From Bemisia tabaci (taxonomy: Eukaryota > Arthropoda > Insecta > Hemiptera > Aleyrodidae), in contig NC_092802.1 in NCBI RefSeq assembly GCF_918797505.1, forward strand, positions 12,853,480 through 12,917,479: a DNA stretch of 64,000 bases, in the 5' to 3' direction. Position 1 is the stretch's first letter, and every line of letters begins with the position of its first letter. This document shows positions 1 through 64,000 of the stretch, in pieces. The notes under the pieces are model-generated. The model had not been told where the DNA came from. It was given only the letters and a program-made list of their open reading frames with translations, and made no database searches. The position numbers and the translations under genes were made by a program.

Positions 1-1004
1 CTTTTGCACGCAAGAGATAGGTAAGACATAAAAATGCAATAGCAGTTGTCACGAAAAAGGATTGAACAATTGAACATGTCCGAAAAGGGATTTGTTAAGT
101 TTTAGACGGCATCTAAAAAATCCTTGATTCGAGTACAAGAAATAACGGAATTTGTGGGAGAGCAAAAATTTGAACGAAAGAGCTTTGAGTGACGTATAAT
201 CCGCATATATTTAAAGAATGGAATCGTTACAGAGAGGATAGACTATCGTGAGCACTGAAGTTGGCTGTACTTGGCGGTGAAAACCGAAGTGAAGTTTCCA
301 AGTAGGAAAAACTGGAGCTTAGCTTCGAAAAAGCTTTCAATCCATCTTGTCAATCATCATCATTGTCATTGTCATTGTCAATCCATCTTGTGCCTATATG
401 CAATAAAAAATATGATAAAGAAAGATGCGGGCGACTGATCACAGGAACGAGTCAGTGAAGCTTGCTCGATGCTTGAATTTGAAAATTCATAGAGAGAGAC
501 CGAAAATATGGGGGAAAGGGAGATGGAGAACTCTATGAATAAATGCGTTGCGTAGTAACTCCGGCTCTTTTTCCCAGACTGGCTCTCTAGTATTTGGTAG
601 TACACTGTACAAGTTAAGTTTCCTCTTTCGTATTTCTTTGGCGTCGCGGGCCCAGTTTAAGAATGACGTCAAATTTATTTTATTCCATTCCATTCCATTC
701 AGAGTTTTTCTTTTTTATCATAATGAAACGTGTTTCTTTGCATCATGGCAGAGCAGAATACATGACATGGCATTTTAAAAAAAAATTGACTGCGGTTGAA
801 ATACCAACATAACGCCCTAATCATTCGTAGGAATAGACAATCTGCGAAATTCAGTCATCTACGCTTTGTGATTATCCACACTCTTCAATACTCCATCAAT
901 TTTTGTTCTTTTAGTACATAATCATCGAGGATTTGCGATTTTTAATAACCGAAAAATCTTCTTTCAACTTGTGCTGGATAACTCGTTAATCAATCGTTCG
1001 AATA

Positions 1005-1787
1005 ATGTATCGACAACTGCTATATTTATCAGTCCTTTCGAGCTGCATCCTGCTCAGCGCTGGTGAGCTGACAGCCCCGCCATTTTCAAGGAGCACCTCA
1101 TTCAGGCATTCCTCACCCTTGAGGAGCCCGTCATTCAAGAGCACCTCACCAATGAGTAAGCCCTCGCCAGGAAGTGATCTCCCACTATGGAAGAACTCTT
1201 CGCCATCGAGGAATCCCTCACCATTGAGTGATCTCCCACTGTGGAGAAGCTTCGGACCATGGAGTGGTTTCTCATAGAGGGGTGACTCCTCACTGGAAAA
1301 AAAAACACATTGGATCTAGAGTCCAGACTCTTGAAAACATCGACAAGAAAAAATACTCTTGATTCAATTGGATTCTTGCTTAAATCAAGAACCAAGCCTC
1401 TTAGTTTGAGCTGATTTCCTTTTGATTTAAGCAAAAATCTGATTGAATCAAGACTATTTTTTCTTGTCATCGTTTTCAAGAGTCTGGACTCTAGATCCAA
1501 TGTGTTTTTTTTTCCAGTGCACCACGGCGTGCAACATGGAGTAACTCCTTACCAGAGGATAGTCCCCAATGGAGGACAGCCTCACCTCCGAGGATTCCCT
1601 CACCAAAATCCAGGGCACTTACACACCCTTCTCGACGGAAGTAGACTCTTGTAAGACAGATTCAGCCCCTCCTACGGATTCTGCTTCTGATGTAGCTGCT
1701 TCGAAGTAGAAAGCAGATGAGCTGAACGAGCACTTCAACAATGTGGTCGGGAGTTGCGAAGGCCCGAGGGGCGAGAGTCCAGCGTAG
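1005..1787 (+). pseudogene. Copy 1: decayed first exon broken by a MITE
   Basis: Near-identical to copy 2 over the signal peptide and the Ser/Pro-rich start. CAG in copies 2 and 3 has become TAG at 1275-1277 after 90 residues. A 229-bp MITE follows at 1291-1519. The remainder (1520-1787) has further changes, and similarity ends abruptly inside the codons for the ESPAYEC motif, so the toxin-like domain is missing. A 90-residue secreted peptide is still possible on paper. This is a pseudogene by comparison with copies 2 and 3. Confidence 0.75.
1291..1519. mobile_element. MITE family A, inserted in copy 1
   Basis: The ends are CACTGGAAAAAAAA and its reverse complement, and nearly the whole element is one long inverted repeat (TTGGATCTAGAGTCCAG at both ends). 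Other copies are at 32153-32381, 36880-37115 and 60724-60951. Paralogues at 4870 and 7340 provide the empty site, apart from a CAC-unit difference. Confidence 0.85.
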
Positions 1788-3688
1788 GGAAAGTAGAAAA
1801 AAAAAGGTGGGACCTAGTGATCAGTCAGGTAGGATTGAAAGATGCAGCTGTACAGTAAAAGGGCGTATAAACACTATGAAAGTGGTCCGTAGAGGTATCC
1901 ATTAGTATGTCGATTCCATTGCATAGGGTGCGTATGTATTCTGAGTACAAGAAGGTTACATTGAGTAGAGTTTAAGTGTTCTGAAACAGAAATTCATACA
2001 CAATCGGTAGGATGGAGTCACGATGATTTGACGTACGTCAAAGGAGAGTAAAATATGTAAAAATGCTAGACATAGGTTGTATAGGTTGTCGATAGAGCCT
2101 TCCCGGGCCTTTTTTTTTTAAAAAAAGAAAGGCGTTTGCCGATTTGGGGTAAAACTCAGGACTTAAGGCTTTCATGTTGATTTGTACGAATTTCTGTCCC
2201 TTTTCCCCTCCGTATATACCAACTATACCGATGAAAATACATCCTGATAGACAAATTAAGTTTTATGGAAAGTGAGATAACCCTCTGTTCATCGTGATTT
2301 ATCGAAAATCTGTCTTAGAATCCGGGAAATCACGCAAGGTTGCGTCCACTTAGGTTGCATAAGGCGCGGCGACAAATCGGGTCAAAACGCCTACTAACGG
2401 AAAGTTCTTGCCACGGGGGTGCGCTTAAAATTGAGCTCATGGATTTATTTATCATCGCACAAAAATGGTTATGGTTATCATTTTAAACGCCAGAGAATGA
2501 TCTTTCTACAAAATACGAGAGGAGGTTTGTTTCTCCAACCGATTGAAAATTATTCGTCGTTGTAAATTTTGGAAATTTGGACATTTTCTGTTCTTTTGAA
2601 AAATACCGGGAAAATTCGGAGGAAAAACGCAAGTACATCCGTTGCACTCGTTAACTTTCAACATAGCTTCTAAATAACCCCAAAATAATGAAAATCGGAC
2701 GAGAATGTGCCGAGATATAGCGTGCGTATAACTTGCGTAGCACGTTAATTGCCCGTATTCCGCCGTTTTCACCGCGCACCGCGTACCCCGACGCTTCACT
2801 TGCATTGCTCTAGCGGGTGCATTTTTTGACGCACAAAAATTGTTGTGGTATCAAATTTAAGGTCAGATAATTTTCCATCACCGTTACTTAAGGCAAAAAA
2901 GTCATTTTCTCGCGTGTTAAATAATAAAACGCTCTTGAAAATCGGGTGAAATTTCAAAATTTCAAAATTTTCCTAATGACCATTCACGTGTGCCTTGGGC
3001 GAAAAAATTTATAAGATAGACTTCTGTAAAAGCATTTTAGCTTCAAAACGAGATCAAGAAAACGAAAATCGGACACGTAGTTTCCGCGATAAAGCGCGCT
3101 TAAAAAACGCTTGGCGGCCATCATTAACGGCCGCCATCTTGGTTTCTGCACGGACCCCAGAGTGCTTCTCCTTCTAAAAGGGCTTCTAATGACTATAAAA
3201 ATGATCCCTGAAAGCGGCAATTTCCAATCAAAAAGTGCAGGGTGTTGGCCATTATTCGATTGTACCCATCGTACTATAACGAAATATATTCGTATCACAG
3301 TCACTAAACTTGAAAAAGTTAATAATTAAAGAGATTTCTCGGAGATATGAGAGAGTTTGGAGAGAATGGAAAAAAAACTCCAAAAAGTTCAGAAAATTTC
3401 AAAGGCAGGAAAATAAGAAAAAATTGTCGAATTAATGAGGCAAGTAAACAGGCGACCCGCGGAAATGAATAAAAAAAGATTCGAGAAAAAGAATTAGAAA
3501 AAAAAGTTTATAAGGTCGTATATACCATATTTATGAAGACGTAGCATTTGACACTTAAAAAAAAAAAATTGAACTGATTTAACGGAGACTGAAATTCGAC
3601 ACTTTAAGGCAACACTGTTGAAGACAGAGGTTGAACGGAAACTGATTCGAAGTGAGCTTAAAAGTCACAGACCGGGTTTTGCACCATG
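1788..3688. other. Gene-free stretch between copies 1 and 2
   Basis: No gene recognised. From about 2500 to 3330 there are weak internal repeats (GAAAATCGGAC followed by a CGCGATAAAGCGCG-like stretch near 2690 and again near 3065), suggesting an old unidentified transposon. The remainder is AT-rich. Confidence 0.5.
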
Positions 3689-5140
3689 TCACGAAAAAGG
3701 ATTGAAATGTCCGAAAAGGGATTTGTGAGAATTTGTGGGAGAGCAAGAATTTGAACGAAAGAGCTTTGAGTGACGTATAATCCGCATATATTTAAAGAAT
3801 GGAATCGTTACAGAGAGGATAGACTATCGTGAGCACTGAAGTTGGCTGTACTTGGCGGTGAAAACCGAAGTGAAGTTTCCAAGTAGGAAAAACTGGAGCT
3901 TAGCTTCGAAAAAGCTTTCAATCCATCTTGTCAATCATCATCATTGTCATTGTCATTGTCAATCCATCTTGTGCCTATATGCAATAAAAAATATGATAAA
4001 GAAAGATGCGGGCGACTGATCACAGGAACGAGTCAGTGAAGCTTGCTCGATGCTTGAATTTGAAAATTCATAGAGAGAGACCGAAAATATGGGGGAAAGG
4101 GAGATGGAGAACTCTATGAATAAATGCGTTGCGTAGTAACTCCGGCTCTTTTTCCCAGACTGGCTCTCTAGTATTTGGTAGTACACTGTACAAGTTAAGT
4201 TTCCTCTTTCGTATTTCTTTGGCGTCGCGGGCCCAGTTTAAGAATGACGTCAAATTTATTTTATTCCATTCCATTCCATTCAGAGTTTTTCTTTTTTATC
4301 ATAATGAAACGTGTTTCTTTGCATCATGGCAGAGCAGAATACATGACATGGCATTTTAAAAAAAATTGACTGCGGTTGAAATACCAACATAACGCCCTAA
4401 TCATTCGTAGGAATAGACAATCTGCGAAATTCAGTCATCCACGCTTTGTGATTATCCACACTCTTCAATACTCCATCAATTTTTGTTTTTTTAGTACATA
4501 ATCATCGAGGATTTGCGATTTTTAATAACCGAAAAATCTTCTTTCAACTTGTGCTGGATTACTCGTTAATCAATCGTTCGAATAATGTATCGACAACTGC
4601 TATATTTATCAGTCCTTTCGAGCTGCATCCTGCTCAGCGCTGGTGAGCTGACAGCCCCGCCATTTTCAAGGAGCACCTCATTCAGGCATTCCTCACCCTT
4701 GAGGAGCCCGTCATTCAAGAGCACCTCACCAATGAGTAAGCCCTCGCCAGGAAGTGATCTCCCACTATGGAAGAACTCTTCGCCATCGAGGAATCCCTCA
4801 CCATTGAGTGATCTCCCACTGTGGAGAAGCTTCGGACCATGGAGTGGTTCCTCACAGAGGGGTAACTCCTCACCACCACGGCGTGCAGCATGGAGTAACT
4901 CCTCACCAGAGGATAGTCCCCCATGGAGGACAGCCTCACCTCCGAGGATTCCCTCACCAAAATTCAGGACACCTACACCCTTCTCGACGGAAGCAGACTC
5001 TAGTAAGACACATTCAGCCCCTCCTACGGAGTCTGCTTCTGATGTAGTTGCTTCGAAGCAGTAAGCAGATGAGCTGAACGAGCGCTTCAACAATGTGGTC
5101 GGGGGTTGCGAAGGCCCGAGGGGCGAGAGTCCAGCGTACG
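3689..5140. repeat. Segmental duplication, unit 2
   Basis: Partner of the block at 48-1787. It lacks the CACTGG-type MITE and continues past the point where unit 1 is truncated. The same upstream layout is seen, more diverged, at about 6590-7033 before copy 3. This shows an older duplication followed by a recent one. Confidence 0.88.
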
Positions 5141-5303
5141 AGTGTGCCGGAATTTTTATTCGTGGTGGCAGCAGCGATCGCAACCCGTACGCTTGGACCT
5201 TGAGCCGGTACAGCCGGGAGAAAATGTCCGTCTGCATGGGGTATCTACGTCGAGATGCGCAGTGGGCTGGGTTTCCTTACGGCTACGTCACCGGATTCAT
5301 TAT
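4585..5303 (+). pseudogene. Copy 2: first exon with an internal nonsense codon
   Basis: Paralogue of the copy 3 first exon. It has the same signal peptide (MYRQLLYLS, SAG cleavage), the same Ser/Pro-rich segment but shorter (one instead of three PPR-PSP-F blocks), and the same domain start (AYECAG, NPYAWTLS, GYVTGFI). A TAA at 5062-5064 stands where copy 3 has a Lys codon. The frame is open again on both sides, so this looks like one recent point mutation. The donor AT|GTAGGA at 5304 is kept, but no second exon lies between here and copy 3. A 159-residue secreted Ser/Pro-rich peptide could still be made. Alternatively, the exon could be spliced to the copy 3 second exon at 10104. Confidence 0.7.
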
Positions 5304-5339
5304 GTAGGAACTCCGTGTTTTATTACTTGATGGGCTTGT

Positions 5340-5603
5340 CGATGTTATTGAGGTGAAGACTCGAAAAAATAGTCTCTTGGATCCAGAAGCTGGACTCTTA
5401 AAAAAAATTGACGAGAAAAAATACTCTTAATTCTATCAGATTTTTGCTGGAATCGAAAACCAAGCTCATTTTAAGTTTAGTCAAGCTTGATTTCAGCTGA
5501 TTTCATTTTTATTCAAGCAGAAATCCGATTGAATCAGGAGTATTTTTCGTGTCAAATTTTTTAGAAGTTTAGGTTCTGAATCCAAGAGACTTTTTCCCTA
5601 GTG
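5340..5603. mobile_element. MITE family A', copy after gene copy 2
   Basis: Diverged relative of family A: GTCTCTTGGATCCAGA at one end, inverted at the other, with a central stretch related to CAAGCTTGATTT and its inverse. A related copy is at the matching place in the copy 3 intron (8265-8900), so it was there before those genes duplicated. Boundaries are approximate. Confidence 0.6.
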
Positions 5604-5605
5604 TA

Positions 5606-5832
5606 AATTGACGTATTTCTGTCAAACAAAACTAAGCGCCAAATTGAGTTCCTTTTGAGGATTTTAGGTACCCGGATAGCGCGTTCTGTCAAATGGAACT
5701 AAGCGCCATGGAGAAGCATTGCGAGTATAGGATGGAACGAGCATCGCGTTCTGCAACACCCGTCAATCCAAGCCCCACTCTCCTTTCCTCCCCCATGTCG
5801 CTTAGTTCTGTTTGATAGAAATTCGTCCACTT
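5606..5832. mobile_element. Element family H
   Basis: Inverted repeat whose ends read GACGTATTTCTGTCAAAC and its complement, with AACTAAGCGCCA motifs facing inward. Other copies are at 35576-35705, 35842-36073 and 58329-58551. Confidence 0.7.
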
Positions 5833-6105
5833 GATGAGCTTGTGGATGTTAGTGAGACGAAGACTCAAAAAAAAGTCTCTTGGATCCAGAATCTGGACTA
5901 ACAAATAAATTGACGAGAGAAAATACTCTTGATTCAATCGGATTTCTGCTAGAATCGAAAACCAAGCTCATTTTATGTTCAGTCAAGCTTGATTTTAGCT
6001 GATTTCATTTTGATTCAAGCAGAAATCCGATTGAATCAAAAGTGTTTTTCATGTCAAATTTTTTGGAAGTCTGGGCTCTGGATCCAAGAAACTTTTTTCC
6101 TAGTG
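5833..6105. mobile_element. MITE family A', second copy
   Basis: Direct repeat of the element at 5340-5603 on the other side of the H element, with the same flank (CTTGATGAGCTTGT), so the block was duplicated as a unit. Ends are approximate. Confidence 0.55.
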
Positions 6106-7033
6106 TAATTTTTTTGTTTTGGAACCAGCCTAATCCGTCAAGGGAGTCTTCCGGGTAGATTAAAAAAAAATTGAAAAATGTCGCCTACGTTTTTTCTCTC
6201 GTTTTCGAGATAATAGGGACTATTAGGGAATAATAGGAGTTGATAATAGGGGGATAATGGGGCCCCCATGGAAAGCGTTTTTCGAAAAAAAAGTTATACC
6301 ACAAAAATGTCTTCTTTTGACCCAAAGAATCGACTCCTTCAATATTCGTACTTAATCCTGGGACACCCTGTATATGATCGGCCTAATGGAAATCAGAGTA
6401 TCAGAGTGTTCTCGTTCTGAAAAAAGTTAGCTTAATTGCACAGATGGCTCTGATATGTAGATCACGGATTGAGAGATGATTGATCGACAGGTATGTTCCT
6501 TCTCACAAAGGTACTCTTTACCATGTTAAAGTGCTTTTGCAGAACTAGATGACGCAGTATGACACATCATTGGTAGTATTTAAGCAGCAATGGTAGTCAT
6601 TCCGGCTCTTTTTCCTTGAAAACTGACTGGTTCTCTAGTGTTGGGTCGTGCAAGTTAAATCTCCTTTCTCGTATCATTCTGGGGTTGCGAGATTAGTTCA
6701 AGAATGACGTCAACTTTGATTTATCCCGTTCAGTGCTTTTCCTTTTCATTATAATGAAATATGTTTCTTTGTATCATGTAGAGCAGGATACATGACACGA
6801 CATTTTAAAGGAAATTTCCATCGGTTGATATACCAACACAACGCCCTTATCTTTCGTAGGAATAGACAACGCCAGATATTTAGCCATCCACGTTTTGTAA
6901 CTATCCACGAGCTTCAATTATTCGTCGATTTTAGATTTTTAGCCCATAATCATCGATAATTTGCGATTTTCAATAACCAAAAAATCTTTCTCCAACTTTT
7001 GCTTGGTTACTCGTCAATCAATCGTTCGCAAAT

Positions 7034-7926
7034 ATGCATAGAAAATTGCTATATTTATCATTCCTTTCCATCTGCGTCTTGCTCAGCGCTGGTGAGCAGA
7101 CAGCCCCGCCATTCCCAAGGAGCACCTCATTCAGGCATTCCTCACCCTTAAGGAGCCCGTCATTCAAGAACACCTCGCCAGGAAGTGGAATCCCAGTACT
7201 GTTTAAAAGCTCATCGCCATTTGGTGATCTCCCACTATGGAAGAACCCCTCACCATCGAGGAATCCCTCACCATTGAGCGATCTCCCACTGTGGAGAACC
7301 TCCGGACCATGGAGTGGCTCACAGAGGGGTGACTCCTCACCACCACGGCGTGCAACGTGGAGTAACTCCTCACCAGAGGATAGTCACCCATGGAGAAGTT
7401 CCTCACCTCCAAGGACTCCCTCGCCAAGATTCAAGACACCCACACCCTTCTCGACAGAAGCAGACTCAAGTGAGACAGGTTCACCTCCGAGGACCCCCTC
7501 GCCAAGATTCAGGACATCCACACCCTTCTCGACAGAAGCAGACTCAAGTGAGTCAGGTTCACCTCCGAGGACCCCCTCGCCAAGATTCAGGACACCTACT
7601 CCCTTCTCGACGGAAGGAGACTCCGGTGAGACAGATTCAGCCCCTCCTACGGATTCTGCCTCTGATGTAGCTGCTTCGAAGCGGAAGGCAGACGAGCTGA
7701 ACGAGCGTTTCAACAATGCGGTCGGGGGTTGCGAAGGCCCGAGGGGCGAGAGTCCGGCGTACGAATGTTCCGGCATTTTGATTCGCGGTGTCAGCAGCGA
7801 TCGCAACCCGTACGCTTGGACCTTGAGCAAGTACAGCCGGGAGACAATGTCCGTCTGCATGGGGTATCTACGTCGAGATGCGCAGTGGGCCGGGTTTCCA
7901 TACGGCTACGTCAGTGGATTTATCAT
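7034..7926 (+). CDS. Copy 3, exon 1: secreted Ser/Pro-rich protein with start of a bacterial toxin-like domain
   Basis: First coding exon of the only apparently intact member of the family. Residues 1-20 form a classic signal peptide (basic start, Leu/Ser core, SAG before the predicted cut). Residues 21 to about 205 are Ser/Pro/Thr-rich and likely disordered, with three copies of a block beginning PPRTPSPRF (7411-7650). A short charged stretch (KRKADELNERF) follows. From about residue 230 comes a Cys-, Trp- and Tyr-containing domain (AYECSG, NPYAWTLS, GYLRRDAQW, GYVSGFI). The ATG codon is followed at once by TAG, but AT|GTAGGA is a good splice donor. Joining at phase 2 to the acceptor before 10104 removes the stop and keeps the frame, giving 583 residues in total. 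The domain resembles secreted gamma-proteobacterial proteins (halovibrin-like or AIP56 receptor-domain-like by memory; name unsure). Secretion is inferred from the signal peptide; the function is unknown. Confidence 0.75.
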
Positions 7927-7948
7927 GTAGGAACTCCGCATTTTATTA

Positions 7949-8232
7949 TGTGCTGGTTACACGCTCAAATTTCCACCAATTTCCGATCGAATGGTGACTG
8001 GTGCGCACCATCTACCATCAAATTTCTGCGGCCTGCAAAAATTCGATGGTAGATGATGGAGCTGTGGGGCTCATCCTTCATCTGATTTCCATACAACCGC
8101 GCTTATTTCTTGCTTATTTCAATCAACACGCTGTTTTAATTAATTTTACTCGTCAATCTAGATAACTCTCGACCGCCATCTTGGTCATCGTTTTGATCGG
8201 AATTTGACGGAAATTTGAGCGTGTAACCAGGC
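7949..8232. mobile_element. MITE family K with 5-bp target duplication
   Basis: The inverted ends contain CTGGTTACACGCTCAAATTT. TATTA is duplicated at 7944-7948 and 8233-8237. The sequence after copy 2 (TTTTATTACTTGATG near 5319) is the exact empty site. Two more copies lie near 15.4-15.96 kb. Confidence 0.85.
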
Positions 8233-8264
8233 TATTACTTGATGAGTTTGTCGATGTTATTGAA

Positions 8265-8900
8265 ATGAGGACTCGAAAAAAAAGTCTCTTGGATCCGGAA
8301 TCTGGACTTCTAAGAAAATTGACGAGAAAAAATACTCTTGATTCGCAATAGGATTTTTGCTGGAACCGGAAGCCAAGCTCATTTGGACGTATTTATGCTA
8401 AAAGGAACTATGTGGAAGTGGAAAGATGGAGTGTGCTCGTGGAAGCTGGATAAGAAACTATGTAAAAAAGGATATAGTTCCTTTTGAGAAAATGTAAAAG
8501 CGGGATTTGACATTACATCAAAAAGAACTGAGCACTAACTCGTGAGCCGTGGATATGTGACAAGAGCGTTGTGGACAGGGCTCATGAGTTAAAAACCGAC
8601 GAGACCTAGTCGTCGTCGCTCGTGTCGCGCCATGTACCCGATCCTCACCGCTGACGTCACCGGCGCTTTAAAAGTCCCATTCGTTCTTATGGCCCAAGCA
8701 CTAACGAGCCACACCCCATTTTTCCACTTGCACATAGTTCTATTTCGCATAAATGCGTCCATTTTAAGTTTAGTCAAGCTTGATTTCAGCTGATTTCATT
8801 TTGATTCAAGCAGAAATCCGATTGAATCGTGAGTGTTTTTCGTGTCAAATTGTTTAGAAGTCTATGGGCTCTGGATCCAAGAGACTTTTTTCTTAGTGTA
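8265..8900. mobile_element. MITE family A' interrupted by a nested inverted-repeat element
   Basis: The outer element is A'. It is split near 8380 by an element whose ends are TGGACGTATTTATGC and GCATAAATGCGTCCA (about 8381-8762), related to family H. The nested element includes GC-rich sequence near 8590-8680. Confidence 0.65.
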
Positions 8901-9477
8901 CTTTTCTGCTTCGGAACCAGCCTAATCCGTTAAGGGGGTCTTCCAGTAAAATTTTAAAACAATTGAAAAATCTCGGAAAAAATGTTGAGCTCTTCACTGG
9001 AAAATTGATCGAATTTATTCATTTCAAAGATGAAAGATATATGTTACGCACTTAATTAGAAAAACCTCTCAAATTTTTGGGAAGCTGTAGCAGTTTTCTA
9101 AGATGGGTGGAGCAAACTTCTAGGAGGAAGAGTGGGACCCTAGGTTATCTCCTATTTCCACCTTTGCTCGGGAGGAAGAGTTTTTTCACACTTTCTTCAG
9201 GGGGCCTCATAAAATCAGACGCTGTTAAATTTGACATTTTAGAATGATAACCTTTGCCATGTGAGACATAATCGTGGCAGAATAATCATTTTTCTTGTTC
9301 AAACAAAATGAGAAGTCTGCGCAGTTTCATTCTTTTTCATTCTTTAATGGCTGACAGTGCGAGCTTTAGGAACTTTAACTCTATGGGGCCATCATACTAA
9401 ATTAGGAGACTTGTTCGATAATTTTGGAATTTACAAAAAGAAGGCAGCAAGCGTTTTTCTGTATCGAGATAGTAATA

Positions 9478-9812
9478 CCAACAATAAAAACACATTAAAG
9501 TACAAAAACAATTTGGCATATGAGGCTGAGGAGAAATGAAACAAACCAGAACGTTCCTGGCCAGTTATACGCCCATTCTCAACTGGAAAAAAAAGCTAAA
9601 AATGTAAAAATTAAAACGACAAAATGTGTAAGCAACTCAATTCTTGTTTAACATGCAACTCATTTCTTGATTTAATTTTTACATTTTTAGCTTTTTCTTC
9701 CAGTTGAGAATGGGCATGTGACTAGCCCGAAACGTCCTGGTTTGTTTTATGTCTCCTCAGTCTTGTATACCCATTTGTTTCTGTATTTTAATGTGTTTGT
9801 ATTGTTCTCTGC
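9478..9812. mobile_element. Long foldback element (family C core)
   Basis: Arms of more than 100 bp pair with each other. GCTAAAAATGTAAAAATTAAA near 9595 faces its complement near 9670, and pairing continues outward through CAAACCAG(A/G)ACG and GAGGAGA to AACACATTAAA. A transcript would fold into one long hairpin. No coding sequence was recognised. Confidence 0.75.
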
Positions 9813-9848
9813 ATTTGGTTTATTGTGTCTCATCTCTCTTTTGTCACG

Positions 9849-10065
9849 ATCACCGAAAAAAATAATATGCTGTTTTAGCACCGAGGATGTCAAAGTGGTC
9901 TAGTGTCTAGTGGTCCCAAGATGCTGCCTTTACAGCCCCCGCAGTTAATTTTACATCCTGTGAATGCAAATTCAACTGCGTGGGCAATCAAGGCAACATA
10001 TTAGGATCACCAGACACACTTTTTACATCCTAGATGCTAAGACAGCATATTATTTTTTCAGTGAT
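9849..10065. mobile_element. MITE family D in the copy 3 intron
   Basis: Inverted ends ATCACCGAAAAAAATAATATG and complement; AGATGTAAAA-type motifs inside. It ends about 40 bp before the exon 2 acceptor. Confidence 0.7.
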
Positions 10066-10103
10066 AGTAATACCTCAAATCAATTTTTCTTGTTCTGACA
10101 TAG

Positions 10104-10962
10104 GTACCCGCAATCGAAGACCCCATGGACGAAGACCAAGACAGGGGTCATCTGCGCCTTCCCGCTAGACGCGCACTCTGACGAACGAACCGGGAAATAC
10201 GCTTGCGGGGAGAGTCAGCAGGACACTATAGGAGAGAGCGGTCATTGCCATGCTCAAGGCATCTTCTCGTTCAGGGATTGGCTGGCTCATTATCACCGCG
10301 TCAGCTTTAATTTCTCCCACACCCAGTGCGGCTTTGATATGACCGCGCCGCAAGCTCCAGGCCTGTTCAGGACCTTTCTAAAAGCCTCGAATTTCGTGCA
10401 GAACGAGCCTTTCGACCTCAAGAATAACGAGATTCTGGTTTACGCCTGGAACGAGAACGATGTTGCAAGAATCCCGATCGAAGCGTTTTTCTTTACCGTC
10501 GGAAGCGAGGAGGGGCGGCTTAGTGCCAGGAGGTTTCAGCGGGATTTTAAACGAGCCAGTGGCGGGGAGACGATTCCAATCGTGGGTATCCAGTTTCCAA
10601 AACCGAATGTCCGGGAATTTAAGGTGTATCCGATGGATGAAGCCAAGCTCATCACGGAGAGAATTGCACGATCCACGCCGGTGAACCCATGGTTGATGCG
10701 TTCTCCCAGTAGAGGAGGATCACATGATTTTTCGTCGTTATTCGCGAGCCCTTCTGCTAGAGGAGGATCACATGATTTCGCTTCGTTATTCGCGAACCAT
10801 TCTGATAGAGGAGGATCACATGATTTTTCGTCGTTGTTCGCGAACCCTTCTGATAGAGGAGGATCACATGATTTCGCCTCGTTATTCGCAAACCCCTCTG
10901 CTAGAGGAGGATTCTCGCCACGATTTGGCAGCTCCCCTAGTAATAGATTTATCATGCAGTAA
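10104..10962 (+). CDS. Copy 3, exon 2: rest of the toxin-like domain and a repeat tail
   Basis: Second and last exon of the gene that starts at 7034. It follows a TTCTGACATAG acceptor, begins with the third base of a codon and is open to TAA at 10960. The frame continues upstream of the internal ATG at 10339 without a stop, so that ATG is not the start. Visible motifs are VICAFPLD (residues 313-320), cysteines at 315, 332, 346 and 373, QCGFDM (372-377), YAWNEND and RIPIEAFFF, and IPIVGIQFPKP near 455-465. These fall in the order expected for the second half of the bacterial domain begun in exon 1. The last 80 residues are four 16-residue repeats (RGGSHDF[S/A]SLFA) and a short Phe/Ser-rich end. 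No second transmembrane helix is seen, so the product should be soluble and exported. Confidence 0.72.
10711..10902 (+). repeat. 48-bp tandem repeat, four in-frame copies
   Basis: Four head-to-tail 48-bp units inside exon 2 encode RGGSHDFxSLFAxxSx four times, and a fifth partial unit (RGGFSPRF) follows. The units differ mainly at the Ser/Ala residue after HDF and at the last positions. No such tail is expected in the bacterial domain, so it was probably added in the insect. Confidence 0.9.
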
Positions 10963-10990
10963 GTAAAAAAAAATGATGATGATGCATCGG

Positions 10991-11469
10991 AATTGAATCA
11001 GAGAGAACGAAATCACACCAACTCGGTAACTCGAAAATGCTCAATTTTCATCAAAGACGGTCAATTTTTATGAAGGTTATTGAAGTATAAGCGCATCTGT
11101 TCCAACTTGGACCTTTAACGTGCACCGAAAAAAAGTGAAGTTAATTTAACATTCTGGATGTAAAAACAGTGTGCGAGAACTTACAGATTGCTAAATTACC
11201 CGATGTGGCAGTTAATTTTACATCTTGACATTGCTAAAGTAACTACTGCAGCAGTTAGATCAGAATTTAGTGAGTGCTTGCACACTTTTTTTACATCCAA
11301 AATGTAGAATCAACTTAATTTTTTTTTCAGAGTGTCTTTAAGTTTTTGCCTTTCGGCACCAAAAATCTTTTTCTTGGACTAATTTCTTCACCCGCTGTGT
11401 GGTCTCGTGTGTGTCTTCACTATTCTCATTATTTAGAGTTGATGTGTTTTCGTTCTCACTGATTCAATT
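10991..11469. mobile_element. Inverted-repeat element with AATTGAATCAG ends
   Basis: The ends read AATTGAATCAG...ACACCAACTCGG and the reverse complement. An E-type MITE (11123-11334, CACCGAAAAAAA ends) is nested inside. A related element is at 21133-21713. It lies 30 bp after the stop codon of copy 3, so it may contribute to the 3' end of that transcript. Confidence 0.65.
11123..11334. mobile_element. MITE family E
   Basis: CACCGAAAAAAAGTGAAGTT at the left faces its complement at the right (AACTTAATTTTTTTTTCAGAGTG). GATGTAAAAA motifs point inward at both sides, as in family D. Confidence 0.7.
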
Positions 11470-13700
11470 ATTTCCAGGTGGGTCTCTCGGTCAAATTTTT
11501 TGTAAAAGTACCCGATGTTCTCTAACGTGTGATGCTCAGAAATTTTGGAGAAATTATTAATTACTGATGAAATAGATGATCGGATCGTTCTCTTAAAGGC
11601 CAAAGATGGAGCTTAAGTCTAATAATAATTTGATAAGGAGGAAGCTCGGTTTAATCCGTGTATCCAATTAGAGGAGACTTAAGACCACCTCTTTTTTGAT
11701 CTCTTTGTAAAAAAAGAGAACGTTTTCGATATAAAATATTTAAACATTACGAAGCCCAAAAATAATGTTGCTGGGTAATGCGTCCGTGCATACATTTTTT
11801 ATCCAAAGCTCAAGATTTTATACCAGTTTTTACAACCACAAAAAAATGAAAAATATTCAAATTTTGGCGTTTGTACCAGAATGACGTTATTTCCCATAAG
11901 GTGACACACTATGTACCATGGTACATGTTACATAGTGTGTCTCAACGGCTGGAAAGGGTGTATTTGATAACGAGAAGCGCCCAAAAAGGTATATGGTAAA
12001 CGAGAAGGTGGTAAACTTGCGGTATTTAAGAGATTGGGCATAATTTATGCTATATCAACAATCGGTATTTTAGGTTTTATGGTTTTGGGGGACATCATAT
12101 ATTTATCGTTAGAATAGAAGTAGACACTCGAGCTTATTTACTTCAGCTACTATGCTTATCGTTGTTCCCACATGAATTAAAATTTTTGGGGATTCAGTAC
12201 TTTGGAAATAATAAAATCTAATAAGTTTAGTCTTTTTGTTCATTGATTTTCAGGGTTTTTATTTTTATTCACCATGGGAGGTTTAACTGGGATTATATTG
12301 TATAAATCTTCTGTCGATGTTTGTTTACATGGTACTTATTTTGTTGTGGTTCACACAGCTGTTTTGACCGTGGGGATACGGTCAAGCCATCGCTGTGTTA
12401 GACACCATTGCATTGCTTTGTACGTAGGACTAAACTTGAGTTTTAGACTAAAGCATTGGTTCTTCTGCTCGTTTTATTCTAAAAAATATACCTAGGTACG
12501 ATTTCCACTTGAAATTTCTAACATTTACAATTTTCATCGATGTGTTGCTATCCCTCTTATAGCCCTGCATAATACGAAAAAAATCGTAGGATCAACAATG
12601 TGTATTGTGAATTCTAGGTCCTACCTAATTTTATAGTTGTACTACCAATGTTACTATGTTAGTAACAACTATTTTAGTCCCGGTAACAACGCGGACTGAG
12701 ACCGTATTTTTACTGGGAAAAATAGAACGAAAAAAAAATAAATAGTATCACAAAAGTAAAATCGTAAATCGACCAGTAAAGTTGAAAGGACTTGAAATCC
12801 TCTATGAATATTGTATGGGCATGATTCTTTTTTTCAGATAAGGAAGGAGTGTTTAATGATATGTAGCTTGGTGTAATAAATATTCTGCGCAATACATCGT
12901 TATTTTTTCTAATAAATAAAACTGTAAAAATGCTTTTCTTTGCTAATGATTTTCCAAGTACATAACAATGAAATATTTTTGGCGGTCCAAAAAAACCCGG
13001 TCTTGCGTATAACCGCAATTCTTGCGGCTATTTCAAAAACCAAAGAAAGTAGCTATCACTACCATGATAAAGTAATTTGTAGGGAGACTCAACGCGACGT
13101 TTGGCGGTTTTATTCAGTGTTTTGTAATTTATTTAACGCCTCTTTATGAAAAATTAAAGGCGCGGGAGAAGAAAAAAATCCGCAAAATTTGAAGGTATGA
13201 TAAACATTTATAGTTGCGACAAACGATTTGTCTCCTAGTGAATTCTGAATCTAAAGGGGGGGATGGTGACTCCATAAAATACCCCTTCTCTCCTTGACTA
13301 TGTATCTGAAGAGGACCTAAGAAACTTGCCTATCATAACCGGGCAAAAGTGTACGAACTTTGCCTTATTCGTCATGTGACAGACAGTGAAACGTAATAAA
13401 TCGTGACCATTAGAAAAAAGAAGATATGTAAAAAAAAAAAAACGAAAAAAAAATCTTAGAAAATGACTTTTTTAGGGGAAAGGCAAGGATTTTAGGTCAA
13501 GAGAGAAGGAGCAACCCCTTGAACTCCTTTACCTTTGGCCACGCATCCGTGCGAAAATTAATGAACTCAGAATATAATAAAGTTTCCCGGAACTTCTGTC
13601 GACTAATTCGCTGGGACAGAGAACAAAACATAAGAAAAAAAACCACGTGACCAATAGAGAAATACGTAAAAAGGAAGTACCATAAAAAAATACCATGGGA
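11470..13700. other. Gene-free stretch
   Basis: No gene supported. A near-perfect hairpin, ACACTATGTAcc...TACATAGTGTG, lies at about 11905-11942. The remainder is AT-rich with short open frames only. Confidence 0.5.
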
Positions 13701-13916
13701 GACCCATGACACAGGAAAGGTGTGTGTGATTTCTAGACCGCTGCTCCTCAAACATGCAAACACCTCACCAAAACAACGCTCATGCGTTCGGCGTCGAGAG
13801 ACACCAAAACCTTCACGAAAGCAAAACTCACCGATCAAACCTGCTCCAAAAGTCGCCGAGAACATTCACAATCAGACGAGCACATTTCTCGAGCCCAGCG
13901 TCAGGCCCGACGCGCG

Positions 13917-13924
13917 TATAAAAG
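13917..13924 (+). promoter_or_regulatory. Possible TATA box before a CpG-rich block
   Basis: TATAAAAG sits at the start of a CpG-rich stretch (about 13,720-14,240) that stands out from the AT-rich surroundings. A start about 30 bp downstream would leave roughly 75 bases of leader before ATG at 14024. Inferred from sequence context only. Confidence 0.35.
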
Positions 13925-14023
13925 TATAAAGCGTGTACAAAATAGGTACGAGTAGACGGATCGGTTTGGCGTGCACTGCGTTTTGCCTAAGTCTCCGGCG
14001 ACTGTGTCGGACTGCGTTTCGAG

Positions 14024-14085
14024 ATGAGTGGCTGGGTTATCGATCTCGCTGTCTCGATGCTCGGTGCGCGACGGGGTGGTGATCG
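14024..14085 (+). CDS. Possible first coding exon, unknown protein
   Basis: ATG follows the TATA box by 107 bp. The frame reads MSGWVIDLAVSMLGARRGGD and meets a good donor (GATCG|GTGAGC) at 14086, phase 2. The base composition is GC-rich, unlike the flanks. No family was recognised and no downstream partner exon was found, so a non-coding leader is equally possible. Confidence 0.22.
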
Positions 14086-14306
14086 GTGAGCCGCGGCCCG
14101 GATGCTGGGGTCCCGTGCGCAGGCTGCAGCTTTCGCGCCCTCCGAAAGCTCCGCAGTGCTGCCGAATTTCACACGTAAATGAAAGGAATACTGCCGGTAG
14201 CGAAGTTAACCGTAATTGCAGGAATAGAGGATTAAGCAAATGAGCTTAGTAGCGCCTGAGTGCGGATTATTTTACTGAGAGGAGGCTCCGTCCTCTGTCG
14301 TATTCT

Positions 14307-14580
14307 GCCGTGCTAAGGAAGAACGCCGTATGAACATTCGAGAGTTGCCAAATTTCCCCAAATAAAACATGTATTTTTGAGGAAAGTTATGCATATTTTT
14401 CCTTGAAATTATCTGAAAAATTGGAAGGAAAATATTCACAATTTTACCAGGAAATTTGTGCTAAGGAAGAACGCCGTATGAACATTCGAGAATTGCCAAA
14501 TTTCCCCGAATAAAACATGTATTTTTGAGGAAAGTTATGCATATTTGTCCTTAAAATTTTCAGGAATCTTAGGTGAAATT
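14307..14580. repeat. Duplicated half of MITE family I
   Basis: About 100 bp beginning GTGCTAAGGAAGAACGCCG occurs at 14310 and again at 14458 as a direct repeat. This is the left part of family I; the usual inverted right part is missing. Confidence 0.7.
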
Positions 14581-14666
14581 GTGAAAAAAATTATCTGAAA
14601 AATTGGAGGGAAAACAACATTTGAATTACTATAACACTGGTTCCTGTAGGAAATGGCATATGTCTC

Positions 14667-15012
14667 ATTTATGTCTCCTCACAGATAGGTGCTTTCAAGG
14701 TTAACTCGAGAAATAGTAGTTCCTCGTTGCAAAATGCAGTTCAGTTGGCACCTTGGCAATAGCAAAACTGCATGGCATTACCCAAATGACTTCTACATAA
14801 TTATCTCGAATGCAATTTTTGCATTTTTATCCGAGACCGGCTCCAGGAATCAACAAATGTGCCACTAATGTTCCTTCGCAGATAGGCGTTTTCACGATTT
14901 ACTCAGGGAACAGTAGTTCCTCGTTGCAAAATTTAGTCCAGTCGGCACTTTGGCACAGGCGAAACTTCATGGCTTCACACAAATGACTTCAAAATAATTA
15001 TCTTGAATGCGA
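14667..15012. repeat. Two diverged direct repeats, about 200-bp period
   Basis: CAGATAGG-GTTTTCA, AGTAGTTCCTCGTTGCAAAA and AATTATCT-GAATGC appear in the same order in both units (14667-14820 and 14866-15012). Confidence 0.7.
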
Positions 15013-15395
15013 GTTTAGTCGAGAACTGCAAAACCTCAATGAAAAAACATCAGCATACCCCCTGTGCTCACTATACTGCACTGCAAACTTCTCGGCGAAC
15101 AAAACCACGCGCTTATAGAAAGATCTCGAGACCATTAATTTTTCCTCCCAATGACGCCTCGATGAATAACGTCCGAGGGCGCAGAGGGGAAGAGGTTCCA
15201 CCCACCGAGAGCGTGTTGAGTTGAAAAGAAACTCTGTGTCAAAAACACTTTCGCGCCACACGGACACAACGGAACTTCAGCGCTTTAAGTGTACGGAAGT
15301 TTTGGATCCGTACGCAAGACACACATATGCCATATTTGCGTGATATTACCTGGACGTAACTCGTGCGAATTTGATCGAATTCAAAGTTGGAGGCC

Positions 15396-15955
15396 CGCAT
15401 ACACGCTCAAACTTTCATCAATTTCCGATCAAACATCTACCATCAATTTTTTTGCTGCCTGCAAAAATTTGATGGTAGATGATGGAACTGTGGGTCGCAT
15501 CCGCCATTTGCTTTCCACACAACCGTGCCTACTTCATGCTTATTTCCACCAACACGCTGTTTTAATTACTTTTAGATAACAATTTAGATAACTCTCGACC
15601 GCCATTTTTGACATCAATTTGATCGGAAATTGACGGACATTTGAGGCACGGAGGCCGTGTATCCAGGTCTTACGGCCTGGTTACACGCTCAAATTTCCGT
15701 CAAAATCCGATCAAAGTGATGACCAAGATGGCGGTCGAGAGTTATCTAGATTGATGAGTAAAATTAATTCAAACAGAGTGTTGATTGAAATAAGCATGAA
15801 ATAAGCACGGCTGCGTGGAAATCAGATGAAGGATGGCCCCACAGTTCCATCATCTACCATAAAATTTTTGCAGGCCGCAGAAATTTGATGGTAAATGGTG
15901 CGCACCAGTCACCATTTGATGGGAAATTGATGGGAATTTGAGCGTGTAACCAGCA
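15396..15955. mobile_element. Two family K MITEs in opposite orientation
   Basis: The first copy (15396-15665) is in the orientation of the 7949 copy and the second (15672-15955) is inverted. Together they could form a hairpin with arms of about 270 bp. Confidence 0.75.
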
Positions 15956-15984
15956 CAGTGGGGAATTGTTTCATACATGGGCCG

Positions 15985-16210
15985 CGTCTAGCAGAGAGAA
16001 ATCAAGCCACATCAGCTCCTGTCAAAAACTGTGCAATTTAATTTTTTACGAAAGAACGCGTTCATGCGGATTCCTTTGAAAATGTTGAAGGATTTTTGTA
16101 CTGCGCAGAAAATTCACTGAAATTTGCCAAACAATCAGCACAACCGTTTTCGTATAAAAAATTAAATTGCCCAGTTAAATTTGGTGACAGGTGATGCGGC
16201 TTGGTTCCTT
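15985..16210. mobile_element. Element family N
   Basis: Inverted repeat with AAGCCACATCAGCT-like outer motifs and inner AATTTAATTTTTTACGA motifs. Related copies are at 27455-27905 and 46010-46445. Confidence 0.6.
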
Positions 16211-16370
16211 TTGTTTAATGCGGTCCACATCGTCTCTTTCCCATAGGTTTACCACAAGCGCCGCTTTTGTTATGAATTGGAATGCATATTTACATATAAC
16301 TGCGCATTCTAATGTACAGCGGCTCCAGTCAGTTTAAGAAATGTGTAACTTCGAAAGAGTTGACGTATTA

Positions 16371-16792
16371 AGGTGATTCGATGGACGCTATATTTTGTTT
16401 CAGAATTGCATGCGATATATCGCATCGATTAGTTCCATTTTCTCAGCTACTTGTCATTTTTCTCGAATTTCGAGATCGCAATTCTGTTGCCAGGAGACTA
16501 AAGGAGTCACTTACCAATTTTGACAAACAAATTCAACGTAATAAAGGCGTGTTTTTTTAGAGAGGGAATATCGCATTCGAGTGTTTTCCCCTAAGAAAGA
16601 AAACACGCCCATATTACGTTGAATTTGTTTGTCAAAATCGGTTAATGAATCCTTTAGTCTCCTGGCAACAGAATTGCGATCACAAAATTCGGGAAAAATG
16701 ACGAGTAGCTGAAAATATGGAACCAATCGATGCTAAATATCGCATGTCGTTTTGACACAAAATATGGCATCCATCAAATCATCTTAACGTGT
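16371..16792. mobile_element. MITE family L, full-length
   Basis: About 420-bp inverted repeat. The ends carry GATTCGATGGACGC and ATATCGCAT motifs, and the centre has AACACGCC on both sides. Related pieces are at 32942-33235 and 50434-50600. Confidence 0.75.
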
Positions 16793-17737
16793 TTAATTCA
16801 TGTTAGAAATTTTAAACGCTATAGCTTCCACTGTGACGTCTCAAAACTCCAGACTACATTTCATTGCAGTAAAGAAAGAAATACAATCGAAAGATTTGCT
16901 TGGAATTTTCTGCGAATATATTTTAATGAGTGAGGAACGCTTGTATAAAATTTCAAGATAAAAAGTTTTTGAGCTTTCTTTTACAGAAGTAAAGAACGAG
17001 CAGAGAGTTATGACGTCACAATTGGAGATACTTCGAATTTATCACTTTAGTCATGAATGGGAATCATTGCAGCTCCGACATACATAAAATACTTCTATCC
17101 AGAGCCAACAGTTAATTTTTATTTTTTACAGTAAAATGGTCAAATTTCTCCGTTAAGAGATGACAATTTTGATTTTACGTTGTCTGTTTGAGCCGAAAAT
17201 CCATAAAAAGCTACGTGGAGTTCTCGTGTCAACTTAGAACGCCAGTGCCCTGAGGCAAGCTTGCGTAAGAAGAAAGATCCTCCGCCATTTTAGTCATCGA
17301 TTTTTCCGTAGATCAATTTCATTGTTTCCGGGACCAGCCGTGATTTACTTGACGCAAACTCTTGTTTTGACGTCATCATCAGATCGACGTGAACATGCTG
17401 GTTGTTTGCTGAGAATCCTTGAATGCAGCTACCTGTGAAACAGCCCCAAAGAGAACATTTAGAAAAACCGATCGAGATAAACAGAGAGGAAAATAAGCGT
17501 TATGGTGAACACTGGGTACGCTCAATGATTGCTTTGTTTGGAAGAAATACACAAGCATCATTGCGAATAAATTTTAATGCCAAATTTGGCTGGCTAAACT
17601 GCATAATCGATCGAATAATTGATTGAAAAATCGAACTAAAAATGAAATATTACTCGATTAATTTATTTTTGGCTTGTAGCTTGATTTTGTAATCAATTAC
17701 TATGTTCATCACTGCGAAGATGGTTCCCCTCTCTGAA
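16793..17737. other. Gene-free stretch
   Basis: No gene or clear repeat was recognised. Only short open frames with no coding signature are present. Confidence 0.4.
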
Positions 17738-17879
17738 TTGGACTACATTTTGCAATTAGGAGCTATAAGTTCTGGTCCGGTTTAAAAACGGCGTATGTAC
17801 CATTATTTTCCCTATGCACATGAGTGTTTTTTCAGATGAGCCGGAATTTATAGCTCCAAATTGCAAAATGTAGTCCAAT
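17738..17879. mobile_element. MITE family O, copy 1
   Basis: A 142-bp element whose ends are TTGGACTACATTTTGCAATT and complement. A second copy (17922-18065) follows 42 bp later and a third is at 36152-36295. They are among the shortest complete elements here. Confidence 0.75.
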
Positions 17880-17921
17880 TGATTTTCCTCATTATAAATC
17901 TGACAGTGAACTAACTTTACA

Positions 17922-18065
17922 TTTGGACTACATTTTGCAATTTGGAACTATAAATTCTAGCCTGGTTTAAAAACAACGTATGTCCCGTTAGTTTTCCTAT
18001 GCACATAAGTGTTTTTCCAGAAGAGCCACAATTTATAGTTCCAAATTGCAAAATGGAGTCCATTT
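17922..18065. mobile_element. MITE family O, copy 2
   Basis: Same ends and internal CGGTTTAAAAAC-type and CTATGCACAT motifs as the copy at 17738, in the same orientation. Confidence 0.75.
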
Positions 18066-19383
18066 GGTTCCTATCTCCTTATCAATGTGGATCCTTTAGC
18101 ACCAGTGAGAGGAGGGGAGGAGGACCAAAATACGAAAAAATAATGATTTATGTTGTAAAGTTGAATTTTTTCAGACATTAACAAAAATTTGACCAGCATT
18201 CGATTTTTGAAAGAAAGAAATATAACGCTACAGCTACCAAACGCCTTGGTTTCTCGATAAGAAACTCAATCAAAGTGACGCGCAAAGGATAAAGTCTGCA
18301 TGGCATGATGTACACAAATGTGGATCAAATTTGCCCCAAGCAATCAGGTTCGGTCGCCTGCACTCGAAAAACAATATTTGTATTGGTCATTATTTCTCTT
18401 CGAAAAGGTTAAAAATTAATCTTTTCCAACTAATGTTTTGGTAAGTCCAACTAATCTTTTGGTAAGTTTTCCCCTTTTCAAACAATAATTTTGACAGTTG
18501 TGATGTCCGAAGACGCAAACAATTTTACACAACGCTAAAAAGCTGGGGTAAAATTTTGTAACATTTGAAGGTCAGATCAAAATTGAACCTACCAAATACG
18601 AGTAGGTGGGTATCGCAAGTGATCTTTCAAAGTTTCTTCTTCTAGGTACAACATTTCTGGGAAATCTTCTTGAAAATGCAGATAAAAATCTCGCAATTAG
18701 TGCTGAACACCGATAATTGATCATATTTTGATTGAGGAAAATGTGATGGGAACTTACAACATCGTAAAAGAGGCCATGTGCTTTTCTGCCAAAAGGAAGT
18801 ATTCACCTACCCCCTCTGTATTTTCTTATGGAGGTTTTGATAATTTCACTACATTTTTTACGGCTACTGCTTATACTTATACTGTCCCTCTATATTTTAT
18901 TCCTCCCTCAATTGCTGAATGGCACAGATTTTTCATCGACGATACATACTTGTTGAAAATGGCTCACTGTGCTCACAGGTCAATGTGTCAATCAGCGTAC
19001 TACAATGTTAATTCAATTTTAATTGTTTAAAGGATAATGCAATCAGCGTTCAAGCTGAAAGGGGTCAAAAGGAGATATACCCAGAAAATGTTCCTCCTCT
19101 AACACTTAGAAAAAGGGTTCTTCCCATTTTGAAGAACTTCTGAGTTAATGCCTTTTCAAGTTTTCTACTTGCCACGGAAACTTTTTGATTACTGACCACT
19201 ATTTTGAATATTTTCGTAGTTCAGTGATTGTGAGAAAAAAGTATGGGCTTCGGTCGAGTCTTAGACTTCTTACGCATGAAATGTGTAATTACATACATAA
19301 AAAACGCTCATACAGCGTTTTTTTTTCGCTCTGCGACACCTAGCCGCCAAAGTTCCCTGAATTCCCAAAGCTCTTCAGGGAGG
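18066..19383. other. Gene-free stretch
   Basis: No supported gene. A 100-residue open frame at 18728-19030 (+) has no recognised family, signal peptide or splice context. Confidence 0.4.
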
Positions 19384-20333
19384 CCTGGTAAAAATTGGTG
19401 TTCCAAAATACCATAGACCTACAGCCGGCTGTAAGATTTCCAATCGCTTCTATAGCCGACTACTCAATTTCTTATAGCGTTTTATAGCCGATGGTGACTA
19501 TATGCAACAGCCAGGCGATAAAGTGTATGCTAAACGTTACTAATTACGGATGCTAGGACTTAGTGAGTTTTTTGACTACTGCTCTCTTTTTGGGCCGTAG
19601 TATCTTGATTTTTTTGCGAGGAAAGCTCCGTACTTTTGATGGATGCCTGCCATTCCTAATATATTAGAGCACCTTTAATTTCGTATGATACTGTGCAATA
19701 CCTCCGGTGTGAAATAGTTGCTTCAAACGCCGTGGCACGCTGCGGCGCGGCAGGCGGGCAGCCAGCGCTAAACGCGCATCAGCGCCTACAAACCTAACAG
19801 GTATACTTCACGCCTTGCGCAATGCGTGAAGTATCCCTGTTAGGTTTGTAGGGGCCAGTGCGTCGCCGCGCCGCTCCGCTTTGCGTTAGGCTCTAATATT
19901 TAATCTGGCGGGGTCAGCGTTATTCAGCTTATGATTTTGAAATGTTTGCACATCCTGTATGGATTATTCTCATTTTAATTGATGAAAAGAAAATATGTAT
20001 TAAAGGAAACTTTAATGTGTGTTTTGTACATATTAAGGTGGTTCCGTATCAAACTTAATGATTACCAAAGCACACGAATTTCTACTTAATTTCTTATAGC
20101 CTTTTATAATCGATGGCGAAAAAGCAACAGCCAGGCAATAAAGTTTAAAGCCCGGCGATAGGAACTATAGCCCGGCTGCATACCTACTTTTTTATCGCTT
20201 CGGATAGCCCGGCCGTATGATTTTCTCCGCATTCTACAGCCAGCTATATGATTTTCTGTAGCTTTCTTTAGCCGGTTACAAGAATTCCTATGGTATTTTG
20301 AAACGCAGCTCTTATCGCCAATTTTTAACAGGG
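19384..20333. mobile_element. Element family V with a J element nested inside
   Basis: The outer ends are CCTGGTAAAAATTGG and CCAATTTTTAACAGGG, followed inward by paired motifs (AAAATACCATAG, AGCCGGCT, CAGCCAGGC). The middle (about 19,560-20,040) is a J-type repeat with its hairpin. Confidence 0.6.
19790..19856. repeat. Family J hairpin
   Basis: CCTACAAACCTAACAGG faces CCTGTTAGGTTTGTAGG around a GCGCAATGCG-type loop region, giving a near-perfect stem of about 30 bp. The same hairpin recurs near 24.69, 43.14 and 61.56 kb within a longer shared repeat. Confidence 0.85.
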
Positions 20334-20556
20334 AGTTGATACTCCTTCATTTCCTCTAAAACCCCCTGTCACCACCCCCTCACTGGGCATCCATTCCTGA
20401 AACTGAAAATTTTAATTTGTTTATATTTATTGTGAAGCGACTCAAACCGCAAAACGACCGCTTCAGTCAAGTCTAACAGTTTATCTCTGTTTCTTTTTTA
20501 AGTCATTCAAAATTTTATCGGGAGAAAAATTTTAACACTGGTTCTCCGACGGGGGC

Positions 20557-21066
20557 CAATTATTGAAATTTATAGACAAAGCTATAGACAAAGAAGACAT
20601 AAGAAGTACAGAGCGATCCTATTGATTGAAATGGGTGGTTCTTATAGACTATAGGGGTGAATGATGGACTAACTATCGGGTCTCCCGTGGGTTGCCGTTA
20701 GTTAGTTTATTACCTACGTTCTTTGACCACTGCAACCACCCGCTTCCAAAAATAGGATCCCTCCGCATCTATTTTGTCTTCTTTGTGTATCAATTTCAAT
20801 AATCAGCCCTCTGCGGGCTTATTGAAATTTATAGACAAAACGATAGACATAAGAGACAAGGAAAAATGGAGCTATCTTTTTGGTTGAAATGTTTGGATGG
20901 AGAGGACAAAGGAGGTAAGTAATAGACTAACCTAACGGCAACCCACAAGAGATCCGACAGTTAGTCCATCATCTCCCTCCTTAGTCTATGACGAGCACCC
21001 ATTTCAGCTGAAAGGATTGCTCCATACTCCCCATTTCTTCTTTGTTTATAAATTACAATAATCAGC
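20557..21066. mobile_element. Two family Q elements head to tail
   Basis: Each unit starts TTATTGAAATTTATAGACAA and ends with TCAATAATCAG, with GGATCCC/GCGATCC and CAACCACCCG motifs inside. The units are about 20557-20810 and 20815-21066. A third copy is at about 62255-62445. Confidence 0.65.
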
Positions 21067-21132
21067 TCCCAAGAGAAGATGCAAAAAAGATGAGAATGGA
21101 CCACCAGGCGGATCACGAATTCAAGCATTCTC

Positions 21133-21713
21133 AATTGGATCAGTGAGTTTGAAAACACACCAACTCGGGTTTTTTTCGATTTTCACTTTTTTACGATAAA
21201 GTAACACTTATGGATAGAAGCATCTGCATGCAAAAGGAAATTTCGAAATTGCAATCGGAAGTGCTCGAAACAGCTACGGGAAAAAGGAAAACTCGAAGTA
21301 TTCCATTGGAAATACCAATTTTTGGCCATTTCAAGGGAAACGGGTGACCATCCGATTTTGCGGTTTTCTTTTTTCGGTTCAGTATACTTTGTACCAACAA
21401 GTTATATAAATATTCAAGTGTTATTCAGGTTGAAAAATATAAAGTTTTCAGGGTAGACTATGAAAAATTAGTATCTGAAAGTCGGTGAAAACGAAAAAAC
21501 ACCAATTCGGAAATTTTTAAACGCTTAATTCTCTGTCATCAAACATGGTGTATCGATTTCAACTTGGTGCTTCACAAAGTCTCTAAGTACTTGTCCTTTG
21601 GCACCAAAAAGGTTTTTCTTAAACTAACTTCTTCGCCCGCTGCGCAGTTTTCGGTGTTTCCTGAACAATTTTTTTTTCCGAGTTGGTGTGTTTTCGAACT
21701 CACTGATCCAATT
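21133..21713. mobile_element. Inverted-repeat element with AATTGGATCAG ends
   Basis: Relative of the element at 10991-11469, sharing the ends (CACACCAACTCGG) and an inner segment (TTTGGCACCAAAAAGG). The match to 11,340-11,400 is in the same relative place, so the interiors are related too. It lies in the first intron of the minus-strand signal-peptide gene. Confidence 0.6.
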
Positions 21714-21751
21714 AGATTAATCAGCCCGCTGTCAAAAGAAAGTGACCTTAC

Positions 21752-21808
21752 CTGCAGTAGTGCAAGAACTGCACAGACGATGATGAGGCATTTTTTCGTG
21801 CTGAGCAT
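21752..21808 (-). CDS. First coding exon of a small secreted protein
   Basis: ATG at 21808 opens 19 codons (MLSTKKCLIIVCAVLALLQ), a textbook signal-peptide core, and runs into a strong donor (CTGCAG|GTAAGG) at 21751, phase 0. An arthropod-type initiator (TCAGT) lies 84 bp upstream, with a TATA-like AATAAAAAG about 30 bp before it. Splitting just after the signal peptide is common in insect secreted-peptide genes. Later exons should lie below 21,130 on the minus strand; none was recognised. Reading through the donor gives 78 residues of what is otherwise transposon sequence, which I do not believe. Confidence 0.5.
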
Positions 21809-21890
21809 TTTGATGTGGGTGCGTTTGTAGAGAACCGAGCGCAGAACGTAACGTTTGCAGAGACGAACTTAGTAAAATCTGGGAATTACA

Positions 21891-21927
21891 ACTGACGTTG
21901 AATCAAAATACAGCCGAGCTTTTTATT
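21891..21927 (-). promoter_or_regulatory. TATA and initiator pair for the 21.8-kb gene
   Basis: On the minus strand, AATAAAAAG (21927-21919) is followed about 30 bases later by TCAGT (21895-21891), the arthropod initiator. Spacing and order fit a core promoter. Transcription would start near 21893. Confidence 0.45.
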
Positions 21928-22210
21928 CCAAGGATTGTCGCCCATTCGCATTAATGAACTCTACACCCAAGCGGTAAGTTTCCCGCGAGCGTAGACGATG
22001 CCATATTGACGGTGAAACTGCAAAAACGCATATCTCGATCGCGGTGTTTCGAAATCTTCGCTATACGATTTTATTTTTCAAAGGAGACCAAACCAACATA
22101 ATGGCTTGTAGTTTTCACAGAAGATTCTTTATAATGAGAAGAAAAATCACTGAAATTTTCAAATAATAACGTTCAGTAGTTTGCAATGTAGAAATTAGAG
22201 TACGACAGGA

Positions 22211-22712
22211 ATGGAGATGTTGCATGTGTGAGGGATTTGCGATTTGACCATTGATTCTTATGTTAAAGTTCGCGAGAAACACGATGGAGCCACTGGTTTT
22301 CTCTGAAATCATCTCTGAAGCTCAAAAAAAGCTCTCAAAGTGAGGCCAAAGTGGAGGGGATATCCGACCCTACCCTGAGAGTCACCTCTACATCAAACTC
22401 TCCATGCAAAGATAGGGAGCAAATACATTAGCAGTGATGCCGCGTTTTCAGTTTTGGAGTCCTCAATTAAAGTGGCAGCCCTGTCAATGTATTTGCTCCC
22501 GATCTTTGCATGGAGAATTCGTCTTGATGAAGAGATGGACTCTCAGGATAGCGTGGGATATCCCCTCCATTTTGGCCTCAACTTGAGAGCTTTTTTTGAG
22601 CTTGGGAGTTGCTTTCAGAGAAAACCAGGGACACCATCGTGTTTCTCGTGAACTTTTACGCAAGAATCCATGGTCAAATCGCAAATTCCTCACACGTGCA
22701 ACATCTCCATTA
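22211..22712. mobile_element. Element family M between 115-bp direct repeats
   Basis: About 500-bp inverted repeat beginning GAGATGTTGCATGTGTGAGG and ending in its complement. The flanks at about 22097-22210 and 22711-22825 are near-identical direct repeats. A second M region is at 41395-42170 and a fragment at about 33265-33385. Confidence 0.7.
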
Positions 22713-22894
22713 TGGCTTGAAGTTTTCACAGAAGATTCTTTATGATGAGAAGAAAAAACACTGAACTTTTCAAATAATGACGTTCAGTAGTTTGCAAAGT
22801 AGAAATTAAAGTACGACAGGAATTCTGCAACGCCGCAAACCGATGTACGCAGTTTTGCATTCTCACCATCGACGTGAGCTTCATGCGTAATAAG

Positions 22895-23058
22895 CAGTGG
22901 CGTGGCGTGAATTGCGATATATCGATTGTTATGCCATTTAAACCTATAGAAAAGGATCGATAAACAGGGTGTTCGCAGCGAACACCTTAGTAATCGATTC
23001 TTTACCATAGCTTCAAATGGCGAGATATCGATAATCGATTATTCACGCCACGCCACTG
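22895..23058. mobile_element. hAT-type MITE, family G
   Basis: The inverted ends begin CAGTGGCGTGGCGTG. The 8-bp flanks GTAATAAG and GTGATAAG differ at one site, fitting a hAT target duplication. Confidence 0.8.
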
Positions 23059-23304
23059 GTGATAAGCTTCCCCAGGTTTGTCTGATTCGCGCACGGTTGC
23101 AAGGTAGAAAATGCGCTCAGTTCACGAGAATTTTCCTGATTATTTTTTTAGTGATGACGAACCACGAGAAACGAGTTGGTAGTTGCGTATTTTGAGGTTC
23201 TATCCACCATACGCGCAACCCACAGAGAGCAAAAGTTGCGTCCAAAAATGTTCGATTTTCCTCGGGCACACTTTCGGCAGCGCAACCCCTGCCGTAGCTT
23301 AACA

Positions 23305-23491
23305 GGGGCTGTTCATAAAATATGTAATGCTAAATTTCGGATTTTTCTACCCCCCCCCCCCCCTCGTAACGCTTTTGTGCCACGTAAAAGCAAAAAGCGT
23401 GTGACGCTCATCTCAACTCCTCTCCTCTGAGAGCATTACGTAATTTAGGTTCGATCCCTTAGGGTCCCTGCGGTTGTATTTCATGAACAGC
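23305..23491. mobile_element. Small inverted-repeat element with a poly-C run
   Basis: GGGGCTGTTCATAAAATA at the left faces TATTTCATGAACAGC at the right. A run of about 14 C lies inside, followed by CTCGTAACGCTTTTGTG. The layout is like a common insect MITE type, but no target duplication is clear. Confidence 0.5.
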
Positions 23492-23620
23492 TTTGACATC
23501 ACCCCTCCACCCGTTTACTCTAAAGGTCAAGTTTTGAGTCTCTCATTGAAGTACCCTCTTCAATACCCTATTTTGAACAATTTACTGAGGCCCAAAATAA
23601 TACCTTGTTGTGAATATCAT

Positions 23621-23882
23621 ATACCGACGGTGAAAGTCGGCAATCACATAACTCGTTTGCGGTGTCTGAAAATCTCCGCCTCTACGTCATTTTTTTTAAA
23701 GGAGAACAAATTGACATTATTTTTTGAAGTTTTTGCAGAATTTTCTTCGCATTGAGAAGAAAAATCATGACAGTTTTAAAGAATTGCCGTTGAGTAGTTT
23801 TCCATTTAAAAAATACAGTATGACAGGAAGTCTGCGACGTCGCAAACCGAGTTATGTGATTGCTGAATTACACCGTCGATAT
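23621..23882. mobile_element. Element family P
   Basis: The inverted ends contain CGACGGTGAAAGTCGGCAAT and complement, then ATCACATAACTCG. Two further units lie at 56589-57108. Confidence 0.75.
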
Positions 23883-24611
23883 GGATTGTATTTTGCAAAA
23901 AGGAGCAAAGAGCATTCCAATGTCGCTAAGATTGTGCAACTTGGTTCACATTGCAAATATAGACTGATAATTTAAACAATCTTCATCTTTACTGTCAATA
24001 GACTATATTTCATGACAACAATTATCTCACTAAATTCAATTTTTTGCGTGATTTTGCATTGGGTTATAGGACATTTCGTCAACGATTTTTTGTTTGCGAA
24101 CCTGTTTTTTCCAGCAATTTACGTCCACCCGTTCTTTCGGCACGGGAGTTTTGGTCCACGTGCCAGTTGAGACCCTAAGTTAATTGGCCCACATGTAAAT
24201 ACAAACGACATTTGCTCACGAAGTTTTTGGATGAAAATGTAAAATGTCTTGGAAGAATGAGGGTTTGCTTGTTTTTTTGTTTTGCCTGTTGTGTCAAACG
24301 GAGAAAAATATATACTTGAGAGTTTTGGTAAAAATGGGGGAGCGTCAATTCCACGAGACAAAATTCACTAAAACTCTCTACACCTCTTTGGTGTACCAGA
24401 ACTTAATTATCTTTCAAGATTATCTCACCTTGTTATACATGAACCGGATAAACCTCTATATTTACCTCAGCTGAAGGCTCTTAGATTTTTCCAGTGTACG
24501 ATAAGTATCTCGATTTATTTTGCGAGGAAAGATCTGTACTTTTAAAGGATGTCTGTCATTCTTAATACTTTCAATTCCGTATAATCCTGTGCAACACCTC
24601 TGATGTGAAAT

Positions 24612-24795
24612 AGTTGCTTCAGGCGCCTCCGCACGGCGGGCGTGCTGCCAGCGCACATTGGCGCCTACAAACCTAAGTGGATACTTCAAGCATGGTGCAA
24701 TACGTGGAGTATCCACTTAGGTTTGTAGGCGCCAGTGAGCCTCTCGCGCTGGCAACCGGCAGCACGCCGCGCCGCTCCGCTCTGTCAGGCTTTAA
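24612..24795. repeat. Family J hairpin and flank
   Basis: GCGCCTACAAACCTAAGTGG faces its complement, giving a stem of about 28 bp, embedded in the same longer repeat as the 19.6-20.0 kb copy (AGCGTT, GAAATGTTTGCACA, GGTGGTTCCGTGTC). Confidence 0.8.
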
Positions 24796-25939
24796 TATTT
24801 ATACTCGCATAGTCAGCGTTTTTTAACTCATGATTTTGAAATGTTTGCACACTCTGCATTGATTATTCTCATTTACATTGATGGGAAAAAAATATGTATC
24901 AATTTATCAAAGAAGAATAATAATATAATGTGTGTTTTTTAAATATTGGTGGTTCCGTGTCAAATTTAATGATTCCCAAAGCACTTTAATTTTTCCTTTT
25001 ACATATTGTGCTTTATTGTGCTGCAGCTAGGTGTACGCGCACGCGCAACCAAACGCTCAAAATTTGACGTATTTGACTCTAGAAGATCGATGTACAAATG
25101 GGTTAAAACTAAATATTGCGTGCTTCTTGGTTTTTTTCCTTCTTTATTAATTTTTGCAGTTTCTGGTGGCACAACTGCGGCTTATTGAGATTAATGTCGC
25201 CTGGAAAAGGTTTTACAAATATTTGTCACGTTTTAAAAATATAAATGTTTTCAAAATGATGTAATAATTTCGCAACGAAAAAATTAAAAAAATAAAAAAA
25301 GTACCTACCTATACACATATAAGGTATATTGTACATCGAATATTTTAAGGATAGAAATAAACCCAAATATTCACCAAAGACGATTTAAAAAGATGATTCA
25401 AAAGGCGAAAGTAATAATATGTCATTTAGAAAATGAGCAACCATAAAAATACCTCCTTCTCTCTCAATTTCTCATTTCCATATTATCAGTATAATTTTAC
25501 ATGCCGACTAAAATATAACGCTTGAACCAAGTCACCGTTGCTTATTTTACGTGTGGGCGTTAACTACTGGACAAAAAAGGTGCGCGGACAAAAAACCGTT
25601 GACAAAATGTCCTGAAACCTTGTATTGCAAATAATGTCAATTGCACTATCCTAGCAACGTTAGAATGCTCTTGGGTCCTTTTTGCAAAATGCAATCCATA
25701 TGTTATTCTATCTTAATCAATAAACTGAAAAAAAGATTAATAGAGAGCTGGATAGGTAAGTATCCTCATAAAGATAACTGTGGCCACACTTTCACACAGT
25801 AAGGATAAATAAACAAAATCTTGCGTTAACGTAGGATGTAAAACACGAAGTTACACAAGTTGTTGGTTGATTTTTTTTTGTGTTAGTTTTTCTTGTGTGA
25901 AATCAACCGAATCTTCGTGTTGAAAATCTGCGATCTCTT

Positions 25940-26030
25940 TTAAATTAGTCGCCAGCCATCACGGTCGTACCAGGATTCTGGATCATATCGGTAATAGTCA
26001 AATGCGCTAGCCATTCGCAAGTCACGACCT
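25940..26030 (-). CDS. Possible last exon of a small Tyr/Trp/Asp-rich protein
   Basis: A pyrimidine-rich acceptor (TTCCACCTCACTTTTAG) is followed by one base and then 29 codons ending in TAA. The residues include RMASAFDYYRYDPESWYDRD and then GWRLI. The density of aromatic and acidic residues in such a short frame is unlike the random frames nearby. Entry phase is 2. No partner exon was recognised upstream (higher coordinates), and the signal-peptide exon at 60.5 kb exits in phase 1, so it cannot join directly. The family is unknown; a chance frame remains possible. Confidence 0.35.
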
Positions 26031-27454
26031 CTAAAAGTGAGGTGGAAAACTAGAGTGCATAAGTTCGGCAGGACACGTTTCTTATGATCCGCTGTCTGGG
26101 ACTAGCCTACGGTTTGGGTGGATTTTTTACAAAATTTTGTTGAGCAACCATGTTCTTTAGGTTGACCCAACGCAAATAAAGTAACACAAAGTGACTCCAC
26201 CCGTTTAAATTTGCACGGATGGTGTTCTCTGTAGCCTCTGTGGCTGTTAAGGAACAATTTTTGTTGCGTGTATCCACAAGCTGTCGCTGAGTGCAATGTA
26301 ATCTAAACGTATTTCAAAGTAAACTCCTTGAAGAGGGTGATTTTCAAATATTTTAAAATCTTTCGACATTCGAGAGGGGCTTTTAAAGTTCTCTTTAGAC
26401 TAAGCTTGACTCTTGGTAAATATTTAATCAGTGCGCCTAATATTTTTACTCGTAAAATTTTTTTCGGGCTCATTTGAATGACTTCGCTCTCTGAGGAGTA
26501 GCAAGACTAAAAAAAGTCGACGAAAACCTAGGCGAATTCCAGAATAAATTGATACTTCGTCTTTGCTTAGAATTTGAACATTGATGTATTGAAGACAGAT
26601 AATAGATTTAAAAATATGGTATACTTTCTCGGTGTTGTTTATTCAATAACAGGTTGCGATGTTGCTCGTAAATCCTACGGCCTAGTGCTGCGAGTGGTTG
26701 GCACAGAGGAAAGTATACAGTTAAACTGAGAACATTTAAAGTATCACTAAGTTTGTTGAATAAAAAAAAAACAACGGATACATTAAAAACAGTTTTACTA
26801 TAAACATTTATGGACAAAAGGTATACAGGTAGTAAAATATAATACAGTAAAATTTAAAGGTCTGTCATAGATTCCAAGAGGAAGGAAGATCAACATATAT
26901 CTTGCTTCAGCGTGTCACCAGTTAAGATCTGTTTCTTTCTGGATTCAAGGGTTTGAAAGATGAAGGATCTACGTGTGGAATGGCAGAATTTGCATTCAAT
27001 GTGCATCAGTTCGGAAGAATGAAGGCTCTTGTAACATTTCTCTGAGAGAAATATGCACTAACAATGTCGTGTGTAACTGTTAGAATAACTCCTTACAATG
27101 AAACATGACTAAATGACGAGTTTTTCTGACTTCACCGACAGAACTTACATTTTGAAAAAGGGGGGTGAGGGTCTAGTGCTGGGTGCGCGGTATCGTTTGT
27201 GTAGTTGAAACTTTATTCAGTTTGAGCATATGCAACTATTTGCACTCGGCTGTGAGCGTTTTGCCTACATTACTGATTGAAGGCGAACCGATGAGAAATC
27301 AAAAATTCCGCATGGATCCGCGATAGCTTTCCGACGAAAAACAACCCTTGCTCTTAGTATTTTTCTCCCTTACTAATGCGACCATTGGGCTCATTATTTA
27401 TTCGGAATTTCTCTCGGAAGAGGGGAAGGAGCTACCAATTTTTTTTTGTTCACT
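26031..27454. other. Gene-free stretch
   Basis: No gene or clear repeat was recognised; AT-rich, intron-like. Confidence 0.4.
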
Positions 27455-27905
27455 ATCGTCAACTGGACCGCGTTTAGTAGAAAAAAACCCAAACCACATC
27501 AGCTATTGCCCAATTTAACCGGGAGATTTCATTTTTTACGAGGGGACGTTGGTGCGGATACCTTTGAAAATGTCGAGGAATCTGATTCGTACTAGGCAGA
27601 AAATTCACTGAAATTTGCACAAAAATTCGTACAGCCGTTATTATGTAAAAAATTAAATTGCCTGATTAAATTCGGATTCCTTAACTGCGTGAATTAAGGC
27701 CGAATGTAATGAGGGAATTTAATTTTTTACATGAAAACGTTTGCGCGTATTTTTGTACAAATTTCAGTGAAATCTCTGCTTAAGTAGTTCGAAGCGAACT
27801 CCTCAAAATTTTTAAAGGTATCCGCACAAACGTTCTCTCGTAAAAAATGAAATCTTCCAGTTAGATTTGGCAACAGTTGATGTGGTTTGGTTATTTTCTA
27901 CGTAA
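27455..27905. mobile_element. Element family N, longer copy
   Basis: The left arm (AAACCACATCAGCTATTGCC, then TTTTTTACGAGGGGACGTT) is mirrored at about 27,780-27,900. The middle contains a second inverted pair around 27,700. Confidence 0.65.
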
Positions 27906-28260
27906 CGCAGCTTGATCGAGAACTTCGTAGGCGCCAGTAGAGACACAGGATCAAACTGAGACAACTTCTTCGGCACTGGTAAAAAAAGAAAAGAGGAAAG
28001 TACGCTAGGCTTACGATGCTGCACTTAAAAAGAAAATAGATATACATTTTATCACAATTAGGTAAGTTAAAGAGCTATTTACAAACATTCATCCGACTCC
28101 TTGTAACTCTATTACGTCACTTAAGTCATACTTATACGAAGAAGTGCAGTTCAAAATACGCCGACCCAGTGGCGGTTCTTTCCAATTGAGAACCCTGCTT
28201 TCCCTCCATTTTAATTCAATAAAAAATGTCGAATATATACTGTTTTAGATATATTGAAAT

Positions 28261-28445
28261 TGAAGGAAACCGGTGTTGCATTTTCGTTCTATTTTAATCA
28301 ATTATAGATATTGAGTTGAATATATTACATACGTTTAAATAGAGAGAAACCGGTGTTGCTGTTTTCCTCCTTTTTAATCCATTATAGATATTGAATCGAT
28401 TGTATTACATACGATCAATTAGCGGGAAACCGGTGTTGCCAAATT
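28261..28445. repeat. 80-bp tandem repeat, about three units
   Basis: GGAAACCGGTGTTGC or a close variant occurs at about 28267, 28347 and 28427, each preceded by a related AT-rich stretch (TATAGATATTGA, TTACATACG). The spacing is close to 80 bp. Confidence 0.75.
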
Positions 28446-28760
28446 GCAAGAAAACGACACTTTTAACATCCATAGGCGAGTCAGTGGTTGTGCGGGTTAC
28501 AGAAGTGGGTGATCACCGTTGGAAGTCACAGGATAGTAACAAATAACAAGAAGAGAAAAACAGAAATTTGAATTTAAGCCTCCGTACGGAATCATTCTCT
28601 TCTCAAAATCACGTCATTTCCTCCAGTTAGCGCATGCCATGGCATCGTTTTTTTCGATATTCTCGATTAATGATGTATACGATAATTACAGGTTGCATAA
28701 AATGTACTAAGTACAAGACCAAAGTAGAAGGATTTATAGTAAAATTTCACGCGATGAATG

Positions 28761-28926
28761 CAGTGAAGTGGCGTGCTTTGCGATGTATCGATTGTTATGC
28801 CATTCAAACCAATGGAAAAGGATCGATAAACAGGGTGTTCGCAGCGAACACCTTAAAAAATCGATTCTTCACCATAGGTTTAAATGGCATAACAATCGAT
28901 ACATCGCATATCACGCCACGCCACTG
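28761..28926. mobile_element. hAT-type MITE, family G, with perfect target duplication
   Basis: A 166-bp element with CAGTG ends. GATGAATG is duplicated at 28753-28760 and 28927-28934. This copy fixes the family as hAT-type. Confidence 0.9.
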
Positions 28927-28934
28927 GATGAATG

Positions 28935-31623
28935 ACGTCGTTGGTCTCCTTCTATGACGTCATCTTTATTGACGATGATCTAGGTTCACACACACAATTT
29001 TATGACACGTGTCACTGGCTCATTGCAAGTGTGCAGCGTACTTGTTTGAAACAATCTGCAAAACCTTATTTCTCAAAAACGTTACACTCAATGAGAGGGG
29101 TGAGGTAAATTGGGTTATCTCCGGTGTTTTTATTCATTTTTCGTTCATTCGATCTTATTTAACCTGTAACCTCTTTTTTATCAAATTTGAATGACCAAAA
29201 GGATGGCTAATGATCATGACGACGACCAAATATTAGGATAAGGTTAGAAATTTTTCAAAAAAATTGTTCTTCCGATGAAGTAAAAATACAAAATTTAAGA
29301 GAGGAGTCCAGTTTGAGCAAATTACACATCAATTGATGAAAGCCAAAATACGTGACTTCAATGCGACAACATACATGTCTGCTTCTGTGTTATTCACATA
29401 TTTCCTTCTCAAAGAAAAAATACGAAAAATTATACTTAAAATTTCCTATCCTTTTAATCTTCTAAATGATTTAATTCAAATTTCAGTTCAATCCTTTCTA
29501 AAATATTCTTAGAAGCTTCCAAAGAGGTATTTTGGTTGGTTTTCTTTAGTAAAAATTAGACGAAATCCGAGATTTTGAAAATTGCGATGGGATTATTACG
29601 CTTTTTTGAGTATGCAATTTTTCATTTGTCCTCGCATAGAATTCCTTTGGATTACATTTTGGCCATTTTTGAGTATTCATTCATTTGACTTTCTCTAGGA
29701 AAGTTTAAATGAATTATCCATATCGGTAACATGTATACTTCAAATCAGTCATTAAAATGTGCATGATTAATAAATTACACAACGATTCCAGTTTAAAATG
29801 CTGGTAATGTGAGCTGGCGAGCGTTGCTGATGAGACGGGATACATTAATAATGTCACCCTATAGCTTTAGTTTTTTTTCAATTGATGTATTTTAATGCAA
29901 CATCAAAACATTGATTTTTCCAAGCAGCATAAGAAAAGAAGGAGCAGTAAGCAAAGGAAGAAATCTTCAACCAAAATTATCGTTGCTATTATTATTTTCT
30001 GAAAGAAATTTTCGATTGAAAAAACATACAATCAAATGATTCATTCCACACCGTGCCGACTGGTCATCAAGGCATCATAACTCAAGTCATAGTTGGAATT
30101 GATAATTAAAATGTTACACACAAGTCAGGTTCACTACACTTCCGCATTCAAACAATCATAGACACGATACCAACGGACAATATTCGCAGAGGAATTAAAA
30201 GTCCGACGGACAATTAACTTTAACAACGTAAATAATGGAATTCAATAAACTAATAGAACATTTTAATGAGAAACAAAACATGTAAAAGGACGGGGATAGC
30301 TATTTACATAGTTTTAAAAGTTCTAATGAGCTCAAGCATTCGCTCGCAAAACAATAACAAATTAATGGTCGGACTTATTATGCATTTAATTGACTTATTT
30401 TCTTAAATTTATTTTTGAAATTCATTCACCTGATGTTTGAATCAATCATTTTCGTGGGTTGAATTGCACGTAAAACACTGTAAATTTTAAGCAGCTCTTT
30501 ATCTTCATTATAATTAACACAAATGTGTTCCAGAGTCACCTTCAGATATGGTTACGTGCAGTCTTTCTCAATGCAGTGAAAAATTCGACCATTAAGTTAT
30601 TTGTTTTGCGCACAGGCAAATGCCGAATGACCCTGCATAGAAAAATACATTTTGTTGCAACTTGAGTTGCTTATAATTCTACGGACGCGCGACGGTAGAG
30701 AAGGAAGATCTCTACCTAAAATGTTAAATATAACTAAATACTGTTCATATAAATTTGTTTCTTCTTCCTTTCTGGTTAATTGCTGTAATTTTACAGAAAT
30801 TATAGCAATTTTACTTTCCAAAAGAGTTTGTTGAAAAATTTGAATACACGGGCAGAAGTACAAAGGGTTCAAACCAAGTTTATATTGCGATTAAAAATGT
30901 ACTGGGTCGCACCTTAAAATATGCCCAAACCTAAAATTCGATAATCTGAAATTTCCTTGGTGACCTCAGCAGTTTTAAAATTAGTTTTTACCTCAGAACA
31001 TTGTTCGATCTAATAGAGAAAGTGAGAAAAATAAAAATCAGAAATTTAATGGAAATGTAAGGTAAGAACAGACAATCTCATGAGAATTCCGTTTAAAATT
31101 CGCCTTTTGATGTCGAATTACTTCATCTAGCAGGAAACATCTATTTTCGTGATCGGCTTTTTCTTTTGTTTATAGACGCTTGACTAATAAAATACAACAA
31201 TGAGCTTTGCGTTTTTTATTTATATTTTTTTAATCACTTTGAGAATAAGATTTGTCCTCCTTAGTAATGTTCAACTCATACCAAAATCACACTCTCTTCA
31301 GATATACTATCATACCTAAGTACTCGTCTTCAAACATTAGTTGGATCGGAGTTCTCTTGGCAATTATATGATTTTAACTTTAAAGAAACCTTGTCAGGGT
31401 TCGTCCTTGGAAACAAAAAAGTAATAAATTCACCTATAACGTGGTTTTTGTGACAACCAGAGTCTGAAAATTTTGATTCATGGGGCCCTTGGAATATAAA
31501 AAAATCACAATCAATGAAAAGGTCGATAGTCGGAGTATTTTGAGAATTCTGACACTGAGATCCAAGAAAATGTAAATTCGAACTTGGAGCAGAGCAAAGT
31601 TCTTTTGAATGAGGGAGTCGATA
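28935..31623. other. Gene-free, AT-rich stretch
   Basis: No gene was recognised. It contains many short frames without coding signature and no long inverted repeat that I could confirm. Confidence 0.4.
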
Positions 31624-31900
31624 CTGCTGTGCTGAGGCAAGACGCCGTGCGAGCATTCGAGCGTTGCCAAATCATATTTTGATTACACACGAATGTCCAG
31701 GGAATATTAAGTATATTAAAGAAGATAGTTATATTATGTATACTGCCTTCCAATTTTTCAGATAATTTTGTTTGCAATTTAACCCAAAGCTTCTGAAAAA
31801 TTTCAAGAATAAGCATAGCTTTCCTTAAAAATAAGTATTTATTCGGGAAGATTTGGCAACATCCCAACAATCATACGGCACTCCTCCTTTGCAGGGCAGT
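31624..31900. mobile_element. MITE family I
   Basis: Left end CTGCTGTGCTGAGGCAAGAC, right end with the inverse (GCAGGGCAG). The usual internal pair GTTGCCAAAT / ATTTGGCAAC is present. Confidence 0.6.
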
Positions 31901-32013
31901 ATAGGCGAAAGGCGATTGTGAAAAGCCGTTTTCCGTGATTTCTAGGAATTCGTAATGAGATAATCTGATTTTTTTCCAACGACAGCCGCCTTTCCTAAAA
32001 CTACGATTTCACT

Positions 32014-32490
32014 TGACGACGCACAATGGATCGAATCAACGGGAGGGGTCGGACAAAATGTGGGAACTTTAAAAGCTTGTAACTCCGTTTATACAGAATT
32101 TTGAGGCTCTAAAAGTGTTGCCATTGGTTTTCTCGTGGGATTGTCCTCTGGAACATTGGAATAAAAACACATTGGATCTAGAGTCCAGACTCTTAAAAAC
32201 ATCGACAAGAAAAAATACTCTTGATTCAATCAGATTTAAGCTTAAATCAAGAACCAAGCCTCTTGATTTGAGCGGATTTCCTTTTGATTTAAGCTTAAAT
32301 CTAATTGAATCAAGAGTCCTTTTTCTTGCCAATGTTTTCAAGAGTCTGGACTCTAGATCCAATGTGTATTTTTTCCAGTGAAGCACCCCTTGAAATTTGA
32401 AATTTGACGATATAAACATAAAAATATGCAAGTCTAGTCAAAATTTTATGTCCGCCTTCTCTAATGGACTCGGTCCACTGTGCGACGCGC
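32014..32490. mobile_element. Element family U with a family A MITE inside
   Basis: Outer ends GACGCACAATGGATCGA and its complement (TCGGTCCACTGTGCGACGC). A family A MITE (32153-32381) interrupts it. Other U copies are at 41353-42378 and 59469-60203. The right end lies about 100 bp from the cyclase stop codon. Confidence 0.65.
32153..32381. mobile_element. MITE family A, nested in U
   Basis: Ends CATTGGAATAAAAACACATT and TTTTTTCCAGTG; the interior closely matches the copy in gene copy 1. Confidence 0.8.
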
Positions 32491-32587
32491 CGTGGGAAAT
32501 GTCCTCGTGGTCCCAAAAGCGTGGGCAAGAACCCTTGCGTCGTGGCCTTCCATCGGGGTTTTCGTCGGGGACAGGGGCGAAATCCCC

Positions 32588-32878
32588 TCAAGTCTCCTCC
32601 TGGAGCAGGGGCGTGGAGGAGCTTATGGTATGGTTGTGGTTGGCTTCGATGTGCTTGTTGTTGTTGGTGAGGACGCTGCACATGGTGTTGTAGGAAGGCG
32701 GCATGATGGTGGGTGACGTCACGAGGGGCGGCGGCGGGGAGGGCGGGGGTGGGGACATGTGCAGCGGGGGCGGGGGGTCAGCGTCGGGGGGTGACTCCGG
32801 TCGGGCGACCCTCGGGCAGGAGCTGATGGCAGTCGAGTCGTGGCCCAGCAACCAGAAGGTGTGCATTTTCCCTTTGCC
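32588..32878 (-). CDS. Guanylate cyclase, last exon
   Basis: After a CTCTTTTCCGCAG acceptor the frame reads GKGKMHTFWLLGHDS, the conserved end of the class III cyclase domain, and then a tail of about 80 residues to TGA. The tail is rich in Pro (PPPPLHMSPPPPSPPPP) and has an Asn/His patch (NNNKHIEANHNH). Such tails vary widely among receptor-type guanylate cyclases. Entry phase is 0, matching the donor after EMK in the exon at 34178-34269. The exon is GC-rich compared with the introns. The enzyme makes cyclic GMP from GTP; whether it is the membrane-receptor type cannot be told from these exons alone. Confidence 0.88.
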   Translation of the reverse strand, partial: GKGKMHTFWLLGHDSTAISSCPRVARPESPPDADPPPPLHMSPPPPSPPPPLVTSPTIMPPSYNTMCSVLTNNNKHIEANHNHTISSSTPLLQEET

Positions 32879-32941
32879 CTGCGGAAAAGAGAAGTTCATG
32901 AAGTTAGTTCGAACTATTAGAATTCATAGTTGCGTTCCTTG

Positions 32942-33235
32942 AAGGTGATCCGATGGACGCTGTATTTTGCGTCAGAACGACATGCGATATATCGCATCGA
33001 TTTAGCTCCATTTTCTCAGCTACTTGTCATTTTTTTCGAATTTTGAGATCGCAATTCTGTTGTCTGGAGTCTGGAGAATTCACTTACCAATTTCGACAAA
33101 CAACTGCAACGTAATAATGACGTGGTTTCTCAAAGGAAAAATATCGCATTCGATACTGATATCGAAACTGCACTCGAATGCGATATTTTCCCTCTAAAAA
33201 AACCACGCCTATATTACTTAGAATTTGTTTTTGTT
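32942..33235. mobile_element. MITE family L, shortened copy
   Basis: Left arm like 16371 (GATCCGATGGACGC, GATATATCGCATCGATT) and a central palindrome around ATATCGCATTCGA. The right arm stops at about AGAATTTGTTTTT. Confidence 0.6.
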
Positions 33236-34177
33236 TGAAAAACGGACTGAACTCTAAGAACTTTTTCTTTGAGCTTGGGAATTGATTTCAGAGAAAACCA
33301 GCGGCACTTCAGCGTTTTTTCCGAAAATTTACATTGGAAGAAGTACCGACGACGCAAATCCCTGACACTTGTAAGAACTCCATTATACGAGAGTGATAGT
33401 CGATCTACCTACCAAGTGGATGATGAGCTTTGGGTGACGTAATGGGGAAAATGAGTTTACCAAATTTCGGATTGTTAGACAGTTGAATGTTGGAGTCCCA
33501 ATAGTAAAAGCTGTCATCATTGCCTCGATAAAAGAGTAGGGTCTCTCTTTATATCAGAATTATTAAAGTTGAGGGAATTTAAAAATAGTCAAATTTGACT
33601 CGAAGGAAGAACCGAAGTTGACTGGATCTTATCTTTTATAAAGGGACAAAATATTATTGAATTTTAAAGTGTTCTTACCAGGTAATATAACGTTTGTTAA
33701 CATTTTGTTAAATGGAGTTGTTAAATTATAAAAAAGGGAAAAGAGGAGATGGTGGTACAGAAGAAAAAGAGGAAGAGTATGGGCAAGCTGGAAACGAAGC
33801 GGTGGAACCTAAATATAACAGAAAATATGAGGAAAAATGAATCAGAGGAGAAATTGTAAGAAGACAAAGAAAGCCAAATCGCCTTCAATTTTTTGGGTAT
33901 GTGACAAGGCCATCTCTGGAGCACGTATAGTTGTATCTTTACGCTGTTTACATTACTACACATTATAACACGTATCTGTCAGCCAGATACTTCATTCGGC
34001 GGTATGAAGTCTATGTACTCTTGCAGCCGAGGACTGTAAATCATAAATTTTAGGATTACTGAGCCGAAACTCATCAAAAATGAGCCAACGCACATTCAAA
34101 AGAGGTAAAGGTCGGATTCCAAATTCTTGGTCACAGAAAGTTTCTGTGAAAAAACGAAAAAATGGAAAACGTCTCAC

Positions 34178-34269
34178 CTTCATTTCGACTAATCCTCTTT
34201 CTTCTAATAGGAATGTGCCAAACGCATCTAGGATGTGTTTTGTCGATTTGCTTACGTGAATCCTTAGAG
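34178..34269 (-). CDS. Guanylate cyclase, third exon seen
   Basis: A 92-bp exon encoding LRIHVSKSTKHILDAFGTF and then LLEERGLVEMK, the segment between the catalytic loop and the final strand of the cyclase domain. Acceptor GTGTTTCAG, donor AAG|GTGAGA. Two bases complete the Ala codon begun in the previous exon, and the exit phase is 0. The ERG-VEMKGKG joint with the last exon is typical of guanylate cyclases. Confidence 0.88.
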
Positions 34270-35044
34270 CTGAAACACACGGAAAAAAATCAATGTCACG
34301 AAAGAAATCGAATAATTTGCATAATATGTTACTATATCTTTGCTTATGATAACAGTTGTATTGTCTGTTAGTATTTCATGGACGGCCTCATAGGGTGAAA
34401 TTACTACCAAGAACGACGAATCAAAACTATTGTGCAATATGTAAAGCGATCCGTTTGGCAAACCTGTTCTTAGCTTGTCAAATTTTTCACCACATATTGA
34501 GCAGCATTCATTGGTCAAAGATGATGGCTTTCCTCCATAATAAACGATGGAATTTTCCTATCTCATTGACACGTCACGAACAGCTTATACACGAAAAAAT
34601 AGTCGTTCCTACAGTGCAATTTATCCGCATGGTTTAGAATTTTGAGGTGTTTCTCATGGAAAACATAACTCGGAAAAAGTAATTTCAGACATTTTGGCAA
34701 CTCTGCATTTCCGATGTTTCCGTCTTTTAGTTGCAGACCAGATTTGGGACGAGAATCTTAATCAAGCTCAAAAATTCTAAGGCGCGTGAGTCGTGCGTAA
34801 TAAGATTAGCACATGCTAGTCAGATTTAACCCCCACACAGATAATGAACTTAATGAATGAAATGGCACAAGCTCAGTTCATTGAAAGCAGTTGAAACCAA
34901 ATCTTTCTGGCGGAAATGTTATGAATAAATCGATGAGTGATAATATCAGGTACGACTCTTTACATTAAACTTTAAAGAAGCTTAAGTACATGAAAATGCC
35001 CAATAATTGGACAAAACTGGTGAGCAAAAGTATCATCCTTTACA

Positions 35045-35298
35045 GTGCCGTGCTAAGGAAAAACGTCGTATGAACATTCGAGAGTTGCCAACTTTCCGCC
35101 GATAAAATATGCATTTATTGGCGAAATTGTGGACATTTTTCTTTCAATTTTTGAGACTATTTTGTTCGCAATTTAATCTAAAATATCTGAAAATTTCAAG
35201 GAAAAATATGGATACATTTCGTCGAAAATACATCTTTTATCCGGGGAAATTTGGCAACTCTCGAATGTTCATGCGGCGTTCTTCCGTACCACGGCAGT
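35045..35298. mobile_element. MITE family I, complete
   Basis: GTGCCGTGCTAAGGAAAAAC at the left faces GTACCACGGCAG at the right, with GAGAGTTGCCAA/TTGGCAACTCTCGAATG inside. This is one of nine family members in the window. Confidence 0.75.
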
Positions 35299-35575
35299 AC
35301 AACTCTAATGCTCTAATGAAAATTCGTGTGCGTCGCTACATAAGAAGGCAGCGCTTCTTCGACTGAAGCGAAAGTTACCGCTAGCTAAACGGAAGCTCTG
35401 AATTAAGCGCACTTAGATCCTACGGGTGCATTACGTTTGAGTATTTGCAGAGGGTTTTGATATTTTCTCTCCGTAAACTTTGAGTGGTTCTCGCCGACGA
35501 CTTCATCAGCAGGTCTCAATATTAGGGGATGCGTTTCAAACGCTCCGACGACGTACTTAATTGCATGGATGACAG

Positions 35576-36073
35576 AATTGGACGTATTTCTATCAAACGG
35601 AACTATGTGCATTATGACGTGGGCCCTGTTATGCGTGTATTCTAATGGGTCTCACGGCTTACGTCATAATGCACATAGTTCCGTTTGATAGGAATACGTC
35701 CAATTGAGCGACGAAGTTTTTGATGAACGTTCTCCCTTTTCAAGACTGTCAGATATATTCTATGGCTTTCATTCTGTGATGTGGAACTCTGGCGTATTTT
35801 AGAACAACGTACTGATAGCTGGATGCGAAGGATGCGTATCTCAATTGGACGTATTTCTATCAAACGGAACTGAGCGTCAATTTGAGTTCCTTTTGAGGAA
35901 TTTAGAATGCCGGATAGCGCGTTCTGTCAAACGGACCTAAGCGCCATGGAATAAAGCATTGCGGGTATAGAAACGAATGAGCCCGACGCCCGATTCCGCC
36001 GCCAATCCAAGCCCCCCTCTACCTTCCTCACCCCATGGCGCTTAGGTCCGTTTGATAGAAATACGTCCAATTG
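35576..36073. mobile_element. Two family H elements
   Basis: The first unit (35576-35705) is a tight inverted repeat around CATAATGCACATAGTTCCG. The second (35842-36073) has AACTGAGCGTCAA and GCGCTTAGGTCCG arms. Both have AATTGGACGTATTTCTATC ends. Confidence 0.75.
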
Positions 36074-36151
36074 CAACGTTTAAAATCTCCAATTCTGTCT
36101 CGGTTTTTTAAAGGAATAAACAAACCAACATTCTAATTAAAATTTTTTACG

Positions 36152-36295
36152 AATTGGACTTCGTTTTGCAGTTTGGAACTACAATTTCTGGCTCGGTTTA
36201 AAAACGACGCATGCATCATCACTTTCCCTATGCACGTACTCGTTTTTACGAATGACCCAGATATTGTAGTTCCGATTTGCAAAATGTAGCCAAAT
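36152..36295. mobile_element. MITE family O, copy 3
   Basis: Same ends and CGGTTTAAAAACGACG motif as the copies at 17.7-18.1 kb. Confidence 0.7.
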
Positions 36296-36386
36296 TTTCT
36301 TCATCAACTCTGAGGATTATCCCATACAATTCCAAGAAATAATTTTAGTTGGTTTTCCTTTTGAGAGGAGACTTACAACGTCGGAA

Positions 36387-36594
36387 CACTGAAAAAAAAG
36401 GTGCTGGGCTCAAGCATGATACTTCTTGAATTTGCCGCCAAAAATTTGTCTTATCTCGATTTAAGCTGATTTTTTCTTAATATAAGCAAAATAATGCTTG
36501 TGTTAAGCAAAAAAGTATTTTCTATTAAACAGCAAAATTCTTGATTTCAAAATAATACTTCTCGGCGGCAAAAAGATTATTTTTTTTTTCAGTG
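36387..36594. mobile_element. MITE family B
   Basis: CACTGAAAAAAAAGGTGCTG at the left and TTTTTTTTCAGTG at the right, with TTGAATTTGCCGCCAA and GGCGGCAAA facing each other. Other copies: 47744-47955, 57491-57700 and 62500-62690; a degraded one is at about 61,860-62,110. Confidence 0.8.
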
Positions 36595-36652
36595 AATCTG
36601 AGATGCTTATATTCGACTTTAACTATTGATTGCAGGCCATTACTGCCGTGCT

Positions 36653-36871
36653 AAGGAAAAACTCCGTATGGGCCTTTAAACGTTGCCAAATTTCCTTCAT
36701 TAATATCGAATTTACTGGAAAAATGTTGAATATTTTTCCCGCCAATTTTTCAATTAATTTTATCCAAAACTTAAACATAAAAATATGCATTTTCCTCAAA
36801 AATGCATGTTCCATCCGGAGAAATGTGGCAACTCTCGAATGTTCATTCGGCGTTCATCCTTAGCATGACAG
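36653..36871. mobile_element. MITE family I
   Basis: CTGCCGTGCTAAGGAAAAAC end and its inverse (CATCCTTAGCATGACAG). It is followed 9 bp later by a family A MITE. Confidence 0.7.
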
Positions 36872-36879
36872 ATTAGATT

Positions 36880-37115
36880 CACTGAAAAAAAAAAAAAAAC
36901 ACATTGGATCTAGAGTCCAGATACTCTTAAAAACATCGACAAGAAAAAGTACTCTTGATTCGATCAAAGTCTAGCTTAAATCAAGAACCAAACTTCTCAA
37001 TTTAAGCGGATTTCGTTTTGATTCAAGTAAAAATCCGATTGAATCAAGAGTATTTTTTCTTGTAAATGTTTTCAAGAGTCTGGACTCTAGATCCAATGTG
37101 CTTTTTCTTCCAGTG
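36880..37115. mobile_element. MITE family A
   Basis: CACTGAAAA-type left end with a run of 15 A, right end TTTTTCTTCCAGTG; interior as in the copy at 1291. It lies about 165 bp beyond the 3' end of the cyclase exon at 37282-37380. Confidence 0.8.
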
Positions 37116-37189
37116 TTCCTTGTGCAAATCGGTTATTTTGATAATAAGCTTAAAACACTTTCTTAAAGAAAAATAAACATTCCATTTTA

Positions 37190-38785
<1,596 letters not shown>

Positions 38786-38793
38786 ACTCTATC

Positions 38794-39741
38794 CAGAGTC
38801 GGACTGGCGTAAAAAAAGTTAGGCAGCTACTAGGATTTTGGGGCCCCTGACGTAAAAACTGGGCCCCTATGGGGGGTCTGGGGGGTCGCCCCCCAGGGAT
38901 GGAGGAGGGTCCGGGGGTCCTCCCCCGGAAAATTTTGAAAATTTAACCCCTGAAAATAGAAGTTTTAGGCTCTTTTCGCATTGAAATTTGATAAATAGCG
39001 CCTCCGAAAATGTCACCTATTTTTTAGATATTTTTTGAAAAATTCGGCGATTTCTCTTGTTGATAAAGAAGCACATAACCTCCTCAAACTTTACGCAGGG
39101 GCCTCTGCTGGTATCTTTTCAGAGGCCCCGCCCCTGAAGTTCCCTTCTCCCGGCTGCAGGGCCAGTAGGGGCGCCTCAAAAAAGAAGTCATCTTAAAGTG
39201 GGTAACCTTCAAAGACCGGAAAAAAGAGCTTTCGAGACCCGGAAGGGCCCCTGAAAGTGAAACTCTTTTTTTCGAGCCCAGGGTCAGGGGCCCCTGCTGA
39301 CATCTTTTCAAGGGCCCCAGAAGTGACCTTCTTCGGACTATAGGGGTCTCAGAGAAAGAGTCATGCTGTTTAAAGTAAAAAACCCTTAGAGGCCGGGAAA
39401 ATATAGCTTCGAGGGCCGCTCCAGGGCCCTTGAAGCTCATATTTTTCGATCGCTGAGGGGCCCTTTCAGGGGCCCCTGAGGTTACCTTTTTCCGGTCGTA
39501 GGGGCCTCAGAGAAGGTTTTATGAGTTAAACCCTCAAGGACTGGAAAAAACGAGGGTTTTTCAAGGATTTATTTCATTTATTGAAGAATAAATTCAAGGA
39601 TTTTTCACTTTTTCATGGATTCATTTCATTTATTGAAGAATAAATTCAGGAATTGTCGGCTCAGGGGCCCCTTCGGGGCCCCTGAGCCAACAATTCTTAG
39701 GCAGCGATCGCTGCCTAGCTGCCTTAGCCAGTCCGGCCCTG
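38794..39741. mobile_element. Non-autonomous hAT element with internal tandem repeats
   Basis: The ends are CAGAGTCGGACTGGC and its imperfect complement GCCAGTCCGGCCCTG. ACTCTATC is duplicated exactly at 38786-38793 and 39742-39749, the 8-bp signature of hAT elements. The interior is GC-rich and carries about three degenerate units of roughly 190 bp built on AGGGGCCCCTGA, with no transposase frame. Confidence 0.88.
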
Positions 39742-39917
39742 ACTCTATCCTAGTTTGGAGCTTATTCACCTGTGCGGCCAATAAACACACGTGCGGAAAA
39801 CGTAAATGTTAGTGTAATTAATGGATAGGCAGGTAGAAAACCGATTGAGAACGAAGCAGTTATTGCAGGGAGGGATCCCCTGCATTTGCCCCCTCTCCTT
39901 CCCCTGCTTGATTTGCG

Positions 39918-40086
39918 CAGTGGCGTGGCGTGGGGTGCTTTGCGATGTATCGATTGATCTGCCCTTTAAACCTATGGAAATGGATCGATAGACAGGGTGT
40001 TCACAACGAGCAGCTTAATAATCGATTCCTTACCATAGCTTCAAATGAGTAAATATCCAAAATCGATCATTCACGCTTCGCCACAG
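39918..40086. mobile_element. hAT-type MITE, family G, with 16-bp flanking duplication
   Basis: Ends CAGTGGCGTGGCGTG and CACGCTTCGCCACAG. The 16-bp sequence CCCTGCTTGATTTGCG is found directly on both sides (39902-39917 and 40087-40102), twice the length usual for the family. Confidence 0.8.
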
Positions 40087-40379
40087 CCCTGCTTGATTTG
40101 CGATCAAGGTTGTCTCTATAATTGAATTTAATTTAGCCGTTACTTGGAGTCTGAACAATGATTGCCAGATCGAATTGTTATGAGAATTTTCTTGGCTTGA
40201 GAATGAGTTCGTTACGCGAAAAAAGGGTGCGTGCTGGAAACGCGTGGCGGGTAAGTCAATTGACGTTGCGTAATTTGTTTGCATCTTGCGCCTGCCGGTT
40301 TAGGGCTGTGACTTATCCGATTTGCGCTTTTGCCCTGAAGCGGTCGGTGTGGGACGGAAAAAGTTAGGTGACGCCAATA

Positions 40380-40633
40380 CTGCCGTGCTAAGTAAAAACA
40401 CCGTATAAACATTTGAATGCTGTCAAATTTCTTATTTGAAAGTATTTATTTTTGAACAAAGTTATGAATACTTTTCTTTGAGATTTTCAGACTTTTTAGA
40501 TCAAATTACGAACAAAATCTTGTGAGAAATAGGAGGAGAAACATTCACAAATTTTTCTGAAATGTTGTAATTTTTTACTGAATAAATTTAGAACGCCTGA
40601 TGGCTCATACAGCGTTCTTACATAGTACGGCAG
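40380..40633. mobile_element. MITE family I
   Basis: CTGCCGTGCTAAGTAAAAAC at the left faces CATAGTACGGCAG at the right. Confidence 0.7.
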
Positions 40634-41352
40634 AATTGAGCTACTCATCTTGTGTCTCCGATGTAAAGTCGTTTTTGTGGAGAGAAAAATTTGATGCGAA
40701 GAATATACGGCATGAAAAATGGAAAATTGAAAGAGAGCAGTGGAGGAGGTTAGGAGTCGTAGAGCACGAGGGAGTGCTGTAAAGCGACTTATATGTATGT
40801 AAAAATGGAAACTTTGATGAAGAAAATTTACAATATTTCAGACTTCTACAAATTTCAGACTCCACTAATTTTTCTTGTGATCTCATGCAGCCATGAGAAA
40901 ATGTTTGGACGGAAACCTGCACAGGTTCATTTTTATTAAAATTTGAGTTTTTTAGTCAATTTTGCAACCTTCGAAAAAAGTTGTGTTCCTTCGTCTGGCA
41001 CGATAAACACGATGCTTTTTATAACTATGAATATGATACCAAAAAAAAAGGCGGGGAATTTACAACCACCCCTTTTCCTCCTTTTGAAATTCGAGGATTT
41101 TTCCGGACAGGCTGGCAACAGACCTCGATGAGCGCCGATTAACTAAATTCCCGCGTGGCGGCAGCGCGGATGCGTAAAATGAGCGGCCGATTAAAAGCCC
41201 TCGCAAAGGATGAATTTGAAACTCGACCCGTCGGCGCGGCAGGGGCAGGGTCCCGGCTTGATTCGTTATCGACTGAATGTTTTAAAACTTCACTCATCGA
41301 CCTCCGTTCCGCACCGGACGCACCCTTAGATCCGCAGTGTCGTGACGTCAAC

Positions 41353-42378
41353 CGCGTCGCACAATGGATCGAGTCGATAGGAGAGGGCGGACGCGATGGA
41401 GATGTTGCATGTGTGAGGAATTTGCGATTTGACCACTGATTCTTATGTAAAAGTTCGCGTGAAACACGATGGTGCCACTGGTTTTCTCTGAAATCATCTC
41501 CCAGGCTCAAAAAAACCTCTTAAGTTGAGGCCAAAATGAGTGAAAATCTGACAGGCAAATGTAAAACGGAACTGCCGCAGCATGGATTTGAACCCTAGTC
41601 GCGGCGGTGAGAAACGAGTGCTTCACCACTTTGCCAATTGGCGCTGGTACCAGAAGGCCCTGAATGCAGATGTTGCATGTGTGAGGAATTTGCGATTTGA
41701 CCACTGATTCTTAGGTAAAAGTTCGCGAGAAACACGATGGTGCCACTGGTTTTCTCTGAAATCAACTCCCAAGCTCAAAAAAAGTTCTCAAAGTGAGGCC
41801 AAAATGGAGGGGATATCCCACCCTACCCTGAGAGTCCACCTCTACATCAAGACGAACTCTCTCCATGCAAAGATAGGGAGCAAATACATTGACAGGGCTG
41901 CCACTTTAATTGGGGACTCCACAACTGAAAACACGGCAACCCTGCTAATGTATTTGCCCCTATCTTTGCATGGAGAGTTTGTTTTGATATAGGGGTGGAC
42001 TCTCAGGGTAGGGTGGGATATCCCTTCCATTTTGGCCTCACTTTGAGAGCTTTTTTTGAGCTTGGGAGATGATTTCAGAGAAAACCAGTGGCACCATCGT
42101 GTTTCTCGCAAACTTTTACTTAAGAATCAATGGTCAAATCGCAAATCCCTCACACATGCATCATCTCCATTAGGAAACTTCAAACGCTTGTAACTTCGTT
42201 TATACAAAACTTTGAGGTCTTAAAAGTGGTGTCAACGTTCTCCTCGTGAAATTTGCTTTCGGAAACGCACGTTAAAAGTTAAAATATGACGAATTAAACA
42301 TCAAAAGTTTCAGTTTTAGTTAAAAATTTCGAGTCCGTCCTCTCTGATTGAATCGAACCGCTGTGCGTCGGTGATTGA
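41353..42378. mobile_element. Family U element split by two M copies and a tRNA-like piece
   Basis: The U left end (CGCACAATGGATCGAGTC) at 41,355 resumes at 42,172 (GGAAACTTCAAACGC). Between them are a partial M (41395-41530), a tRNA-derived fragment (41533-41665) and a full M (41668-42170). The nesting gives the order of insertion: U first, then M and the SINE piece. Confidence 0.6.
41533..41665 (-). mobile_element. tRNA-derived SINE fragment
   Basis: On the minus strand an A-box-like GGCAAAGTGGTGAAGC is followed about 35 bases later by a B-box-like AGGGTTCAAATCC, then a body ending in CATTTGCCTGTCAGATTTTC. A degraded relative of the body is at about 44,230-44,310. It lacks a poly-A tail. 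Confidence 0.45.
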
Positions 42379-42460
42379 AAAGGCCGCTCGACGATCGGGA
42401 ATTTCGCCGCGGGGCGTTTTGCTAAAACGGAGGAAATTTCACGGGAAAGATCCTTCATTC

Positions 42461-42711
42461 TCCCGTGCTGAGGAAAAACACCGTATGAGCCTTCGCACGT
42501 TACCAGATTTTATTTGACAAATCACGAATTTCCGTAAACACTAGTTCATGTTTTTCTTCCGATTTTCAGAGAATTTTGTTCGTAATTTGATCTAAAATTT
42601 GTGAAAACTTTAAGGAGAAATATGCATAAGTTTCTTCAAACACAGATATTTTCAGAGAGGAAATTTGGCAACGCCTGAAGGCTCGTATGACGTTATTTTT
42701 AAGCACGGTAG
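42461..42711. mobile_element. MITE family I
   Basis: Left end TCCCGTGCTGAGGAAAAACA, right end AAGCACGGTAG, with GTTACCAGATTT and AAATTTGGCAACG inside. Confidence 0.65.
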
Positions 42712-43044
42712 TATTGGCAACCGTGCCTGATCGATGGAAGCATTTTTGCAGCAAGCTTGCCGCAAGCTCCTTTCTAAGAATTTATGGAATGGGCTTGTTT
42801 TGAACTTGAGTACAGTAAAAAGAAGGGTTGTTTATTGTAGAAAACGGCTCAGATCTCACGATGAGTGCAAAAACACCCTTAACTTCACACTCTGCGTAAG
42901 AAATATGCGTCTTTTAAGGTCTCCGCTTCAAAATTATACGAAGGCCAAGGTGAAAATTTCATGAAAGGAGTAGTTCCATCCATCCCTCGCGCTCTAGGAC
43001 GCTACATAATATTTAACATGACTTGCACATGCACATCGTGAGGA

Positions 43045-43225
43045 AGCACAATGGCACGCTGCCGCGCGGGGCGGGGGGCAGGCAGTCGACCAGCACGGAA
43101 CGCGCATTGGCGCCTACAAACCTAAGGGGATACTTCAAGCATTACGCAATGCGTGTGGTATCCCCTTAGGTTTGTAGGCGCCAATGCGCGTTCCGCGTTG
43201 GCCGGCCGCCGCGCGCGGCACCATG
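43045..43225. repeat. Family J hairpin
   Basis: GCGCCTACAAACCTAAGGGG faces its complement around an ATTACGCAATGCGTG loop region. The flanks are CG-rich inverted repeats (CGGAACGCGCATTGG / CCAATGCGCGTTCCG). Confidence 0.8.
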
Positions 43226-44567
43226 GTCTTTATCAACGCAAGAAAAATAGAAACATAAACACGCCGGTTGACAAAATCCCGTTTGGTCACGTGTATTTTG
43301 GCAGGTTGGCGTCGGCCATTTTGAATATTGTGTAGCATCTTAGTGCGAAAGGGTTGGATGGAACGACTCCCCTTACGAACCTGTGCCGTGGTTTGGTTAT
43401 TGAGGCGGGCAGCTTGAAAATAAGCACATTTCTTGAGCAGATTGTGAAAGTAGCCGTGTATTTCAGACTTTTCCGATGAGTTCATCGTGATTTTTGAGCT
43501 ACTGCTTAGCAGAAGTATTCGTCTTTTTTACTCTAGCTGAAGTTTACAACAGGCCCATTTTTGGACATTTTTGGACGGTTGGCAGTCAGCGTGTCTCTGA
43601 GGGGCGTATTTCGTCGATTCCTGAACGAAAAAGAAAGTAATTGCTTCCAAAGTTGCAGAATTAACGCGGACGATTTGGTTTTTTACAAAATGTAGCTGAG
43701 CGTTATCTGATTTTTGCATTTAATCTGGGAAAAAAAAATCAGCAAAATGTTTAGGAAGAAATGAGTAACAGTGTTCCGGTAAAAATACACCTTGCGTATG
43801 AAAATATTGCACTGATGCAATAAAGTTACGGTTTTTTGTCGGAGAGCATACGCAATGCGGCTCACAGAGCCAGACGCGTTAACCGCCAACCTTCCACAAA
43901 TATGCAATTCAGGAAATTCTTAGAAAGAGGCGTGCGGCTACTGTAGCGCAAAAATCCGAGTTGTAGTCGCTCCATAAACAGCTCCTTTTCTCAAAGTCGT
44001 GAAGTGAAAGGTATATTCAAGGAATTCGTCTAAACTGCGCTTCTTAAGCTTCAGAAAATACCCCCTATTATCGCGAGGTTAAGCTCCGGACTAATCTGGG
44101 TTTTGACCTTACACTGTTAAAAATCCCGGCGAGAAATTTACACTTACTCAGTTGCTATTTTGACCACCTGTTACTACCTGAATGCATGGATTCGGCGCGA
44201 AATAAGTTCGGCGTGAATTTCGCGCTCCGGCCAGAGTGAAAATCTGATAGGCAAATGTAAAACGAAATTGACCCAGCATGGACATTTGGACATGATCCCG
44301 GATCGCGGCGTCCATACGGTACAAAAATATGAAATACAATATAAAATATATTACATAATTTCAAAATTTTAGGGTGGGGTCGTACCCATGACTTTAAAAT
44401 TCGTTGAATTAGAAAAAATTGTTTCTGTATTTCGTAGTGAATGATTATTATATTCCCTCGTTTGAATGTTTTGAGACTTTTTAAGGGTCTTGTTTCGCAT
44501 CTTAAGCTTCAATTATTTTAACGGCCACAGGCTCAGGAGCCCTTGTCCTTCGATTACTCACCTACAT
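43226..44567. other. Cyclase intron stretch without a gene
   Basis: No gene was recognised. A decayed SINE body is present near 44,230-44,310. Confidence 0.4.
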
Positions 44568-44812
44568 TGCCGTACTAAGGAAAAACACCGTGCGAGCATT
44601 CGCATGTCGCCAAATTGCCTCCGGAAAATATTTACTCTTGAAAAACTTTATGATCATTTTTCTTTGAAATTCTCAGACACTTTAGATCATATTACGGACA
44701 AAACTTTCTTAAAAATTGGAAGATAAATATTTACAAGTTTTCCCCCAAAATCGTAATTTGTCGAAGGAAATTTGGCAACGCCTGACGGATCATAATGCGT
44801 TCAGCACAGACC
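44568..44812. mobile_element. MITE family I, diverged
   Basis: Left end TTGCCGTACTAAGGAAAAAC, internal GTCGCCAAATTGCC and GGAAATTTGGCAACGCC. The right end is worn near GCGTTCAGCAC. Confidence 0.6.
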
Positions 44813-44904
44813 TACTCCTACATGCACACGTGTTATCAAATCATAACTCCGTGACCTTTAGGAGAACGTCCCTCCTCTCATCGGGCACTCGTATCCTCTC
44901 AATA

Positions 44905-45137
44905 TATACAGGGTTATTCAAAAGTCACGCACCACTAGTCATGAGGGGGATGGCCATTTGAAATGTTTGAGTTGCCCCCCGCCCCCTTTCCCCGAGGGAA
45001 TCAAAAACTGGAGAGTACCAAAACATTTTTTTAAAACTCTCGATATGAGGAAAAACGTCTTAAACCGCAAATCGATATCATAATAGGTACTAAAGTTATG
45101 GGTAGTGGTGCGTGACTTTTGAATAACCCTGTATATG
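44905..45137. mobile_element. MITE with AGGGTTATTCAAAAGTCACG ends
   Basis: The terminal inverted repeats are about 30 bp and nearly perfect (ATACAGGGTTATTCAAAAGT and the complement). Only one copy in the window. Confidence 0.75.
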
Positions 45138-45371
45138 CTATTTTCCGAACAATTACAGCTGACTTTAGGCTCACTATATTTTCATTCATGCAGTCACTCC
45201 GCCCGCGCCATCAGTTTTGTTGTAAGCTCTCGTCTCTTTGTCGGTTTGAAAATATTCCCTCTATAAAATGTTATTACAAATGAGGGCGATTTGAGTTTCC
45301 CACGCTTCAAAGCAAAATCCCAGAGGACGCGCGCGAGGTACGAAAGGTTTGTTGAGGCAGCAATGCTGCCG

Positions 45372-45624
45372 CTGCCGTGCTAAGGAAAAACGCCGCATGA
45401 ACCTTCCGGCGTTGCCAACTTTTCTTCGATACAACACACATTTCCTGGTTAACTTATGAATATTTTCCTTCCAATTTTTCGGATAATTTCGTTCGCAATT
45501 TCACCCGAGGCCCCTGAAAATTTCAAAGAAAAATATTCGCTGCTTTCTTCAAAAACAAGAATTTTAATGAGGGAAATTTGGCAACTCTCGAATGTTCATA
45601 CGGCGTTTTTCCTTGGCATGGCAG
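45372..45624. mobile_element. MITE family I, complete
   Basis: CTGCCGTGCTAAGGAAAAAC faces CCTTGGCATGGCAG, with GTTGCCAACTTTTC and GAAATTTGGCAACTC inside. Confidence 0.75.
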
Positions 45625-46009
45625 AATGCTCGAACAGTATCCGAGTGCGCCTCACATCCAGGATGCTGTATCGTGCTCCATGCATATTTCACGACGACTC
45701 GTGGCATTGATAAAACTTCACTACGTAGCCACACAGTGGACCTGATTTTTTATGCGTTTTGATTGTGGAAACGCGCACACAGGTTTCAAAGTATTAAATT
45801 TTTTAAAACTACACCACTCACAGGGTCTATTGTATATTGGGGGGGGGGGAGAGTGGTTACCCTACACGTGTTCTTCCTGAATTTTTTCCCCCGTAGATTG
45901 CGGCTCGTTAGGATAGAGTGGACGAAATTTGCCATTAAGACCTGCAACTTGCAGCCGAACGGCGTCTAGAAATATTATCAAAGTCAGCGTCACAATTTAA
46001 CAGTGTCTG

Positions 46010-46445
46010 GCGCCACATAAGCTATTGCAAAATTTAGTGAGCAGTTTAATTTTTTACAAGAGAACGTTGGTGCGGATTTTTTCGAAAGTATTATGGAATT
46101 TGCTTCGCACTATGCTGGGAATCTACACTTCAAAAAACAAGTTGGGCAGCGTGACTTACCGGCCGAGTTATGGATCATGGAGCCAAAAAGTATACTTTGG
46201 GGCCATGCTTATAGGTTCACGACCAATAAAGTATGGCCCAGAAAGCCATACTGTAGACGGTAAGTAACTTTGGTTAGAAATTATGGATCTCCGAGCCATT
46301 TTTTATGGGTCTCAGAGTCATACCTTTTTTTGAGTGATACTGAAATTTGCAACAAAATTCGTACAATCTTTTTCATGTAAAGAATGAGTTGCTCAATTAA
46401 TTTGCCAGTACGGCCGATGTGGCTTGGTTTCTTGGTCTAATTACA
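46010..46445. mobile_element. Element family N with an insertion
   Basis: The outer arms match family N (ACATAAGCTATTG and TGTGGCTTGGTTTC). The middle (about 46,130-46,330) has its own inverted repeat around GGCCCAGAAAGCC, so something has been inserted. Confidence 0.55.
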
Positions 46446-47743
46446 AGTTACCTACGAAAATTCAGTTTTAAAATATTTCGTTGTGCTAAGAGTTTAGTGT
46501 AAGACGCGATAAAAGTGCAGAAGAAAACAACGTTTTTTCCTCTTGTTTTTCTCCTTTTACCATTATTTCGGGCTGTTTCGTAAAAATTTGCATTTAAGAT
46601 AAAAATATACCCATCCGATAAAAAGATCCCAGATCCGGCTTTTGTTTTATATTACGTTACGAAGTTGAAAATTAATCCATTTAAGCGCAATCAATTTTCA
46701 TTTTTGCCACCGTTTGCTTTAAAGATCTAACGGCCAAGGCCCGAGTAACTTACTTGCCACCCATGGGCCGCCTGTATTTTGCTGCCCTCTTCTCATTCGT
46801 TTTGAAACATCAATGAAAACCATCAAGTGAACGTGCCAGAGGGAGAAAAGTGCATAAGACGCGTTTACTCATGTTGGACACATTTTTTTGCGAAATCCCT
46901 GTCAACACTACTAGCAAAACTTCACGGAGCTTAGCGTGAAAGTTAAGTTCCGTAAACCTATCTATAATGTGAGGAGAAGGCCCTCCGTTCATAAGAAATG
47001 AACGAAAAAAATTATGAAAGGACAAACATAAATGTGGATTCATAATTTTAACTCCCGCCACCTCTCCGCGATGACCGCACTGTGTTCGGCGCAATGCGTG
47101 AAGTATTCCTACAGTTTTGTAGGCGCTATGCGTTTCACGCTGCCCGCTGCTGACCGCACTGTGTTTGACGCAATGCGAGTAGTATTCATGCAGCCTTGTA
47201 GACACTAATATGTGTTACATGCCGACCTTTGCGCCGAGGGTTTCTCCTTTTCATATCAAGTCCTCGTCATCATTGCCCTCTGCGCCGCGCCGTTCCAGGC
47301 CAAATTGCGTGTTTGGTTTCTCTCTTAACTCGACTTATTAAAGGTGCTGTCTCTTGTATGACCGAAATATATGTACGACAAAATTAGAAACATTCTCTCA
47401 GGAAATGAGAGATTTTGTCACCTTTTCTTGTTTTTAATTTTTTTTCTGAATCCGATTTTTTTTATACCTACATTGAAACAAAATTGCCGCCCCCTTTTGC
47501 CGCCTTGGGCCGCGGCCCATGTGGCTCCCCCCTAAATCTGGCCCTGGGCCCATTTTTTAAATGAGCCCGCTTGATTCGGGTTTTCGATTTAGATTCAAGA
47601 AGCGCTCTCAAGGGCCGGGAAATTGTCAGGGATGTAACCCCTTACTTATTAATGCGTTCTCTCGGTGCATTGTGTAAATATTTTGCCGGCCAGCGTGCGG
47701 TGGTAAAAATATCGGTGTAATTCCGCGATTAAAAATCGAGGCA
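46446..47743. other. Cyclase intron stretch
   Basis: No gene was recognised. A worn family J fragment (CGCAATGCGTGAAGTATTCC) lies near 47,095-47,205. Confidence 0.4.
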
Positions 47744-47955
47744 CACTGAAAAAAAAGTACCCTGGATCAAGCATGATGATTCTTGAATTTGCCGCCAAGA
47801 AATGTTTTTCTCCTTGCTTCAAGCTGACTTTTTCTCGATGCGAGAAAAATAATGCTTAAGTTAAGCAAGGAAGTAGCCTATATTAACCAGAAAAATTCTT
47901 GATTTAAGAAGAAATACTTCTTGGCGGCACATTTGAGATTATTTTTTTTCCAGTG
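47744..47955. mobile_element. MITE family B
   Basis: CACTGAAAAAAAAGTACCC and TTTTTTTCCAGTG ends; TTGCCGCCAAGAA and CTTGGCGGCA inside. Confidence 0.8.
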
Positions 47956-48165
47956 TAGTATAATTTAAATATGTGTGTTCTATTGGCGCGATTTCGGCAT
48001 TACGTTTTCCCCGTCAAGTCCGCTACACATCCACAGTGCGATGGATTTATGCAGATTTCCGGGAAGTTTGTTGCATGCACGCGTGGATTAACCAGAATGA
48101 ATGAGCGAGTGTGCATCTCTCGCTTTCGGCTGAAAACGCACGTGACGCTTCCGGAAGTTTCCAGA

Positions 48166-48168
<3 letters not shown>

Positions 48169-48211
<43 letters not shown>
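48169..48211. repeat. 43-bp poly-T run
   Basis: An uninterrupted T tract beginning directly after TTTCCAGAGGA. It could be the poly-A tail of a minus-strand retro-insert, but no element body was recognised. The exact length may be an assembly estimate. Confidence 0.9.
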
Positions 48212-48213
<2 letters not shown>

Positions 48214-48884
48214 TATAAAATGTTATTTTTGTGCAAACTTTTTTTCGGTCTCCGCGCCAGACATTACATCCAGTGGCGTGGCGTGCTATGCGATATATCG
48301 ATTGATCTACCAATGGGCCTGTTGCACGCAAGAGATACAGCCGCGCGAATAGACTTTTCAGAGGTTAAATGACACGAAAATTACGATGGTCACATTAAAA
48401 AAGTCTGAAATACACTTATTACTGCGCGATTTGCGTTGTTAGGAACGCGCTTTTAGGCGCTTCTGGGTACCAGATGCGCCCTTTCCAGCCGTTCGACTCC
48501 CCCGATGTAACATGTACTATACTACATACCGTTTTGCCTTATGGGTAATGACGCCATTCTGGTACACCCGGGAAAATTTGATTTTTTTCTGCATCTGGTA
48601 TTCGTAAAAGTTTTCGTGAAATGTCTTGCTTTTAAGCATAACAATCTCGCACGGACGTATTACCTGGTTAAACTATTTTGGGGCTTCGTTATGCTTAAAT
48701 GCCTCATATTCGAGGTTGTAGTTTCAGATTGATTCGAAAAAATCACGAACAGTCACGTGATCTCTTCATTTTAGTGACGTATTACTGTGCTATTTTGTGA
48801 TTGGTTCATTTTCTCGGCGCAGCATCGTCAGAGACAAGCATCGTCAAGCGTCAGCTGTTTGCGGCTCTGGGTTGAAGGTTTAAG

Positions 48885-49156
48885 GTTGCCGGCCAGGTTG
48901 GCCTAGTGGTCAGCGCGTCTGACTCTAGGCCAATAGGTCCCGGGTTCGAATCCCGGTGGTGGCGACAAATTTTCATGGAACTGACGAGTGGATCTGCAGA
49001 AACAGATTCCACTCGGCCTTAATCCCTGAAAATTTGAAAGCCTGGAGCATGGATGTGCCTAAATCCCATGATGTCTAAGGACAATAAATACTGTCTATCG
49101 ATGGCTGTAGGTTCCAACGGAATATAAGCCACTAAACCAGCAAAAAAAAAAAAAAA
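48885..49156 (+). mobile_element. tRNA-derived SINE
   Basis: The first 82 bases fold like a tRNA: GTTGCC pairs with GGCGAC, the A box is TTGGCCTAGTGG, and the B box (GGTTCGAATCC) lies in a perfect CCGGG/CCCGG arm. The anticodon region is worn, and a body of about 175 bases ends in a run of 15 A, so this is a SINE rather than a working tRNA. The body has its own hairpin (GAGTGGATCTGC...GATTCCACTC). Confidence 0.75.
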
Positions 49157-49598
49157 CAAGCAGGAAGCTCCAACGCATTGGCGTCGGAGAGCGGCTCTAG
49201 GGGCAGTAGTTGTAGTCAAGAATGAGGGCCTAGACACATTTTGTCATTGATGTACAATCCGACAACTGTCGATTCATGTTTTGTAACTTAGCAGATTTAC
49301 GTAGCCGGTGTATAAATGTGTATTGGGCTTTGATATGGCGAATACATGGCATTATCACTTGTTGTATACTTTTAATTTTGAAAGCTCTTTGGAGGTCCGC
49401 TTCCTAAAAAATCTCTGGTTGATAAGTCGTTTAGCGAGGCTGCAAAAAATTTGCATTTTTATATCTGAAAGTGTAGGTATTGGTTTTTTGTATAATTGTT
49501 TTTTTTGGATTGCTGGAAAAGTAACGCATACTTCTATAATTTAGGACTGAGTCAGGGAAATATAAGGTTCGTTAAATAGTAAATATTCCTAGTACCGT

Positions 49599-49868
49599 GT
49601 GACACTATTGTTAACGAAAAGTTTTTGCAACTTGTCAAAGAGGTTGTTGAATGATCTTCGAATAACTTTTGATGAGCTAGAGGTAATGGTTCTATCTGCA
49701 GCTCGTGGACTTCTGTACGATATTGTCCAGAATCATCTAAATTTTCAAAAAGTGTCCGCTTGTTCGGTACCCAATTTGCTCATTCATGCATACAAGGAGA
49801 AGCGCATGAAAGCTTTAGCAGACATTTTGGAGATGAATCAAGAATTAGATGAAGAATTTATGACTTAA
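49599..49868 (+). pseudogene. Degraded mariner-like transposase fragment
   Basis: The 89-residue frame resembles the end of the DNA-binding half and the linker of mariner transposases: LRITFDELE, YDIVQNHLNFQKVSA, then VPNLL, a Lys/Arg-rich helix and LEMNQELDEEFMT. The conserved Arg-Trp before VP is lost, and the catalytic DD(34)D region is absent. Part of the coding strand (ATCTTCGAATAACTTTTGATG) recurs inverted at 49,950-49,980, so the locus is also rearranged. Confidence 0.55.
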
Positions 49869-50433
49869 ATCACGGCACCTTAATCACGGGATGACCTTAA
49901 TTACGGCAACTATTTATTGTCCATGAGATGCAGATGGTTCCATTTCCCTAGCTCATCAAAAGGTATTCGAAGATCAATTTCATCAGCCACCCGTACGAAC
50001 CACGTTTCTAGTGACCCGTACTTGCTTCGCACGTATGAAACATACAATCAGAGAAAACAGAATTCATCTTACAATAATCAATAATCAGTAGGACATGAAT
50101 CGTTGCGATGTATAATACGACATTATAATGCGGCATTACTATTGTAATTCATTTTAATGGATTAGGGGCATTATAAATCATTATTGCCACGTCGGAATGA
50201 AATGTTGTAGACTGAATTGAAAAGCATGTTGGCAAAATTTATTATAAAAATAGTATAACATGTAGGTACAGTGCATAAAGGTAATACAAATTAAATGATT
50301 AGAGCGTGTATATTTCATTACATTATAGGTATATTACAATCATTTTTGTCATTGTTGGAAATTTTGATAGTTTGAAATTTGATAGTTGATAGTTGATAGT
50401 TTGAGAGTTGAAAATTTGGTTATTTTATTTAGT

Positions 50434-50600
50434 TAAGGTGATTCGATAGACGCCATATTTTGTGTCAGAATGGCATGCGACATATCCCATCAATTGGTTC
50501 CATTTTTTCATTTACTCATCATTTTTCTCCAATTTTAAGTTTCGCAATTCTGTTTTCAGGAGACTAAAGTACTCACTTATCAATTTGTATATTTATATTG
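50434..50600. mobile_element. MITE family L fragment
   Basis: Only the left arm is kept (GGTGATTCGATAGACGCC, then CTCACTTATCAATTTG). Confidence 0.6.
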
Positions 50601-51769
50601 AGTTAAGGGTAGAGACGTATTCCTCACCGGAATTGAGGAATGGAGGTGTTACAGTAAGTCCGGCATTAGGTTCCATTTCGACATCAGCGACGATCAACGC
50701 TACGATACTGGAAGCCAGTCTTCCGATATTAAATCCCTAGCGGGGAAGAAAAAAAATGCCTAGATTTCGCTAAAAATCCCTAAATCCCCAGATTTGCTCA
50801 AATATACTTAAAAAATCCCTAGATTTTGCAAAAAGCGCCGTTTTTAACGAAGAATCATGATGTCATTCGATGTAGCGATTTGCAATATTTAAATCTGATT
50901 GGCTCGTTTGAATTTTGGCGCTCTCTGAAAGCAGTGCTAATGAATTGCTCCTTTTAAAAATCAAAACAATATCGAATTGCGATATATTACACAGTTAAGA
51001 TAGGGCTATGTCCTGTCGTAAGCGGCGACATTCAGTCGATATCATTTCAATAATCGCCCCAATGGCCACGATAGTTGTTAGACGTTTACGGTTTCCCTGG
51101 TAACCTTTGTTTGCTATCAGCTGATATCAAGTAATATGACTAGGAAGCTCCAACCCAGTGGTTAAAGCTTCCTTAACCGCGAAAACTTTAAAATTCAAAT
51201 TTTCAAATTTTGAACGTAAAGTACATTTTTTCCATCACGAGATAAAAGCACAAACAAGTTTTGAATTGTTGACCGTATCACCATGATTCCAAAAATACAA
51301 TACACAACATAGCATTGACTAACAATAAAACAGTATGCAATAAAATAAAGTCATGACAAGGAACATAGCCGAAAATGGCGCCGATTCCCATCAACCAACG
51401 CGCGGTCTCTACAATGTAACATGCTGCATTGATACTCCCCAGCTGGGACCGTCCGGAATAGCAGCTCTAGTGCAAGCACCAGAGCCGCTAAAAAGGTTTA
51501 AGGTTATGTCAGAGAGAATAGAAAGTTAGAGGCCCGACTCGATGCTAGGTAATTGAAACAGATGCGCTCGCTGGCAACGTACGCAACTACTATTTTCTAT
51601 TGTTTTCCAGAGACTAGCGGTGGGTATGTTGCTGCCGGACCACCTTCACGTAGGCAATTTGTTATACATCGTCCGTCCGCAATACTCTCGCTTGGCCGTA
51701 TGAAAACGTTCCTCGCATGCGCAGTGTTAAAGAAGCGCCCTCCAACGCTTTGGCGTTGGAACTGCTTGT

Positions 51770-52116
51770 TTCAAATTTCCCGCGTCTGGGGGCAGTTTTC
51801 TAACGGAAACAATTAACGGCAACTCGCGGCTATTTCCGGTCAACTAAAACTGACAACATAACCTGAAAATCGGAGCTCGTGATATCGTGAAATGAAATGT
51901 AGGAGGATTGCGTTGGATATTTAAAAGTTGATCGATTTGGTTAGCGCATAAAGCGTATATGGACCACTATAGGAGATCATGTTGGGTTTGTAAACAAACT
52001 GAAGGAAAAAATAACAACAACAACAACGAATCGGCATCTTCCGGAAATCACCGAGCCCGCCGTTTGCTCGTTTCCGGTGATTAGAAAACTGCCCTCAGAC
52101 GCGGGAAATTTGAAAA
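51770..52116. mobile_element. Inverted-repeat element at the right end of the 3.94-kb element
   Basis: AAATTTCCCGCGTCTGGGGG at 51775 faces CCCTCAGACGCGGGAAATTT near 52095, about 34 bp each. It abuts the terminal repeat of the larger element. Confidence 0.65.
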
Positions 52117-52256
52117 AGCGCGTTCCTAACAACGCAAATTGCGCAGTAAGGAGTGTATTTCAGACTTTTTTAATGTGACCATCGTAATTTTCGTGTCATT
52201 TAACCTTTAAAAAGTCTATTCGCGCGGCTGTATCTCTTGCATGCAACAGGCCCATT

Positions 52257-52655
52257 AAACCTATGGAAAAATATCGATAAAAGAGGTGTTCTCAACGATC
52301 ATCTTAATACTCGATTCTTTACCATGGCTTCCATGGGGAAATATCGATAGTGGCGTGGCGTGCTATGCGATATATCGATTGATCTACCAATTAAACCTAT
52401 GGAAAAATATCGATAAAAGGGGTGTTCGCAACGAACATCTTAGTACTCGATTCTTTACCATGGCTTCCAATGGGGAAATATCGATAGTGGCGTGGTGTGC
52501 TATGCGCGATATATCGATTGATCTACCATTTAAACCTATGGAAAAAGATCGAAAAACGGGTTGTTCGCAACGAACCTCTTAATACTCGAGTCTTTACCAT
52601 GGCTTCCTATGGAGAAATATCGATGTATCGCAAAGCACACCACGCCACTGATTAC
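52257..52655. repeat. Tandem family G units
   Basis: The rest of the interrupted G element is followed by two or more units in the same orientation, each starting GTGGCGTGG(C/T)GTGCTATGCG, with about 150-bp spacing. The last ends with CACACCACGCCACTG. Confidence 0.75.
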
Positions 52656-55600
52656 ATCACGCTGGAGAGAGAAAGAGAAAGAGTGAGTGAGATGACGGTC
52701 ACGTAATAGTTTACTTCATTTATTGACATGCGGTTTTAAGACGAAAGAGGGAGAGCTTTGTATACGATACTAACTTCGACTGCACATCAGAGATGATTGA
52801 AAAACATTATACATGGGCAGTATACGATAAATGTACCACATTTTCTGGTGGTTATTGAGAATCGATGAGCCCAAGGTCAAAATTACGTTAATTCACGCAA
52901 GCAAGATTTTTAGTAAAAAGATTTTTGTCGAGCAGGGTAAAAGAAATGAATGGAAGGTAGAAAAAAATAAAATCGGATTAAATCTTCGATTGAAATTTGT
53001 GAAAAAAATCTTGATGGAAATAGAATTCTACGTAAAATTATATTACATGTGTTATATGTAATCTCTGTCACTATCATAGGTTTTTTTGTTAAAGAAATTT
53101 TTTGTGAATTGTTTGTGCTTTTTCGTCGAAGTAAGTGCAGTTAAGTATATTTTTGTGGCAAACATAAGAGGGAGAAGTTTAATCCAGGGTTTGCGCTCTA
53201 AAGGTAACAAATATTTACTTTGAATTGTTCTTTCTCGAAATTACGTTACTTAAATTGCAAAATTAGGACCATCCCAACACTGTTTCGGTGTTTTAAGTAT
53301 GGGTAATTTTCTTCCTCAAAATTTTTGGGGGAAATCTTCGCCATAATCTTCGGGTAATAATGAGGTAATTTTAGGTTTAAACGAATCAAGGTCCCACTGT
53401 AACCGTAAAGTTTACAAAAATTATGAAACCAATTGGCTGAAATTGCCCGCGACAAAACCACCAAAACTTAATAAGTTAGGGTGTATGAGAAACACGTCGA
53501 GACGTCCTCAGTTAGAAACCCACGCGATGAACACTAGATGAATTTCACTAAACTAGTCCGTGCTGCATACGTACAATGTTGAGGGCGTTTTGACTTTCTA
53601 GGTACTTAGCGCTTCACCTGCAGTGGGACAGCGCAGGCGGGCAGTTTTATTGAGAAGATCAGACAGTGCGATTTTATTACTTCATTTGTTCCGCGAAGAC
53701 ATATCTTAGGCTCGAAAAGTTATGCTTTAAACATCACGCTCAGCACATATTAATAGCATAACTGATGCACAAAAGGTACCTTGGTTTACGTCTTTGTGTA
53801 ACTATTCGTGCCCTAAATTAAGTATTTATAATATAAAAGACTTGCAGATGCAATGAATGCTCATTGAATGACATTGCTCTATGTTCTTGGCTCTTTGCTG
53901 CAGAACTGCCCGCCAGCGCCACACAGTGGGACGAAAAGGTGTCAAAACGGGACATTCGCACATTAAACGATAATTTTTCGCCGATCTTCTCAAAACTTGA
54001 CATTTTCGGTCTTTTTGGGAAAAGGAATCCAATATCATGTTCAGTATTTGGTTCATAGTGACAATCCCGCCAAAACATTGTGTTGCCAAATCTCTGTTTT
54101 AATGTATTTGATAAACAGATTAGCATGATTATAGTAGAGATTTAACGCGCGTGTCGTTTGCTTTTTTTCATTGAAAAAGAAAATGAATTCACTTATCCTG
54201 AAATTGAGAAATGTCTTGAGTAAGAATAAAACCACCCCCCCCCCCACCATCTTCTTACCTATCGCAAAAACCGCAGCGATATTTGACTATAGGGGAATGA
54301 GGTCATCAATGGGCAGACATTAAAGTGAATCCGAAAATCATAAACGAATAAGTTGCTCCCAAATATTATCATTCTTTGACACAGATGCTGTTTTTTCCCG
54401 TTTTTTTCAAGGACTTTTCTTCTTACATTTTTGAGCGTCATTTTCTAAAATCCTGATCATACGAAATATGCAACAGACACTCAAAAGTTCTAATCTTGAG
54501 ATGCCAAGGCAAAATTCCATATTTTAGAAACTCCGAGTTTCTTAGGGGTCTTTTCTGCACTTCTGAGATACCGTTCATAAGAATGAGGATTTATTGCCCC
54601 TTAATACATTGCATATTTTCCCATCGAACATGGTGGAATACAATTCATGGGACACTGTCAAACTGTCTACTTTGGTTGAAATTAAATTCTTAATTTCAGC
54701 CTCGATTCTAAACACCGTTTCCATCACGACATCATCCGATTCTTTGAACATTCAAAATAAAAAATCGGTCTAAAAGAAAAGACGATAGCAATCAGTATCC
54801 TAGATATCAGATGAGCATCGCAGGAAGCTGATAAGCAACGCAGGGCGGCGCGGCGCGGCGGCCAGCAACGCAGCCACGCAGCCCGTTGCGCTCAACCTCA
54901 ACCGTCAATTTGGCCTGTGAAAGCGCTCGATTTTAAGCGAACCGCGCTCATGTTTTCCCTTGTAACTTCCAAAGTCGGAAGAAGTCGGATGAAAACTAAT
55001 ATGATTCTGAAAGCTAAGGATACATAGAATCTCGATTTGCAAACCGTTTCTTGGACAAGTCTGGACATTTTTTTAAAACTCTAATTGAAGTTTGAATTTC
55101 AGTTTTTTGACTTGTCGATTTTTAATTCACTCTCTGACCCCCAAGAAGTAAAAATGAATCGTCACCAAAGACGTAAACGAATAGTCTATGTTTGTATTCA
55201 ATTGTTATGGCAAAAAATTGCATTTAAAATCATCTCGAAAGCTAGAGGAGCAACATTTGTATAAGTGCGCTTTTACATCTTTTTTTCATCTTACCGAAAC
55301 ACGCGTTTCTCTACGCCTGTCATTTGAATATTCCTCAATTAAATTGTTAAAATCTTCGTTATTCTGGAAGTTTAGACCCTCCAGGTAACTTCTACACCTT
55401 TGGTTTTTGCTTTTAATGATTTTCATTTTTACCGTGAATGTCCCGTTTTTGTAATGGGTTCGTCCCAATGTGCGCCACGCGCCACAGGCCGCAGGTGAAG
55501 CGCTAATGCCTGGAAGTCAAAACGCCTTCAATCCCGTGTATATGCAACACGGACATCCATGGAGTTCGAATAGTTGTATCCAGGCGCTACACTCAAATTC

Positions 55601-56588
55601 ATTTTTTTTTTTCACCTGCACCACTAACAATAAGAGAGGACGGTTTGCTTCTTTCTATTACTTATTCAGTTAATTCCAGCGTTGTTTATTCTACTAATGA
55701 AGTAAAATATTACTACGTTTTATTGAAACTTTGTCAATTTACCTAGAAATGCTTTAATTTTTTAAAAGTATCTCTACGATATACCCTCCAAAAATGTGGG
55801 CAAAGGCTGAGATGCTGCTCGAATTGACTTCTCAATACTACTTATCAAGACTTTGAGGATTTTAATAGTTTTTTTTCTTCTTCCATTTTGTGAAAAATCG
55901 GGTTTTTTACGGATACCGTTCACCGCGGATCACTTGTGGTTTATCATTCAATATTAAAGGCACACTTAAGGCCTATGGATTCACATATCTGCATGAGATG
56001 ACGAGGTTAAGCAAAACAGTCACTTCTGCTTGATCTGTGTTGCAGTGTTTCTAGCTCTCATCTCCTATTTTAATTTTTTGGAAGGGTACCTACCAACATC
56101 CCGACTCGAAAATTGTTGCATTCTTTTTGCCAATGCAAAAATTATTTCTATAAAATATACGATAACGTTGATTGGTTTCGTTCCAAACAATTAAAATAAG
56201 TGCTGAGAGTTTGGAGCACTGCAATGTAGATATGAATGTTTTGCTTAACTCTATCCAAATGAGATTAAGTTGATCAAAGTTTTAGAATAAAATTGAAGAA
56301 ATCTCTAGTTCTGATTAAGACGTGTTTTTGAACTGCAGGATGCAAAGTTCCTTTGATTCTTGTAAGCTGGAAATACTGTTTTCCTTCCATTTAAATCAAT
56401 TGGAATATCGATTTCAGATGAGAGAGCCTCCTCGCTTGGATTCAATTGTTTTGCATACATTTAAATTGATGAACTTCAGCGCTGCCAAGTTGCAATAATC
56501 AATACTGCTGACCGCGTTTCATCCAGCAGCTACTGCAGAAAGTCTATCAGATTGGAACTTATCGCATCTTATTGGATCTTGTTTATGA
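52656..56588. other. Cyclase intron stretch of nearly 4 kb
   Basis: No gene was recognised. There is a C-run (ACCACCCCCCCCCC) near 54,233 and a CG-rich patch near 54,840-54,900, with the rest AT-rich. Short open frames here have no coding signature. Confidence 0.4.
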
Positions 56589-57108
56589 AACATATCGACG
56601 GTGTAAGTCGGCAATCACATAACTCGGTTTGCGACGTCGCAGACTTCCTTCCATCCTTATTATTTTAAACAGAAAACTGCTCAACGGCAATTCTTTAAAG
56701 CTGCCGTAATTTTTCTTCTCTCTGCGAAGAAAATTCTGCATAAACTTCAAGGAATGACGTCAATTTGTTTTCCTTTAAAAAAATAACATACAGGCGGATA
56801 TTTTCATACACCGCAAACGAGATATCGACGGTGAAAGTCGGCAATCACATAACTCGATTTGCGACGTCGCAGACTTCCTGTCATACTTTATTTTTTGAAC
56901 GGATAACTACTCAACGGTAATTCTTTAAAACTGACGTGATTTTTCTTCTATGTGCGAGGAAAATTCTGCAAAAATTTCAAGGAATCATGTCCATTTGTTC
57001 TCCTTTAAAAAATAACATAGTTGCGGAGATTTTCAGACACCGCAAACGAGTTATGTGATTGCCGACTTGCACCGTCGATATGTGATTGCGGACTTACGCC
57101 ATCGATAG
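56589..57108. mobile_element. Family P elements, two units in tandem
   Basis: GACGGTG(T/A)AAGTCGGCAATC starts units at about 56,597 and 56,827; the inverse (GATTGCCGACTTGCACCGTC) closes the array. The unit matches 23,621-23,882. Confidence 0.75.
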
Positions 57109-57490
57109 GTCTTAACATTTTATTGTACTCAACAGTACCACATCAGTTAAAATGACTTCATTTTTCAATAAGGCACTTGTATTTGGACCACATTTGCAAT
57201 GAAGAGCTACTAATTACGACATATTTTAGAAACAGCGTAGTTGTCCTTTGCTCCCCTAGGCAGATAGGAGTTTTTATGAATAAAATAAATATTTCCGAAG
57301 AAGAAATTTGATGAAATTCAAATGCTTACATGGTGTATTTACTCAGCATGGCAGTGATGCTGGTGTTGCAGGGTTTTTAGAATCACCCTGTAAAAGGACG
57401 AACATTTTTTCTTTATTAAACCTAGAATGTTCACTCCTTATTGCAATATGTAGTCGAATATACTATTACTATGGGTCGAAAATGGCACAT

Positions 57491-57700
57491 CATTGAAAAA
57501 AAAGAATCTTAAATTTGCCGCCAAGAGGTATTTCTTCTTAAATCAAGAATTTTTCTGGTTAATACATGCTACTTGTTTGCCTAACCCGAACATTATTTTT
57601 CTTGTATCAAGAGAAAGTCAGTTTAAAGCAAGATAAAAAAGATTCTTGGCGGCAAATTCAAGAATCATCATGCTTGATCCAAGCTACTTTTTTTTCAGTG
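57491..57700. mobile_element. MITE family B next to a cyclase splice donor
   Basis: Ends CATTGAAAAAAAAGAATC and TTTTTTTTCAGTG. It ends at 57,700, 13 bp from the minus-strand donor at 57,713. Its poly-T end then lies just inside the intron. Confidence 0.8.
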
Positions 57701-57713
57701 ATAAGCGACTCAC

Positions 57714-57888
57714 CAGAGTGAATTCCGATTCGGAGTTTGAGCTTGTCGTCAGGTCTGTGCTTTATGGTGAAAGTCTTCACAGCCTTCAGTAACTCTAGAG
57801 ACATCAGCGCGATTTCTCTCGCGTGTTCTAGACCGTTGCGCACGGGGAGCCCTGACACTACCATGTACGCATCACCGATTGTCTCCAC
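57714..57888 (-). CDS. Guanylate cyclase, first exon seen (catalytic domain)
   Basis: A 175-bp exon coding [15 protein letters not shown], the following helix ([17 protein letters not shown]) and [10 protein letters not shown]. The Glu of VETIGD is the guanine-specifying residue and the Asp is a metal ligand by family knowledge. Acceptor TCTTTTGTCCAG, donor CACTCTG|GTGAGT, exit phase 1, joining the exon at 37380 across 20.3 kb. The preceding exon, which should end in the segment just before VET, was not found up to 64,000, so the gene continues beyond the window. A family B MITE ends 13 bp after the donor. Confidence 0.92.
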
Positions 57889-57975
57889 CTGGACAAAAGA
57901 AATAAACATCCAAAAATTTAAACAAAGCCATCGAACAAGAAAAACAACAAACCCATCGTATAGGCTAAAGTATAT

Positions 57976-58328
57976 TTATACACGGAGAAAAAAACTTCAT
58001 GCGTGGGACCCGAAGTTTAGGTCATATGGATCTCTGAACTTTTCGGATTGAGCATCTGAACACTTTAGGTCCAGCTGCTGAGGTTTGGATCACACATCTG
58101 AAACTTCAGTTATCTTAAGTACTTCGGTTTTCACATCCGAAAAACTTCGGTTCTCACATCCGAAAAACTTCGGTTCTTACATCTGAAGTACTTCAGATGT
58201 AAGAACAGAAGTTTCAGATGTGTGATCCGAACCTCGACAGCTGAACCTAAAGTGTTCAGATGCTCAATCCGAAAACTTCCTAACCTAAACTTCGGGTCCT
58301 ATGCACTAGGTTTTTTTCTCCGTGTATA
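57976..58328. mobile_element. Foldback element family F
   Basis: A 353-bp near-complete inverted repeat with TATACACGGAGAAAAAAAC ends. The interior is built from short direct units (ATCCGAAAAACTTCGGTTC, ACATCTGAAGTACTTCAGAT). It abuts the H element at 58329 without a gap. Confidence 0.85.
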
Positions 58329-58551
58329 TGAACGTATTTCTGTCAAACGGAACTAAGCACCATCGGGGAGGAAGGTAGAGGGGGGCTTGGATTGGCGGCG
58401 AAGCCGGGCGTCAGGCTCATTCCGTCTAATGCTCGCAATGCTTTTCCATGGCGCTTAGTTCCGTTTGACAGAACGCGCTATCCGGCATTCTAAATTCCTC
58501 AAAAGGAACTCAAATTGGCGCCTAGTTCCGTTTGACAAAAATACGTTCATA
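58329..58551. mobile_element. Element family H
   Basis: TGAACGTATTTCTGTCAAAC and complement; AACTAAGCACCA and GGCGCTTAGTTCC inside. Confidence 0.75.
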
Positions 58552-58606
58552 TGGAGAGTATGGACGAGGATGTCACGGAGAACTTAAGGCTATAAAAATG
58601 GCAATG

Positions 58607-59032
58607 CTGCCATGCTAAGGAAGAAAGCTGCACGAACCACCAGACGTTGCCAAATTTCTTTCGAAAATCACGAATTATCAGGAAAACCTGTGAACATTTC
58701 CCTTCCAATTGTTCAAAGGATTTCGCTCTATAGGCATGCATGGCGTTTTTGCGATGTATCAATTTATCTGCCATTTAAATCTTTGGGGAAGGATAAAAAA
58801 CAGGGTGATCGCAACGGATACCTTAATAATAGATTCTTTACCGTAACTTTATATGGGAAGATATGGAAAACTGATCATTCACGCCTCGCCCCTGTTTTGT
58901 TTGTAATTTGACCTAAAAAGTCAGAGCATTTCTAGGAAAAATATCCCTGACTTTTCTCAAGTATAAACAGTTTCTGAGAGGGAATTTGGCAACATTTGAA
59001 TGCTCATACGGCGTATTTCCTTAACACGGCAG
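58607..59032. mobile_element. MITE family I carrying a nested family G element
   Basis: The outer ends are CTGCCATGCTAAGGAAGAA and TTCCTTAACACGGCAG. A worn G element (about 58,733-58,900, GCGATGTATCAATTTATC) interrupts it. Confidence 0.65.
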
Positions 59033-59468
59033 CGTGGGTCGCGGGTGGACGGTGTGCACCTCAATACACGGTGTATGTACACTCATGTAGGAGCAGTTTA
59101 GGCAATTTGCACAACGGACCGCTTGAGTAACGGTGTAGTGCTTGAAGCATGACTGCGATGTCGAAGGCGCTGTGGTGGCGAATGGTCCGCGTTGGAGCCT
59201 CTTGTTGCCTCCAATGAGTGGAACTCGCAGCGTCAGCAAATGAAAATGAAGTATACAGCATACTGCTGAAAATTGTGCGAGTGGTCTGCTTAAATACTGA
59301 TTTTTGTGTAAATCACTGCAGCACAAAAGACAATAGAAAAACCGAGAAACCCCAGTTTCAACCCAAGGCTTTGGTTACTTTGTGTTCCACTTCCGTAGTA
59401 ACCAAACTCATGGGTTATTTTCTCTCTCAATGTAGCGTCGTTCAGTTTCTCAGAATTTCAAATTGAAT

Positions 59469-60203
59469 TGATGCGACGCACAGTGGATCGAGTCAACTAG
59501 AGAGGTCGGACATGAAATTGTTTACAAAAACTCCAAATTTTGTTGTTTATTTCGTCACAATTTAAAGTTCATGGGGTGCTTTTGAAAGAAAATTTCACGA
59601 GAAAACCGACGAAACCATCACTGAAAAAAAAAAAGGATTGCTAATTCACCGATTTAGGGTGGAGCAAAATTTGCCTCACTTCGTAAAGCTTTCTTATCCG
59701 TGCACGGTGTTGAATCAAGTGACCGACTAGCACGAATTGCTACACCGATTTGCTACATCTGCGCGCTTTCATGCAGTTAATCTTTCATCGAGTGGCTTGG
59801 AAGTGTAACTGCATTTTTTGGTATTGGTACTTTGCGAACAGTAAAAATAGCTCAATAGTTAGGCTGAAATAGCGGAATTTACGGAAAAATAGCGAAATTT
59901 ACGGAAGAATAACTAAAAAGGTAACAGACGTAGCTTTTCAGAGAGCAAAATCACATACACGCGTGTGTGTAAGTTAGCTGAAATTTGTGTAGCGATTACC
60001 TATACCTGCATGGTTTGCACGTTCGTTTTTTAGCTACAACATGCCATGAAATACCCGCGTGCACGGCAATTTCAGCAATATTCTTTTTCTCAGTGCACTT
60101 TTGGAACTTCAAAGTTTTGTACGAACGGAGTTATAAGCGTTTATAGTTTCCGAATTGTGTCCGACATCTCCTATCGACTCGGTCCACTGTGCGACGTGGA
60201 AGC
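59469..60203. mobile_element. Family U element with a nested CACTGAAAA element
   Basis: Outer ends GATGCGACGCACAGTGGATC and GGTCCACTGTGCGACG. An insert at about 59,619-60,096 has CACTGAAAAAAAAAAAGG and CTTTTTCTCAGTG ends and is unlike families A-E inside. Confidence 0.6.
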
Positions 60204-60491
60204 AAGCCTGCGCGCCCACCAATCTTGTCTCACCCTTGAGGCATATTTCGTCGCTTGGCCGACGTAAGGGCGTAACTACAAATTGAGATGAGCCCGGGAA
60301 AGCATTGAAACATACGGAAGACAGGGTTTATTGCAGAGTGTAGTTACGCCTTTATGTCAGGTAGGCAACGATTTAAATTGAAGTGGAATGCAATTGCTGC
60401 AACAGAGAAAATATGCGGGTTATTTGCAATTCCCCGCAGTTACCCGGAGACGCTCCCTCTTGGGGGCGTTGAGAGGGAGGCGGAATCTCAC

Positions 60492-60558
60492 CTTTCCCAA
60501 GAATGGAGACAGCGGTTAGTAGGAGGAAAAGGAACAGATTCAAATGCTCCTGTTTCAT
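60492..60558 (-). CDS. Possible first exon of a secreted protein (signal peptide)
   Basis: ATG at 60558 gives MKQEHLNLFLFLLLTAVSIL and then GK, a strong signal-peptide core, and reaches the donor GGGAAAG|GTGAGA at 60491 in phase 1. An in-frame ATG lies 27 bp upstream (60585). It could be an independent secreted-protein gene inside the cyclase locus. It is unlikely to be the start of the cyclase itself, because the exons for extracellular, membrane and kinase-like parts would have to fit between here and 57,888. No clear TATA or initiator was seen. Confidence 0.35.
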
Positions 60559-60723
60559 CTCATTTCTCTTAGAGATGGTCCACAAATTTGCGCAATATCG
60601 GGTACTTACAGTAAACAGAAAAAAACTCAGGATAACAAATCGCCACCATCCGACCTAAGTATTACGAGCGCCATGTGGCCTTTAAAAAATATCCGGCGCC
60701 ATTTTATTTTTTTATAGTTTGTG

Positions 60724-60951
60724 CATTGGAAAAAAAACTCATTGAATCTAGAGTCCAGAATCTTAAAAACTTCGACAAGAAAAAATACTCTTGATTCAAT
60801 CAGATTTAAGCTTAAATCAAGAACCAAGCTTCTTAATTTGAGCGGATTTCCTTTTGATTTAAGCTTGAATCTGATTTAATCAAGAGTCCTTTTCCTTGTC
60901 GATGTTTTTAAGAGTCTGGACTCTAGATCCACTGTGTTTTTTTTTCCAGTG
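60724..60951. mobile_element. MITE family A
   Basis: CATTGGAAAAAAAACTCATT and TTTTTTTTCCAGTG ends; interior as in the other family A copies. Confidence 0.8.
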
Positions 60952-61494
60952 TGCTGAATTTAGCACAGAGATCCGTAAAAAAAATATTGGTGCGAAGATA
61001 TGGTCATACAGTTTAAGTTTTTGTCGACTTAAGTCATTTATTTGTCCACTGACTGCCATATTTGGATTTCATTTTGCTAAGAAGAGCTACTAATTCTGAC
61101 TCTCCTAAAAAACAACATGTCGTCACCTTCCAAAGTATCGCAAGCGCCATGCGACGTTTAAACATTGCCGCCGCCATTTTATTTTTTTTTACCGAGACAT
61201 TTTTCAAAGAAACTGGCCGAAAATTTCACTAAATTTACTTCGTGCTGTCGATAAAATTAAGTGAAATTTGCAAAAAAATGCATCCAACAATTCCTCTGTA
61301 AAAAAATTAAAATGGCGGCCGATATTAATCGTCACATGGCGCTTGTGATACTTTGGTTGGAATAAGGTGACGAAATGCTATCCAAAAGCTTACCGCATGG
61401 TGACGACGAACACATGTGCTATTCGAACGGTGTTTTTTGGATAAAAACGAGTAAAATAAGCTGTTGTTAAAAAGTGTCTAATTTTTAAATGCGT

Positions 61495-61645
61495 GCTTAG
61501 CAGCTTGCTGCCAGCGCGTAACGCGCGCTGGCGCCTACAAACCTAACAGGGATACTTCACGCATTGCGCAATGCGTGAAGTATCCCTGTTAGGTTTGTAG
61601 GCGCTGCCCGCTCGCCCGCCGAGCCGCAGCGTGCCACGGCACCTC
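61495..61645. repeat. Family J hairpin
   Basis: CCTACAAACCTAACAGGGAT faces its complement around a 10-bp GCATTGCGCAATGC palindrome. The right flank is the reverse complement of the flank of the 19.7-kb copy (GCAACTATTTCG, TGACAGGCATTC). Confidence 0.85.
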
Positions 61646-61859
61646 AAGCAACTATTTCGCAACAGAAGTGTTGCACAGTATCATGTGAAATTGAAGGCGC
61701 TTCAACATATTGAGAATGACAGGCATTCTTTAAAAATATGGAGCTTTCCTCGCAAGATAAATCACGTTACTACGGCACAAAAAGAGAGCGGTAGTCCAAA
61801 AGCTCACTAAGTCTTAGTATTTCCTTTAATAACTTTTAGGATAATTTTTGAATTTCATT

Positions 61860-62445
61860 CCAGAAAAAAAGTGCCTCAATTTAGGCAGTAATATTCTTAA
61901 GTATGCCGTCGAGAAGATTTTATCTTGAAAGAAGAATAAAGTAGCCGATGAAAGCGAGTTTCTGCTTGATGCAAGTGACTTTTCTTTTTATATAAGCATA
62001 TTTTTTCTTTAAACAAGCATTATTTTTTTTATTGATTCATGAAGAAATCTTCTCGGCGGTAAATTTGAGCATATTTCTGCTTGAATCGAGTCACTTTTTC
62101 CTATTATTAAGTTCAAAAATCATGATAAACGTAATTGAATACAGATATTAGGACTTAGTAAGTTTTTCGACTAAAACTCTCTTTTTGTCTTCGTCACTCG
62201 ATTGAAAGTGTGCGAGGGACTTTCGTGCTTTGAGAAAAAAAGAATACACACGGGTGTTAGTTTGTCTATTTGTAGTACCTACCTCCCTTGTCGATTGCAA
62301 CCACTCGCTTCTACCAATAGGATCCCTCCATATCCCGTTGGTCTTCTTCGCCGATCGCTTTGTCTATAAATCTCAGAGATAAATAGATATAAAATACCAA
62401 AGGGAAATAAGCAATCCTATTGGTAGAAACGGGTGGCTGCAATAG
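61860..62445. mobile_element. Worn family B-like and family Q elements
   Basis: 61,860-62,110 has weak B-like symmetry (GTCGAGAAGATT / AATCTTCTCGGCGG). 62,255-62,445 is a Q element (CAACCACTCG...GGATCC and inverse). Confidence 0.5.
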
Positions 62446-62499
62446 ACAAAAATTGTAAGTTTCTCAGTGTTGTTTCTTGTTTTCTAGCGAAATCCAGCG

Positions 62500-62690
62500 C
62501 ACTGAAAAAGAAGGAATCTTAAATTTGCCGCCAAGAGATATTTCTTCTCAAATCAAGAATTTTTCTGATTAATATAAGCTACTTTTTTGCTCAACTCAAG
62601 CATTATTTTTCTTGTATCAAGAAAAAGTCAGCTTAAAGCAAGATAAAAAAAAAGTTCTTGGCGGCAAATTTAAGATTTCTTTTTTCAGTG
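62500..62690. mobile_element. MITE family B
   Basis: CACTGAAAAAGAAGGAATC and TTTTTTCAGTG ends; TTGCCGCCAAGAG and CTTGGCGGCAA inside. Confidence 0.8.
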
Positions 62691-63079
62691 CGGAGAACTT
62701 TGGATTTTCGAACTCATTGCCCCTTCGGTAACACGCGAGAGTTCGTTCGTACGTTGTTTAGCGCCCCATTCAGTCCAAATGATCAATTTACCCCGACCGT
62801 GACCTTCCCCGAGCGGTTACACGCCCCGATCGCTCAGTTTATCGCGAAGATTTGCTCAATGAATGAAGCTGTTTGCCCGGCATACATCAAGGGTCTCGCA
62901 GCCCCGTGCGCTCGCACCGAAAACCGCCGATTCCCCGGCGAACCCGCGGGATCGCGGCGGGAATAACGGCATCCCCGCCCGGGAATTATTTCCCCGAGCA
63001 CGTCGCTCGTATAAATAAATACGCTGAATCATTTTTCGAGTGCTTTCGTCTATGAAAAAGTGTATTTCACCCCCTCCGC
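62691..63079. other. CpG-rich stretch without recognised gene
   Basis: GC- and CpG-rich compared with the surroundings, with an open + frame at 62658-62966 but no recognised family. GTATAAATAAATAC near 63,010 is TATA-like. Promoter or old repeat; undecided. Confidence 0.3.
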
Positions 63080-63243
63080 CAGTGGCATGGCGAGTTTTGC
63101 GATATATCGATTGCTATGCCATTTAAACCTATAAAAAGGATCGATAAAAAGGGTGTTCGCAGCGAGCACCTTAATAATCGATTCTTTCCCATAGGGTTAA
63201 ATGGCATAACAATCGATATATCGCAATTCACGCCACGCCACTG
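63080..63243. mobile_element. hAT-type MITE, family G, with perfect target duplication
   Basis: Ends CAGTGGCATGGCG and CGCCACGCCACTG. CCCTCCGC is duplicated at 63072-63079 and 63244-63251. Confidence 0.9.
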
Positions 63244-63601
63244 CCCTCCGCCGTCTCACCCCCTCGCCGTCTCACGTTCTCCGCCCTCCCCGATTGCCCC
63301 CGGGCGGAGTCGACAATAAGTGTGTTCGCCGTAAACGCGCCATTCACATTAAACTAATGCATTTTTGCAATCGGGGGATGCGTCGCTGCCGACCGGCGGA
63401 CGTGCCCCGATCCTGCACGTGCAAAAAGCTTAGAGATTTGGCAACGGTGTGGAAATTCCGCCGGGGGCCGGTGCCCCCCAATCCCCTCCCCAGCTAGAGT
63501 CGGGCTCTGTTGGGTGTCTATGGTTGCAGCCCCTCGGGGTTACCGGGAGTACCCGGCACCCCGGTCGATTTCCGGTTTCATGTTCTTTGCCACCCGTGGA
63601 T

Positions 63602-64000
63602 CAGTGGCGTGGCGTGCTTTTCGATCCATCGATATTTCCTCATTTGAAGCTGGGGTAAATAATCGATTATTAAGGTGTTCGCTGCAAACTCCCTGTTTAT
63701 TGATACTTTTCCATAGGTTTAAATGGCTGATCAATCGATACGTCGCAAAGCACTGTCAGTGGCGTGGCGTGCTTTTCGATCTATCGATGTTTCCCCATTT
63801 GAAGCTGTGGTGAATAATCGATTATTAAGGTGTTCACTGCGAACGCCCTGTTTATCAATACTTTTCCATAGGTTTAAATGGCAGATCAATCGATACATCG
63901 CAAAGCACGCCACACCACTGCCAGGGGCGTGGCGAGGCGTGCTGTTCGGTCTATCGATGTTTCCACATTTGAAACTGTGGTAAATAATCGATTATTAAGG
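63602..64000. repeat. Tandem array of family G elements at the window edge
   Basis: Three units in one orientation start at about 63,604, 63,762 and 63,927 (CAGTGGCGTGGCGTGCTTTT and variants) with a period of about 160 bp. The third runs off the window. The unit orientation is opposite to the copy at 63,080. Confidence 0.85.

Follow-up and report, generated by a model that had tools for sequence, protein, structure and literature searches.

A predicted two-exon gene of the whitefly Bemisia tabaci, located in a 64,000-nucleotide stretch of contig NC_092802.1 (hereafter the window), appears to encode a secreted protein built around a bacterial halovibrin domain. We assign a probability of about 70% to the reading in which this core was taken from Pseudomonadota, adopts an ADP-ribosyltransferase (ART) fold, and works by an NAD-using mechanism. 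The gene product numbers 583 residues (by count, from the ATG at 7034 to the stop codon ending at 10962), and homology of its domain (~273 residues) to the bacterial halovibrin family was confirmed by sequence comparison over the whole domain. Because the Ser-Phe-Ser motif of the family is altered in the whitefly, the protein is termed here a diverged halovibrin homolog, a label short of proven halovibrin. The features of the window are listed below, with residues numbered as in P0013, a public predicted B. tabaci protein.

148..1786, + strand: broken copy 1, the shorter, spanning upstream sequence and a portion of exon 1; its frame first meets a stop at 1275
3729..5325, + strand: broken copy 2, with the upstream region, exon 1, and the intron start; first in-frame stop at 5062
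7034..7926, + strand: coding exon 1, with a signal-like start, a Ser/Pro/Thr-rich repeat tail, and the first third of the halovibrin-like domain (open frame, donor, tblastn, P0013)
7034..7093, + strand: signal-peptide-like N-terminus with a basic start and a hydrophobic core (inspection of the translation; model helix)
7403..7639, + strand: three 78-bp (26-residue) repeats of the N-terminal tail (repeat comparison; copy number unlike P0013)
7649..7926, + strand: halovibrin-like domain part 1, with R225 (presumed NAD residue) and the altered Ser-Phe-Ser site
7927..10103, + strand: phase-2 GT-AG intron of 2,177 bp, containing two foldback stretches as well as material from repeat elements (exact fit to homologs)
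10104..10962, + strand: coding exon 2 and stop, with the remainder of the halovibrin-like domain, including the presumed NAD residues D294 and E381, and a repeat tail (open frame, tblastn, P0013)
10710..10912, + strand: about four 48-bp (16-residue) repeats of the C-terminal tail (repeat comparison)
57658-57975, - strand: guanylate cyclase catalytic domain exon (PF00211, E = 4.4e-16), part of an ordinary animal gene

The preliminary description of this locus had proposed that the apparent stop after exon 1 is part of a splice donor, that the phases match exactly, that the second exon is open to its acceptor, and that the intron lies inside the domain, and each of these points held. The frame runs without a stop through 7926, and the earliest in-frame stop, TAG at 7928, overlaps the donor cat/GTAGGA, in which the intron begins at the GT at 7927. 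With the acceptor ttctgacatag/GTACCC, the intron ends at the boundary 10103/10104, and the reading frame of exon 2 stays free of stops from 10099, shortly upstream of the acceptor, through to the terminal stop codon. The terminal AT of exon 1 and the initial G of exon 2 make up one ATG codon. The N-terminal tail (191 residues) is 54% Ser/Pro/Thr, and cysteine is absent from both tails. Judged by eye from the translation, the N-terminus is signal-like, and a structure model of the protein displays a helix at residues 2-18; the protein is probably secreted. Within the intron, the stretch 7949-8232 is 93% like 15957-15675 on the opposite strand, a short repeat in inverted orientation, and the foldback stretches lie at 9480-9806 and 9849-10068. 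An Rfam scan of the window returned zero matches.

Support for the exon join came from tblastn searches of plasmid records with each exon separately. Exon 2 alone matched a Serratia marcescens halovibrin (E = 3e-18, 32% identity), and further matches lay in Salmonella bongori, Tistrella, Vibrio, and Cedecea genes. With only the last part of exon 1 as the query, the same four loci came back (E = 1e-12 to 7e-7): two near-identical plasmid copies from S. marcescens plus one plasmid each from Salmonella bongori and Tistrella. Since each exon matches halovibrin genes at significant E on its own, their pairing is not due to chance. In all four loci the matches touch both exon edges and are spaced by exactly 3 bases, corresponding to the AT/G codon, while in the other shared records (five Vibrio, one Cedecea) at least one of the two matches stops short of its edge, and these records hence are uninformative on spacing. 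The eight residues around the join are free of insertions and deletions in 119/119 homologs. Two public predicted B. tabaci proteins, P0013 (557 aa) and P0015 (541 aa; "PREDICTED: uncharacterized protein LOC109044707"), continue through the same join. P0013 is identical to the window protein over exon 2 (285/285 residues) and over the aligned portion of exon 1 (271/271), in which it lacks a single copy of the 26-residue repeat. A two-exon gene with an intron inside the domain is thereby confirmed at the level of sequence, the splicing itself being a prediction. That bacterial DNA, from a symbiont or through assembly contamination, was taken for insect DNA is barely credible. Besides the whitefly proteins and one metagenome protein (P0127), the closest relatives among the matches listed are indeed bacterial, but the domain holds an intron that fits the homologs exactly, the contig that carries P0013 is 42.75 Mb long and bears the name B. 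tabaci, the whitefly has two diverged paralogs, the guanylate cyclase exon lies in the same window, and the intron repeats also occur elsewhere in it.

The two broken copies upstream of the gene are 99.3% alike over 1,146 bp and are a recent tandem duplication. Both were considered as alternative first exons and rejected on account of their early in-frame stops, and a search for a second copy of exon 2 in the window gave none at E <= 1. With two such copies within the same 7 kb, the gene itself could be a pseudogene or an unexpressed relic of an old transfer, like the adjoining fragments of exon 1. We regard this as quite unlikely, given that 583 codons are open across both exons and that the domain varies less than the tails in the one available pair of B. 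tabaci proteins: P0013 and P0015 differ at 2/273 residues of the domain and at 12/268 of the rest (Fisher p = 0.006), which for this single pair fits a domain under constraint.

A profile search retrieved 144 proteins at E <= 0.001; among the 120 matches listed, the named ones are from B. tabaci or bacteria, and several are called halovibrin. The bacterial genera among the matches listed include Serratia, Photorhabdus, Xenorhabdus, Yersinia, Erwinia, Pseudomonas, Vibrio, Bordetella, Burkholderia, and Aeromonas, and in the alignments listed the whitefly domain reaches at most 36.5% identity with a nonwhitefly protein. A scan of species genomes from a collection of bacteria and archaea identified 51 loci, all titled Pseudomonadota, including the insect-associated genera Photorhabdus, Xenorhabdus, and Commensalibacter. 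The suggestion of an insect gene carrying a bacterial toxin-like domain, with halovibrin as a possible name and gamma-proteobacterial relatives, is thus borne out by the halovibrin matches and P0013, by homology over the whole domain, and by Serratia, Photorhabdus, Vibrio, and others among the matches listed. Domain models were of little help: the two exon pieces gave nothing in Pfam, NCBIfam, and PHROGs except a sub-threshold Pfam match to SAP18, and in three bacterial halovibrins the domain was without a match in Pfam or NCBIfam, one of the three carrying a DUF2599 domain behind it. The exon pieces matched PDB sequences at chance level, a protein search with exon 2 alone yielded 0/65 candidates at E <= 0.001, and phage records gave two matches at E of about 5. 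Several homologs, such as P0010, P0016, and P0017, contain two halovibrin domains within one protein. The halovibrin-like P0009, P0018, and P0013 bear the labels "N-acyl homoserine lactonase" and "Enterotoxin" in their source records, probably through automatic misnaming.

The same description had also offered a relation to the receptor-binding domain of AIP56, and this proposal, for which the known transfers of AIP56 to flies would be a precedent, was dropped as very improbable. The whole-domain homologs are halovibrins, and although a solved AIP56 structure exists, AIP56 was absent from the matches listed in sequence and fold searches of solved structures (an absence that is not proof), where the clear fold match is CteC. 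In its favor, the consulted sections of PMC8455502 report that drosophilids and gall midges have genes for the AIP56 B domain.

The domain is predicted from structure models to have an ART fold. CteC, a ubiquitin Thr66 ADP-ribosyltransferase from Chromobacterium violaceum, was the one clear fold match among solved structures and the top match of both models, with low TM-scores. A profile of 69 sequences gave 0 matches to PDB chains at E <= 1 and hence no sequence match to CteC. CteC, which has a ubiquitin-binding helical insertion, also differs in being an injected effector. The whitefly protein shares with halovibrins HvnA/HvnB (Vibrio fischeri, Serratia, Photorhabdus, Xenorhabdus, Pseudomonas) the six near-invariant cysteines (207, 219, 289, 306, 320, and 347) along with R225, D294, and E381, which are conserved in 118/119, 112/119, and 101/119 homologs, respectively; R254, D256, R300, and N380 are likewise retained. 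By analogy with CteC, whose required Arg, Asp, and Glu occur in the same chain order and are the presumed equivalents, R225, D294, and E381 are presumed NAD residues. From the R-S-E motif of CteC, R and E appear to be kept, as judged by chain order, and the presumed Ser site is Cys in the whitefly. This site belongs to Ser-Phe-Ser at 249-251, a conserved feature of the homologs rather than a published definition of halovibrin, which occurs in 102/119, 119/119, and 112/119 homologs at its three positions and reads Cys-Met-Gly in the whitefly. Compared with HvnA/HvnB, the whitefly gene differs in this motif, in its intron and repeat tails, and in its location in an insect genome.

These substitutions raise the prospect that the bacterial origin is real and catalysis was lost, with the ART fold retained in a secreted protein that binds a partner, acts as a decoy, or has a structural role, and the tails sharing the work. 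The replacement of a Phe invariant in all 119 homologs, the long whitefly branch, and the repeat-rich tails would agree with such a loss. It nevertheless seems a doubtful, if quite conceivable, account: all seven of the residues R225, D294, E381, R254, D256, R300, and N380 are kept, Ser at 249 is also missing in 17/119 homologs, and the CteC motif serine S97 makes no apparent NAD+ contact in the consulted sections of PMC10810742. For the preferred NAD-using reading, we incline slightly toward live catalysis in the whitefly protein.

Acquisition of the domain by the whitefly lineage from bacteria through horizontal transfer is supported by gene anatomy and by the distribution of the named relatives listed. 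B. tabaci has a further protein of this kind, P0126 (409 aa; on a contig equal in length to that of P0013), with 52% identity to the window protein, and P0127 (307 aa; JGI metagenome, 1,349-bp contig) is 42% identical. The three form one clade at 100/100 on a stem 1.3 changes per column long (bootstrap not settled). P0127 continues through the intron site and clusters with the whitefly proteins at 100/100. In a first tree the neighbor of the clade is P0016 at 96/76; in a second, quick tree L021 takes that place with a support of 78, adjacent to the midpoint root, and P0016 joins Commensalibacter. Because the neighbor shifts between trees, the case for transfer rests on distribution and gene anatomy and not on secure nesting: the transfer put forward in the preliminary description stands on the first two counts, and the placement among the bacterial branches varies with the tree. 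An old transfer is plausible because the whitefly paralogs are only ~52% alike and the stem branch is long.

A course of events can be proposed in which horizontal transfer from Pseudomonadota gave the whitefly lineage the halovibrin domain, which within the whitefly would have gained a signal-like start, an intron in the domain, repeat-rich flanking tails, and a diverged paralog. The protein would be secreted and held by disulfides and may bind NAD+ in a cleft around R225, D294, and E381. The NAD+ would then be hydrolyzed, as by V. fischeri halovibrins, or its ADP-ribose moved to a target. The action would fall on another organism, for which a plant, a microbe, or a parasitoid is our guess, as is the tissue of expression. 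The initial report on halovibrin itself described an ADP-ribosyltransferase, and later work an NAD+ glycohydrolase (consulted sections of PMC3510237; title of Stabb et al. 2001). A bolder proposal, which we hold only tentatively and think rather unlikely, is that a domesticated halovibrin founded a small whitefly family (at least two paralogs, repeat tails) of secreted NAD-targeting effectors, injected in saliva or used against parasitoids or microbes, and that all halovibrins are CteC-like target-modifying ADP-ribosyltransferases, not simple NADases. If true, this would be the first halovibrin in animals.

Many genes of Bemisia tabaci, a major pest of crops, were gained by horizontal transfer. 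The consulted sections of PMC5157087 count 142 transfers, 64 of them bacterial, many with introns and mainly for amino acid, vitamin, and lipid metabolism; those of PMC13297706 give at least 170. A secreted toxin-like NAD enzyme, if true, would be a different kind of acquisition from these metabolic transfers and would make the whitefly protein a candidate salivary or defense effector. The gene may already be among the 64 bacterial transfers in the supplement of PMC5157087. Literature searches, with supplementary lists outside their reach, found none joining Bemisia tabaci with halovibrin or naming LOC109044707, and a search for Bemisia tabaci with ADP-ribosyltransferase returned no title concerning this gene. 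The predicted ART fold ties halovibrins to a known architecture despite no Pfam/NCBIfam model or solved-structure sequence match here, and the mechanism is therefore directly testable.

Related cases are known from other insects. Pierisin-1 of the cabbage white butterfly is an ADP-ribosylating toxin, and we know of no relation between its gene and the whitefly halovibrin gene. This insect-made toxin has a proposed role in defense against parasitoid wasps (consulted sections of PMC3634060). In flies and aphids, bacterial or phage toxin genes (cdtB, aip56, and others) occur in nuclear genomes, several with introns (PMC8455502, consulted sections); their domains differ from the whitefly halovibrin, and Bemisia, whitefly, and halovibrin are each absent from the main text of that paper. 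Two observations concern viral collections. The top viral fold match of model md9bcf691732b was G8DH01 (E = 6.7e-6), a possible viral ART-fold relative. Two contigs from a viral collection (L056 and L057) encode domains identical to the halovibrins L032 and L050 of Commensalibacter genomes, and because of this identity their halovibrin genes may be prophage-borne.
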